From the NCBI GenBank assembly GCA_022566715.1, contig JADFIH010000005.1, forward strand, positions 1 through 53,082: DNA of 53,082 bases, given 5' to 3'. Shown here in pieces: positions 1 through 53,082 of the stretch. A program made the position numbers and the translations under genes. The first letter of the stretch is position 1, and each line of letters opens with the position of its first letter. The notes below the pieces were generated by a model. It was not told where the DNA came from, did not search any database, and saw nothing but the letters and a program-made list of their open reading frames with translations. This stretch comes from Pseudomonadota bacterium. GTDB lineage: Bacteria > Pseudomonadota > Alphaproteobacteria > SHVP01.

Positions 1-113
1 GTCGCAGTGCCCGAACCCTCTGTCCCCGGGGTTAGCACGGCGTTCTCTGAGGTCGCTTCAGGGCCTGCGTCCGGGCCAACGTCCAAGAATCTGTCTCTCG
101 ACCCCTGAAGTCG

Positions 114-578
114 TCAGGGCGTATCTCGCTCATGCGCCCGGGCATCGACTTCAAGCGGCGCACTGTCGTAGCCGAACTCGACGATCTGCTTGAGGTAGAC
201 CGGCAGGAAGTCGGCAATTGATCCCGCCTGTTCGTACTGGTGGACGTGCCGGCACTCATGCCACAACAGACCCGCCGCGTCGTGGTCGCTGCGGACATAG
301 ATCGCGTAGCCGAAGGTGATCCCCAATGTGTCGGGACCGAGCAACCCGGCCTCAAGGGTGGCCTCGCGGAGTTCGGGATCGTCCGGCAAGGGGATGTGGT
401 CTACGAGGCTGACCCTTATCAGGTCTGGGTGCCTGACCCCGACCGCCTGCGCCAGTGCAAGGCCCCCGTTAGGTGAGAGTGCCGTTCCACTGTTGAGAAC
501 TTCGGCCTCCCGCGCCTCGGCCCAGGCGATGGCACGGGGCAGGAGCCGTGGCAGGGCTGCGGTGAGATCGAGGGCCAT
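114..578 (-). CDS. Putative zincin-like HExxH protein
   Basis: A 154-residue protein with no signal peptide. Its second half carries HECRH, an HExxH zinc metallopeptidase signature, inside LLWHECRHVHQYEQ. A downstream segment ending LEVDARAHE may give the third (Glu) zinc ligand, as in many small uncharacterised zincins. The ATG at 578 is used because the frame upstream runs antisense through the neighbouring cyclase gene and contains no recognisable domain. The gene is divergent from the cyclase at 936. Its substrate is unknown and it may not be catalytic. The HExxH motif is seen directly; peptidase activity is inferred. Confidence 0.6.
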   Translation of the reverse strand: MALDLTAALPRLLPRAIAWAEAREAEVLNSGTALSPNGGLALAQAVGVRHPDLIRVSLVDHIPLPDDPELREATLEAGLLGPDTLGITFGYAIYVRSDHDAAGLLWHECRHVHQYEQAGSIADFLPVYLKQIVEFGYDSAPLEVDARAHERDTP

Positions 579-935
579 TGGGGAGCCCCTATACCACCCA
601 CCCCAGCCGGGCCGGCACATGGACTGGATTCGGCCTCTGTGGTTTCGAGTCCCTTGCGCGCGGGCATCAGTCCGCCCTGCACTGGTTACGAAGTGCCGGG
701 ACGCGTTACCGATGTCTGCTGATGGGGTAAGAGCGGAAGTCCTTGCAATGGTCGTTAGAGTCCGAGATTGACCACCTTTCTCGGACATTCCGCTACCTGT
801 GCCGAGCATCGCGGACAATGTGAAAGTTTTCACAACCAGAGCGGATATCCACGCATTCCATCCCCCCCTGATCCACGGTAATGTTTCCAACCTGAAACGT
901 GCGTGTTGCGCATTTGGCATCCGGGGGGAAGCCGC
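579..935. other. Divergent intergenic region with inverted repeats
   Basis: About 357 bases between two divergent genes, with no convincing ORF. It holds a perfect 8-bp inverted repeat, GTCCGAGA at 760-767 and TCTCGGAC at 779-786 with an 11-base loop. It also holds a near-palindrome GTGAAAGTTTTCAC at 820-833. Either could be an operator or a leader hairpin for the cyclase gene. No clear sigma-70 promoter was recognised. Confidence 0.4.
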
Positions 936-2861
936 ATGGCAAACGAACGCGATGAGCGCAAACTGACCGCAATCTTCGCTGCTGACGTGGTGGGCTATTC
1001 CAGGCTGATCGAAGCGGACGAGTCGGGAACGCTCTCCGCACTCACGGCCCATCGCGCCGAAGCTCTCGATCCAAAAATTACTGAACTCCGCGGACGTATC
1101 GTCAGCACCGCGGGCGACAGTGTCCTTGCCGAGTTCGCCAGCGTGGTCGATGCGGTGCAGTGCGCGGCTGAGATCCAACGCGCCATGGCGGACCGCAATG
1201 AGGGCGTTTCCGCGGACAAACGCATCGAGTTCCGGATCGGTGTCAACCTTGGCGACATCATTGTTGTCGGCGATGACATCCATGGTGATGGAGTCAACGT
1301 GGCGGCGCGCCTGGAGGCTCTGGCCGACCCTGGCGGCATCTTCATATCGGGAGCCGCCTTCAGCCAGGTCGAGAACAAACTGGAGCTGGGTTACGAAGAC
1401 CTCGGCGAGCGGAAAGTCAAGAACATCGCGAAGCCCATTCAGGTCTATCGCGTCCTCCTGGCGACCGAGGCCGCGGGCACGCTGATCACGGCTAAGCTCC
1501 CCCGCCAAACCCCGACGCGTTGGGTGGTGGCGGCCGCGGCCGTTCTGATTATCGTCATCGGCAGCGGCGTGATCTGGAATTTCGCCATCCGCGATGTCCT
1601 ACCGAGTGTCGAGGCCGCCTCGCTCGAGCGCATGGCCTTTCCCCTGCCCGACCGGCCCTCGCTTGCGGTGCTGCCCTTCGACAACCTGACGGGCGATGCC
1701 GATCAGGACTATTTCGTCGACGGCTTCGTGGACGACCTGATCACCGATCTGTCGAAGATATCGACGATCTTCGTCGTCTCGCGCAGCTCGAGCTTCACGT
1801 ACAAGGGCAAACCGGTGAAGATCAAGCAGGTGGCCGAGGAACTAGGCGTTCGCTATGTGCTGGAAGGCAGCATCCGGCGCGCCGGAGGCACCATCCGGGT
1901 CAACGCACAGCTCATCGACGCCCTCTCCGGCAACCATGTCTGGGCGGAGAAGTTCGACGGCGACGCGGCCGACATTTTCGCCTTGCAAGACGAAATCAAC
2001 GACAAGATCGTCGCGGGTCTGTCGGTGACGGTCAGCGCGGAGCAGCGCAAAGAAGCCCGGCGGCGGGAGACCGGCAACCCCGAGGCCTGGGACGCCTACC
2101 GTCAAGGCCTGAAACACATCGACCGCTTCACGGCCGTCGACAACGGGTTGGCCAACGCGTTCTTCAAGAAAGCGCTCGAGCTCGACCCCAACTACGCCCC
2201 CGCCATCGGTCTTCTGGCGGCGACCTACATGGAGGCGGGCCAGCGGCCTGACCCTGATTGGTGGCGCGAGGTTGGCGCGGAGACCCCAGAGGAGGCCTTT
2301 GCCGCGTTTGAACCTCTTTTGGCGAAGGCGCTCGAGCGTCCGACCGATTTTGCCTACCGTCTCGATGCCCGGTGGGCAACATTCCGGGGCCAGCATGAAC
2401 GAGCTCTGACCCAGGCCCTGCGTGCCGTCGACCTCGCACCCTATCACGCGGGGGCTCTGATTGAGGTCGCCATGGCCTTGATTTGGGCAGGCAGGCCCGA
2501 GGAGGGATTGCGCCGTGCGAACGAGGCGCGGCGGCTAAACCCGAAGGGCAAAGGGAACGAGGCAGTACGCGGTTTGGCGCTATTCAGCCTGGAGCGATAC
2601 GAAGAAGCGGCAGCCGAGTTGAAGACCGCTCGCAGCTTGTCTCCCGTTGGCCCCGCCCTGGTCATGCTGATGGCCACCTATGCGCACTTGGACCGCCAGG
2701 AAGAGATGCAGGCATTGCGCGACGAGTTTTTCGAGTTGTCCGAAAAGAGATTTGGCAGGCTGCCGACAATATCTGGGACCTTGCGCTTCTTTCCCTGGGC
2801 GAAGCCTGAAGACCAGGACCGGTTTACGGGCGCCCTGCGCAAGGCGGGCGTGCCGGAATAA
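936..2861 (+). CDS. Class III adenylate/guanylate cyclase with TolB-like and TPR domains
   Basis: A 641-residue predicted inner-membrane signalling enzyme that makes cAMP or cGMP from ATP or GTP. Residues about 8-180 form the class III cyclase domain. The metal-binding aspartates lie in FAADVVGYSRL and TAGDSVLAEF, and the transition-state Asn/Arg pair is in VNVAARLE. A single membrane helix spans about 197-213. Residues 240-380 look like the TolB/FlgO-type domain (LAVLPFDNLTGD...YVLEGSIRR), followed by TPR helices to the C-terminus. This architecture is common in alphaproteobacteria. The ATG at 936 is chosen over one at 903 because GGGGGGAA precedes it and the cyclase domain starts at once. 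Substrate preference cannot be read from the sequence. Confidence 0.9.
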   Translation: MANERDERKLTAIFAADVVGYSRLIEADESGTLSALTAHRAEALDPKITELRGRIVSTAGDSVLAEFASVVDAVQCAAEIQRAMADRNEGVSADKRIEFRIGVNLGDIIVVGDDIHGDGVNVAARLEALADPGGIFISGAAFSQVENKLELGYEDLGERKVKNIAKPIQVYRVLLATEAAGTLITAKLPRQTPTRWVVAAAAVLIIVIGSGVIWNFAIRDVLPSVEAASLERMAFPLPDRPSLAVLPFDNLTGDADQDYFVDGFVDDLITDLSKISTIFVVSRSSSFTYKGKPVKIKQVAEELGVRYVLEGSIRRAGGTIRVNAQLIDALSGNHVWAEKFDGDAADIFALQDEINDKIVAGLSVTVSAEQRKEARRRETGNPEAWDAYRQGLKHIDRFTAVDNGLANAFFKKALELDPNYAPAIGLLAATYMEAGQRPDPDWWREVGAETPEEAFAAFEPLLAKALERPTDFAYRLDARWATFRGQHERALTQALRAVDLAPYHAGALIEVAMALIWAGRPEEGLRRANEARRLNPKGKGNEAVRGLALFSLERYEEAAAELKTARSLSPVGPALVMLMATYAHLDRQEEMQALRDEFFELSEKRFGRLPTISGTLRFFPWAKPEDQDRFTGALRKAGVPE

Positions 2862-2867
2862 AGCGCG

Positions 2868-2884
2868 ATTGGTCCATGACCAAT
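2868..2884. terminator. Small hairpin between convergent genes
   Basis: Perfect inverted repeat ATTGGTC-CAT-GACCAAT, seven base pairs with a three-base loop, seven bases after the cyclase stop codon. It has no long T-run, so it is only a weak candidate for an intrinsic terminator. Confidence 0.3.
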
Positions 2885-2944
2885 ATCACTGCCATTCTTT
2901 CGCGCCCTCGTCGAAGTCGGGGCGTTGCGGCGGCACGACGCGGA

Positions 2945-4168
2945 TCAAGCCGCGCCGTTTTTCTCGTCCGCCGTGGCGCGCAGAAGCGCCGCCATGAGCC
3001 AGGGCAGCACGAGCCACCAGTTCTGCCAGACCCCGAAGCTCAACCCGCCGAGGATGTAGTAGGCGCTAAACAGGGCCGCCCCGCCCGCCGTCGCCAGGCG
3101 GCTCAGGTTGGCGCGCCACAGGCTGGTCAAAACGGCCGCGATCAGGCCCGCGCCAAGCAACGCGCCCGGCACTCCGAGCTCGACCCAGATTTGAAGCGCT
3201 CCGTTGTGCGGATGCAGGGGCAAAGCCACGGCTTGCGCGCTGAAGAAGGCCCGGTCGCCGCCGGGCAGGGACCGCGCGGCGTCGAGGCCCCAGCCCAACC
3301 AGGGGGCCTCGCCGATGCGCTCGGCCACGAACTGCCAGATCAACAAACGGTGGATCACCGTGGTTGGCAGGTCCGGGGCTACGGGGTTGTAAAACCTGAG
3401 GGGATCGCCCGCGAAATCGGGCAACAGGGGCACCGCCAACGTGAAGACCGCGGCCAGTACCGCCATCGCCAGCAGCGCCGGGCGCGGCGCCAGCCACACG
3501 GCGGCGAACGCGGTGATGCCGATGATCCCGGCCAGTTTGGCCGTTTCCAAAGTCAAAAAGAGGAGAGCGGCCATCGAGACCACCAGCGCCGCTAGTCCGG
3601 CCACCGCGCCGAAGCGCCGATGGGCCGCCAAGGCAAAGGGCCAGGCGAACAGCGCGAGGACGGCGGCCCCACGGTTGAGCGGTTCGCCATAGAGGCCGCC
3701 CTGGAACCATTCGGTCAAGGCGTTGCCGGTGGCCACCTCAAAGGCGATCAGAACGACGTAGAATACGCCCGCGGCAACGATTGCCGTGCTTAGGCGCCGC
3801 CGGTCCCCGGCGTCCATGACGCGGGACCCCGCAAGGAGCATCAGGCCGCCCAGGAAGATGAGCACGATGCTCAGCCAAAGCGACACGCTGTCGCCCGGGT
3901 TAGGCGCCCGCAACGCGGCGATAAACATCCACAGCACGAGAGCGCCCAACACCGCCGCAAGACGCCGCGTGACGAGGCGCGGGATGGCGAGCCGCACGCC
4001 ACGCGCGCCGAGCATCCCGGCAACCGCAAGAAGGGTGAGAATAACGAGCCCGGCCGGGGCAAACAGGGCGACCGGCGGCAAAAGAACCGCGCTCCCCGCA
4101 AGCACGTGCCAGGGACGCAAGCCCCCGGTTGGGCGGGGTGGGTCATAAACCGCGCCGGCGTCCTCCAC
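2945..4168 (-). CDS. O-antigen ligase / polymerase-like membrane protein
   Basis: A polytopic inner-membrane protein of about 407 residues, mostly hydrophobic helices, with a large loop in the second half (ERIGEAPWLGWGLDAARSLPGG, then HPHNGALQIWVELG). This is the pattern of the Wzy/WaaL O-antigen ligase family: a GxG segment followed by an H-x-H-N motif in the periplasmic loop. Such enzymes join or polymerise surface glycans at the periplasmic face. The reading frame stays open far upstream but there overlaps the glycosyltransferase gene. The GTG at 4168, four bases after that gene's stop, is the likely start, with a second GTG at 4105 possible. It is the last gene of a cyclase-glycosyltransferase-ligase set. 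Whether it ligates O-antigen or another polymer is not resolved. Confidence 0.75.
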   Translation of the reverse strand: MEDAGAVYDPPRPTGGLRPWHVLAGSAVLLPPVALFAPAGLVILTLLAVAGMLGARGVRLAIPRLVTRRLAAVLGALVLWMFIAALRAPNPGDSVSLWLSIVLIFLGGLMLLAGSRVMDAGDRRRLSTAIVAAGVFYVVLIAFEVATGNALTEWFQGGLYGEPLNRGAAVLALFAWPFALAAHRRFGAVAGLAALVVSMAALLFLTLETAKLAGIIGITAFAAVWLAPRPALLAMAVLAAVFTLAVPLLPDFAGDPLRFYNPVAPDLPTTVIHRLLIWQFVAERIGEAPWLGWGLDAARSLPGGDRAFFSAQAVALPLHPHNGALQIWVELGVPGALLGAGLIAAVLTSLWRANLSRLATAGGAALFSAYYILGGLSFGVWQNWWLVLPWLMAALLRATADEKNGAA

Positions 4169-4172
4169 CTCG

Positions 4173-5168
4173 TCAACCGGCCTTGGTTTGGGCGGTGCCC
4201 GGGCCGCCGTCCTGTGCCGGCGGACGCAGATCGGGAACCGCCTGGTAAACGGCTTTGAGAACGGTGGCGACACCCAGGGACGCAAGCCGCTCGTGCTGAA
4301 CGACGACGACGGTTTCGCCGCGCGGGGCCGTTTGCTCCGGCACGGAGGCCTCGGAAAAAAGGACGACGGAGGGGCAGCCCGCCGCCGCAATCAAATGCAT
4401 CGGCCCGGTATCGTTGCCAACGGCGACGGTGGCGCGCCGGCCGAACTCTGCGACCGTGGCCAATGAGGTATCGTTGCACAGGTTGAGCGTCCCGCGCGTG
4501 CGCCGCTCGATCTCCTCCATGATCGCACTCTCTTGCAGCGCGCCGATCAAGACCGGCTGCAGGCCGCGGCCGTGGAGCCAGTTGGCGAGCGCGGCATACC
4601 GGTTGGCGGGCCAACGCTTCCTGGGCCGGTGTATGGCGCCGCCCGGAACCAGGAGTGCGAACGGCTCGCTCACCATGTGGCGCGAAAGGTCGGCCGTCAT
4701 CCAGGACACATCGGTCGGCGGCGTTTCGGCGATCCCCGCGGCGGCAAGCTGCTCCGCCTGACGTTCGATGGTGTGCATCGAATCACGTTCCGGATTGGCG
4801 TGCGGATGCGAAGCGCCGCGCGCGATCCCCGACCACTCCGGCCTTGGCCGGCCCATCATGCGGTAGTACAGGCCGGTGCGGTCCGTATGCTGCAAATCGT
4901 AGACGCGCACGAAACCCGCGCCCCGAAGCCTGCGCCGCAGGCGCCACCACGGCGCCGGGTTCCAGGGTTTGGGCCGGTCATCGACCCATATCTCGTCGAA
5001 CCAGCCGGACTTATTGAACGGCTTGGCGTAGGGCGCGGACGTGAGAAGAACAATGTGCGCGTCCGGGTGGTGCGCGCGGATGGCCTTGAAGGGGCCCGTC
5101 GCAAGAACGATGTCGCCAAGCGCGCCATGCTTGATGACCAGGATGCTTTCACGCTCGCCGGCGGGCAT
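4173..5168 (-). CDS. Glycosyltransferase family 9 (heptosyltransferase-like)
   Basis: A 331-residue protein of the ADP-heptose:LPS heptosyltransferase family (GT9), expected to add a sugar to the lipopolysaccharide core in the cytoplasm. The N-terminal ILVIKHGALGDIVLATG strand-loop and the C-terminal donor-site region (VAVGNDTGPMHLIAAAGCPSVVLF) are hallmark GT9 segments, and VPGGAIHRPRKRWPANRYA lies between them. The ATG at 5168 begins MPAGERESILVIKHG; the upstream extension of the frame is arginine-rich shadow sequence of the cyclase gene. The start lies five bases after the cyclase stop codon, so co-transcription is very likely. The exact donor sugar is unknown. Confidence 0.85.
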   Translation of the reverse strand: MPAGERESILVIKHGALGDIVLATGPFKAIRAHHPDAHIVLLTSAPYAKPFNKSGWFDEIWVDDRPKPWNPAPWWRLRRRLRGAGFVRVYDLQHTDRTGLYYRMMGRPRPEWSGIARGASHPHANPERDSMHTIERQAEQLAAAGIAETPPTDVSWMTADLSRHMVSEPFALLVPGGAIHRPRKRWPANRYAALANWLHGRGLQPVLIGALQESAIMEEIERRTRGTLNLCNDTSLATVAEFGRRATVAVGNDTGPMHLIAAAGCPSVVLFSEASVPEQTAPRGETVVVVQHERLASLGVATVLKAVYQAVPDLRPPAQDGGPGTAQTKAG

Positions 5169-5173
5169 GGGAC

Positions 5174-8100
5174 TTAGTCCGCCACCCCGAGGGGCGCGCG
5201 GGCGGGCGACTCGCCCAAGGCGGCGTCGAGCACGGGAAGGGCGGCGGCGAGGCGTAGTTCCCCGGCCTGTTGCCGCAGCCGGCGAAGCTCGCCGAGATTT
5301 TCCTCGCCCTTGCCGCCGGCGCCGAAGGCCGCCAAAGCCCTGCCCCAGCGAACGTAGTAATCGGACCAGCGCAGGGGCTCGGCCCGAAAATATTCCTCCA
5401 ACGCGTCCGCGTAACGCAGAACGGCTGACAACTCGCCGATTCGGATGCAGACCGCAATGGCGTCGCTGTAGAAAAATAGATAATTGTGGCTGACGCATTC
5501 CTCGGCGAGGGCCTTTTCAGCCTCGGCCAGCGCGTCACCGCGCACGGTCGGATCCTCGGTGACCAGGGCCAGGATGCCGAAGCACATGGGCCCGACGAAG
5601 GAGAGGCCGGTCTCGCGGCTTATGGCGATAGCCTCGGTGACCAGGGTAACCGCCTCGTCACCGCGCCCCTCCACAAACGCCGCCTTGGCCAGGAACGCCA
5701 GAAACCAAGCTTCGAAGCGCCGCGCGCCGATCCGCCGCGTCAGGGCAAGGCCCCTATGGAGTTCCTCCTGCGCGGCTTTGGGGTCGCCTGCATGGAGCAG
5801 CATGCAACCACCCATCCGGGCGACGATTTCCGCCCGATTTAGTCCGATTCGCTGCGCCATCGCCGCGGCCGTCCGGCAATCCTCCCAGCCCCCCGCGAGG
5901 TCGATATTGTAGAAGCGGGTGTAGCCACGCATGTGCAGGTTGGCGACCTCGATACGCACGAAACCGTGCTTCCGGCAAAGCTTGATACAATCGTCAAAGT
6001 GCTTGTTGGCGGTGATCATGCGGCCGCGCTGATAGTAGGCATCGCCGAGCCCGCCAAGGGCGCGGGCCTCGCTCTCGGCCGATCCGGCGGCGCGGGAATA
6101 CTTCCGGGCTGCTTCATGTTCTTCCAGGCAACCCTCGATGTTGCCCGTCGGAAAAAATATGTTGCCCCGATCAAAATGAATTCTTGCCACATCGGCCGGG
6201 TCGGCGTCCGTTACCGTTGCCTTTTCGGCCTGCGCCAGCGCGTCCAACGCCTCGTCATAGCGGTCCAGCACGCGCATGCCCCCGGCAACCCCGAGCCAGG
6301 CCCGGCAGCGGTCCCGGTCGCTCGTGCCACAGTTCAGCGCGCCGCGGAATGACTCGATCGACGTCTCGTTTTCGCCCAGGTAGCGAAGGGCGTCTCCCTG
6401 AAGGCAGAGCAGGGCACAGCGGGTTTGCGGCTCGGGCTCCAGTGCGAGGCCGTCCGCACAAAGCCCTTGCGCCGTCTCGAAGTGAAAATCGCCGGCCTGC
6501 CCTTGCGCCGCTTCGAGGTAGGCGCCGGGCGCCAACAGTGACTCCGCCCGTGCAAGGTGCTCGGCGTGAAGAATGGGGTCGCGATCCTTGAACCACATAG
6601 CCGCGCGCTCGTGCAGTTCGTGCCGATTCGATTTCAGAAGGGAAGCATACGCGCCATCCCGAATCAGTGAGTGGCCGAATAGATATTCCGCGCCCTCGGG
6701 CTGAACGAGGTAATGCTCGATCAAAGATGTGCAGGAGAAGCCCCCATCTCCCAACAGATGGCGCAACAACTCCAAGCTGAAACGTTGGCCAATCACCGCC
6801 GCCGCGCGCAACGCTCTGCGGTCACGGTCGTCGAGCATGTCCATGCGCGCCAGTACGCTACTTTGCACCGAACCAGGTACGGTCCCAGCCGTTGCCTCCT
6901 CGGCGCTGCGCAACAACTGCTCGAGAAACATCGGATTGCCCTCGGCCCGGGCCACGCAGGCGGCGGCAAACTCACTCTGGGTGTCGACGAATGCCGCGGC
7001 CATCTCCGTCGCCTCTTTCTCCCGTAGGGGCGGAAGATCGATCGTCGTCAGCTCGACCCCGCGCGCCGTTGCCCGCCAGGCTGCGTCGAGTGGATCACCA
7101 TCGACGCGGGAGGTCATGACGAGAACGGCGCGGTATTCGAACAGGGCGCGCGCCAAATAAGCGAGGTCCGCGAGCACCGGGGCATCCGCCCATTGGACGT
7201 CCTCGACCAGGAGCAGGACCGGCCGTGCCGCGCTGGCCGCCGCGAGAAGCTCCCCGAGGGCCTTTCTCTTACCCTCGTTGCGAAGGGTGTAGTCCATGGC
7301 GTCATAGAGCGCGCGCAGGTCCGCGGGCTGGGGGAGGTCGAGCAGGTCGTTCAAATGCGCGCGGCGTTCGTCCCCGACGCCGTCAGCGGAAATAGCGGCG
7401 TCGGCGGCGGAGGCCCGCTCGTTCGAACCCGCCGATGGTCCAAGGCCCAGAACCCCGCGCACCAGGACACGGATCGCGTCGCGCCCCTTGCCCGTGCCGA
7501 AGTCGAGAATCAGCGCGCGGTGGCAGGCGAAGCCCCGGGCCTCCCCCAACCGGCGGAATTCCTCCAACAACCGGGTCTTGCCAACCCCGACTTCTCCGCG
7601 CAGATAGACGCACTCGCCGTTCCCGGTCTCGGCGCAGGCCTCCAAAATGGCCGCGAACTGCCGAGTCTCGCGGCGCCGGCCGACAAACGCCCGAGCCTGT
7701 CCCTGGTGTGCGGAATCCAGCAGCGCCAGGACGCGCCACGCCCGCACGGAACCTTCGATCCCCTTGAGGGTCATCCCCGCAGCCGATTCGCAGCGGAACA
7801 GGCCGGACACCTCGCGGTAGACCTCATCGGCGATCAGGGTTTCGCCACGTTGCGCGGTGTCTTGAAGGCGGGCCGCCAGGTTCACGGTCTCGCCCGTCAC
7901 CGTATATTCCTGATGGGCCTCGCTGCCCGTCCCGCTCGCGACCACCGTACCGGCGGCAAGGCCGATGTGCACGCCGAGCGGCGGGTCCAGTCTTGCCGCC
8001 GCCGCATGGATATCGAGGGCGGCCCGCACGGCCCGTTCGGGGTCGTTCCCGTGGGCCGTGGGCGCCCCGAATACCGCCATCACATTGTCGCCGATGTGCT

Positions 8101-8470
8101 TGTCGATGTGCCCCCCATACTCGGTAATGGCGGCGTCCGCCGCGGCGAAGAACCGGTTGAGCAGGGCGTGGGTGTCCTCCGCGTCGAGCTCTTGGGAAAG
8201 CTTGGTGAACCCCGAAAGATCGGCAAACAGGACGGTGACCTGCCGGCGTTCTCCGGCCGTGGATAGGTTGACCGGGGCCGGGGCGGCCGTGGTAACCCGC
8301 GCCGTCTGGCCGGCGGCCGTTCCTAGGCCGTGACCGCAGCTATCGCAAAACTTCTGGTCCGCCACGACGGCGGCGCCGCAGGCCGGGCAAGCGGATTCGA
8401 GCTTCGCGCCGCAGTCGGCGCAAAACCTGGCGCCCTCCCGATTGTCCGAGCCGCAGGACGGACACAACAT
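5174..8470 (-). CDS. Zinc-ribbon / class III cyclase / AAA ATPase / TPR regulator
   Basis: A 1098-residue soluble signalling protein. Two zinc ribbons open it (CPSC...CADC and CPAC...CDSC, residues 3-45). A class III cyclase domain follows at about 77-250, with FADLSGF, IGDNVMAVFG and the VNLAARL Asn/Arg pair. An AAA-type NTPase domain comes next, with Walker A GEVGVGKT near 292-299 and Walker B VLLLVEDVQWAD near 417-428. The remainder is helical repeats of TPR type. This multi-domain design is known across proteobacteria and is thought to couple ligand or partner sensing by the repeats to nucleotide cyclisation. Its unusual aspect here is tight coupling to two surface-polysaccharide genes downstream. 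The start has a divergent regulatory region upstream. Confidence 0.88.
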   Translation of the reverse strand: MLCPSCGSDNREGARFCADCGAKLESACPACGAAVVADQKFCDSCGHGLGTAAGQTARVTTAAPAPVNLSTAGERRQVTVLFADLSGFTKLSQELDAEDTHALLNRFFAAADAAITEYGGHIDKHIGDNVMAVFGAPTAHGNDPERAVRAALDIHAAAARLDPPLGVHIGLAAGTVVASGTGSEAHQEYTVTGETVNLAARLQDTAQRGETLIADEVYREVSGLFRCESAAGMTLKGIEGSVRAWRVLALLDSAHQGQARAFVGRRRETRQFAAILEACAETGNGECVYLRGEVGVGKTRLLEEFRRLGEARGFACHRALILDFGTGKGRDAIRVLVRGVLGLGPSAGSNERASAADAAISADGVGDERRAHLNDLLDLPQPADLRALYDAMDYTLRNEGKRKALGELLAAASAARPVLLLVEDVQWADAPVLADLAYLARALFEYRAVLVMTSRVDGDPLDAAWRATARGVELTTIDLPPLREKEATEMAAAFVDTQSEFAAACVARAEGNPMFLEQLLRSAEEATAGTVPGSVQSSVLARMDMLDDRDRRALRAAAVIGQRFSLELLRHLLGDGGFSCTSLIEHYLVQPEGAEYLFGHSLIRDGAYASLLKSNRHELHERAAMWFKDRDPILHAEHLARAESLLAPGAYLEAAQGQAGDFHFETAQGLCADGLALEPEPQTRCALLCLQGDALRYLGENETSIESFRGALNCGTSDRDRCRAWLGVAGGMRVLDRYDEALDALAQAEKATVTDADPADVARIHFDRGNIFFPTGNIEGCLEEHEAARKYSRAAGSAESEARALGGLGDAYYQRGRMITANKHFDDCIKLCRKHGFVRIEVANLHMRGYTRFYNIDLAGGWEDCRTAAAMAQRIGLNRAEIVARMGGCMLLHAGDPKAAQEELHRGLALTRRIGARRFEAWFLAFLAKAAFVEGRGDEAVTLVTEAIAISRETGLSFVGPMCFGILALVTEDPTVRGDALAEAEKALAEECVSHNYLFFYSDAIAVCIRIGELSAVLRYADALEEYFRAEPLRWSDYYVRWGRALAAFGAGGKGEENLGELRRLRQQAGELRLAAALPVLDAALGESPARAPLGVAD

Positions 8471-8864
8471 GGCGATCTCCCGCTTACCTCACAAACAATA
8501 TGCGACCAAAAAGACCGCACGCCATCGAAAAAAGTGGGGCGGTGCGCCCTCGGCCCAGCGGCCGCCCCGCCGCCCGAGCTTGGGCTCCGGTGAAAACACT
8601 TCCGGGGCCGGACGGTAGCAGATTTGAGGACTTAAGCATTCGTTAACCAAAAACTTGATACTGCGGGGGGTTCGCATTGCTTGTGCGCATGCATACGAGT
8701 TCCTAAGTAGTCGTGCGTACGATCAGCGCGATCGCATAAAACAAGACCGCACCAAACGTCCCCCAAAGTGCACCCGAGTAGTTTGTATCGGGAGGGGGTC
8801 GCTCGTTTAGAAGGACGTCGTTCGGTCGCTGCCTCTGTCTGGGGAACAGGCAAGGAGCAACCAT
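8471..8864. other. Divergent control region between cyclase and ExbB-like genes
   Basis: A 394-base stretch without a credible gene, lower in GC toward its middle (8630-8780) than the flanking genes. It separates a minus-strand cyclase gene from the plus-strand channel gene and so should hold promoters for both. The only motif recognised with confidence is the CtrA-type box at 8632-8646. Confidence 0.5.
8632..8646. promoter_or_regulatory. CtrA-type binding site TTAA-N7-TTAA
   Basis: TTAAGCATTCGTTAA, followed by CC, matches the full alphaproteobacterial CtrA consensus TTAA-N7-TTAAC exactly. It lies 162 bases upstream of the cyclase start on one side and 218 bases upstream of the ExbB-like start on the other. 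CtrA is a response regulator controlling cell-cycle or motility genes in alphaproteobacteria. The match is seen directly; binding and the target gene are inferred. Confidence 0.55.
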
Positions 8865-9608
8865 ATGACGAGCCACGCCGGCACAAGCGAATCAACGACC
8901 GGTCTCCCAACGACCGGTCTAGTTGACTCCCAGGTGCGCTTTGCCGCCGGGCAGATGCAGCGCACGAAGAATCTGTGGCCGCCGTACTTGCCCGTCCTGC
9001 GGTTCGCTCTCCTCAACATGACCGGGTTAGCCCTTCTTGTGGCGGCCTACTTCCAGGGCTGGATCGACACGGTCATTGCCGCGGACAGCACCCGTCTGGT
9101 CTTCGTCATCTTCGGCATGTTTGTCCTTGGGCTCGCGATCGCCGGGCGCCTGGTCTGGCGCATCAGCGACGAGCTCAACCATGTCTCGGAATACAAGTTC
9201 AGCGAGGCGTCATGGGCGGCGTCCTACTTCGCCGAAGTGAAGGGCCGCGGCTCCGGCAGCCGCGCTATTACGGCTTCCGCGCTGCGCATGAAAATGGCGA
9301 ATCGCATCAGCGCCGTCCGCCACCTCGCCAACAGCCTCGTGTTGCTCGGACTGATCGGAACGGTCCTCGGTTTCATTATCGCGCTGTCCGGCATTGATCC
9401 CGAACGCGCGGCCGACGTGAGCTCCATCGCCCCGCTCGTCGGCGATCTTATCGCCGGCATGTCGGTGGCGTTGTTTACCACCCTGGTCGGCGCCGTCCTC
9501 AATATCTGGTTGATGGTGAATTACCGCATCCTGTCCGACAGCGCCGTCAACCTGACGGCCGCCATCGTCGGCACCGGGGAGGCGAATGAACGACCTCGAT
9601 CAATTTGA
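8865..9608 (+). CDS. MotA/TolQ/ExbB-type proton channel subunit
   Basis: A 247-residue inner-membrane protein with four predicted helices at about 45-66, 77-99, 154-176 and 193-219. The third and fourth carry the family signature: LVLLGLIGTVLGFIIAL, with the conserved Gly-Thr-Val-Leu-Gly, and LIAGMSVALFTTLVGAVLN. Such proteins form pentameric proton (or sodium) channels around a dimer of an ExbD/TolR/MotB-type partner and turn ion flow into mechanical work. The start has an excellent ribosome binding site, AAGGAG, eight bases before the ATG. It overlaps the next gene by 23 bases, so the two are made together. It is not a standard tolQ or exbB: no tolR, tolA, tolB, pal or tonB is nearby. Confidence 0.85.
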   Translation: MTSHAGTSESTTGLPTTGLVDSQVRFAAGQMQRTKNLWPPYLPVLRFALLNMTGLALLVAAYFQGWIDTVIAADSTRLVFVIFGMFVLGLAIAGRLVWRISDELNHVSEYKFSEASWAASYFAEVKGRGSGSRAITASALRMKMANRISAVRHLANSLVLLGLIGTVLGFIIALSGIDPERAADVSSIAPLVGDLIAGMSVALFTTLVGAVLNIWLMVNYRILSDSAVNLTAAIVGTGEANERPRSI

Positions 9609-10182
9609 GGACGACGAAGCCAGCACGGTCTTCCGCGACGTCATCATGCTGACCCTGCTCGGGTTCGTCGCCATCGTCGTTCTCCTGCTCCCTCACCTGA
9701 ATCCGCCCTTTGAGTCGGTCGAAGCGGCGACGCCGCCCGGTAATGTGATCGTCGAGATTCTCTGGCCCGACGAGATCGATACCGACGTCGACCTGTGGGT
9801 GGAAGCACCGGGTGACCAGCCCGTGGGCTACTCCAATCTGGGCGGCCTGGTCTTCGACATGCTGCGCGACGACCGCGGGCATTACCGCGACATCTCCGGC
9901 GCCAACTACGAAGTCGCCTATAGCCGCGGCGCACCCAAGGGCGAGTACACGGTTAACGTTCACCTCTATTCGAATGCGGAGCGCGCTCTCCCGGTCCCGG
10001 TCAAGGTCATCGTGAGCGTGCGGGTCGACGACAAGAAGATCCGCCGCATCGCCGCCCGGGATGTCTCGCTCGGTTTCCTCGGCGAGGAAATCACCGTCTT
10101 GCGCTTCTCGTTGGACGACAAGGCGCGCCTTGTCCCGGGAAGCATCCACCAGTTGCCGCGCCCCCTGCGCGCCGCCCGTTAA
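9586..10182 (+). CDS. ExbD-like membrane anchor with periplasmic beta domain
   Basis: A 198-residue protein with a short acidic cytoplasmic start, one membrane helix (about 18-40) and a periplasmic domain. The helix begins FRDVIMLTLLGF, which lines up with the ExbD/TolR motif F-x-D-V and places Asp18 at the proton-carrying position. The outer part (about 52-150) does not look like the ExbD/TolR fold or the OmpA-like domain of MotB. It reads VIVEILWPDEIDTDVDLWVEAP and later GEYTVNVHLYSN, resembling DUF2135/YfaP-like beta-sandwich domains (tryptophan, acidic turn, D-x-D-L-W-V, then G-x-Y-x-V-x-V). GGGGAGG precedes the ATG. The ExbD role is inferred from the TM Asp and the coupled channel gene; the outer-domain assignment is tentative. 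Confidence 0.65.
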   Translation: MNDLDQFEDDEASTVFRDVIMLTLLGFVAIVVLLLPHLNPPFESVEAATPPGNVIVEILWPDEIDTDVDLWVEAPGDQPVGYSNLGGLVFDMLRDDRGHYRDISGANYEVAYSRGAPKGEYTVNVHLYSNAERALPVPVKVIVSVRVDDKKIRRIAARDVSLGFLGEEITVLRFSLDDKARLVPGSIHQLPRPLRAAR

Positions 10183-10198
10183 GGCGGTCTCCCAGGCG

Positions 10199-10672
10199 AT
10201 GGACCAACTTCTCGTCCTGTTCGTCGGTATCGTGGTGTTCGTCACGGCGCTCGCCGGGATCACGATCTGGTCGCCACGGCGAATGTCGGTGAAGGTCAGT
10301 GCGCTGGCCCTGTCGGCGCTCCTCATGGCGAGCAGCTACGGTGGCTTTCTCGAGCTCATGGGACGGCCCAAGCCCGCCTCGCTGGAATGGCTCTCCCAGG
10401 TCGAAGAGGCGACCGTCGTCGCCGTACGCATGCGTGAGGGCGAAGCCATCTACCTTTGGCTGGAACTGGAGACCCCATCGGAACCGCGCTCCTACGTCAT
10501 TCCCTGGAATGCGGAGGAAGCCCGGCAACTGCAAGACGCGATGCGGGAAGCTGAATCGAACGGCGGCGAGGTTCGTATGCGCGAGCCCTTCTCGGACCGG
10601 CCACAAACCGACCAGCCGATGTTTTACGCCCAGCCCCAAGCGATCCCGCCTCCCAAACCAACGGCCGGTTAG
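10199..10672 (+). CDS. Small membrane protein of unknown function, third gene of the channel module
   Basis: A 157-residue protein not recognised as a known family. Two membrane helices (about 3-23 and 31-53) are joined by a short basic loop, WSPRRMSVK. A mixed soluble region follows (residues 58-130, with VVAVRMREGEAIYLWLEL and a possible beta hairpin), then a proline-rich end, QAIPPPKPTAG. It begins 16 bases after the ExbD-like gene and is likely co-transcribed. Position and topology suggest an accessory subunit of the channel complex. That is inference only. Confidence 0.65.
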   Translation: MDQLLVLFVGIVVFVTALAGITIWSPRRMSVKVSALALSALLMASSYGGFLELMGRPKPASLEWLSQVEEATVVAVRMREGEAIYLWLELETPSEPRSYVIPWNAEEARQLQDAMREAESNGGEVRMREPFSDRPQTDQPMFYAQPQAIPPPKPTAG

Positions 10673-10816
10673 TCTCGGTCTGCATCCGTCGGGGCCACGC
10701 CACGCGGGTCCGCGCCAATGGCGGGAGCACCCGCCTGCCTCGTCACCGCGCTGTGATCCCGTGGCGCGCATGGTTCCGGTAGACTGGAACCCCAATTACC
10801 AGTGCGGACTCATAAA

Positions 10817-11449
10817 ATGAAAAAATGGCGCCTTGGTTCGGTCGCGGCACTGCTCCTCGGTGGATTCGTTCTTGGCCCCGGCACGGTGCAGGCGCAGGAG
10901 CCCGTCACACGCGTCCTGCCGAACCAGGGCGGCGCCATGGAAGGCCACACGCCACGCGGCTTCCGCGGCATGGGGACCGGGCTGTTCGTCGGGGACAATT
11001 TGAACCCGGGCTTTCCAAACGGCGATGGCGTACAGATTTTCTTGACCTTCGACCTGCGCGGGCTGCCGGACGGAGAGGTGCGGTCAGCGGTCCTGCGTGC
11101 GGGCAGCCCCCGGATTCAGGGGAACCCCTTCCGCGATCTCGGCGTGTTGCGCGGCGAAGAGATTCGCTATCGCCGTTTCTCGCCGGCGTTGTGGGACAAA
11201 GCACCCAGGGGCGCGGGCTGCATATTCGCCGAGTCTCGCGCCGGCCCATTCGCCTGCGATCTCACCGAGGCCGTCCAACGCTCCCGCGCCGACGGCTATG
11301 CTTACGCGCAATTCCGGCTGCGCCTGGATAAAGCGGGCGACGGCGACGGCCGCCCAGACATGGTGATGTTCTTCAAAAGCAACTCGAACGCGAACGAGCC
11401 CGGCATTTTCGAGCTTACAGTGGAGATAATGCCTGCGGAGGCGAACTAA
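10817..11449 (+). CDS. Exported protein, DNRLRE-like beta domain
   Basis: A 210-residue protein with a clear Sec signal peptide (MKKWRLGSVAALLLGGFVLG, cleavage expected after VQAQ). The rest resembles the DNRLRE/disaggregatase-related beta-sandwich seen in secreted proteins: FLTFDLRGLPDGEVRSAVLR, then CDLTEAVQRSRADGYAYAQFRLRL. It would act in the periplasm or outside the cell. The ATG at 10817 is preferred to a GTG at 10802 because it starts the signal peptide directly. It lies 144 bases after the small membrane protein gene, so it may have its own promoter. Its partner and ligand are unknown. Confidence 0.6.
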   Translation: MKKWRLGSVAALLLGGFVLGPGTVQAQEPVTRVLPNQGGAMEGHTPRGFRGMGTGLFVGDNLNPGFPNGDGVQIFLTFDLRGLPDGEVRSAVLRAGSPRIQGNPFRDLGVLRGEEIRYRRFSPALWDKAPRGAGCIFAESRAGPFACDLTEAVQRSRADGYAYAQFRLRLDKAGDGDGRPDMVMFFKSNSNANEPGIFELTVEIMPAEAN

Positions 11450-11461
11450 AACCCGCGCTCC

Positions 11462-12583
11462 CTACTCCCGCAAATGCGCCAGTGCCTGCGCCGGCACGAA
11501 CTTGAGACCGCCGGATTCGCCGGGCGGCAGCCAATAGAGGCGCAGCGTCGCGGTGTTTTGTTTCTCGAAATAAGTCATTTCGAAGGAGTACCAGCCGGGC
11601 TCCACGATCTCGACCGGCACCAGCGGGGAGAAGCGGTCGGCATGCACCCCGGGATCGGACACGATCAGCTTGCCACCGATCGACAACTCCACGCCGTCAT
11701 TGGACTCGAGCGCAAGGGTGTAGACGCCGGCCTGGGCAAAGTTGATGACGCCCCTGATTTCCGCACCCACGGCGTCGGCACTGCCGCTGGTCAGAACGTC
11801 CGCCGAACCGCTCTTGTAGTCGAGGACGTTGATCGGCGCCCCTTTGACGCCGGGATTGTTGAGCGCAAAGGCCGAGACCTCATCGATGAGGTTGAAAATG
11901 CGCCGGTAATAGGTGACGCCGAGTCCCGGCTCCAGGTCACTGGACGAGGGCTGAACGGCAAGCGGCGCAAGCCCGGTCACCGTATCGCCGGGTTGCTCGG
12001 CGGAAACGGACGCCGTCACGATGTCGAGCGGCGCAAAGCGGTCGTGCAGGAATACGAAGTCGTCGCCCGGCGCGAACTGGTGACAGGCGATACAGCCGTC
12101 TTCGGGGTTGCGCGAAATCCGTCCCGCGAGCGCAACACCCGCCGGGTTGCTCTGAAGGCTGCCGTCGGCCGAGTATTTCGCCCAGAACCAATTCTGAGCT
12201 TGGGCATCGTACCCCTCTTCGCGCCGGAACATGACGGTGATGGCGCCCAGGAACAGGTTGGGGTTGGTTGCCACCGATTCGATCGAAATGTTCTCGCCGC
12301 CGTAGTTTTTCTTGACGATCACCGTGTCCTCGCGGCCGTCGACTTCGAGTTCCGTGTCGAGGGTTATCAGGATCACGCCGTGGGGCTCGGAGCCCTCATA
12401 GGGTTGGGCGATGATGGCGCGGGACCCCACGAGCCGGAGGTCCTTCAACGACTCCCACAGGCGTTCGGCAAAGGCGACGTCGTCGGGCAGGCCGAAAGAC
12501 CGTGCTTCTTGAGCAATGGCGGTGACGGGGATCATTGTTATGATCGCGGCCGCGAGTGCGGCGGCAATGCTCTTATTCGGCAT
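11462..12583 (-). CDS. Exported cytochrome P460-like / PA14 fusion
   Basis: A 373-residue protein with a signal peptide (cleavage expected after AIAQ). Residues about 30-185 match the cytochrome P460 family: RLWESLKD, EPHGVILITL, VIVKKNY, WFWAKYSADG, then the c-heme site CIACH at 164-168 followed by DDFVFLHDRF. Residues about 220-370 look like a PA14 beta domain (ALESNDGVELSIGGKLI, WYSFEMTYFEK, LRLYWLPPG), a carbohydrate- or surface-binding module. P460 proteins oxidise hydroxylamine or bind NO; that activity is not shown here. Heme attachment would use the Ccm system at 34-42 kb. GGAG lies six bases before the chosen ATG; another ATG is adjacent at 12586. Confidence 0.75.
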   Translation of the reverse strand: MPNKSIAAALAAAIITMIPVTAIAQEARSFGLPDDVAFAERLWESLKDLRLVGSRAIIAQPYEGSEPHGVILITLDTELEVDGREDTVIVKKNYGGENISIESVATNPNLFLGAITVMFRREEGYDAQAQNWFWAKYSADGSLQSNPAGVALAGRISRNPEDGCIACHQFAPGDDFVFLHDRFAPLDIVTASVSAEQPGDTVTGLAPLAVQPSSSDLEPGLGVTYYRRIFNLIDEVSAFALNNPGVKGAPINVLDYKSGSADVLTSGSADAVGAEIRGVINFAQAGVYTLALESNDGVELSIGGKLIVSDPGVHADRFSPLVPVEIVEPGWYSFEMTYFEKQNTATLRLYWLPPGESGGLKFVPAQALAHLRE

Positions 12584-12709
12584 CATGGACTCCAGAATTG
12601 ACATGGCTTTCCTATTAACGTGGGCGTCCTATCTACATGGCGACGGCGCCTGGCGCATGCGCGGCCTTCACATGAACGTGACGGTTAACGTTTTCCGGCG
12701 CGCGTGCTG

Positions 12710-13609
12710 ATGGCCGGTCCAATGGTGGGGCCCGTGCTTCTGGCCAGCGTCCTGGTCGCGGACCTTGCCGCCGCCATCGCCGCCTATGACGAGGTTCTCA
12801 CATATCGGCCCGTCGATGCAGGAAAGGTCGACGGCGATTTGGCGCGCTCGTGGGGCGCGCCCGGGGTCTCGTCCAATCCTTTCGCCGTGCTCGCGCCGGA
12901 GAGCGGAGCGCCCGGCTGGATTCGCTTCGTCGAGGGGGAGGTTCCGCCGGATCACAGGCCGCTCGCCAGCACCGGTTGGGCCGCCATCGAGATTTTGGTC
13001 GAGGATCCCGACGCGCTCGCCGCGCGCCTGGCGGACTCGCCCTTCGACATCATCGGCCCGCCCGCGCCCCTGCGCAGCTTTCCCGAGATCAAGGCCATGC
13101 AGGCCATCGGGCCCGCCGGAGAGGTGCTCTACCTGACCAACGTGCCTTCGGGCGGCGGCGAACAGGATCTGCCCACGGTGCAAAGCGCCGTCGACCGGGT
13201 GTTCATCGTGGTGCTGGGCGTCCCCGATTTCGATCACGCCCTGGCGGACTTCGAGACCGGATTCTCTCTCCCGGCGCGGCCGGCCCGCGAGCGCGGCATC
13301 TATTTCATCGGCCCGGGCTACGGTCTGGCCGTCACCGACCCCTTGCGCATGACGACGATTCAGCTTGCCGGAAAAAGTCTTATTCAAGTCGACGAGTACC
13401 CCGCCGATGCTCCGCCGCGGGCCCGCGCCAACGGGGGATTGCCCGCGGGCTTCGCCATGACCTCCTTCGCCGTCCCGTCGCTCGCGCCCTATCTGGACGC
13501 CGCCTTGGCGCCGCCCGTGCGCCCATCGGCGGCGCCCTACGAGGGCCGCGCCGCGATTACCCTACACGGCCCCGGCGGCGCGCTGATCGAACTGATCGAA
13601 ACGGGTTAG
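12710..13609 (+). CDS. VOC (glyoxalase-like) family protein
   Basis: A 299-residue soluble protein of two repeated glyoxalase/bleomycin-resistance-like halves. The first half has VADLAAAIAAYDEVL, then WAAIEILVEDPDALAARLADSPFDIIGPP. The second has VFIVVLGVPDFDHALADFETGF and closes with a typical GGALIELIETG strand. VOC proteins are metal-dependent isomerases, dioxygenases or binding proteins; the substrate cannot be told. Possible starts are GTG 12704, ATG 12710 and ATG 12722; 12710 is a compromise. It diverges from the P460-PA14 gene across about 126 bases. Confidence 0.7.
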   Translation: MAGPMVGPVLLASVLVADLAAAIAAYDEVLTYRPVDAGKVDGDLARSWGAPGVSSNPFAVLAPESGAPGWIRFVEGEVPPDHRPLASTGWAAIEILVEDPDALAARLADSPFDIIGPPAPLRSFPEIKAMQAIGPAGEVLYLTNVPSGGGEQDLPTVQSAVDRVFIVVLGVPDFDHALADFETGFSLPARPARERGIYFIGPGYGLAVTDPLRMTTIQLAGKSLIQVDEYPADAPPRARANGGLPAGFAMTSFAVPSLAPYLDAALAPPVRPSAAPYEGRAAITLHGPGGALIELIETG

Positions 13610-13745
13610 CACTCGTTCGTCGCTTAAAGGATCACCCCCGCCCTTCGCCATAAGGAGGGAGGGCGGGTAGGCAACGAAAAATGGCGTCGGCCGTTTCAGT
13701 GCGTTAGTTTGCGCATCCCCGAGTCCCCCAACCCCGCGAACCGGC

Positions 13746-14633
13746 ATGAGTATTCCCCTGTTGAGTGGCTTCGCCCCCTTGGCGCCGCGGTACGACGCGG
13801 TGATCCTCGATCTCTGGGGCGTGGTCCACAATGGCCGGGAGATATTTCCCGCGGCGGCGGACTGCATGGCGCACATGCGCGGCGCCGGGCTCAAGTTGGC
13901 GCTGCTCTCGAACGCGCCGCGCCGATCGAGCCGGATCGCCGAACAGTTGCGCGACTTCGGTGTGGAGCGGAGTAGCTACGATGTCATCGTCACGTCGGGG
14001 GACCTGACGTACGAGGCGCTTGCCGCCGAAGCCACGAGCGCCACGTTCCGTTTTGGCCGCACCTATTACCACCTTGGACCGGCGCGCGACGACGGTCTTC
14101 TCGACGGCCTTCCTTACCGCGAACTCCCCGCCATGGAAGACGCGGATTTCATCCTGAACACCGGGCTATTCGACGACACGTCGGAGACCACCGCCGATTA
14201 CGCCGGCCGGTTGCGGGACGCGGCGGCGCGGGGCCAGCCCATGGTCTGCGTCAATCCCGATCTGAGCGTCATGCGGCGCGAGGTCGAGCTTCCGTGCGCG
14301 GGCGCTCTTGCCCAGGCCTACGAGGAGGCCGGCGGCGAAACGGCTTATTTTGGCAAGCCCCACCAAGTCGCCTACGACGCGTGCTTCGAGCGCCTCGGCG
14401 TGGCCGACACAAGCCGGGTCATCGTCTTTGGGGACAGCTTGCACACCGACATCGCGGGGGCCACGCGGGCCGGCCTCGACGCCATTTTCGTGGCCAGCGG
14501 CATTCACGCCGCCGAACTCGGGGCCGCGCCCGGCGAAACCCCGGACGCCGCGCGCATCGACCGCTTTTTCGCCCAGCGCCTCGAAAGCCCGGACCACCGG
14601 GTCGTGGGCGTCATGGGCGGGCTCAGCTGGTAG
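13746..14633 (+). CDS. HAD-IIA family phosphatase (TIGR01459-like)
   Basis: A 295-residue haloacid dehalogenase-superfamily hydrolase, class IIA (NagD-like). Motif I reads DLWGV (residues 22-26). The nucleophile Asp is kept but the usual second Asp is Trp, which is typical of the TIGR01459 subgroup with its DxWGV signature. Motif II is LLSNAPRRS, and FGDSLHTDIAGA supplies the metal-binding end. Substrates of this subgroup are not established. No partner gene is adjacent; the succinate dehydrogenase operon converges from the right. Confidence 0.85.
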   Translation: MSIPLLSGFAPLAPRYDAVILDLWGVVHNGREIFPAAADCMAHMRGAGLKLALLSNAPRRSSRIAEQLRDFGVERSSYDVIVTSGDLTYEALAAEATSATFRFGRTYYHLGPARDDGLLDGLPYRELPAMEDADFILNTGLFDDTSETTADYAGRLRDAAARGQPMVCVNPDLSVMRREVELPCAGALAQAYEEAGGETAYFGKPHQVAYDACFERLGVADTSRVIVFGDSLHTDIAGATRAGLDAIFVASGIHAAELGAAPGETPDAARIDRFFAQRLESPDHRVVGVMGGLSW

Positions 14634-14656
14634 GACGCGCCAGGTTTAGCTTTTTT

Positions 14657-14698
14657 CGCTCACGGCTGCGGGTCCGCGCCTGCGCGGGCGCGCCGGAT
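14657..14698. repeat. Dispersed repeat, copy 1 (42 nt)
   Basis: Starts CGCTCACGGCTGCGG and ends GCGCGGGCGCGCCGGAT. It matches 39444-39492 in the same orientation, except that seven bases (ACCTACG) present in the other copy are missing here. It lies between the convergent HAD and sdhB genes. Confidence 0.75.
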
Positions 14699-14712
14699 GA
14701 ACTGGAAACGCT

Positions 14713-15489
14713 TTAACGCCGCTCCACCATCAATTTCTTTGTTTCGGCGATGGCCTTGGCGGGGTTCAGGCCCTTGGGGCAGGTCTGGGTGCAGTTGAGG
14801 ATCGTGTGGCAGCGGTAAAGCCGGAAGGGATCCTCCAGATCGTCGAGGCGCTCGCCCGTGTGGTCGTCGCGGCTGTCCGCGATGAAACGATAGGCCTGTA
14901 GCAAGACGGCCGGTCCCAGATAGCGGTCCTCGTTCCACCAATAGCTCGGGCAGGCGGTCGTACAGCAGGCGCACAACACACATTCCCACAGGCCGTCGAG
15001 CTTAGCGCGGTCCTCGCGCGATTGAAGCCGTTCGCGCGACGGCTCGGGTGTGCTGGTCTTTATCCACGGTTCGACCGACGCATACTGCGCATAAAAGTTC
15101 GTCATGTCCGGCACCAGGTCCTTGATGACGGACATGTGGGGCAGCGGATAAACCTTCACGTCCCCCTTCACCTCGTCCATCGTCCTTGTGCAGGCCAGGG
15201 TGTTGGTGCCGTCGATGTTCATGGCGCAACTGCCGCACACGCCCTCGCGGCAGGAGCGGCGGAAGGTCAGCGAGGGGTCGAGTTCGTCTTTGATCTTGAT
15301 CAAGGCGTCGAGGATCATCGGCCCACAGGTGTCGAGGTCGACCTCGAAGGTATCGACGGTGGGGTTCTTTCCGTCCTCGGGATTCCAGCGGTAGACATGG
15401 AACTTGCGGATGCGCTTTGCGCCCTCGGGCGCCTTGAAGGTCCGCCCCTTGCCGATCTTGGAATTGCGCGGCAGCGTAAACTCAACCAT
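14713..15489 (-). CDS. sdhB: Succinate dehydrogenase iron-sulfur subunit
   Basis: A 258-residue electron-transfer subunit of complex II, passing electrons from the flavin of SdhA to ubiquinone. All three cluster motifs are present: [21 protein letters not shown] for [2Fe-2S], [16 protein letters not shown] for [4Fe-4S], and [17 protein letters not shown] for the [3Fe-4S] region. The ATG at 15489 (MVEFTLP) is the family-typical start. The gene is last in sdhCDAB and unusually lies 186 bases after sdhA, in a gap that contains a strong hairpin. Confidence 0.97.
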
Positions 15490-15561
15490 GTCCGTTCCCT
15501 TGCGGCCTCGGGGCGGCAATCCTTTGCATCAAAGCGTATGGGGGGCTTACCCCCTCCCCGG

Positions 15562-15584
15562 CCCTCCCCCATCGAGGGGGAGGG
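15562..15584. repeat. Hairpin in the sdhA-sdhB gap
   Basis: CCCTCCCCC (15562-15570), loop ATCGA, GGGGGAGGG (15576-15584): a perfect nine-pair inverted repeat inside the 186-base gap between two operon genes. Similar C/G-rich intergenic hairpins are common in GC-rich alphaproteobacteria. It has no T-run. It may stabilise or partly terminate the sdhCDA message. Confidence 0.6.
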
Positions 15585-15675
15585 GGATTCGCACTGCGCC
15601 TTCCTTCCAATTCGCACCCGCCTTGTGGCGAAGGGATAGGAAGGGGGATACGTTTCGGCTTTCCGTACTTTGGCA

Positions 15676-17465
15676 TTAGTAAACGCGCGCCTTCGGTTCA
15701 ATGTAGGCGATGTCATTCGTCAGGGTATAGGTGTGGACGGGCCGGGAGCCGATCTTCACCCTGCCGGCGTCTTCCCAGATGAGCGAATGTTTCATCCAGT
15801 TCTCGTCGTCACGGTCGGGGAAATCCTCGCGCGCATGCCCGCCGCGGCTCTCCTCGCGCGCGTTGGCGCCGTGTATCGTGACAATGGCCTGCGACAGCAG
15901 GTTCTCGAGCTCCAGCGTTTCGACGAGGTCGGTATTCCAAATCAGGGAATGATCGCCGAGCGAGAGATCGTCCATCGATTTACGAACCTCCTCGATGCGC
16001 TTTATGCCTTCCGCCAGGGTCTCGCCCGTGCGGAACACCGCGCAATAGTCCTGCATCGTGCGCTGCATGTTCAGGCGTATCTCGGACGTCGACGTGCCGC
16101 CCTTGGCATGGCGCATCCTGTCGAACCGGCCGAGGGTCGCCTCGGCAACGGACTTGGGTAGATCCCGGTGAGGGGCCCCGGGGGTGAGGATTTCGGCCGA
16201 GCGCAGCGCGGCGGCGCGTCCGAACACTACGATATCGAGCAGGGAATTCGATCCCAACCGGTTGGCGCCGTGCACGGAAACGCTTGCGCCCTCGCCCAGC
16301 GCCATCAAGCCCGGCACCGTCGCGTCGGGGTTGTCGGCGGTCGGGCGAATGGCCTCGCCGTGGTAGTTCGACGGGATGCCGCCCATGTTGTAATGCACCG
16401 TGGGCAACACCGGGATCGGTTCCTTCGTCACATCGACTCCGGCGAAAATTCTGGCGCTTTCGGCGATGCCGGGCAGGCGCTCCTCGATAATCGCGGGGTC
16501 GATGTGGTCGACATGAAGGTGCACGTATTCGCCTTTTTCGCCGCAGCCCCGGCCCTCGCGCATCTCCAACGTGATGGCGCGGCTGACCACGTCGCGCGAG
16601 GCCAGATCCTTGGCGTGGGGGGCATAGCGCTCCATGAAGCGCTCGCCTTCGGAATTGAGCAGGAAGCCGCCTTCGCCCCGCACGCCTTCGGTGATCAGAA
16701 CGCCCGCGCCGTAGACGCCCGTGGGGTGGAATTGAACGAATTCCATGTCCTGCAACGGCAACCCGGCGCGCAGCGCCATCCCGTTGCCGTCCCCGGTGCA
16801 GGTGTGCGCGCCCGTGCACGAGAAGTACGTCCGGCCGTAGCCCCCGTCGCCAGCACGATCATGTGCCCGCGGAACAGGTGGATCGAGCCGTCGTCGAGGC
16901 ACCAGGCGATGACCCCGACGCAGGCGCCGTCATCGTCCATGACGATGTCGAGCGCGAAGTACTCGATAAAGAACTCGGCCTTCCGGCGAAGGCTTTGCTG
17001 ATACAGGGTGTGGAGGATGGCGTGGCCGGTCCGGTCCGCGGCGGCGGCGGTGCGCTGCGCCGTTCCCTCGCCGTAATTCGTGGTCATGCCGCCGAACGCG
17101 CGCTGATAGATCTTGCCGTCGTCCGTGCGCGAGAAGGGCACGCCGAAGTGTTCCAACTCGATCACGGCCTGGCGCGCCTCGCGGCACATGTACTCGATGG
17201 CGTCCTGATCGCCGAGCCAGTCCGATCCCTTGACGGTGTCGTACATGTGCCAGCGCCAATCGTCCTCGCCCATGTTGCCAAGCGCCGCCGAAATGCCGCC
17301 CTGCGCCGCGACGGTGTGGCTGCGCGTGGGGAAGACCTTGGTCAGGCAGGCGGTACGCAACCCGGCTTCGGCCATGCCGAGGGTCGCGCGCAGACCGGCG
17401 CCGCCGGCGCCGACAACGACAACGTCGTACTCATGGACGGTGATGGGATAGGCGGGACCAGTCAT
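15676..17465 (-). CDS. sdhA: Succinate dehydrogenase flavoprotein subunit, frame broken by one-base deletion
   Basis: Catalytic subunit of complex II, oxidising succinate to fumarate with covalently bound FAD. The FAD-binding start ([15 protein letters not shown]), the flavin-linked His ([10 protein letters not shown]), [21 protein letters not shown] and [21 protein letters not shown] are all present. They lie in two reading frames. The first runs from the ATG at 17465 through HMIVLATG; the second resumes with [15 protein letters not shown]. The break falls at a run of five C (plus strand 16841-16845) where six would restore the frame and give a normal 596-residue protein. Sequence error is the likeliest cause, since the gene is single and essential to respiration. 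It starts 10 bases after sdhD. Confidence 0.93.
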
Positions 17466-17475
17466 CGGAATTACA

Positions 17476-17856
17476 CTACCCCACCAACCAAACCCACAGG
17501 ACGGCAAGCGCGCATGCCAACCCAAGGGTGATCGTGCCGAATGTCACGAAAACGAGCGACGCAACCTTGCGCCACCCGCTGTGGACGTAGTCTTCGATGA
17601 CCTCCTGAAGGCCGATCTTCAAGTGCATGAACATGGCGAAGATCAAGAGAAGCATCAGCCCCGCGACGATGGGCGAGGACAGCCAGTCGATGACGTCTTC
17701 GTAGGTGGCGTCGGCCAGGGTGATCAGCGAAACGACAAACCAAACCGCCAGCGGCAGCAGGGCGAGCGCGGTCAGGCGCTGGTGCCACCAGTGTTGCGTC
17801 CCGTTCTTGGCCGAACCGAGGCCGCGTGCACGGCCGAGCGGCGTCCGCAAGCTCAT
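17476..17856 (-). CDS. sdhD: Succinate dehydrogenase membrane anchor subunit
   Basis: A 126-residue protein with three membrane helices that anchors complex II and helps form the ubiquinone and heme b sites. The segment [17 protein letters not shown] carries the conserved His, Gly and Asp-Tyr pair of SdhD. Its ATG overlaps the sdhC stop by four bases (ATGA), so translation is coupled. Confidence 0.93.
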
Positions 17857-18248
17857 AGGGCGCCCCGCACGGCGTAGCCCAAGATCCAAATGGCGAGCGT
17901 CAGGATGGCCGATGCGATCACGACGATCCATCCGCTGGTGTGGACAGCGGAGAGCTCGAACCCCCGTCCGCTGTCCCAGAATAAATGGCGGATGCCGTTC
18001 GAGAAATGAAAAGCCAGCGCGAAGGTGAAGCCCAAAAGGATGATGCGGCCCACGATACTTCCGACGAAGCCCTGCGCCGTGGCGAAGGCTTCCGGTCCCG
18101 CGGCGATGGCGATCAGCCAGTAGGCCATCAGCAGGGTCCCGGCGCCGAGCGCGACGCCGGTGAGCCGGTGAAGAATCGACAGGGTATTGGTGATCTGCCA
18201 GCGATAGACCTGGAGGTGCGGGGACAGCGGGCGGTCGGGCTGCGCCAT
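17853..18248 (-). CDS. sdhC: Succinate dehydrogenase cytochrome b556 subunit
   Basis: A 131-residue three-helix membrane subunit of complex II. The start PDRPLSPHLQVYRWQITNTLSILHRLTG is typical of the family, and HFSNGIRHLFWD carries the conserved heme-region histidines. It is the first gene of sdhCDAB. Just before the ATG the ribosome-binding region is tandemly duplicated (18250-18271). Confidence 0.95.
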   Translation of the reverse strand: MAQPDRPLSPHLQVYRWQITNTLSILHRLTGVALGAGTLLMAYWLIAIAAGPEAFATAQGFVGSIVGRIILLGFTFALAFHFSNGIRHLFWDSGRGFELSAVHTSGWIVVIASAILTLAIWILGYAVRGAL

Positions 18249-18249
18249 T

Positions 18250-18271
18250 CAATGACTTTCCAATGACTTTC
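18250..18271. repeat. 11-bp tandem duplication at the sdhC ribosome binding site
   Basis: CAATGACTTTC occurs twice in direct succession (18250-18260 and 18261-18271). On the sdhC message this reads GAAAGTCATTG twice, then A and the ATG. It duplicates the purine-rich stretch that would serve as ribosome binding site. Confidence 0.8.
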
Positions 18272-18490
18272 GCGGCAATTACCCTTCGTGGAGCGATGCC
18301 GCGCGCGAAGGGTCACAGTTGGGGTCGTCTCGGCGGGCGTGATTTAAGACCCAGCCCGCCACCAAGTCAACGGCGCGCGGTCCGGTTCCAGGCTTTGCCC
18401 GAAAGCCAAGATGATTCACGTGGCCTAAATATGCGCTGGCCGTGTATTAAACCTTCCGCGCACCCGGGAGGGAATCTTGGCCGAGGTCCC

Positions 18491-19324
18491 GTGAATATTC
18501 TGTCCATCCAGTCCCACGTTGTCTTGGGTCACGTGGGCAACAGCGCCGCCACCTTGGCGTTGCAGCGCCTGGGCTTTGAGGTGTGGGCCGTGCCCACGGT
18601 GCTGTTCTCCAATCATCCGGCGCATGGCGGAACGGCCGGCGACGCCGTGGCGCCCGACGCCATGGGGGCGCTGGTCGGGGGCCTCGACTCCCTGGGTGCG
18701 CTGGCCCGCTGCGGCGCCGTGCTGAGCGGCTATCTCGCCTCCCCCGGCGCGGCGGACGTTGTGGCGGAGGCCGTGGCGATGGTGCGCGCGCACAAGGTTG
18801 CCGCGCCCTACCTGTGCGATCCCGCCTTTGCCCACGAAGACGGCCTGTTCGTCTCAAAGGCCGTGGCCGAGGCCGTGCGGACGCGGCTCATTCCCAGCGC
18901 CAGCATCGCGGCGCCCAATCCCTTCGAATTGGCCGACCTGACCAAGGTTCCGGTTGATTCCCTCGAGTCCGCCCTCGAGGCCTGCCGGGCGCTGCGCGGC
19001 CTTGGACCGGAGACCGCGATCTGCACCTCCTTGCCGCTTGGCGGGGGCGCGCTTGGCACGCTCGCGGTTGCGGGAGAGGAGGCTTGGCTCGTGGAGACCC
19101 CGGAACTTCCCGGACCGCTCCATGGCGCGGGCGATCTGTTTTCCGCCGTCTTTCTGGGCCACACCTTGCGGGGCCTCGATCTTGCGGGCGCGCTCGGCGC
19201 CGCCGTGTCCGGAACCTTCGGCGTGCTCGAGGCGACGGGAACCGCGCTCGACCTTGCTCTGGTCGCCGCGCAGGACGAGATCGTCTCGCCCTCGCGGACC
19301 TTCGCGGCACGGAAGATAGGGTGA
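18491..19324 (+). CDS. pdxY: Pyridoxal kinase
   Basis: A 277-residue PfkB/ribokinase-fold enzyme that phosphorylates pyridoxal (and related vitamers) with ATP to make pyridoxal 5-phosphate in the salvage pathway. The start MNILSIQSHVVLGHVGNSAA with FSNHPAHGG is characteristic of PdxK/PdxY. The anion hole and catalytic Asp are in GPLHGAGDLFSAVFLGH. Translation begins at GTG 18491 with CCGAGG just upstream; no ATG fits. The gene diverges from sdhC and converges with asd. Confidence 0.9.
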   Translation: MNILSIQSHVVLGHVGNSAATLALQRLGFEVWAVPTVLFSNHPAHGGTAGDAVAPDAMGALVGGLDSLGALARCGAVLSGYLASPGAADVVAEAVAMVRAHKVAAPYLCDPAFAHEDGLFVSKAVAEAVRTRLIPSASIAAPNPFELADLTKVPVDSLESALEACRALRGLGPETAICTSLPLGGGALGTLAVAGEEAWLVETPELPGPLHGAGDLFSAVFLGHTLRGLDLAGALGAAVSGTFGVLEATGTALDLALVAAQDEIVSPSRTFAARKIG

Positions 19325-19327
19325 GGC

Positions 19328-20350
19328 CTAAGCCGCCTTTTTGAGGTGGTGGTTGATCAGCACTTCGGCGATCTGGACGGCGTTGAGCGCGGCGCCCTTG
19401 CGCAGGTTGTCCGACACCACCCAGATGCTGAGGCCGTTGTCGATGGTGGCGTCCACGCGGATTCGGCTCACGAAGGTGGCGTCGTCGCCGACGCATTCGA
19501 CCGGCGTGATGTAGCTATCGTCCTCCGGCCTGTCGAGCACCATGATCCCCGGCGCTTCGCGCAGCACGTGGCGCGCCCGCGCCGCGCTGATGGGCTTTTC
19601 GAACTCGATGTTGATGGCCTCCGCATGGCCGACGAACACGGGCACGCGCACGCAGGTCGCGGTCAGTTTGATGGCCGGATCGAGGATCTTCTTCGTCTCC
19701 GCCATCATCTTCCACTCTTCCTCCGTGTAGCCGTCCTCCATGAAATCGGCGATGTGGGGGATGACATTGAAGGCGATCTGCTTGGGGAAGAACTGCGGCA
19801 CGATGGGGTCGTTTACGAACACGGCGCGCGTCTGGTTGAACAGCTCGTCCATCGCCTCCTTGCCGGCGCCCGAGGCCGACTGATAGGTCGCCACGACGAC
19901 GCGCTTGATCGTGGCCTCGTCGTGCAGGGGCTTGAGCGCCACCACCATCTGCACCGTCGAGCAGTTGGGGTTGGCGATGATGTTCTTTTTGGCGAAGCCC
20001 GCGACCGCCCCGGCATTGACCTCCGGCACGACGAGCGGCACAGCCGGGTCCATGCGGAAGCACGACGAATTGTCGATCACGACGCAGCCCGCCGCCGCCG
20101 CTTTGGGGGCCCATTCGCGGCTCACGTCCGATCCCGCCGAGAACAGGGCGATGTCCGTACCCTTGAAATCGTACTGATCCAGCGCCAGGACCTTCAGAAT
20201 CTTCTTGCCGAACGCGGCCTTTTTGCCGATGGAGCGCGTGGAGGCGAGCGCCACCACTTCGTCGGCGGGGAATTGCCGCTCGTCGATGACATTGAGCATC
20301 TCGCGGCCCACGTTCCCCGTGGCGCCGACCACCGCAATCTTGTAACCCAT
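19328..20350 (-). CDS. asd: Aspartate-semialdehyde dehydrogenase
   Basis: A 340-residue NADPH-dependent enzyme that reduces aspartyl-4-phosphate to aspartate semialdehyde, the branch point to lysine/diaminopimelate, threonine and methionine. The NADP-binding start is AVVGATGNVGREM. The catalytic Cys129 is in ANPNCSTVQM, and the His-containing loop is VFVGHAEAINIEF. It lies 40 bases downstream of leuB and is probably the last gene of the long minus-strand cluster. The product feeds DapF, encoded at 27.6 kb. Confidence 0.96.
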   Translation of the reverse strand: MGYKIAVVGATGNVGREMLNVIDERQFPADEVVALASTRSIGKKAAFGKKILKVLALDQYDFKGTDIALFSAGSDVSREWAPKAAAAGCVVIDNSSCFRMDPAVPLVVPEVNAGAVAGFAKKNIIANPNCSTVQMVVALKPLHDEATIKRVVVATYQSASGAGKEAMDELFNQTRAVFVNDPIVPQFFPKQIAFNVIPHIADFMEDGYTEEEWKMMAETKKILDPAIKLTATCVRVPVFVGHAEAINIEFEKPISAARARHVLREAPGIMVLDRPEDDSYITPVECVGDDATFVSRIRVDATIDNGLSIWVVSDNLRKGAALNAVQIAEVLINHHLKKAA

Positions 20351-20390
20351 TAATCTTACACCGTTATTCTAACGTGAGGCGGGCCCGTTC

Positions 20391-21503
20391 CTAGGCCGCC
20401 AGCGCGTTCAACTCCTGCAATATGGCGTCGCCCATGACCCGGGTCGAGACCTTGGCCTTGCCGGGCTGCATGATGTCGCCGGTCCGCAAGCCGCCGCCCA
20501 GGACGTTCTTGACCGCCTGTTCGATCAGATCGGCGTCCTCGCCCAGATCGAAGGAATAGCGCAGCATCATGGAGTAGCTCAGCACCGTGGCCAGGGGGTT
20601 GGCGACACCCCGGCCCGTGATGTCGGGCGCGCTGCCGTGCACGGGTTCGTAGAGCGCCCGCCGCCGGCCCGTCCCATCGTGGGCGCCCAGCGAGGCCGAG
20701 GGCAGCATGCCGAGCGAGCCCGTCAGCATCGCCGCGCAATCGGACAAGATATCGCCGAACAGGTTGTCGGTGACGATAACGTCGAACTGCTTGGGTTGGC
20801 GGACCAGCTGCATGGCGCAGTTGTCGGCGTACATGTGCGTGAGTTCGATGTTGGGAAACTCCTTGTCGTGAATCTCCTGCGCGATCTCGCGCCACAACTC
20901 GCCGCTTTCCATCACGTTCGCTTTTTCCACCGAGCACACGCGTCCCTGGCGCTTGCCGGCGAGATCAAAGGCGACGCGCAGCACGCGTTCGATTTCGGGT
21001 GTCGTGTAAACCTGCGTGTTGACGCCGCGCCGCGTCCCGTCCGGCAAGGTCTCGATGCCGCGCGGCTCGCCGAAATAGATGCCGCCCGTGAGCTCGCGGA
21101 TGATCATCAGGTCCAACCCGGCCACGAACTCGCGCTTGAGGGTCGAGGCGTCGGCCAGTGCGTCGAACACCAGGGCGGGCCGCAAGTTGGCGAACAGGTC
21201 CATTTCCTTGCGCAGACGCAAGAGGCCGCGCTCGGGGCGCGCCGCGAATTCGAGCCCCTCCCACTTCGGCCCGCCGACGGCGCCGAACAGTACCGCGTCG
21301 GAGTCGAGCGCAAGCTGCATGGTTTCGTCGGTCAAAGGGGTGCCGTGGGCGTCGATGGCGGCGCCCCCGACCAGTTCCTCGGTGATGTCGAAGGACACCG
21401 CACGGTAGTTGGCGAACCAGTCGGCGATGCGCATGACCTCGCTCATGCACTCGGGACCGATGCCATCGCCCGGCAGGACGAGCAGTTTGCGGTTTGACGC
21501 CAT
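20391..21503 (-). CDS. leuB: 3-isopropylmalate dehydrogenase
   Basis: A 370-residue NAD-dependent enzyme of leucine synthesis that oxidatively decarboxylates 3-isopropylmalate. Visible signatures are [45 protein letters not shown] and the NAD site [19 protein letters not shown]. The ATG at 21503 is preceded by GGGGAAA. It lies 35 bases after leuD, in the order leuC-leuD-leuB. Confidence 0.97.
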
Positions 21504-21538
21504 GGATTTCCCCAACTCTTGTTATGAATAGACGTGCC

Positions 21539-22138
21539 CTAGAGCCAGGGGCGTTCCGCCTTCAGCTTTTTTTCATAGGCGTCGATGGCGCCGGCGCTCC
21601 GCAGGGTCAAACCGATATCATCGAGGCCGTTGAGCAGGTTGTGCTTGCGGAAGGGCTCGACGTCGAACGTGATCACCGAGCCATCGGGCCGGGTCACCGT
21701 TTGCGCCTCGAGATCGATGTTCAGCGTTCCGGCCTGGTGCGCGTCCTTCATGAGTTGATCGACGCCGCTCTGCGGCGGGGTGATGAGCAGGATGCCGTTC
21801 TTGGCGCAGTTGTTGAAAAAGATGTCGGCGAAACTCGTCGAGATGACACAGTGGATGCCGAAGTCCGCCAGGGACCAGGGCGCGTGCTCGCGGCTCGAGC
21901 CGCAGCCGAAGTTTCCACCCGTGACAAGGATCTTGGCGTTGCGGTACTGCGGCTGGTTGAGCACGAAATCGGGCTTTTCCGTTCCGTCCGGGTTGAAGCG
22001 CGTGTCGTTGAACAGGACTTTGCCCAGGCCCGACCGCTTGATCGTCTTCAGGAACTGCTTGGGGATGATCATGTCCGTGTCGATGTTGTCGAGCGCCATC
22101 GGCGCGGCCGTCCCGGAGAGCGTGGTGAACTTCTCCAT
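21539..22138 (-). CDS. leuD: 3-isopropylmalate dehydratase small subunit
   Basis: A 199-residue swivel subunit that, with LeuC, isomerises 2-isopropylmalate to 3-isopropylmalate. Typical segments are [17 protein letters not shown] and [17 protein letters not shown]. It starts six bases after leuC stops, so the two subunits are made together. Confidence 0.97.
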
Positions 22139-22144
22139 GACGAA

Positions 22145-23557
22145 CTAGCTTTCGAGCTCGCGCACATCGGTCAGGCGCCCGGTCACGGCGGCGGCGGCGG
22201 CCATCGCCGGGCTGACGAGGTGGGTGCGGCCGGCGCGGCCCTGACGCCCTTCGAAGTTGCGGTTCGAGGTCGAGGCGCAACGTTCGCCCGGATTGAGAAA
22301 ATCGGGGTTCATGGCGATGCACATGGAACAACCGGCTTCGCGCCACTCGAAGCCCGCCTCCAGGAATATCTTGTCGAGGCCCTCGTCTTCGGCCTGCTCC
22401 TTGATCAGGCCGGAGCCCGGCACGACCATGGCGCCGACGCCGGCTGCGACCTTGCGGCCCTTGGCCACCGCGGCGGCGGCCCGCAGGTCCTCCATGCGGC
22501 TGTTGGTGCAGGAGCCGATGAAGACGCGGTCGATCTTGACCTCGCTCATGGGGGTCCCTGGCGTAAGGCCCATGTAGTCGAGCGCGCGTTCCATCGAGGC
22601 GCGCTTGCCTTCGCTGCCGGCGCTCGAGGGGTCGGGGACCCGGCCGGTGATGGGCACCACGTCCTCGGGGCTGGTGCCCCAGGTCACTTGCGGCGCGATG
22701 TCCGACGCCTTGATCGTCACGTCCTTGTCGTAGTCGGCGCCCTCGTCCGAGGGCAGGGTGCGCCAGTAGGTTTCGGCCTGCTCCCAGGCGCCGCCCTTGG
22801 GCGCCATGGCGCGGCCCCGCACGTAGTCGAACGTGGTGTCGTCCGGCGCGATCAGACCGGCGCGCGCGCCCGCTTCGATGGTCATGTTGCATACGGTCAT
22901 GCGCCCTTCCATCGACATGGCGGAAAGCGCCGGACCCTCATACTCGATCACGTGGCCCGTGCCGCCGGCGGTGCCGATGGCGCCGATGATGGCGAGGATG
23001 AGGTCCTTGGCCGTGACGCCGTTGGGCAGATCGCCCTCGATGGAAATGCGCATGTTCTTGGGCCGCCTCATGCGAAGCGTCTGGGTGGCCAGCACATGCT
23101 CGACCTCCGAGGTGCCGATCCCAAACGCCAGCGCACCAAAGGCGCCGTGGGTCGCGGTGTGCGAATCGCCGCACACCATGACGATGCCCGGCAAGGTAAA
23201 ACCTTGCTCGGGGCCGATGATATGAACGATGCCCTGACGGATGTCGTCCACCGGGATGTAAGGAACGTCGAAGTCGGTCACGTTCGTTTCCAGCGCATCG
23301 AGCTGGATACGCGAGTCCTCGTCCTCGATGAACTCGAGCCGGTCGGGCGTGGTCGGCAGGTTGTGGTCCGGCACCGCGAGGGTGAGGTCGGGGCGGCGCA
23401 CCTTGCGGCCGGCGAGGCGCAAACCCTCGAAAGCCTGCGGGCTCGTGACCTCGTGAACCAGGTGGCGGTCGATGTAGACCAACGACGTGCCGTCGTCCTG
23501 GGTCTCGACGACGTGGGCATCCCAAATCTTGTCGAACAGCGTTCGCGCGGCTGCCAT
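22145..23557 (-). CDS. leuC: 3-isopropylmalate dehydratase large subunit
   Basis: A 470-residue aconitase-superfamily enzyme that holds the [4Fe-4S] cluster of isopropylmalate isomerase. The substrate site [14 protein letters not shown] and the cluster cysteines in [16 protein letters not shown] and [12 protein letters not shown] are intact. [17 protein letters not shown] at 23557 is the usual N-terminus. It follows rplS after 62 bases. Confidence 0.97.
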
Positions 23558-23619
23558 ATCTTCTCCCCCGCCCGGCCCCACGGCGGGGGCCGAAGCGAAC
23601 CGCGGCCGGTGAGCCGGCC

Positions 23620-24015
23620 CTAGTTCTTGGCGGTCTTCTTTTTGCTGGGCCGCCGTTCGTCGCGTTTCTCCGCGATGCGCGCCCGCTTCCCGGTGAGCCC
23701 GCGCAGATAGTAGAGCTTTGCCCTGCGGACGGCGCCCCTGCGGACGACCTCGATGCTGGAGATCTGCGGCGAATAGAGGGGGAAGATACGCTCGACGCCC
23801 TCACCGTAAGAAATCTTTCGCACCGTGAAGGCGGAGTTCAGGGCTCGGTTCTTGCGGGCGATGCAGACGCCCTCGAAGACCTGAATGCGCTCGCGGGTTC
23901 CCTCGACGACCTTGACGTTCACGCGCAGGGTGTCGCCGGGACCGAAATCGGGAATGGCCGCGTTCTCGGCCCGCGCGGCGATCTCCTGCTGCTCCAGCTT
24001 CTCCAATATATTCAT
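23620..24015 (-). CDS. rplS: Large ribosomal subunit protein bL19
   Basis: A 131-residue ribosomal protein at the 30S-50S interface. [26 protein letters not shown] and [23 protein letters not shown] are the family core. A short lysine-rich tail ends SKKKTAKN. The ATG overlaps the trmD stop by four bases; the upstream frame extension belongs to trmD shadow sequence. Confidence 0.97.
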
Positions 24016-24748
24016 GACCTTACCTCGCCTTTCTTCCTTGCCGAGAACCGCGACCAAAGATCGGGCCTGCGTGTCCTTGTCACGGCTTCCGCCTGCGACC
24101 GGCGCCAGGCCTCGATTTCGGCGTGGTGCCCCGATAACAACACCTTGGGCACCGCGCGGTCTTCCCACACTTGCGGCCGGGTGTACTGGGGATATTCCAG
24201 CAACCCCGCCTCGAAACTCTCGTCCGTCAGCCCCGCCGGATCGCCAATCACGCCCGGCAACAGGCGCACCACGGTGTCGATCAACGCCATCGCGGCGATT
24301 TCACCGCCCGACAACACGAAATCGCCGAGGCTCACGTCTTCGATTCCGCGCGCCTCAAGAACGCGCTCGTCGACCCCTTCGAAGCGGCCACAAATCAGGC
24401 CCACCACCGGCTCGGCGGCAAGCTCGCGCGCCAACGCCTGATCCAAAATCCGGCCGCGCGGGCTGAGGTAGATCAGCCGCCCATCCTTGCCGCCCGCCGC
24501 GCGCCCGCTGCATCAATCGCCGCTGCGAGCACGTCGGGCCGCATCACCATACCAGGACCACCGCCGAACGGGGCATCATCGACGGTGCGGTGTTTATCGC
24601 GCGCAAAACCCCGGATGTCCACCGTTTCGAGGACCCAAATCCCCTTTTTCAAGGCCGCCCCGGCAAGCGACGCGCCAAGCGGCCCCGGGAAAACGCCGGG
24701 CAACAAGGTGAAGACCCTGGCCCGCCAGACCGGCGCGGCGGCGCTCAC
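24012..24748 (-). CDS. trmD: tRNA (guanine-37-N1) methyltransferase, frame broken by one-base deletion
   Basis: SAM-dependent SPOUT enzyme that methylates G37 of tRNAs and prevents +1 frameshifting. The N-terminal part ([21 protein letters not shown] to [24 protein letters not shown]) is in one frame. The C-terminal part ([38 protein letters not shown]) is in another. The break lies within 24489-24511; one added base restores a 245-residue protein of normal length. The first frame otherwise stops at 24473. GTG 24748 overlaps the rimM stop (GTGA). As with sdhA, a missing G/C in a GC-rich run points to sequence error, because trmD is close to essential in bacteria. Confidence 0.92.
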
Positions 24749-25359
24749 GTCCGGCTCTTTCCGCCCTGGCCGCCCTGGCCTTGCCGGGGCCGCTTGGGCT
24801 CCTCCAAAAGTCCCGGCGGGGGATCGAGGACGAGCCGCCCGCCCGCGAGATCGACCTCGGGTACGATCTCCCGCGTGAAGGGCGCGAGAAGGGTATTCTC
24901 CGCCTTCGCTCCCGGCTTGCCTTCCGTCTTTGATGGCCCGGACAGGCGGATTTCGAGCATGGGACCGGCGCCAAAATCCTGTACGGCAATCACCTTTCCC
25001 ATGGGTTTTCCATCGCTCAGCTCGACCCTCAGGCCGACCAAGTCGGCGTGGTAGTACTCGTCCTCTCCGGCGTCCGGCAGGGCGGAGCGTTCGACGAACA
25101 GCTTAAACCCCTTGAGGGCCTCGGCCTGGGTCCGGTCCCCGACGCCCTTGATGCGGGCGATCACCCCGCCCTTGTTGGGCCGTACCGTGGTGATCTCGAC
25201 CGTGGCGCCGCCCGTTTCGTCGCTCAGCGGGCCATAGGCGCCGATCGCCAAGGGGTCCGCGCCGAAGGACTTGATCTTGACCTCGCCTCGGATGCCGTGG
25301 GCGCCCGAGATGACGCCGAGGCAGACCTTGGACTCCTGTGCGGCCTTTTCTTCCGGCAT
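24745..25359 (-). CDS. rimM: 16S rRNA processing protein RimM
   Basis: A 204-residue assembly factor for the 30S head that binds S19. The N-terminal domain starts [21 protein letters not shown]. The PRC-barrel half has [37 protein letters not shown]. The C-terminus runs on into a Gly/Gln/Arg-rich tail ([15 protein letters not shown]) beyond the usual end. It lies between rpsP and trmD as in most bacteria. Confidence 0.95.
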
Positions 25360-25437
25360 CCACTTACCATTTGGGGCTTACCATTCGGGCCCCGTCATCC
25401 GGCCCGCCGGCCCTTGCTCCAACGGCGGCGTGCCGCC

Positions 25438-25902
25438 TTATTCGGACTTCTCTTCCTCGGCCGCGGGCGCTTCCTCGGCCGCCGGGGCAGCATCTTCAGC
25501 CGGGGCAGCCTCCTCGGCGGGGGCGGGGGCTTCGGCCTTTTCCTTGGCGGCCTTCTCGGCGGCCTCCTTGGCCTCGGCCTCGGCCTTCATGCGCTCCACC
25601 GCCTTGGCCTTGGGCTTCGCCTTTTTCGGGTTGTGACGCTGGGCCGGCATGGGGGCGATGTTGGCTTCGCCGAGGAAGCGCGCGACCCGGTCGGTCGGCG
25701 TCGCGCCCTGCGACAACCAGTGCTTGATCCGCTCCTCATTCAACTTGACCCGGTTGGGATCGTCCTTCGCCAGCAGCGGGTTGTAGCTGCCGACGCGCTC
25801 GATGAAGCGGCCATCGCGTGGGCTGCGCACATCGGCGACGACGACACGATAGTAGGGGCGCTTCTTCGCGCCGCCCCGGGAAAGCCTGATTCTCACACCC
25901 AT
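25438..25902 (-). CDS. rpsP: Small ribosomal subunit protein bS16 with long acidic tail
   Basis: The first 80 or so residues are a normal S16 ([29 protein letters not shown]...). They are followed by about 70 residues rich in Ala, Glu, Pro and Lys ([19 protein letters not shown], ending EEEKSE), giving 154 in all against about 80-90 for E. coli S16. Extended S16 tails occur in alphaproteobacteria. The tail should be disordered and acidic. It is second in the ffh-rpsP-rimM-trmD-rplS order. Confidence 0.96.
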
Positions 25903-25951
25903 TCGATCTTTATCCTTTTTTGCTTGTCGATCCTGTCATGCCCTCTCCCGG

Positions 25952-27328
25952 CTAGCGCGGAATGCCGCCCTGCGGCGGGATCAGGTTTTTGAGATCCTGT
26001 TGCGAAAGTTGCTTGCGTCCCTTGCGGCTGAGCTTGCCGACCTTTTTCATCATGCCGGCCATCTGCCTGTACTGCTTGAGCAGCCGGTTCACGTCCTGAA
26101 TTTCGACGCCGGCGCCGGCGGCGATACGGCGTCTGCGCGAGCCATTCAGTATTTTGACGCTGCGCCGCTCCTTCAGCGTCATCGAGCTGATGATCGCCTC
26201 CTGGCGCAGGAGCGAGCGCTCGTCGATATTCGCCCCGGCCATCTGGCGTTTGGCCTTGCCCACGCCCGGCAGCATCGCCATCAGGCCTTCCAGGCCGCCC
26301 ATGCGCCGCATCTGGCGCAGTTGCGCGGCAAGATCGTCGAGATCGAACTGGCCCTTGAGGAACTTGGCCTCGAGTTTCTCCGCGTCTTCCTTATCGATGG
26401 TTTCGGCGGCCTTTTCGACCAGGCTGACCACGTCGCCCATGCCGAGGATGCGCGAGGCGATGCGGTCGGGATGAAAGGCCTCGAGGGCGTCGAGCTTCTC
26501 GCCCGTCCCCAGCAGCTTGATCGGGCAGCCCGTCACCTGGCGCATGCTGAGCGCCGCGCCGCCACGGGCATCGCCGTCGATGCGCGTGAGCATGATGCCG
26601 GTGACGCCGACCCGCTCCTTAAAGGATTTGGCCACGTTGACCGCGTCCTGACCGGTCAGCGCGTCCGCGACCAGCAGGACCTCCGCCGGCTGTACGGCGT
26701 CGCGCACCGCGGCCACCTCGGTCATCAAGGCTTCGTCGATGTGCAGCCGTCCGGCGGTATCCAGGATCACTACGTCATAGCCGCCCAGCTTGCCGGCCTC
26801 CATGGCGCGCTTGGCGATATCGACCGGTACCTGCCCATCGATCACGGGCAGCGTATTGATCTCCGCCTGCTCACCCAGCACGCGAAGCTGTTCCTGCGCC
26901 GCCGGCCGGTGGACGTCGAGCGAGGCCAGCAGGACCTTCTTCTTTTCGATGGAGGTCAGGCGCAGGCCGATCTTCGCCACCGACGTGGTCTTGCCCGAGC
27001 CCTGCAGGCCCACCACCAGAAGGGCCACCGGCGGGGTGGCGCGCAGGTTCAGTTCCTCCGTCTCGCCGCCCAGCATTTCGATCAGGTGATCGTGGACCAC
27101 CTTGATCACCATCTGCCCCGGCGTGACGCTCTTGAGCACGTCGGCGCCCACGGCCCGGGCCTGAACCTCCTTGACGAAGTCCTTGACCACGGGCAGGGCC
27201 ACGTCCGCCTCCAGCAAGGCCACCCGCACCTCGCGCAGGGCTTCGGCCACGTCGCCCTCCGAGAGCGCGCCGCGCTTCGTGAGCCGCGTGAAGACCTCGC
27301 CGAGCCGTTCCGTGAGACTGTCGAACAT
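25952..27328 (-). CDS. ffh: Signal recognition particle protein Ffh (SRP54)
   Basis: A 458-residue GTPase that binds 4.5S RNA and hydrophobic nascent chains and brings ribosomes to FtsY at the membrane. The NG domain holds GLQGSGKTTSVAKIGLRL (G1), DTAGRLHIDE and TRIDGDARGG. The methionine-rich M domain follows, with GGLEGLMAMLPGVGKAK and a basic end SRKGRKQLSQQDLKNLIPP. MFDSLTERLGEVF at 27328 is the standard start; the open frame upstream only translates a 12-bp tandem repeat. Confidence 0.97.
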   Translation of the reverse strand: MFDSLTERLGEVFTRLTKRGALSEGDVAEALREVRVALLEADVALPVVKDFVKEVQARAVGADVLKSVTPGQMVIKVVHDHLIEMLGGETEELNLRATPPVALLVVGLQGSGKTTSVAKIGLRLTSIEKKKVLLASLDVHRPAAQEQLRVLGEQAEINTLPVIDGQVPVDIAKRAMEAGKLGGYDVVILDTAGRLHIDEALMTEVAAVRDAVQPAEVLLVADALTGQDAVNVAKSFKERVGVTGIMLTRIDGDARGGAALSMRQVTGCPIKLLGTGEKLDALEAFHPDRIASRILGMGDVVSLVEKAAETIDKEDAEKLEAKFLKGQFDLDDLAAQLRQMRRMGGLEGLMAMLPGVGKAKRQMAGANIDERSLLRQEAIISSMTLKERRSVKILNGSRRRRIAAGAGVEIQDVNRLLKQYRQMAGMMKKVGKLSRKGRKQLSQQDLKNLIPPQGGIPR

Positions 27329-27363
27329 GCCTATTCCGCCAGACCGGCCCCCCCCCAGAGCGC

Positions 27364-27399
27364 AATTGGGGCCGTAATTGGGGCCATAATGGGGGCTAC
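27364..27399. repeat. 12-bp tandem repeat in the ffh leader
   Basis: AATTGGGGCCGT, AATTGGGGCCAT and a degenerate AATGGGGGCTAC follow one another directly, starting 36 bases upstream of the ffh ATG. A run of nine C lies between the repeat and the gene. The repeat is in the divergent ffh/dapF control region. Confidence 0.7.
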
Positions 27400-27599
27400 A
27401 ACGCCAAATACACCAGTGCGCGAAACCTCGCGGACTGGTGCCCGGACCCATCATAGGGAGCCGGTCGCCCCGTCACCAATAAACTTAAGCGCGCGGAGCC
27501 TACCCCCGGCCCCGGCCCGCCGTCAAGGCGCGGGCATGCCCTCCCACCGCCTGCTGAAAACAATTGGAATCCATAGGGCAACCGCCATATAAGCGGCCT

Positions 27600-28466
27600 A
27601 TGGCCCGGACCCCTTTCACCAAGATGCACGGCCTCGGCAACGACTTCGTCGTGATCGACGCCCGCGCCCAGCCCGCCCCGCCCGCTCTGCTGAGCGGCGG
27701 CGGCGCGCGTGCCATTGCCGACCGCCGCCACGGCATCGGCTGCGATCAGGTCATCGTCATCGAGCGCGCCTCGGGCGCCGACGCCTTCATGCGCATCTTC
27801 AACTCGGACGGTGGCGAGGTCGGCGCCTGCGGCAACGGCGCGCGCTGCGTGGGCTCGGTTCTCATGGGCGAGACTGGCGCGGGCGAAGCCACCATCGACA
27901 CGGCCTCGGGTCCGCTCGCCGTGAGAAGCGCGCCGCACGGCCTCGTGACCGTCGATATGGGCCCGGCCCGGGCCGCCTGGCAGGACATCCCGCTAGCCCG
28001 CGAGATGGACACCTTGCACCTCGACCTTGCGCTCGACCCCGGGCGCGGCAAGGGTCTGACCCATGCCGTGGGCGTCAACATGGGCAACCCGCATGCGGTG
28101 TTTTTCGTCGACGACGCCGAAGCCTTCGACCTGGCGCGGATCGGGCCGAAGCTCGAACACGACCCGCTCTTTCCCGAACGGGCCAACATCACCCTGGCGC
28201 AGGTTACCTCGCGGACCAACATTCGGGCGCGGGTGTGGGAGCGCGGCGCCGGCATGACGGCGGCCTGCGGCTCGGCGGCGTGCGCCGCCCTGGTCGCCGC
28301 GGCCCGGCGCGGCTTGACCGAACGGCGCGGAACCGTGCACCTGACCGGCGGCGACCTGCAGATCGAATGGCGCGGCGACGGCCACGTGCTCATGACCGGC
28401 CCGGTGGCGACGAGCTTTACCGGCGCGTTCGATCTCGACGCCCTGAGGAACGGGGCGGCCGCATGA
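27600..28466 (+). CDS. dapF: Diaminopimelate epimerase
   Basis: A 288-residue cofactor-free epimerase converting LL- to meso-diaminopimelate for lysine and peptidoglycan. Both catalytic cysteines are present: Cys77 in ACGNGARC and Cys223 in AACGSAACA. The start ARTPFTKMHGLGNDFVVID is diagnostic. The TGA overlaps the mtaB ATG by four bases. It diverges from ffh. Confidence 0.97.
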   Translation: MARTPFTKMHGLGNDFVVIDARAQPAPPALLSGGGARAIADRRHGIGCDQVIVIERASGADAFMRIFNSDGGEVGACGNGARCVGSVLMGETGAGEATIDTASGPLAVRSAPHGLVTVDMGPARAAWQDIPLAREMDTLHLDLALDPGRGKGLTHAVGVNMGNPHAVFFVDDAEAFDLARIGPKLEHDPLFPERANITLAQVTSRTNIRARVWERGAGMTAACGSAACAALVAAARRGLTERRGTVHLTGGDLQIEWRGDGHVLMTGPVATSFTGAFDLDALRNGAAA

Positions 28467-29752
28467 CCGAGTTGATCGAGCGCGAGGCGCCCGAATCTCA
28501 CAAGTGCGGCGTTGAGATCATCACCTTCGGCTGCCGCCTGAACGCCTATGAATCGGAGGTGATCCGCCGCCACGCAACGGAGGCGGGGCTTGAGGACACC
28601 ATCATCGTCAATACCTGTGCGGTGACTAAGGAGGCGGAGCGCCAGGCCCGCCAAGCCATCCGCAAGGCGCGCCGCCGCAACAAGACCGCGCGGCTGGTGG
28701 TCACGGGCTGCGCGGCGCAGATCAATCCCGGCGCCTTTGCCGCGATGCCCGAGGTCGACCAAGTATGGGGCAACGCCGAAAAGCTGGAGGCGCGGAACTT
28801 CGGCGCGCCGCCGGGCGAGCGCGTCATCGTCAACGACATCATGTCGGTGCGCGAAACCGCGGGTCATCTGATCGAAGGATTCGACGGCCGCGCCCGCGCC
28901 TTCCTGCAGGTGCAGAACGGTTGCGATCACCGCTGCACGTTCTGCATCATTCCCTTCGGCCGCGGTAATTCGCGCAGCGTGCCGGTGGGCGAAGTCGTGG
29001 CGCAGGCCCGGATGCTGGCCGCGTCGGGTTACCGCGAAGTCGTGCTCAGCGGCGTCGACATCGGCGCTTACGGAGCGGACCTGCCGGGGCAACCGACTCT
29101 CGGGACGCTCGTGACCCGGGTGCTTCACCATGCACCGGAGCTTACGCGGTTGCGGCTGTCCTCGATCGACGTGGCGGAGGTGGATGATGCGCTCTTCGAT
29201 CTCGTTGCGGACGAGCCCCGCGTCATGCCGCACCTGCACCTTTCGTTGCAGTCGGGTGACGACATGATCCTCAAGCGCATGAAGCGGCGGCACACACGCG
29301 GGGATGCGGTGCGCTTTTGCGGCCGCCTGCGCGCGCGCCGGCCCGACGTGGTCTTCGGCGCCGACCTGATCGCGGGGTTCCCGACCGAAACCGAGGCCAT
29401 GTTCGAGAACACGCTCAGTCTTGTGGATGAATGCGGCCTCACCTATCTGCATGTGTTTCCCTATTCGGTCCGGCCGGAAACGCCGGCCGCGCGCATGCCG
29501 CAACTGCCCGCCCAGGTGCGCAAGGAACGCGCCGCGCGCCTTCGGGCCGCGGGCCGGGCCGGGCTCGTCAAGCACCTGGAAGCCTGCATCGGGACAACGG
29601 CGCGCGTTCTGGTTGAGCAGGGCCACGCCGCCCGCAGCGAACATTACGCGGCCGTCCGGTTGGACCGGGCGTTTCAATCCGGCCAGATTCTCAACGCCGA
29701 AGTCGAAGGGCACGACGGCGCCCGTCTGATCGCGCGGGCGCTCGATGGCTGA
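28463..29752 (+). CDS. mtaB: tRNA N6-threonylcarbamoyladenosine(37) methylthiotransferase MtaB
   Basis: A 429-residue radical-SAM enzyme that adds a methylthio group to t6A37 of tRNAs. The N-terminal cluster cysteines are Cys24 (FGCRLNAYES), Cys52 (NTCAVT) and Cys83 (TGCAAQ). The radical-SAM motif is CDHRCTFC at 154-161. FGCRLN and the gene order dapF-mtaB-ftsY point to MtaB rather than MiaB or RimO. It overlaps both neighbours, so the three genes are translationally coupled. Confidence 0.92.
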   Translation: MTELIEREAPESHKCGVEIITFGCRLNAYESEVIRRHATEAGLEDTIIVNTCAVTKEAERQARQAIRKARRRNKTARLVVTGCAAQINPGAFAAMPEVDQVWGNAEKLEARNFGAPPGERVIVNDIMSVRETAGHLIEGFDGRARAFLQVQNGCDHRCTFCIIPFGRGNSRSVPVGEVVAQARMLAASGYREVVLSGVDIGAYGADLPGQPTLGTLVTRVLHHAPELTRLRLSSIDVAEVDDALFDLVADEPRVMPHLHLSLQSGDDMILKRMKRRHTRGDAVRFCGRLRARRPDVVFGADLIAGFPTETEAMFENTLSLVDECGLTYLHVFPYSVRPETPAARMPQLPAQVRKERAARLRAAGRAGLVKHLEACIGTTARVLVEQGHAARSEHYAAVRLDRAFQSGQILNAEVEGHDGARLIARALDG

Positions 29753-30686
29753 GACCGCGGCCAAGACGCGCGGCTGGCTTTCGCGCCTGCGCGGCGGCCT
29801 CGCCAAGTCCGCCAGCAGCCTGGGCGATGGCATCTCCGGTCTCGTCGGCAAGCGCAAGCTCGACGACGAGACCTTGCAGGACCTCGAAGATCTGCTGATC
29901 AGCGCCGATCTGGGCGTCGCCGCCGCCGCCGCGGTGACCAAGACGCTCGCCGCCACCCGCTACGGCAAGGACGTGACGACGCAACAGGTGCGCGCCGCGT
30001 TGGCCGAGGAGATCGCCACTATTCTCGAGCCGGTGGCGCATCCCCTGGTGCTCGACCCCGCGCACAAGCCGTTCGTCATTTTGGTGACGGGCGTGAACGG
30101 CACCGGAAAAACCACGACCGTAGGGAAGCTCGCCAGCCATTTCCGGGAGGACGGCAAGACCGTGTTTCTCGCCGCGGGCGATACCTTCCGCGCCGCCGCC
30201 ATCGACCAATTGAAAATCTGGGGCGAACGCGCGGGCGCCCGCGTGATCGCCGGCAAAGTGGGCGCCGACGCCGCGGGCCTTGCCTTCGATGCCTATTCCG
30301 AAGCGCGCAAAGCGGGCGCGGACGTCTTACTGGTGGATACGGCGGGAAGGCTCCAGACCAAGACCAACCTGATGGAGGAACTGAAGAAAATCGTCCGCGT
30401 GCTCAAGAAGGTCGACGAGTCGGCGCCGCACGCCAGCATCCTCGTGCTCGACGCCACCACGGGTCAGAACGCGCACAGTCAGGTCGAACTGTTCAGCGAG
30501 GCCTGCGGCCTCACGGGCCTCGTCATGACCAAGCTCGACGGCACGGCGCGCGGCGGCGTGCTGGTGGCGCTGGCCAGCCGCTTCGGATTGCCCATCAACG
30601 CCATCGGCGTGGGCGAGGAGATCGAGGATCTGGCCGCGTTCGACGCCCAAAACTTCGCCCGCGCCCTGGCCGGCATCGCCGATTAG
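29745..30686 (+). CDS. ftsY: Signal recognition particle receptor FtsY
   Basis: A 313-residue membrane-associated GTPase that receives SRP-ribosome complexes. GVNGTGKTT at 116-124 is G1, followed by DTFRAAAIDQL, DTAGRLQTKTNLMEEL and TKLDGTARGG. The N-terminus is short and positively charged (TRGWLSRLRGGLAKS) with no long acidic A domain, as in other alphaproteobacteria. The start overlaps mtaB by eight bases. Its partner Ffh is encoded 2.4 kb away, divergently. Confidence 0.97.
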   Translation: MAETAAKTRGWLSRLRGGLAKSASSLGDGISGLVGKRKLDDETLQDLEDLLISADLGVAAAAAVTKTLAATRYGKDVTTQQVRAALAEEIATILEPVAHPLVLDPAHKPFVILVTGVNGTGKTTTVGKLASHFREDGKTVFLAAGDTFRAAAIDQLKIWGERAGARVIAGKVGADAAGLAFDAYSEARKAGADVLLVDTAGRLQTKTNLMEELKKIVRVLKKVDESAPHASILVLDATTGQNAHSQVELFSEACGLTGLVMTKLDGTARGGVLVALASRFGLPINAIGVGEEIEDLAAFDAQNFARALAGIAD

Positions 30687-31015
30687 CGGAACCTTGCCGG
30701 CGCGCCGCAAACGGGTGTAGCCAAACCGGAGTCGCAACGTTAAGTTCCCTACCCAGATTGATCAGCTTCTTGGTATTTCCGCGCGCCCCGGTTTGCGGGG
30801 TGGGATACACCGCTAGCGAATGCTTGTTGCAAGTTCTGATAAATCTCGACCTTACCTCCAAGTTGCGCCTGCCGTTTCGCGGCGGACACCTACAATCTTT
30901 CGCAGAGGTCTTGGCGAAGTGGCCCGCCGGTGCGGGCGGCGCGAGTTCGCGTCCTCGACGGGCGTGCAGACGACTCCGGAGGCCGTGAACGCCCGTTGAG
31001 AGGAGCAAGAAAATA
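30687..31015. other. Intergenic region after ftsY
   Basis: A 329-base stretch with no ORF that I trust; a 76-codon frame at 30758-30988 has neither a ribosome binding site nor a recognisable motif. It contains a 10-base palindrome CGGCGCGCCG at 30698-30707 and a small hairpin CCCCG-GTTTG-CGGGG at 30786-30800. AGAGGAG near its end serves the next gene. Confidence 0.4.
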
Positions 31016-31870
31016 TTGAAGAAGGTCCTGCCAGCGATTGGAGCGGCCGTGGTTGCCGCCTGCACCTTTCAGAACCCCGTCGGCGTTGCGCCTGCATTCG
31101 ACGCGACCCAACCATCCGTCGCGGCCGTGGCGGGCAACTACGTTTTGGTCCTTGACCCGGATGGCGCCCGCCTGTCCCGCACCGTGCGGGCCAGCGGATT
31201 GTCGTGTCCGTGGGACACCTATCCGGTCAGCATTCGAAGCGCGGCGCCCGAGTCGGCCCGTAACGCGCTGCGGCAGGTCTTCGATCGCATCGAGTTCGCC
31301 AACGCCGTGCCCTCGAAGGCCGAGATGCGCCGGGACTCCATTGACGGCGTCATTACCGTCCGGGTTGACCGATTCAAGACGCGGCTTGACTTCAAGGGGG
31401 CGAAGGCGACCGGCGTCGCCACCACCGAGTTCGCCCTCAGCGCAACGTTGAATGGCGCGGATGGCCGCGGATTCGTCACCTCGGCACGGTCGGTCAAGAG
31501 CGGCGCGGCGCGGCGCGGCAGCGGATGCGCGGGCGCGAGGGAGGCCGTTGGGCGTTCGATCGGGCTGGCCATGCGGGACGCTTTCGAGCAGGTCGGCCTG
31601 AGCGTGTCCCGTTTCGAAGTGAGCGCCCTGGCGGCGCTAAAGGAACGCGGCGCAACGCGCCGGGATCGGGCCGCCCAGGACCGGGCCGTCCGGCCGCGGC
31701 CCACGGCGCACGATGTGGCCCTTGGGGACGCGAATGCCGAAAGGATCGCGCGCGACCGAAGGATCGCAAAAAAGAGGCAGGTCGACACGGAGGTGCTGAC
31801 CTTTGTCCCCATCGAGTCCAGCGTCCCCATCGACTCCGGCGCGCCCAGCGACGCCGGCGCCGCCCGTTAA
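31016..31870 (+). CDS. Putative lipoprotein of unknown function
   Basis: A 284-residue protein that starts at TTG, with AGAGGAG about ten bases upstream. MKKVLPAIGAAVVAAC is a lipoprotein signal, with Cys16 as the probable lipidated residue. The middle (residues 40-200) has alternating beta strands and one helix, with two further cysteines, somewhat reminiscent of YajG-like lipoproteins. The last 80 residues are low-complexity and Arg/Ala-rich, then Ser/Pro-rich (VPIESSVPIDSGAPSDAGAAR). No family is assigned. Confidence 0.65.
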   Translation: MKKVLPAIGAAVVAACTFQNPVGVAPAFDATQPSVAAVAGNYVLVLDPDGARLSRTVRASGLSCPWDTYPVSIRSAAPESARNALRQVFDRIEFANAVPSKAEMRRDSIDGVITVRVDRFKTRLDFKGAKATGVATTEFALSATLNGADGRGFVTSARSVKSGAARRGSGCAGAREAVGRSIGLAMRDAFEQVGLSVSRFEVSALAALKERGATRRDRAAQDRAVRPRPTAHDVALGDANAERIARDRRIAKKRQVDTEVLTFVPIESSVPIDSGAPSDAGAAR

Positions 31871-31884
31871 CCCGGCGCCGTGCC

Positions 31885-32625
31885 CTAGGTGAAGGTCACC
31901 GCGGTTCCGATCTCGATCCCAAAAGCGTCCCTGGCCCGGCCCTGATTGACGGCGATCTCGACCAGCCCGCTCGAGTTCGCGTACCAGAACCCTTTGCCCT
32001 CGGGCACGTCGCCGAAGGTGCGGGCCCGGCGCAGGTCGTGGCGATTGACGGACAGGGTTTCGAACTGGACCGCGCGGGACGCCCGCACGCCGGTCATGGC
32101 GTTGCCGAAGCGGTCGATGTAGATCACCTCGTAAAGGTCGTCCGGCCAGGCGCCGGAGTCCTCCGGCGGCGCGGCGGGGTCTCCCGGCGGCGCCTCGCCA
32201 CGGGCAAGCATCGCGGCAACCGGCGCGAACAGGTCGCGGCCGTGAAAGCTCGCGCTGGGCTCCCGTTCGGGCGTCCAGGTGATCTCCCACCACGAACCCC
32301 CGCCGGCCCGCGCCGCCACGACGTTGAACAGGCCGTTCCCCGGTCCCACGAACCATCGCCCATCCGCCTGCACCGCCATGGGCCGGCGCGCCCTGGTCCC
32401 CACACCGGGATCGACAACGCCGAGAAAAACGGAACCGGGAGGAGACCCGGGCGCGAGCGCCGCCAGCAAATAGGCCGCCGCCCGCGGATTGTGCGCGGGC
32501 GCATCGTGCATCAGGTCGATCGCCGGAACCCCGGGCGCCCGAACGCTCAAAACGGTTTTCACTTGGCCGGCATAGGGTCCCTCGGTCCCGAAGTCCGTGA
32601 AAAGAAGGATCAGGGGCGCCGGCAT
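31885..32625 (-). CDS. SAM hydroxide adenosyltransferase-like (DUF62) protein
   Basis: A 246-residue protein of the SAM-dependent chlorinase/fluorinase superfamily. Most bacterial members hydrolyse SAM to adenosine and methionine. FTDFGTEGPYAGQVK opens it; the Asp-Arg-His set typical of the hydrolases is seen in VDPGVGTRARRPM and FHGRDLFAP, and DRFGNAMTGV follows. MPAPLILLFTDFG at 32625 is the start. It converges with the lipoprotein gene and diverges from yciB. Confidence 0.88.
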   Translation of the reverse strand: MPAPLILLFTDFGTEGPYAGQVKTVLSVRAPGVPAIDLMHDAPAHNPRAAAYLLAALAPGSPPGSVFLGVVDPGVGTRARRPMAVQADGRWFVGPGNGLFNVVAARAGGGSWWEITWTPEREPSASFHGRDLFAPVAAMLARGEAPPGDPAAPPEDSGAWPDDLYEVIYIDRFGNAMTGVRASRAVQFETLSVNRHDLRRARTFGDVPEGKGFWYANSSGLVEIAVNQGRARDAFGIEIGTAVTFT

Positions 32626-32726
32626 GGTCCTACTATGGGCGCGCGGCCCGCGTTGCGCCAGCGTGAGCGGCCTCGCGGACCTTTTCAGGCCTTTTATTGA
32701 CCCCGGCCAATCTCTATCTTTAGGGC

Positions 32727-33305
32727 ATGACGACCGAGCCCGTGGAACGCGCCCCGCCCAATCCAATTTTGAAACTCGCCATCGAAGTGGGCCCGCTGCT
32801 GGCCTTCTTAATCGCCAACACGCGTTGGGGCATCATCACGGGGACCGGTGTCTTCATGGCGGCGACGGTCGTTTCGCTGGCCGCCAGCTTGAGCCTGTTC
32901 CGGCGCCTTCCCCTCGTGCCGCTCGTGACCGCCGTGTTCGTCCTGTTTTTCGGCGGATTGACGATCTTTCTTAATGACGACTTCTTCATCAAAATAAAGC
33001 CGACCGTGGTGAACACCCTGTTTGGCGTTCTTCTGCTCGGCGGCGTCGCCATGAACCGGTTGGTGATGAAGCCGCTGCTTGGTACCGTGTTGACGCTGAC
33101 CGACGAAGGTTGGCGCAAGCTCAGCGTCCGCTGGGCCCTTTTCTTCTTCCTGCTGGCGATCCTCAACGAGATCGTCTGGCGTAACGTCTCCACCGACATG
33201 TGGGTGAACTTCAAGGTCTTCGGCATGATGCCGTTGACCATCCTGTTTAGCTTTTCGCAGCTGCCCCTGCTCACCCGCTACCGGCCCCAGGAAGAGACCG
33301 GCTAG
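32727..33305 (+). CDS. yciB: Inner membrane septation protein A-like (YciB/IspZ)
   Basis: A 192-residue protein with five or so membrane helices. LKLAIEVGPLLAFLIANTRWGI and WALFFFLLAILNEIVWRN...WVNFKVFG are YciB/IspZ signatures. The family is linked to cell envelope integrity and septation. A good intrinsic terminator follows the stop codon. Confidence 0.92.
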   Translation: MTTEPVERAPPNPILKLAIEVGPLLAFLIANTRWGIITGTGVFMAATVVSLAASLSLFRRLPLVPLVTAVFVLFFGGLTIFLNDDFFIKIKPTVVNTLFGVLLLGGVAMNRLVMKPLLGTVLTLTDEGWRKLSVRWALFFFLLAILNEIVWRNVSTDMWVNFKVFGMMPLTILFSFSQLPLLTRYRPQEETG

Positions 33306-33307
33306 AA

Positions 33308-33342
33308 CGGTTCCGGCTTAGTCGGAACCGCTCTGGCTTTTT
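33308..33342 (+). terminator. Intrinsic terminator after yciB
   Basis: Stem CGGTTCCG (33308-33315), seven-base loop, CGGAACCG (33323-33330), then CTCTGGC and five T. It starts three bases after the yciB stop codon. Confidence 0.75.
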
Positions 33343-33359
33343 GCCGCTCAGGGGCCCGT

Positions 33360-33386
33360 AAAAAAAGGGCGCCCAAAGGGGCGCCC
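33360..33386 (-). terminator. Intrinsic terminator of the small minus-strand gene
   Basis: Read on the minus strand: stem GGGCGCCC, loop CTTT, stem GGGCGCCC (33386-33367), then seven T (33366-33360). It lies 24 bases downstream of the stop of the small gene at 33411-33629, which supports that gene being real. Confidence 0.8.
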
Positions 33387-33410
33387 AAAGTTGGTCGTTT
33401 GGCGTAGCGT

Positions 33411-33629
33411 CTACACGCGGATGTCGACCCTTTGGCCTTCATCCTTGACGCGGGAGGAACCACTGTCGTCCCCCGAGGCCTGCCGGTCCACCGACGGCCT
33501 TTCCGTGTCTTCGCGGCGACGTAGGTCCGCCTCGTCCGTCCTCGTGACGGGCCGATTCGTTTCCTGATCCGCTGCTCGCCGCAACGGCGGCGGCTGAGCG
33601 GTTTGAGTTGCACCAAAGTCGACTTGCAT
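33411..33629 (-). CDS. Small disordered protein of unknown function
   Basis: A 72-residue hydrophilic protein, almost free of hydrophobic residues and rich in Arg, Asp, Thr and Gln, ending GQRVDIRV. A strong ribosome binding site (AAAGGACG) precedes the ATG at 33629, a perfect 8-bp hairpin lies just upstream in the leader, and an intrinsic terminator follows. These signals make a real gene likely. Family unknown. The R/Q-V-D-x-x-V ending recalls small alphaproteobacterial proteins of unknown role. Function cannot be inferred. Confidence 0.6.
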   Translation of the reverse strand: MQVDFGATQTAQPPPLRRAADQETNRPVTRTDEADLRRREDTERPSVDRQASGDDSGSSRVKDEGQRVDIRV

Positions 33630-33645
33630 TTTTATCGTCCTTTCC

Positions 33646-33667
33646 ACCGGCAGCGTTCTCTGCCGGT
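33646..33667 (-). promoter_or_regulatory. Leader hairpin of the small gene
   Basis: ACCGGCAG (33646-33653), loop CGTTCT, CTGCCGGT (33660-33667): a perfect 8-bp stem ending 16 bases before the ATG, next to the ribosome binding site. It could control translation or mRNA stability. Confidence 0.5.
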
Positions 33668-33676
33668 CCTTCTGTG

Positions 33677-33689
33677 GGGTCAATGACCC
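33677..33689. promoter_or_regulatory. Palindrome GGGTCAATGACCC
   Basis: Perfect six-base arms around one A, 48 bases upstream of the small gene's start. Operator-like, regulator unknown. Confidence 0.4.
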
Positions 33690-34015
33690 AACCTGGGAAT
33701 TGTGCCGGTCAAACCTTTCCGTCGAGCGTAAATTCCAAATTATTTTCGTCCGCGGCCTGACCCAATTTGGGGCACAAATTGTGCTAATATGGGCCTATGT
33801 GCCGATTCAAGACCCACCTTAGATTGCAGAGCGATTTGATGTTTTAATTATTACCAGTAAAAACAATGCCTTAATCTCCTATGGCACGGGTGCTGGCGCT
33901 GGTACGGACATTGCGGCTAAGTGTTCAAATACGGGCGGGGGCGGAACGCTCACGTCTGACATACCCCGGGTCATACGGGAATTGTGGATCGAACCCCCAT
34001 TAGGTCCGCAATATT
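33690..34015. other. AT-richer gene-free stretch
   Basis: Between the palindrome upstream of the small gene and the ccm terminator hairpin lie about 325 bases that are visibly less GC-rich than the flanks, especially 33720-33880. It includes a second palindrome, GCACAAATTGTGC (33772-33784), followed by TAATAT. A plus-strand frame is open from 33823 to about 34122 but has no ATG, GTG or TTG near its beginning. No RNA gene was recognised. Confidence 0.4.
33772..33784. promoter_or_regulatory. Palindrome GCACAAATTGTGC next to a -10-like TAATAT
   Basis: Six-base arms around one A, immediately followed by TAATAT at 33785-33790. It has the shape of an operator overlapping a promoter, but no convincing -35 box was found. 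Confidence 0.35.
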
Positions 34016-34050
34016 GTAGGAGGCGTCATTCCCCCAAATGCGCCTCCTAC
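34016..34050 (-). terminator. Strong hairpin after ccmI
   Basis: GTAGGAGGCG (34016-34025) pairs with CGCCTCCTAC (34041-34050). CATT/AATG extends the stem inside after a one-base bulge, leaving a six-base loop. It sits 23 bases downstream of the ccmI stop and probably ends the ccm transcript, although only AATATT follows rather than a pure T-run. Confidence 0.6.
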
Positions 34051-34073
34051 TTATGTCTGGACCCCATCACGCG

Positions 34074-35486
34074 CTATTCCGCGGGCCCGAGTGCCGCGAG
34101 ACCCTCCTGGACAATCCGGTAGGCGTCTGAAGACGGCTCCAACAGAGTAAGAAGACGTTCCCAGTGGGCGATGCCGACGGCCGTATTCCCCGCTTGCGTT
34201 TCGGCCAGCCCCGAGAAGTAGAGCGCTTCGGGGTTGTCCCCATCGAGTTCGAGAATACGGCCGTAGAGATCGCGGGCGCGGGCCGGCAGCGGGCCGGTGC
34301 CGGCTGGATCGTCCAGCAGGGACCGGGCGTAGGCGGAGAGGACCTGAGCGTCGCCGGGCCGCAGCGCGGCGGCCCGGGCGAAAGCGGCGCGGGCACCCTC
34401 GCGGTCGCCCAGAACCCCATAGGACCGCCCGAGCATGAGCCATCCCTCGGCGTCATCCGGCTCGGTTTCGAGCCGCGCGGCCAAGCGGGCGACCATGGCT
34501 TGGATTTGCCGCCCCTGTTCGTCTTCCGCTTCAGCCGCCGCGTCCCCGTTGGGGCCGGGGCGCTGTGCCCGATCCGCGGCGCTTGGCGGCAGGGGGTCGG
34601 GCATGACCGCCGCCAGGTCCACATCGAGGATCCGCGCCGCCTCCTCCAGGCGGGCCCGCAGGTCGGGCATCCAGGGCGCATCGGCCCGCGATTCCGCGGC
34701 CAGGACCAGCCAGGCGTCGAAGGCGTCGCGCACCTCGCCAGCCTGGGCCCGTTCAACGGCCCGGTAAAACCGCGCCGGTATGTTCCGCGGATCCGCCGCA
34801 ATGGCGGCGTCGAATGCGCGCAGCGCCGAGGGTGTGACCGTGCCGCCGACGGCGAAAACGATGGCTTCGCCGAGCAGGGACTGGGCCAGGGAGTGTCTCG
34901 GCGACAAGGCCGTGGCATGGCGGAAGGCGCCGGCCGCCGCCTCGTGACGCCGCACGAGCATGAGGGCGCGGCCCAGCGTGATCCACCCCTCGAGGTCATC
35001 GGGCTCTTCTTGCAGGCGCGCCTCGAGCCGGGCGACGCCGTCCTCGAACCCCTCGGGCAGGGAGGTCTCGTCCGTGAGGCGAATATCGGTGCGGCTGGCA
35101 AAGGGCTGGCCGGGGGTGCCGGGCGACCCCGTCAGGAGGTAAATCGGCGTCGCCACCACCGGCACCGCGAGGATCAGGAGCACCGCGACGGCGATTCGCG
35201 CGAAGCGGGGTCGGGCTTTCTCCGGTCCGTCCGCTCCCTGCGCCTCCTCGGCGGAGGCGCCGGCGGCGATCATGCGGCGTGAAATTTCCGTGCGCGCGGA
35301 GTCCTCTTCCTCGGGCGTCACCACGCCCCGCGCCACGTCGGCCTTCAGGTCGCGCAACTGATCCCGGTATACCGTGAGGTCGTAGTCGCCACGCGCCGCC
35401 GTGGGCGGCGCCGCGCGCAGCGCTGGTATCACCAGGCCGGCAGTGGCCGCGAGCATCATCGCCGCGAGAATGATCCAGAGGGTCAC
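34074..35486 (-). CDS. ccmI: Cytochrome c maturation protein CcmI (CycH)
   Basis: A 470-residue inner-membrane protein with two membrane helices (about 3-22 and 97-118), a loop between them and TPR repeats in the periplasm (GWITLGRALMLVRRHEAAAGAFRHATAL, GWLMLGRSYGVLGDREGARAAFARAAAL). It holds apocytochrome c for heme ligation by CcmF/CcmH. It is the last gene of the ccm cluster, 30 bases after ccmH. Confidence 0.93.
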   Translation of the reverse strand: MTLWIILAAMMLAATAGLVIPALRAAPPTAARGDYDLTVYRDQLRDLKADVARGVVTPEEEDSARTEISRRMIAAGASAEEAQGADGPEKARPRFARIAVAVLLILAVPVVATPIYLLTGSPGTPGQPFASRTDIRLTDETSLPEGFEDGVARLEARLQEEPDDLEGWITLGRALMLVRRHEAAAGAFRHATALSPRHSLAQSLLGEAIVFAVGGTVTPSALRAFDAAIAADPRNIPARFYRAVERAQAGEVRDAFDAWLVLAAESRADAPWMPDLRARLEEAARILDVDLAAVMPDPLPPSAADRAQRPGPNGDAAAEAEDEQGRQIQAMVARLAARLETEPDDAEGWLMLGRSYGVLGDREGARAAFARAAALRPGDAQVLSAYARSLLDDPAGTGPLPARARDLYGRILELDGDNPEALYFSGLAETQAGNTAVGIAHWERLLTLLEPSSDAYRIVQEGLAALGPAE

Positions 35487-35516
35487 GGGGCGCCCCCTTC
35501 GAGCGGGCGGCTAATC

Positions 35517-36005
35517 TTAGCCGTCGTCGAACAGCGCATCGAGGCGTCGGCGCTCGGCCTTGCTCAGGGGCGCGGCGGCGGCGAATTGCCGCCGAGCCCG
35601 CCGGAAATAGAAAAATACCCCCACGGAGGCCCCCAGAAAAATCAGTCCCGGACCGATCCACAAGACCAGAGTCGCCGCCTTGAAGGGCGGGTTCATCAGA
35701 ACCCAATCGCCATAGCGTGCGACCATGAAATCGAGCACCTGGCGGTCGCTTTCGCCGGCCGCCACCCGTTCGCGCACGATGATCCGCAGGTCGCGGGCGA
35801 GGGTCGCATTCGAATCGACGATGGACTGGTTCTGACAGACCAGACAGCGCAATTGTTTGTGCAAGCTGCGGGCCCGCGCCTCCTGCGCCGCGTCAGGCAA
35901 GGGCAGGTCGATGGCCTGGGCCAGCGGCGGGTCGCCCGCCAGGAGCATAAGAACGCCGAACACCAGCGCCGCCAAACCGAAGACTCCCTTGCGCGCGGCC
36001 ATCAT
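35517..36005 (-). CDS. ccmH: Cytochrome c maturation thiol-disulfide protein CcmH
   Basis: A 162-residue protein with a signal sequence or N-terminal helix, the redox motif CLVCQNQS (Cys54 and Cys57) and one C-terminal membrane helix (VLWIGPGLIFLGASVGVFFYF). It keeps the apocytochrome CxxCH thiols reduced. The ATG overlaps the ccmG stop by four bases. Confidence 0.95.
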   Translation of the reverse strand: MMAARKGVFGLAALVFGVLMLLAGDPPLAQAIDLPLPDAAQEARARSLHKQLRCLVCQNQSIVDSNATLARDLRIIVRERVAAGESDRQVLDFMVARYGDWVLMNPPFKAATLVLWIGPGLIFLGASVGVFFYFRRARRQFAAAAPLSKAERRRLDALFDDG

Positions 36006-36559
36006 TTCGTTTCGGCCGTTTCCGCCGCTTGCCTGCGGGCCTGTTCCATCCGTGGGAGGATCTCCTTATCCAGGACCGACCGCGTCACCACGCCGATGTG
36101 CTTGTAGATGATGCGGCCCCGGCCATCGACAATGAACGTTTCCGGCACGCCGTAAACGCCCCAATCGATTCCGGCGCGGCCGTCAAGGTCGGAGCCCACG
36201 CGGTCGTAGGGATCGCCGAAGGTGGCGAGCCACTGCACTGCATCCTCGACCTTATCGCGTTGGTTGAGACCGTAGATTTTGATGCCGCCGGTGCGGGCAA
36301 GCTCCATGAATAAGGGGTGCTCCTGGCGGCAAGGGATGCACCACGAGGCGAAGACGTTGACCAGCACCACTTCACCGTTGCCGAAGTCCGCCGTCGACAG
36401 GCCGTCCTCGTGGCCCGGGATGCCCGGCAGGGAGAACTCGGGGACGGGGTCGCCGATCAGCGCGGACGGGATATCCCGTGGTTTGAGCGTCAGCCCCACG
36501 CCAAGGCTTATGGCCAGCACCACGAACGCCAAGAGCGGAATGAAGAACTTGAGCCGCAT
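36002..36559 (-). CDS. ccmG: Periplasmic thioredoxin-like CcmG/DsbE
   Basis: A 185-residue membrane-anchored thioredoxin with WCIPC (Cys74, Cys77), FASWC context and the cis-Pro segment YGVPETFIVDGRG. It passes reductant to CcmH and apocytochromes. It starts 14 bases after ccmF and overlaps ccmH. Confidence 0.96.
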   Translation of the reverse strand: MRLKFFIPLLAFVVLAISLGVGLTLKPRDIPSALIGDPVPEFSLPGIPGHEDGLSTADFGNGEVVLVNVFASWCIPCRQEHPLFMELARTGGIKIYGLNQRDKVEDAVQWLATFGDPYDRVGSDLDGRAGIDWGVYGVPETFIVDGRGRIIYKHIGVVTRSVLDKEILPRMEQARRQAAETAETK

Positions 36560-36573
36560 GACACCGTGGGCGG

Positions 36574-38580
36574 CTAGGCGTCCTGGGGAGCCGGAGCCGG
36601 AGCCGGAGCCGCGGCCCCGGCTCTACGGCGGCGGCGGGCCGGGGCGCCGACGCGGTGCCGTCGGTCGGTCAACGAGACGAACGCACCCGCCACCATTATC
36701 AGCGCGCCGATCCACAGCCAGTTCAGCAGCGGCTTGTGGTAAAGCCGCGTGGCATAGCCGCCGTTACCGTCCGGATCGCCCACCACGGCATAGAGGTCGG
36801 CAAGGCGAACGGGTTTGATGGCGGCCTCGGTCGTCTGCATGGGCGGCACCGAGTAAGTGCGCGTCTCGGGCTCCATCACCGTAATCTCGCGGCCGCCGCG
36901 CAGGACGCGGAAGGTGCCGCGTAGCGCCGTGTAGTTGGGCCCGGGAACATTGCGTGCGCCCTCGAAGACAAACTCGTAGCCGCCCACGTCGACGCTGTCA
37001 CCGGGCCTCATGACTTGCAGCTTTTCGGTTTCCCAAGACAAGGACGCCGTCATCCCCAAGATGACGATGCCCACGCCGCCGTGCGCCATCGCCGTGCCGT
37101 AGGCGGAGCGCGGAAGGTTCTTGGCCCGGTTCCAGCTGTCGCGGGCCGTTGCCCGGAACAACTTCAGCCGGCCGGAGAGCTCGGTCAGCGCGCCCACGAC
37201 AAGCCAGGCGCCAAGGGCCATGCCGAGGAGCGGGAGCACCGGCCCGTTCCCGCTTAGGTAAAATGTTGCCAAAACCACGATGAGGACGGCCGCGATGGCA
37301 ACCTTGAGGCGGCTCATCGCGCCGGCCAGATCGGCGCGCTTCCAGGCCAGCATGGGCCCGACCGCCATCATGGCGATCAAGGGCACCATCAGGGGGACGA
37401 AGGTACGGTTGAAGAACGGCGGGCCGACGGTGACCTTCTCGCCCGTCAGCGCGTCGAGGAACAGCGGATAAAGCGTGCCCAGCAGCACCGTCGCGAGCGC
37501 GCTGATGAGCAGGAGGTTGTTGAGAACGAGCGCACCCTCGCGGCTGATCGGCGCGAACAAGCCGCCGCCCTTGAGTGCCGGCGCGCGTATGGCGAAGAGC
37601 GTCAGCGACCCGCCCACCACGAGCACCAGGAAGCCGAGAATGAATATTCCGCGCGCCGGGTCCGAGGCAAAGGCATGAACCGAGTTGAGAACGCCCGACC
37701 GCACGATGAAGGTGCCGAGCAGGCTCAGCGAGAACGTGAGAATGGCGAGCAGGATGGTCCAGGTTTTCAGGGTGTCGCGCTTTTCCACCACGATCGACGA
37801 GTGCAAAAGCGCGGTCCCGGCAAGCCAGGGCATGAACGAGGCGTTCTCCACCGGGTCCCAGAACCACCAGCCGCCCCAGCCCAGCTCGTAATAGGCCCAC
37901 CAGCTTCCGAGCGCGATGCCCACTGTCAGGAAGCCCCACGAAGCCAGCGTCCAGGGCCGCACCCAGCGCGCCCAGGCCGGATCGACCCGTCCTTCGATCA
38001 GGGCGGCGATGGCGAAGGAAAAGGCGATCGAGAAGCCGACATAGCCGAGGTAGAGGAAGGGCGGATGGAATGCCAAACCCGGATCCTGCAATAATGGGTT
38101 CAATCCGCGGCCGTCGAGGGGCGCCGGCACCACACGCTCGAAGGGGTTCGACAGGAACACGCTGAACGACAAAAAGCCGACCGCGATCAAGCCCTGAATG
38201 GCCAAGACGCGGGTGCGCAGGGCGGGCGGCAGGTTGTTGCCGAACACCGCCACCGCCGCGCCGAAGGCGGACAGGATCAACACCCACATCACCAGGGAGC
38301 CCTCGTGGCTCCCCCAGGTGCCGGAGATCTTGTAGAGCATCGGCTTGTTCGTATGGGAGTTGGCGACGACGTTCATCACTGAAAAATCGGAGACGACGAA
38401 GGCCTGCAACAGCGCCAGGAAAGCGATGGTGACCAGCACGAACTGAATAACGGCGGCGGGCCGGGCCACGGCCGCCCAGGAATCGATACCGCGTTGCACG
38501 CCGATCAGGGGAATGGTGCCCTGGGCCACCGCGATGACCAGCGCCAGGACGAGCGCGAAATAACCGATCTCCGGGATCAT
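36574..38580 (-). CDS. ccmF: Heme lyase subunit CcmF
   Basis: A 668-residue polytopic inner-membrane protein that joins heme to apocytochrome c with CcmH and CcmI. The periplasmic tryptophan-rich WWD segment reads WGGWWFWDPVENASFMPWL. YKISGTWGSHEGSLVMWVL and a further large periplasmic domain near the C-terminus are typical. The tail is Ala/Pro/Arg-rich. The ATG at 38580 overlaps the ccmE stop. Confidence 0.97.
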   Translation of the reverse strand: MIPEIGYFALVLALVIAVAQGTIPLIGVQRGIDSWAAVARPAAVIQFVLVTIAFLALLQAFVVSDFSVMNVVANSHTNKPMLYKISGTWGSHEGSLVMWVLILSAFGAAVAVFGNNLPPALRTRVLAIQGLIAVGFLSFSVFLSNPFERVVPAPLDGRGLNPLLQDPGLAFHPPFLYLGYVGFSIAFSFAIAALIEGRVDPAWARWVRPWTLASWGFLTVGIALGSWWAYYELGWGGWWFWDPVENASFMPWLAGTALLHSSIVVEKRDTLKTWTILLAILTFSLSLLGTFIVRSGVLNSVHAFASDPARGIFILGFLVLVVGGSLTLFAIRAPALKGGGLFAPISREGALVLNNLLLISALATVLLGTLYPLFLDALTGEKVTVGPPFFNRTFVPLMVPLIAMMAVGPMLAWKRADLAGAMSRLKVAIAAVLIVVLATFYLSGNGPVLPLLGMALGAWLVVGALTELSGRLKLFRATARDSWNRAKNLPRSAYGTAMAHGGVGIVILGMTASLSWETEKLQVMRPGDSVDVGGYEFVFEGARNVPGPNYTALRGTFRVLRGGREITVMEPETRTYSVPPMQTTEAAIKPVRLADLYAVVGDPDGNGGYATRLYHKPLLNWLWIGALIMVAGAFVSLTDRRHRVGAPARRRRRAGAAAPAPAPAPQDA

Positions 38581-39038
38581 TGGGCGTTTGCCTCGCCGGA
38601 GCCCTGGCCCTGCCATTTGCCGGACTTTTTCAGGGACTCGACCACTTCCCTGGGGAGGTAGGTCTCGTCATGCTTCGCCAGGACTTGGCTCGCGATGAAG
38701 ACGCCGCGCGCGTCCAAGCTGCCGTCGGTGACGACGCCCTGGCCCTCGCGGAACAGGGACGGCAGGATGCCCGTGTAGCTCACCTGGACGGTGCGGATCA
38801 GATCCGTCACCTCGAACACGGTGGTCAGGCCATCGCTTTGGCGGCGAATGCTGTCCTCCACCACGAGGCCGCCAAGACGGAAGCGCGTGTCGGGCTGGAT
38901 GTTTCTTTCGTAGACGTCCGTGGGGCTGTTGAAGAAAACCAGGTTGTCCTGAAAGGCCGTCAGCACAAGGGCGGCGGCGACTCCGAGCGTCGCCATCCCC
39001 GCGAGCACGTAATAAAGGCGCCGGCGCTTAGGCTTCAC
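38577..39038 (-). CDS. ccmE: Heme chaperone CcmE
   Basis: A 153-residue periplasmic protein on one membrane helix. It carries heme bound covalently to His123 in LAKHDETYLP, the classical HxxxY motif. It overlaps ccmD by 11 bases and ccmF by four. Confidence 0.96.
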   Translation of the reverse strand: MKPKRRRLYYVLAGMATLGVAAALVLTAFQDNLVFFNSPTDVYERNIQPDTRFRLGGLVVEDSIRRQSDGLTTVFEVTDLIRTVQVSYTGILPSLFREGQGVVTDGSLDARGVFIASQVLAKHDETYLPREVVESLKKSGKWQGQGSGEANAQ

Positions 39039-39246
39039 CGGCCGTGCCTCCTTCGTCCGTCTCCGGCGCGCCCTGGCGGCGCGGCTCGCGCACCGATTCC
39101 AGGGACTCCAGCGTACGGCGGTCGGCCAGGAGCGCGCGCCGGCTGACGATCACGAGTGCGGCCATGACGGCGATGGTCACGGCAAAGGCCGGCCAGACGA
39201 ACTCGGCGTAGCCGCCCATGCTCAGGAAATCCGTGATCCAATCCAT
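39028..39246 (-). CDS. ccmD: Heme exporter small subunit CcmD
   Basis: A 72-residue protein with one membrane helix (YAEFVWPAFAVTIAVMAALVIVS cut at the ends) and a charged tail. MDWITDFLSMGGYAEFVWPA is the family pattern. It helps release heme-loaded CcmE from CcmABC. Confidence 0.9.
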   Translation of the reverse strand: MDWITDFLSMGGYAEFVWPAFAVTIAVMAALVIVSRRALLADRRTLESLESVREPRRQGAPETDEGGTAGEA

Positions 39247-39443
39247 GGCCTCGCGCCCCAATCGGCGTTGGGCGCAGGCCATCCCGATGGGTGGCCCGGG
39301 GGCCGTTCGGTACCTGCGCTCTCATTTGAACCTCTCAAAAATATAGGCATCGGCCCGGCCAGGGTCCAGGCTTGCCCACGCGGCTCTTTGCCGCAACCGG
39401 CATTGCGCCCCGCCTTCAGAGCCAAAACCACACTCGTTTTTGT

Positions 39444-39492
39444 CGCTCACGGCTGCGGACCTACGGTCCGCGCCTGCGCGGGCGCGCCGGAT
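39444..39492. repeat. Dispersed repeat, copy 2 (49 nt) with hairpin
   Basis: Longer partner of the element at 14657-14698, same orientation. It includes the perfect hairpin GCGGACC-TAC-GGTCCGC (39455-39471), whose loop side is deleted in copy 1. It sits in the 261-base gap between ccmC and ccmD. Confidence 0.75.
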
Positions 39493-39507
39493 AAGCCAGG
39501 TGACGCC

Positions 39508-40269
39508 CTAACCCCGCTGCGGCGTGGCCTCGACCCGCCCATCCCCTGGTTGAACCTGAAACAACCGGAGAGAGCGGATTTTGCGTGAAAGGATTTCACG
39601 CTGCACGCGCATGATCAGGACGGTGAAATAATAGGTCGTGAAGCCAAGCCCCATGATCAACAACGGGATCAAGATCGAAATGTGGATCGTCGGCCCCTGA
39701 AAACTCGAGATGCTCGCCGTCTGGTGCAGGGTGTTCCACCAATCGACGGAAAACTTGATGATGGGCACGTTGATAAAGCCCACAAGCGCCAGGATTGCCG
39801 CCGCCCGCGCGCCCCGCCGTGGGTCCTCGAAGGCCTGCCACAGGGCCATGTAACCGAGGTACAGGAACAGCAGGATCAGAAACGACGTGAGCCGAGCGTC
39901 CCACACCCACCAGGTGCCCCAGGTGGGCTGGCCCCAAAGCGAGCCGGTTACCAGGGCCACCGCGGTGAAGCCGGCACCGATGGGCGCGCTCGCCTTGGCG
40001 GTCAGGTCGGCCAGGGGATGGCGCCAGATCAGACCGACGGCGCTGGCCACGGCCATGACGCCGTAAATGAACATCGCCATCCAGGCCGAGGGGACGTGGA
40101 CGTACATGATGCGTACGGTCTCGCCCTGTTGGTAGTCCGCCGGGGCGATCAACAGACCCCAAATCAGGCCCACGCCCAGCAGGGCCGCGGTCGCGCCCGC
40201 GAGCCACGGGAAGACGGCCGTGCTGTAACGCACGAAACGGGCGGGGTTGGCGAATTTATGGAGGTTCAT
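39508..40269 (-). CDS. ccmC: Heme exporter membrane subunit CcmC
   Basis: A 253-residue six-helix protein that binds periplasmic heme and loads it on CcmE. The WWD motif is WGTWWVWDARLTS, with VHVPSAWMAMF upstream carrying a conserved His. The ATG at 40269 (MNLHKFANPARF) is taken; a GTG at 40278 is also in frame. It is separated from ccmB by 205 bases holding a tandem repeat. Confidence 0.95.
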   Translation of the reverse strand: MNLHKFANPARFVRYSTAVFPWLAGATAALLGVGLIWGLLIAPADYQQGETVRIMYVHVPSAWMAMFIYGVMAVASAVGLIWRHPLADLTAKASAPIGAGFTAVALVTGSLWGQPTWGTWWVWDARLTSFLILLFLYLGYMALWQAFEDPRRGARAAAILALVGFINVPIIKFSVDWWNTLHQTASISSFQGPTIHISILIPLLIMGLGFTTYYFTVLIMRVQREILSRKIRSLRLFQVQPGDGRVEATPQRG

Positions 40270-40407
40270 CTTTTGCACCGTTTATCTAGCGCGCCGGGGT
40301 CCCGGGCTTCAATGCACGGAGTTGTGAGTCCCGGCCGAAATCGCCGCCGGTTTCCGCGCGCGCGCCAAGGCCTCGCCTCGTCGGCAAACATGCGGGGCCC
40401 TTTCCTT

Positions 40408-40490
40408 ATTCCAAGCAACGCCGCGGCGCTATTCCAAGCAACGCAGCGGCGCTATTCCAAGCAACGCCGTGGCGCTATTCCAGGTTAAGC
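40408..40490. repeat. 23-bp tandem repeat at the ccmB 3' end
   Basis: ATTCCAAGCA begins units at 40408, 40431 and 40454, with a fourth degenerate start at 40477 (ATTCCAGG). The period is exactly 23; each unit continues ACGC-(C/A)-GCGGCGCT with single changes. The stop codon of ccmB (40475-40477) lies within the array, so the repeat is partly coding. Confidence 0.85.
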
Positions 40491-41140
40491 CGCAGGGCCG
40501 CGGCGCTCGCCACGGGCGCCAGCACAACGGCCCCGAGAAACAGTCCCGCCAAAACGAGCAGATGAGGGCGGGCGCCCAGGCCGCTGATGGCGCCTTCCAC
40601 CGCGCCCACGCCAAAGATCAATATCGGGATGTATAGGGGCAAAACCAAGAGCGACAAAAGGACGCCGCCCCGCCGCAGGCCCACCGTCAGCGCCGCGCCG
40701 ATGCCGCCCACCAGGCTGAGGGTGGGAGTGCCCAGGATCATGGCGGCTACGAGCGCGAGGTAACCCGAGCCGTCGAGCGACAGCAGGATCGCCAACACCG
40801 GCGAGACGACGATCAGGGGCAGGCCGGTCGTCAACCAGTGGGCCAGGGATTTGGCCAGCACGGTCATTTCCAGGGGCAGGGGCGACAGGGCGATGAGGTC
40901 GAGACTGCCGTCCTCGAAATCGGCCTGAAACAGGCGGTCGAGGGAGATCATGGAGGCGAGCAGGGCGGAAACCCAGATCACGCCGCTGGCGATCCGCGTC
41001 AGGATTTCCGTATCCGGCCCGACGCCGAGGGGGAACAAGGTGACGCTCAAGACGAAGAAGATGACCACCAAGCCGCTGGCGCCGCCCTGGCGTGACGCCA
41101 AGCGGACATCGCGGGCGACCAAAAGGAGAAAGTGCGGCAT
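40475..41140 (-). CDS. ccmB: Heme exporter membrane subunit CcmB
   Basis: A 221-residue permease with six membrane helices that pairs with the ATPase CcmA. ADFEDGSLDLIALSPLPLE and GLRRGGVLLSLLVLPLYIPILIFG are family signatures. It starts seven bases after ccmA. The final codons run into the 23-bp tandem repeat. Confidence 0.95.
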   Translation of the reverse strand: MPHFLLLVARDVRLASRQGGASGLVVIFFVLSVTLFPLGVGPDTEILTRIASGVIWVSALLASMISLDRLFQADFEDGSLDLIALSPLPLEMTVLAKSLAHWLTTGLPLIVVSPVLAILLSLDGSGYLALVAAMILGTPTLSLVGGIGAALTVGLRRGGVLLSLLVLPLYIPILIFGVGAVEGAISGLGARPHLLVLAGLFLGAVVLAPVASAAALRLNLE

Positions 41141-41147
41141 GGCGGTC

Positions 41148-41822
41148 CTAGGCGGCTTCGGCCGACGGCGGCCGCGCCAGGGTCAGAACCTTGGCGTCGG
41201 CGAGACCAAGATCGAGGTGCGTCGCCACCATCACCAGGCCGCCGCGCGCGCGGTGGCCACGGATCACCCGGCCCAGCGCCTCGACCGCGAGATCGTCCAG
41301 ACCGACGGTCGGTTCATCGAGAAGCCAGAGCGCCGTGGGCACGGCGGCAATGCGGGCGAGGTTGAGGCGCCGGCGCTGACCGGCCGAGAGAAACCGCGCC
41401 GGCACGTCGGCCAAGTCCGCGATACCAAAGGCGGCGAGCGCCCCGGACACGGCGTCCGGCTGGCCCCCGAGCGCGGCCCAGAATGCCAAGTTCTCCTGCA
41501 CCGTGAAGGCCGGCTTCACCGGATCCTGGTGGCTCACGTAATGAAGGCGCGCGCGGTGTCCCGCCACGTCGTCGCCGATGTTCTCGCCATCCCAGGTGAG
41601 AACCCCCGCCTCGAGGGGCAACAGACCGGTGGCGAGGCGCAGCAGGCTCGATTTGCCGCTGCCGTTGGGCCCGCGCAAGATCAAGGCCCCGCCGGTCTCC
41701 AGCTCAAAATCCAGGTCCCTGAAAACGAGCCGCTCGCCGCGCACGCAGGCGATTTGCTCGGCGGCGAAGCGGCCCTCAAAAACCCGCCCGCCGTTTGCCG
41801 CCACTTCCGTTTGGTCCGTCAT
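41148..41822 (-). CDS. ccmA: Heme exporter ATP-binding protein CcmA
   Basis: A 224-residue ABC ATPase. Walker A is GPNGSGKSS, the ABC signature is the variant LSAGQRRRLNLAR, and Walker B is LWLLDEPTVGLD. It powers release of holo-CcmE. It is the first gene of ccmABCDEFGHI and is divergent from the methyltransferase gene. Confidence 0.95.
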   Translation of the reverse strand: MTDQTEVAANGGRVFEGRFAAEQIACVRGERLVFRDLDFELETGGALILRGPNGSGKSSLLRLATGLLPLEAGVLTWDGENIGDDVAGHRARLHYVSHQDPVKPAFTVQENLAFWAALGGQPDAVSGALAAFGIADLADVPARFLSAGQRRRLNLARIAAVPTALWLLDEPTVGLDDLAVEALGRVIRGHRARGGLVMVATHLDLGLADAKVLTLARPPSAEAA

Positions 41823-42036
41823 TCTTAGCGTACCGGTTCTGGCTTACCGTGCCGGTTTCGGGCCTTTGGGGATCATATAGGGTCCGCACACGCGCGTGTC
41901 GCGGATCGCCGTGACATTCGCGCCGCCCCGCTCCATAGTCGGGCCGGTCCGCGGCGTCACCGAAACGTGACGCCCGGATAATATGGGTGGGCGCTAGTCT
42001 TCGGTGAAGGCAGCCGAGCTAGAGGAATTCCGATTC

Positions 42037-42948
42037 ATGGCCATTAGCGAAACCGAACGGCCCGTTCCCGATACCGAACGGCAGGTTTTGGAGCGCTATG
42101 CCGGCGCCGCCCAGGAGCGCGAGAGCGCGCTGTGCTGCCCCGTCCAATACGACGCCAAGTTCCTCGAGGCGATCCCCCAGGAAATTCTCGATAAGGACTA
42201 TGGCTGCGGCGACCCGTCGCGTTACGTGCGCGAAGGCGACGTGGTGCTCGACCTGGGCAGCGGCGGCGGCAAGATCTGCTATATCGCCTCACAGGCCGTG
42301 GGGCCGAAGGGCCGCGTCATCGGCGTCGATTTTAATCCGGCGATGCTGGCCCTGGCCGGCAAGCACCAGCCCGAGGCCGTTGCCAATATCGGCTGGGACA
42401 ACGTCACGTTTCTCTACGGCAAGATTCAGGATTTGCGCACCGACTACGGGGCGATCGGGCGGCGTCTCGCGGACGCACCGGTGCGCAACGCGGACGAGTA
42501 CCTCGACTTGGAGGAATTCCGCCGGCGGCAGACCGCCCAGCACCCCCTTGTCGCCGACGCCAGCATCGACGTCATCCTGTCGAACTGCGTTCTGAATCTG
42601 GTGCGGACCGAGGAAAAGGCCCAGCTATTCCAAGAAATGTTTCGCGTGCTGAAGCCGGGGGGGCGCGCCGCGGTTTCGGATATCGTCTCCGACAAGACGC
42701 CGACCCAGGCCATGCGCGACGACGCGGAACTCTGGTCGGGCTGCATTTCGGGCGCCTTTCAGGAGCAGGCGTTCCTGCGCGCCTTCGAGGAGGCGGGCTT
42801 TCGCGGCATCGAGATCGAAGCGCGCGATGAGGAGCCCTGGCGGACCGTGGAGGGGATCGAGTTCCGCTCGCTGACCGTGACCGCGCACAAACTCGGGCCG
42901 GACGGCCAAATCTCCCGAAGCGCCAAAGGCGCCAAGAGCTGCTGCTGA
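42037..42948 (+). CDS. ArsM-like SAM-dependent methyltransferase
   Basis: A 303-residue class I methyltransferase. VVLDLGSGGGKICYIASQ is the SAM motif and VIGVDFN follows. The cysteines expected of arsenite methyltransferases are present: Cys57 in YGCGDPS, Cys184 in SNCVLNLV and Cys236 in WSGCISGAF, plus Cys33-Cys34 near the N-terminus and a terminal SCC. This suggests arsenite methylation, perhaps the arsenosugar branch, but no ars operon genes (arsR, arsC, acr3) are nearby. The ATG at 42037 follows AGAGGA with suitable spacing; an in-frame GTG lies at 42004. Substrate is inferred. Confidence 0.72.
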   Translation: MAISETERPVPDTERQVLERYAGAAQERESALCCPVQYDAKFLEAIPQEILDKDYGCGDPSRYVREGDVVLDLGSGGGKICYIASQAVGPKGRVIGVDFNPAMLALAGKHQPEAVANIGWDNVTFLYGKIQDLRTDYGAIGRRLADAPVRNADEYLDLEEFRRRQTAQHPLVADASIDVILSNCVLNLVRTEEKAQLFQEMFRVLKPGGRAAVSDIVSDKTPTQAMRDDAELWSGCISGAFQEQAFLRAFEEAGFRGIEIEARDEEPWRTVEGIEFRSLTVTAHKLGPDGQISRSAKGAKSCC

Positions 42949-43059
42949 ACCCCACCCAATAGCTATGTCCCCGCGCGCCGGCGGGTTGAATTCCGTCCGG
43001 CACGGAGTAGGTTGGGCCTATCCCAATCCGTTCCAATTTTGCCGCGAGGAGCAGACCCC

Positions 43060-45750
<2,691 letters not shown>

Positions 45751-45869
45751 GTCTTCCGCGGTCAATGGTTAGCGAAAGGTAAACGGTGGCGGAGTTCCGC
45801 GATTCTTTCGTGAGACTTCTCACTCAATCTTGATTCGGGTTGAGCCGCGCGAACGACTAGATTTCCGGC

Positions 45870-46613
45870 ATGCAGAGAATACGTTCGGTTGTCTTCGCGT
45901 TTTTGGGCGCCGCCCTCGCCGTGGCCGCCGGCTCCGCGGTGGCGGGAGAGAAGCTGCCCATCGTCGTCGAGCTCTTCACCTCGCAGGGCTGTGACTCCTG
46001 CCCGCCGGCCGACGAGTTCCTGGCCGAACTGACCAAGCGCGACGACATTATCGCGCTTGCCTTTCACGTCAATTATTGGGACTACCTGGGGTGGAAGGAC
46101 ACTTTCGCCAGCGACGCCACGACTCAGCGCCAGCGGACCTATGCCACGTTCCTGGGCGAGCGCACGGTCTATACGCCGCAGATGGTAATTGGCGGCGTGA
46201 CCCACAAGGTTGGGTCCCGGCGCGGCGACGTCAATCAGGTGATCGACGGCTTGCGTCAGCGCGCCGGCCCATATCTCGACGTCCGTGTTCGGCGGGTCGA
46301 AGGCGGAAAGATCGCGGTCCGTATCCCCGCGGGCGAATTGAAACAACGGGACGTCGTCGTCTGGCTGGTGCGGTACGATTCGTCGGACGAAGTTGAAATC
46401 CGGCGCGGCGAGAACCGGGGACGAACGATCGTCTACCGCAACATCGTTTCCGACTACCGCGAGCTCGCGATGTGGTACGGGGACGAGATCGAGCTCGAGC
46501 TCAAGGTCTCCGAGTTGCGCGAAGGCGGCCACGACGGGAGCGTGATCTTGGTCCAGGAAGGCGGCTCGGGCCGCATCATCGGCGCCGCCAAGGTCGATCT
46601 CGACGCCATCTAG
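45870..46613 (+). CDS. DUF1223 thioredoxin-like secreted protein
   Basis: A 247-residue protein with a Sec signal (cleavage expected after AVAG) and a thioredoxin-like fold carrying SQGCDSCPPAD (Cys41, Cys44). VNYWDYLGWKDTFA and YTPQMVIGG are DUF1223 hallmarks. It is likely a periplasmic thiol-redox protein; the partner is unknown. It often follows acnA in this group, as here. Confidence 0.88.
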   Translation: MQRIRSVVFAFLGAALAVAAGSAVAGEKLPIVVELFTSQGCDSCPPADEFLAELTKRDDIIALAFHVNYWDYLGWKDTFASDATTQRQRTYATFLGERTVYTPQMVIGGVTHKVGSRRGDVNQVIDGLRQRAGPYLDVRVRRVEGGKIAVRIPAGELKQRDVVVWLVRYDSSDEVEIRRGENRGRTIVYRNIVSDYRELAMWYGDEIELELKVSELREGGHDGSVILVQEGGSGRIIGAAKVDLDAI

Positions 46614-46743
46614 GGCAGGCGCCCTTCCCACTCCATTTCATCCGATGCGCTCTGGCCGCTGATTGAACAAGCGGCTAGGGTGGGGCAGCCTCATTCCCAT
46701 GCGGGCTCGGCCCCGCAATCAAGCCGCCTAGATCGTATTGCCC

Positions 46744-47673
46744 ATGGCCAGCACGGCGAACCTGGGGGAGCGCCATGTCCGCACGGCGCGGTCCGCCTAT
46801 CTCTTGCTCCTGCTCAGCCTGATCTGGGGAACGTCGTTTCTTCTCATCAAGGTTTCGGTGGAAACCATCCCTCCGTTTACCGCCGGCGCGGCGCGGGCGA
46901 GCCTAGCCGCCATCGTCTTATATGGGTGGCTGCGGCTGCGCGGAGAGCGTATGCCGCCCTTGGGGCGCGCTTGGCTACCATTTCTCGCCCTTGGGGTCGC
47001 CTCGAATGCCTTGCCCTTCGCGATAATCGGTTGGAGCGAGCAGCACGTCGATAGTGGCCTGGCCGCGATCCTTATCGCCCTGATGCCCCTGTTCACGGTA
47101 TTTTTGTTGCAGCTCACGGGGCGCGAGGAGCGCATGTCGGTTTCGCGTCTGGCCGGGATCGCCGTTGGTTTAGCGGGCGTCGTCGTTCTTGTCGGTCCCG
47201 ACGCCCTTGGGGGATTTGGAACGCAAGTTTGGGCGCAGATCGCGCTCGTGGTTGCGGCGATTTCGTATGCCGTGGGAATTTTCATCGCGACGGGCCTGGG
47301 GAGATATTCGGCTGCGGTGAAAAGCGTGGGAACCCTGTCGGTTGGCGCGCTCTACCTCATACCGATGAGCCTAATCTTCGATTCGCCGTGGAACCTCGCG
47401 CCATCCGCCCTTTCGGTCGGGGCGATCGTTCTTCTGGCCGTCGTCGCCACGGCGGTCGCGGCAATCGCGTACTTCCACCTTATTGCAACGGCCGGCGGCG
47501 CATACACGGCCCTGTCGGGCTACCTCACGCCGGTAGTCGCCGTGGCCGCCGGGGCGGTGCTGCTTGGCGAGGACGTTTCCGCGCGGGCGCTCCTGGCGCT
47601 TGCGATCATATTGTTCGGGGTCGCGCTGGCCGGCCGCCGTGGGCGGCCGCAAGCACTGGCGCCGCCCGCATGA
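46744..47673 (+). CDS. EamA/DMT family transporter
   Basis: A 309-residue protein with ten predicted membrane helices in two EamA repeats (LSLIWGTSFLLIKVSVETIPP and VAAISYAVGIFIATGLG). SGYLTPVVAVAAGAVLLGED is the typical end of the second repeat. Drug/metabolite transporters usually export amino acids or metabolites; the substrate is unknown. The ATG at 46744 is used; a TTG lies six bases upstream. It converges with htpG. Confidence 0.85.
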   Translation: MASTANLGERHVRTARSAYLLLLLSLIWGTSFLLIKVSVETIPPFTAGAARASLAAIVLYGWLRLRGERMPPLGRAWLPFLALGVASNALPFAIIGWSEQHVDSGLAAILIALMPLFTVFLLQLTGREERMSVSRLAGIAVGLAGVVVLVGPDALGGFGTQVWAQIALVVAAISYAVGIFIATGLGRYSAAVKSVGTLSVGALYLIPMSLIFDSPWNLAPSALSVGAIVLLAVVATAVAAIAYFHLIATAGGAYTALSGYLTPVVAVAAGAVLLGEDVSARALLALAIILFGVALAGRRGRPQALAPPA

Positions 47674-47688
47674 CGGCGGGGACGGTGT

Positions 47689-49584
47689 TTAGCCCGAGAG
47701 GCCCTTAGCCATTATGGCGGACAGGCGCCGCGAGAAACCCGCGGGGTCGGCGGGCAGTTCGCCTTCGATGATCCGCGCCTGATCGAACAGGAGCTGGGCG
47801 GCGTCGGCGAGCGCGTCCGCGGCGCCCTCCTTGCTCGCGAGTTCGGCAATGACCTTGATGAGGTCGTGGCGCGGGTTGATCTCCAGGATGGGCGCCATGG
47901 TTGTTTCCATCCGGCCATGCTGCATGAGCAAACGTTCGAGATGGCGGTCCATGCCCGATTCGTCGGCGACGAGACAGACCGGGCTCTCGCGCAGCCGGGT
48001 CGAGGCGCGCACGTCCTTCACGGTGTCGCCCAGGCTCAGTTTGAGAAGCGCAATCAGGCTATCGACGCTCGTGCCGTCCGGCGCCGCGGCGTCATCCTTC
48101 GCCGCTTCGTCAACCAGGGGGATGTCGTCAAGATCGGCGCTGCCCTGCGTGACGGATTGGAATGGTTTGCCGTCGAAGTCCTGGACCGCGTTGATCCAGA
48201 AATCGTCCACCGCGTCGGACAGCAGGAGCACTTCGATTCCGCGCGCGCGATAGCCCTCCAGGTGCGGGCTCTGAGCGAGAGAATCCGCTTCGGCGCCCGA
48301 AACGTAGTAGATGGCGGTCTGTTTTTCCTTCATCCGGCCCACGTAGTCGGCGAGGGATACCATTTCGCCGGCCGTCGTGCTGAAGCGGACGAGCTTGAAC
48401 AGGGGTGCGCGCACGTCGGCGTCTTCGTAGAGGCCTTCCTTCAGAACGGCGCCGAATTCCTTCCAGAACGCCGCATACGCGTCCGCGTCCTTGTTCGCCT
48501 TTTTCTCGAGCTCACGGAACAGGCGCTTGGTGATGTCCTTGCGGATCTTTCGCACCAGGGGATTGGTCTGCAGGACTTGGCGGCTGATGTTGAGGTCGAG
48601 GTCCTCGGAATCGACGATGCCGCGCAGGAAGCGCAGGTAGGGTGGCACCAGCCCTTCGCATTCGTCGGTGATGAACACCCGCTTGACGTAGAGCTTGACC
48701 CGGTGCTGGCGCGCCGGATCGAACAGGTCGAAGGGGCGCTGGGTGGGCACGAACAGCAGCAGCGTATATTCGATCTTGCCCTCGACGCGGGCGTGCAGGG
48801 TCAGCCACGGATCATCGAACGTATGACCGACGTGGTGATAGAGCTCGCGGTATTGGTCTTCGCTGATGTCTTTCTTCGGGCGCGTCCACAGGGCGGAGGC
48901 GATGTTGAGGGTCTCGCCGTCCGGCTTGTCGCCGCCCTTCAAGACGATGGGCAGCGCGATGTGATCCGAGTAGGTCTTGATGATCCGGCCAAGGTTGTTG
49001 GGATCGAGGTAGTCCTGCGACGTCTTGTTGAGGTGGAGCGTGATGGTGGTGCCGCGGCCTTCGCGCTCGCCCGGCGCCACGGTGAATTCGCCCTTGCCGT
49101 CGGAGTCCCACGTCCAGGCGCTGTCTTCGCCGGCCCGGCGTGAAACGACCGTTACCTTATCCGCCACCATGAAGGCGGAATAAAAGCCGACGCCGAACTG
49201 GCCGATCAGCGAGACCGGATCGCCGTCGTCATCTGAAAGGTTGTCGAGGAACGAGGTGGTTCCCGAACGGGCGATCGTTCCCAAGTCCTCGATCAAGTTC
49301 TCGCGGCTCATGCCGATTCCGTTGTCGGCGATGGTGAGCGTCTTGGCGCGCTTGTCGATGGAAAGCTCGACCTTGAACTCGGCGTCGCCGGCCACCAGGC
49401 CGGGTTTGGTCAACGCCTCGTAACGCAGCTTGTCGCAAGCGTCCGACGCATTGGAAACGAGTTCACGCAGGAAGACGTCCTTCTCGCTGTAGAGCGAGTT
49501 GGCGACGATGTGCAGAAGCTTGCTGACGTCCGCCTGGAAACTCAGCTTTTCTTCCGCTTCGGTCTCTTTTGCCTTTGTTGCCAT
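47689..49584 (-). CDS. htpG: Chaperone HtpG (Hsp90)
   Basis: A 631-residue ATP-dependent chaperone. The GHKL ATPase site shows ELVSNASDACDKLRY, LTIADNGIGMSRENLIEDLGTIARSGT (in parts) and GQFGVGFYSAFMVADKV. The middle and C-terminal domains follow in full. MATKAKETEAEEKLSFQADV at 49584 is the standard start; the open frame before it overlaps the mdh promoter region. Confidence 0.97.
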   Translation of the reverse strand: MATKAKETEAEEKLSFQADVSKLLHIVANSLYSEKDVFLRELVSNASDACDKLRYEALTKPGLVAGDAEFKVELSIDKRAKTLTIADNGIGMSRENLIEDLGTIARSGTTSFLDNLSDDDGDPVSLIGQFGVGFYSAFMVADKVTVVSRRAGEDSAWTWDSDGKGEFTVAPGEREGRGTTITLHLNKTSQDYLDPNNLGRIIKTYSDHIALPIVLKGGDKPDGETLNIASALWTRPKKDISEDQYRELYHHVGHTFDDPWLTLHARVEGKIEYTLLLFVPTQRPFDLFDPARQHRVKLYVKRVFITDECEGLVPPYLRFLRGIVDSEDLDLNISRQVLQTNPLVRKIRKDITKRLFRELEKKANKDADAYAAFWKEFGAVLKEGLYEDADVRAPLFKLVRFSTTAGEMVSLADYVGRMKEKQTAIYYVSGAEADSLAQSPHLEGYRARGIEVLLLSDAVDDFWINAVQDFDGKPFQSVTQGSADLDDIPLVDEAAKDDAAAPDGTSVDSLIALLKLSLGDTVKDVRASTRLRESPVCLVADESGMDRHLERLLMQHGRMETTMAPILEINPRHDLIKVIAELASKEGAADALADAAQLLFDQARIIEGELPADPAGFSRRLSAIMAKGLSG

Positions 49585-49722
49585 GGTCCGTTCTGTTGAC
49601 GGTTCCTGTCGCGGCGCTGTCTCGCGCAATTGCTTGTGAATCCATATGTGACGGCCAGGCGCGCCTTCAAGGGCCGCCGGCGGCGGCGCGCCTTGCGGCG
49701 CTTTGGGAATCGGAGTAGTTAG

Positions 49723-50817
<1,095 letters not shown>

Positions 50818-50902
50818 GCACCCTTTGTTAACCGGCGCATTTGCATAAGAGTATGTGTCCCCCCCGGGAGGGGCGGTCCGGGCCAACCATCGAACGAACG
50901 TC

Positions 50903-52072
50903 ATGAATATTCACGAATACCAGGCCAAGGGCCTCTTGGCGCAGTACGGAGTCGCGGTGCCCAAGGGGGGCGTCGCCTATACGGTCGACGAGTCGGAAAA
51001 GGTGGCCGCCGATCTCGGCGGGCCGGTCTGGGTCGTCAAGGCCCAGATCCATGCCGGGGGCCGCGGCAAGGGCGGCGGCGTCAAGGTGGTCAAGTCCTTG
51101 GCCGAGGTCAAGGACGCGGCGGCGAAAATGCTCGGCATGATGCTGGTCACCCACCAAACGGGCCCCGCCGGCAAGGAAGTGAAGCGCATCTACATCGAGG
51201 ACGGCTGCGAGATCGCCCGCGAGCTCTACCTCGGGCTTCTGGTCGACCGGGACACCAGCCGCCTTACCTTCATGGCCTCGACCGAGGGCGGCATGGACAT
51301 CGAAGAGGTCGCGGCCAAGACTCCGGAAAAAATTCTCATGGTCCCCATCGACCCGGCGGCGGGCCTGCAAAGTCACCACGCGCGGGAAATCGCGTACGGC
51401 CTTGGGCTCGAGGGGGATCAGGTCAAATCGGCCGTGAAGCTCATATTTGGTCTCTACCGCGCTTTCAACGAGACCGACGCCAGCCTCTTGGAGATCAACC
51501 CCCTGGTGGTCAGCGCCGCGGGCGAGGTGATCGCGCTCGACGCCAAGATGAATTTCGACGACAGCGCGCTCTACCGCCATAAGGACGTGGTCAAGCTGCG
51601 TGACGAGGACGAAGAGGACCCTGCCGAGATCGAAGCCCAGAAGCACGACCTCAATTACATCAAGCTCGACGGCAGCATCGGCTGCATGGTGAACGGCGCG
51701 GGCCTCGCCATGGCGACCATGGACATCATCAAGCTGCATGGCGGGTCGCCCGCGAACTTCCTCGACGTGGGCGGCGGCGCGACGCGGGACCGCGTGACCG
51801 AAGCCTTCAAGCTCATCCTGTCCGATCCCAATGTCGAGGGCATTCTGGTCAACATCTTCGGCGGCATCATGCGCTGCGACGTGATCGCCGACGGGGTGGT
51901 GGCGGCGGCCAAGGAGGTCAGCCTCCACGTGCCCCTGGTCGTCCGGCTAGAAGGCACCAACGTCGAGCAAGGAAATAAGATCATCGCCGACTCGGGGTTG
52001 CCCATCGTTACCGCCGACGACTTGGGCGATGCCGCCGCGAAGATCGTCCTCGCGGTGAAGGAAGCGGCCTGA
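50903..52072 (+). CDS. sucC: Succinyl-CoA synthetase beta subunit
   Basis: A 389-residue ATP-grasp subunit that binds nucleotide and succinate. [17 protein letters not shown] opens it; [20 protein letters not shown] and [32 protein letters not shown] are diagnostic (the latter in parts). Its stop and the sucD start share bases (TGATG). Confidence 0.97.
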
Positions 52073-52953
52073 TGGCGGTCCTGATCGATTCGGGGACACG
52101 CGTTATCTGCCAGGGTTTCACCGGCACGCAGGGCACCTTCCATTCCGAGCAGGCGGTCGCATACGGGACAAAAATGGTGGGCGGCGTCACGCCGGGGAAG
52201 GGCGGCGCGACCCACCTGGACCTGCCGGTTTTCGACACCGTGGCCCAGGCCGTGGAAAAGACCGGGGCCACCGCTTCCGTGATCTATGTGCCGCCGCCGT
52301 TCGCCGCGGACGCCATCCTCGAGGCCATCGACGCCGAGATCGAGCTCGTCGTCTGCATCACCGAAGGCATTCCCGTCCTCGACATGGTGCGCGTCAAGCG
52401 CGTGCTCGGCGGCTCTAAAACGCGGCTCGTCGGGCCCAATTGCCCCGGAGTGATTACGCCGGGCCAGTGCAAGATCGGGATCATGCCGGGCCATATCCAT
52501 AAGCCCGGAAGCGTCGGTATTGTCTCGCGCTCGGGCACGCTTACCTATGAGGCTGTCGCCCAGACCACGGCGGTGGGCCTGGGTCAATCCACCTGTATCG
52601 GGATCGGCGGCGACCCGGTCAACGGCACTTCGTTCGTTGACTGTCTGGAAATGTTTCTGGCTGATCCTGGGACCCAATCGATTGTGATGATTGGTGAAAT
52701 CGGTGGCAGTGGCGAAGAGGACGCAGCGGACTTGATCAAGTCTTCCAAGGTCAAGAAGCCCGTCGTCGGATTTGTCGCCGGTATCACGGCCCCGCCGGGA
52801 CGCCGCATGGGTCACGCCGGTGCGATCATCGCCGGCGGCAAGGGGGGCGCCCAGGACAAGATCGACGCCATGAAAAGCGCCGGCATCACGGTAGCGGACT
52901 CCCCCGCGTCCATCGGTTCGACGATGGTCGAGGTCTTGAAAAACGGCGGCTGA
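52072..52953 (+). CDS. sucD: Succinyl-CoA synthetase alpha subunit
   Basis: A 293-residue CoA-binding and phosphohistidine subunit. [16 protein letters not shown] is the CoA site, [20 protein letters not shown] is conserved, and the phosphorylated His lies in MGHAGAII. It works with SucC to make ATP or GTP from succinyl-CoA. Confidence 0.97.
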
Positions 52954-53015
52954 CGCACGGACAAAAGTCGGCGCTCTGCGCCCGCGGCGGCCCGGAATTG
53001 CGAACACTCCCGGTT

Positions 53016-53082
53016 ATGACGAACACGAATGAACAGGCGTCGTTTCTGACCGGCGCCAACAGCGCTTTCATCGAAGAGCTCT
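53016..53082 (+). CDS. sucA: 2-oxoglutarate dehydrogenase E1, N-terminal fragment (cut by window end)
   Basis: Only 22 codons are visible. They read MTNTNEQASFLTGANSAFIE and on, matching the usual alphaproteobacterial SucA start (FLTGAN-x-AFIEEL). The position 62 bases after sucD agrees with mdh-sucCDAB order. The enzyme decarboxylates 2-oxoglutarate with thiamine diphosphate. Confidence 0.88.
   Translation, partial: MTNTNEQASFLTGANSAFIEEL

Follow-up and report, generated by a model that had tools for sequence, protein, structure and literature searches.

The window, a 53,082-nt stretch of alphaproteobacterial DNA, contains three consecutive genes on the + strand, which we call A, B, and C. 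Gene A (8865-9608) encodes a protein of 247 residues. Gene B (9586-10182) overlaps the end of A by 23 nt and encodes a protein of 198 residues, and gene C (10199-10672) encodes a protein of 157 residues. The three reading frames proposed in a first-pass annotation, made from the sequence alone, are real and lie where they were placed, with one revision: the start of C was moved from 10061 to the ATG at 10199, which is 16 nt beyond the end of B. Two further genes border the trio. Divergent from it, positions 5174-8470 on the − strand encode a large protein that, judged by eye, starts with a zinc ribbon, contains an adenylate-cyclase-like domain, and has a body of ATPase/TPR-like type. Just downstream of C, positions 10802-11449 on the + strand encode a secreted-looking protein of 215 residues with no match in Pfam or NCBIfam.

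The A protein

The description of A as a four-helix MotA/TolQ/ExbB-type subunit was borne out by the Pfam search, in which PF01618 (MotA_ExbB) matched above the cut-off with an E-value of 5.4e-10. The protein has four hydrophobic stretches, and the motif GLIGTVLGF lies at residues 162-170. A profile built from the A family matched solved MotA/PomA stators over TM3-TM4. Alignment of the homologues revealed conserved segments in both of these helices, GLIGT in TM3 (containing T166) and GMxxALxTT in TM4 (containing T206); G162, T166, G198, and T206 showed no variation across the bacterial alignment (A1). Conservation of the two threonines is claimed for this bacterial alignment only, because about 60 of the 191 rows were gapped at the TM3 and TM4 Thr columns when all A proteins, short phage forms included, were aligned automatically. 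With its family assignment and the conserved Thr in each of the two helices, A has the features expected of this subunit in a 5:2 motor.

The B protein

The AlphaFold model of B (pLDDT 83.7) consists of one long helix (residues 11-38) followed by eight strands, with an outer part that is all-beta. The F-x-D-V segment proposed to hold the proton-carrying Asp is F16-x-D18, within this helix, and D18 is retained by 186 of 197 homologues. A single bacterial family accounts for the 11 exceptions (L116, L117, and L120-L128), whose helix Asp lies three residues earlier, in the motif FDPLG or FDPFA. B thus has the form expected of the partner in a 5:2 motor, with a single helix and an Asp inside it.

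The remainder of B includes a periplasmic beta domain at approximately residues 52-178. Nine residues of B (W60, D67, D69, D95, D96, G98, E109, R114, and G119) were unchanged across 198 homologues, and the invariant acidic residues among them suggest a metal or ligand site. The periplasmic part had been said to lack ExbD/TolR and OmpA-like features, and our results agree. The ExbD/TolR domain PF02472 had no match in B in the Pfam search, and the model is all-beta rather than an ordinary ExbD/TolR fold, so that B does not qualify as an ExbBD/TolQR-type partner. An OmpA-like peptidoglycan-binding domain was found neither in B nor in the aligned homologues, and B is likewise not of the MotAB type.

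Its proposed relationship to DUF2135/YfaP domains was upheld as a distant one. Comparison by hhalign gave an E-value of 1e-4 for the B domain against E. coli YfaP and 1.8e-8 against a DUF2135-like domain at the C-terminus of a larger protein (L131). PF09906 (DUF2135) scored 15.6 bits in B, below its gathering score of 22 bits, so that B is not a DUF2135/YfaP member by that standard. The core segments W, DxDLxV, and GxYxV are common to B, DUF2135/YfaP, and the L131 domain; B differs by its fusion to a motor anchor helix and by an extra invariant R-D-D-x-G motif. These comparisons support distant homology between the outer domain of B and DUF2135/YfaP. Among solved structures, there was no significant profile match for B, and Foldseek against the PDB returned none below 1e-3.

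The C protein

C is a conserved family, as judged from alignments of its homologues. Its model (pLDDT 85.2) contains two helices and a small soluble alpha/beta domain, and the protein has a conserved Pro-rich tail, FYAxPQPxxPPK. Because the link between the two helices is basic, the positive-inside rule suggests that both ends of C are periplasmic. Neither C (P0003) nor its family profile matched anything in Pfam or the PDB, NCBIfam gave nothing of note, and Foldseek of the model against the PDB gave no match below 1e-3.

Conservation of the trio in bacteria

A search of genome contigs with a single protein found nothing; an alignment-based search found relatives. The profile scan of named genomes yielded 352 relatives, and the counts given here rest on the best 80, nearly all from Pseudomonadota (Rhodospirillales, Azospirillum, Tistrella, Mesorhizobium, Granulosicoccaceae, and Thiobacillus). 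Genes in the homologous loci were called with a simple script, and the calls were checked by profile searches. With one round of profile iteration, the three genes were co-located in all 80 of these bacterial loci, and also in 71 of the 80 IMG/VR contigs kept from 291 relatives. We conclude that the three genes form a genuine conserved module, beyond what chance would produce. The gene set is conserved in related genomes, and the proposal that C is a dedicated subunit is supported.

The order A-B-C is nearly universal; the order A-C-B was clear in one lineage. Short overlaps are usual in bacteria, with medians of 14 nt between A and B and 4 nt between B and C. In genera such as Azospirillum, a bacterial copy is the norm, and the flanks of the trio are common to members of some genera. 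Within the class of the source genome, C was found in 55 of 385 genomes and B in 16 of 142, all 16 of which were also C-positive. In Azospirillum, seven megaplasmid records each have two B-matching places.

Across the homologous loci, no further neighbor family was conserved around the trio. This includes tonB, tolA, tolB, pal, and receptor genes, none of which was conserved beside it, in line with the first-pass annotation, which had described a three-gene set without tonB, tolA, pal, or defense genes. The tested neighbors of bacterial homologues were mostly housekeeping genes and not defense genes, and a defense-island context was rejected. In two bacterial genomes (L026 and L028), a gene of a lipoprotein-like family (F16) directly follows C. 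Some distant bacterial copies (L029-L032) have PQQ-dependent-dehydrogenase-like genes nearby, with a cytochrome-c-like gene in L029 and L031. The proximity of PQQ-type dehydrogenases was considered as a functional clue and was dropped, because it did not recur across loci.

Carriage by phages

B was found in 19 distinct Rhizobium and Sinorhizobium phages in the databases. The whole trio was detected by profile in all five of the phage records examined, and three more phage trios were recognized from annotation. The carriers include the temperate phage 16-3 and Pootjesviridae of about 155 kb (RHph_Y68 and P10VF). The annotation of B in these phages is "hypothetical" or a number alone. The 16-3 trio consists of p038, p040, and p042 and lies between the tail-fiber genes and the attachment site, in a part of the genome termed the silent region (PMC10460002). 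Searches of PHROGs yielded only weak matches to families of unknown function, with no entry for the trio itself, and those of BFVD yielded nothing beyond partial matches to uncharacterized or unnamed viral proteins.

Phage A proteins have a median length of 171 residues, versus 256 in bacteria, and have little left beyond the membrane bundle. In the A protein of RHph_Y68, the TM3 Thr is apparently replaced by Ala, as read by eye. In all 14 viral loci that have a gene of the trypsin-like protease family, which belong to one viral lineage, that gene immediately precedes A; such a gene is also close upstream in 16-3, NV1.1.1, TM3_3_14B, and X2_25. Endolysin genes (in L148, L161, and L173) and lysozyme genes (in TM3_3_14B and X2_25) lie 1-3 kb upstream in several cases. 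Terminase or phage DNA polymerase genes are near the trio in some viral contigs; the lineages of Y68/P10VF, N3_13, and the large contigs have it amid replication or packaging genes. In three rhizobial phages (L221, L222, and L228), the trio is interrupted by homing-endonuclease genes of GIY-YIG-like or HNH type.

A tree of B does not separate phage from bacterial copies; well-supported branches force at least four to five changes of label, with the reservation that some IMG/VR rows among the bacterial rows could be host DNA. IMG/VR contigs may be misclassified host DNA, although none of the named phage records is a metagenomic contig.

Relation to known motors

Known 5:2 motors power flagella, gliding, outer-membrane upkeep, nutrient uptake, secretion, and phage defense. 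Two published accounts include MotAB/PomAB, ExbBD, TolQR, GldLM, AglRQS, ZorAB, and SiiAB among these ion-driven motors (PMC9389320, PMC12204202). The trio resembles them in the homology of A to MotA/PomA over TM3-TM4 and in the one-helix B with its helix Asp; it differs in the DUF2135-like beta domain on B, the near-constant two-helix C, and its carriage by many phages. Judged by these testable sequence features, the trio belongs among the 5:2 ion motors and is not ExbBD, TolQR, MotAB, or Zorya. For Zorya, ZorA models scored about 21 bits or less, with cut-offs of 100 or more; PADLOC had no match for B or C; and Zorya families were absent from the tested neighbors of the homologues, so that the trio does not qualify as Zorya.

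The source genome has PF02472 only at another locus. Contig C34 of this genome has an ExbB/TolQ-ExbD/TolR pair with adjacent matches, and C257 has a MotAB-like pair; the trio is therefore additional to these systems.

Virus-encoded motA and motB have been reported as auxiliary genes, with a MotB that carries a peptidoglycan-binding motif (PMC8290583). The viral trios are likewise of the MotA/MotB superfamily, but by that description they are set apart by having no peptidoglycan-binding motif and by having a third gene. Surveys of motor evolution, in the passages that note diverse appendages, do not include the trio among them (PMC12505986, PMC12204202). Literature searches returned no paper on the trio and no experiment on any member. 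Both the outer arm of B and the partner C appear to be of kinds unreported for such motors.

Discussion

The homology of A and the conserved residues of A and B make a strong case that these two proteins form a motor. We favor the interpretation that the trio is a self-contained 5:2-type ion motor that acts on the envelope and is used by both hosts and phages, and we assign it a probability of roughly 0.6. By homology with the known motors, about five copies of A would ring two B helices, ions would cross the A/B interface via Asp18 of B, and B would turn relative to A. The two DUF2135-like domains of B would stand in the periplasm. C would sit beside the motor with its soluble tail in the periplasm, where it is expected to be a partner or regulator of the B beta domain. 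Because phage A has little cytoplasmic part, the work would be delivered to the periplasm or outer envelope, perhaps on an outer-membrane or cell-wall target. The module would need no other conserved gene. Our best guess for the benefit is envelope control. In bacteria this could mean upkeep of the outer membrane or periplasm; in phages the same function may shield the infected cell or close it off, as in superinfection exclusion.

Some of the same evidence could be accommodated by a Tol- or Ton-like housekeeping energizer of bacteria, which some phages would have borrowed as an auxiliary gene for the host envelope or nutrient uptake. A is homologous to motors, and the bacterial copies have housekeeping neighbors and flanks common within genera. 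However, the source genome already has an ExbB/TolQ-ExbD/TolR pair, and no TonB, TolA, TolB, Pal, or receptor gene is conserved alongside the trio; we regard this explanation as unlikely, if the least so of the alternatives. Slightly less likely, in our judgment, is a Zorya-like anti-phage or superinfection-exclusion sensor, a motor that would sense the envelope disturbance caused by an incoming phage and block that phage. The absence of a cytoplasmic effector gene and of a ZorA-like tail, the location outside defense islands, and the scores of the Zor models far under their cut-offs all speak against such a sensor, whereas carriage by phages and prophages, the patchy bacterial distribution of C in its class, the mixing of phage and bacterial copies in the B tree, and the weak ZorA similarity count in its favor. 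Because the bacterial copies lie outside defense islands and share flanks in some genera, they fit a housekeeping role better than exclusion, a point against our preferred interpretation as well.

The genes upstream of some viral trios could instead point to an aid in lysis, with the phage motor and the neighboring periplasmic protease weakening the periplasm or outer membrane late in infection and the bacterial copies being domesticated or serving envelope turnover. The protease gene that immediately precedes A in one viral lineage and the endolysin and lysozyme genes described above are consistent with this, but the trios of Y68/P10VF, N3_13, and the large contigs lie amid replication or packaging genes rather than lysis genes. 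In addition, a bacterial copy is the norm in genera such as Azospirillum, and no lysis gene is a conserved neighbor of the bacterial copies. We consider a role in lysis improbable. We give still less credence to a complex that kept the fold without rotation, either leaking ions passively or serving a structural role in the membrane: the helix Asp and the TM3 and TM4 threonines are conserved, even though phage A subunits are short and one of them seemingly has no TM3 Thr.

More tentatively than the motor interpretation itself, and at somewhat less than even odds, we put forward the possibility that the trio represents an unrecognized family of three-protein ion-driven machines, that phages use it during infection to act mechanically on the host envelope (to exclude rivals or to prepare for lysis), and that it has been exchanged several times between bacterial chromosomes and phage genomes.

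Under our preferred interpretation, an envelope-acting ion motor used by hosts and phages, the known motors are joined by a widespread family whose output arm differs from theirs and which has a third subunit of its own. Carriage of the trio by phages, which was not part of the reading made from the sequence alone, alters the likely biology. The presence of the trio in many bacteria and phages points to an unrecognized mechanism by which both cells and viruses act on the envelope. Carriage by both classical and virulent-type phages suggests that viruses may supply the host envelope with an ion motor of their own; rhizobial laboratory systems, such as Sinorhizobium meliloti infected with phage 16-3, offer an immediate test of this idea.
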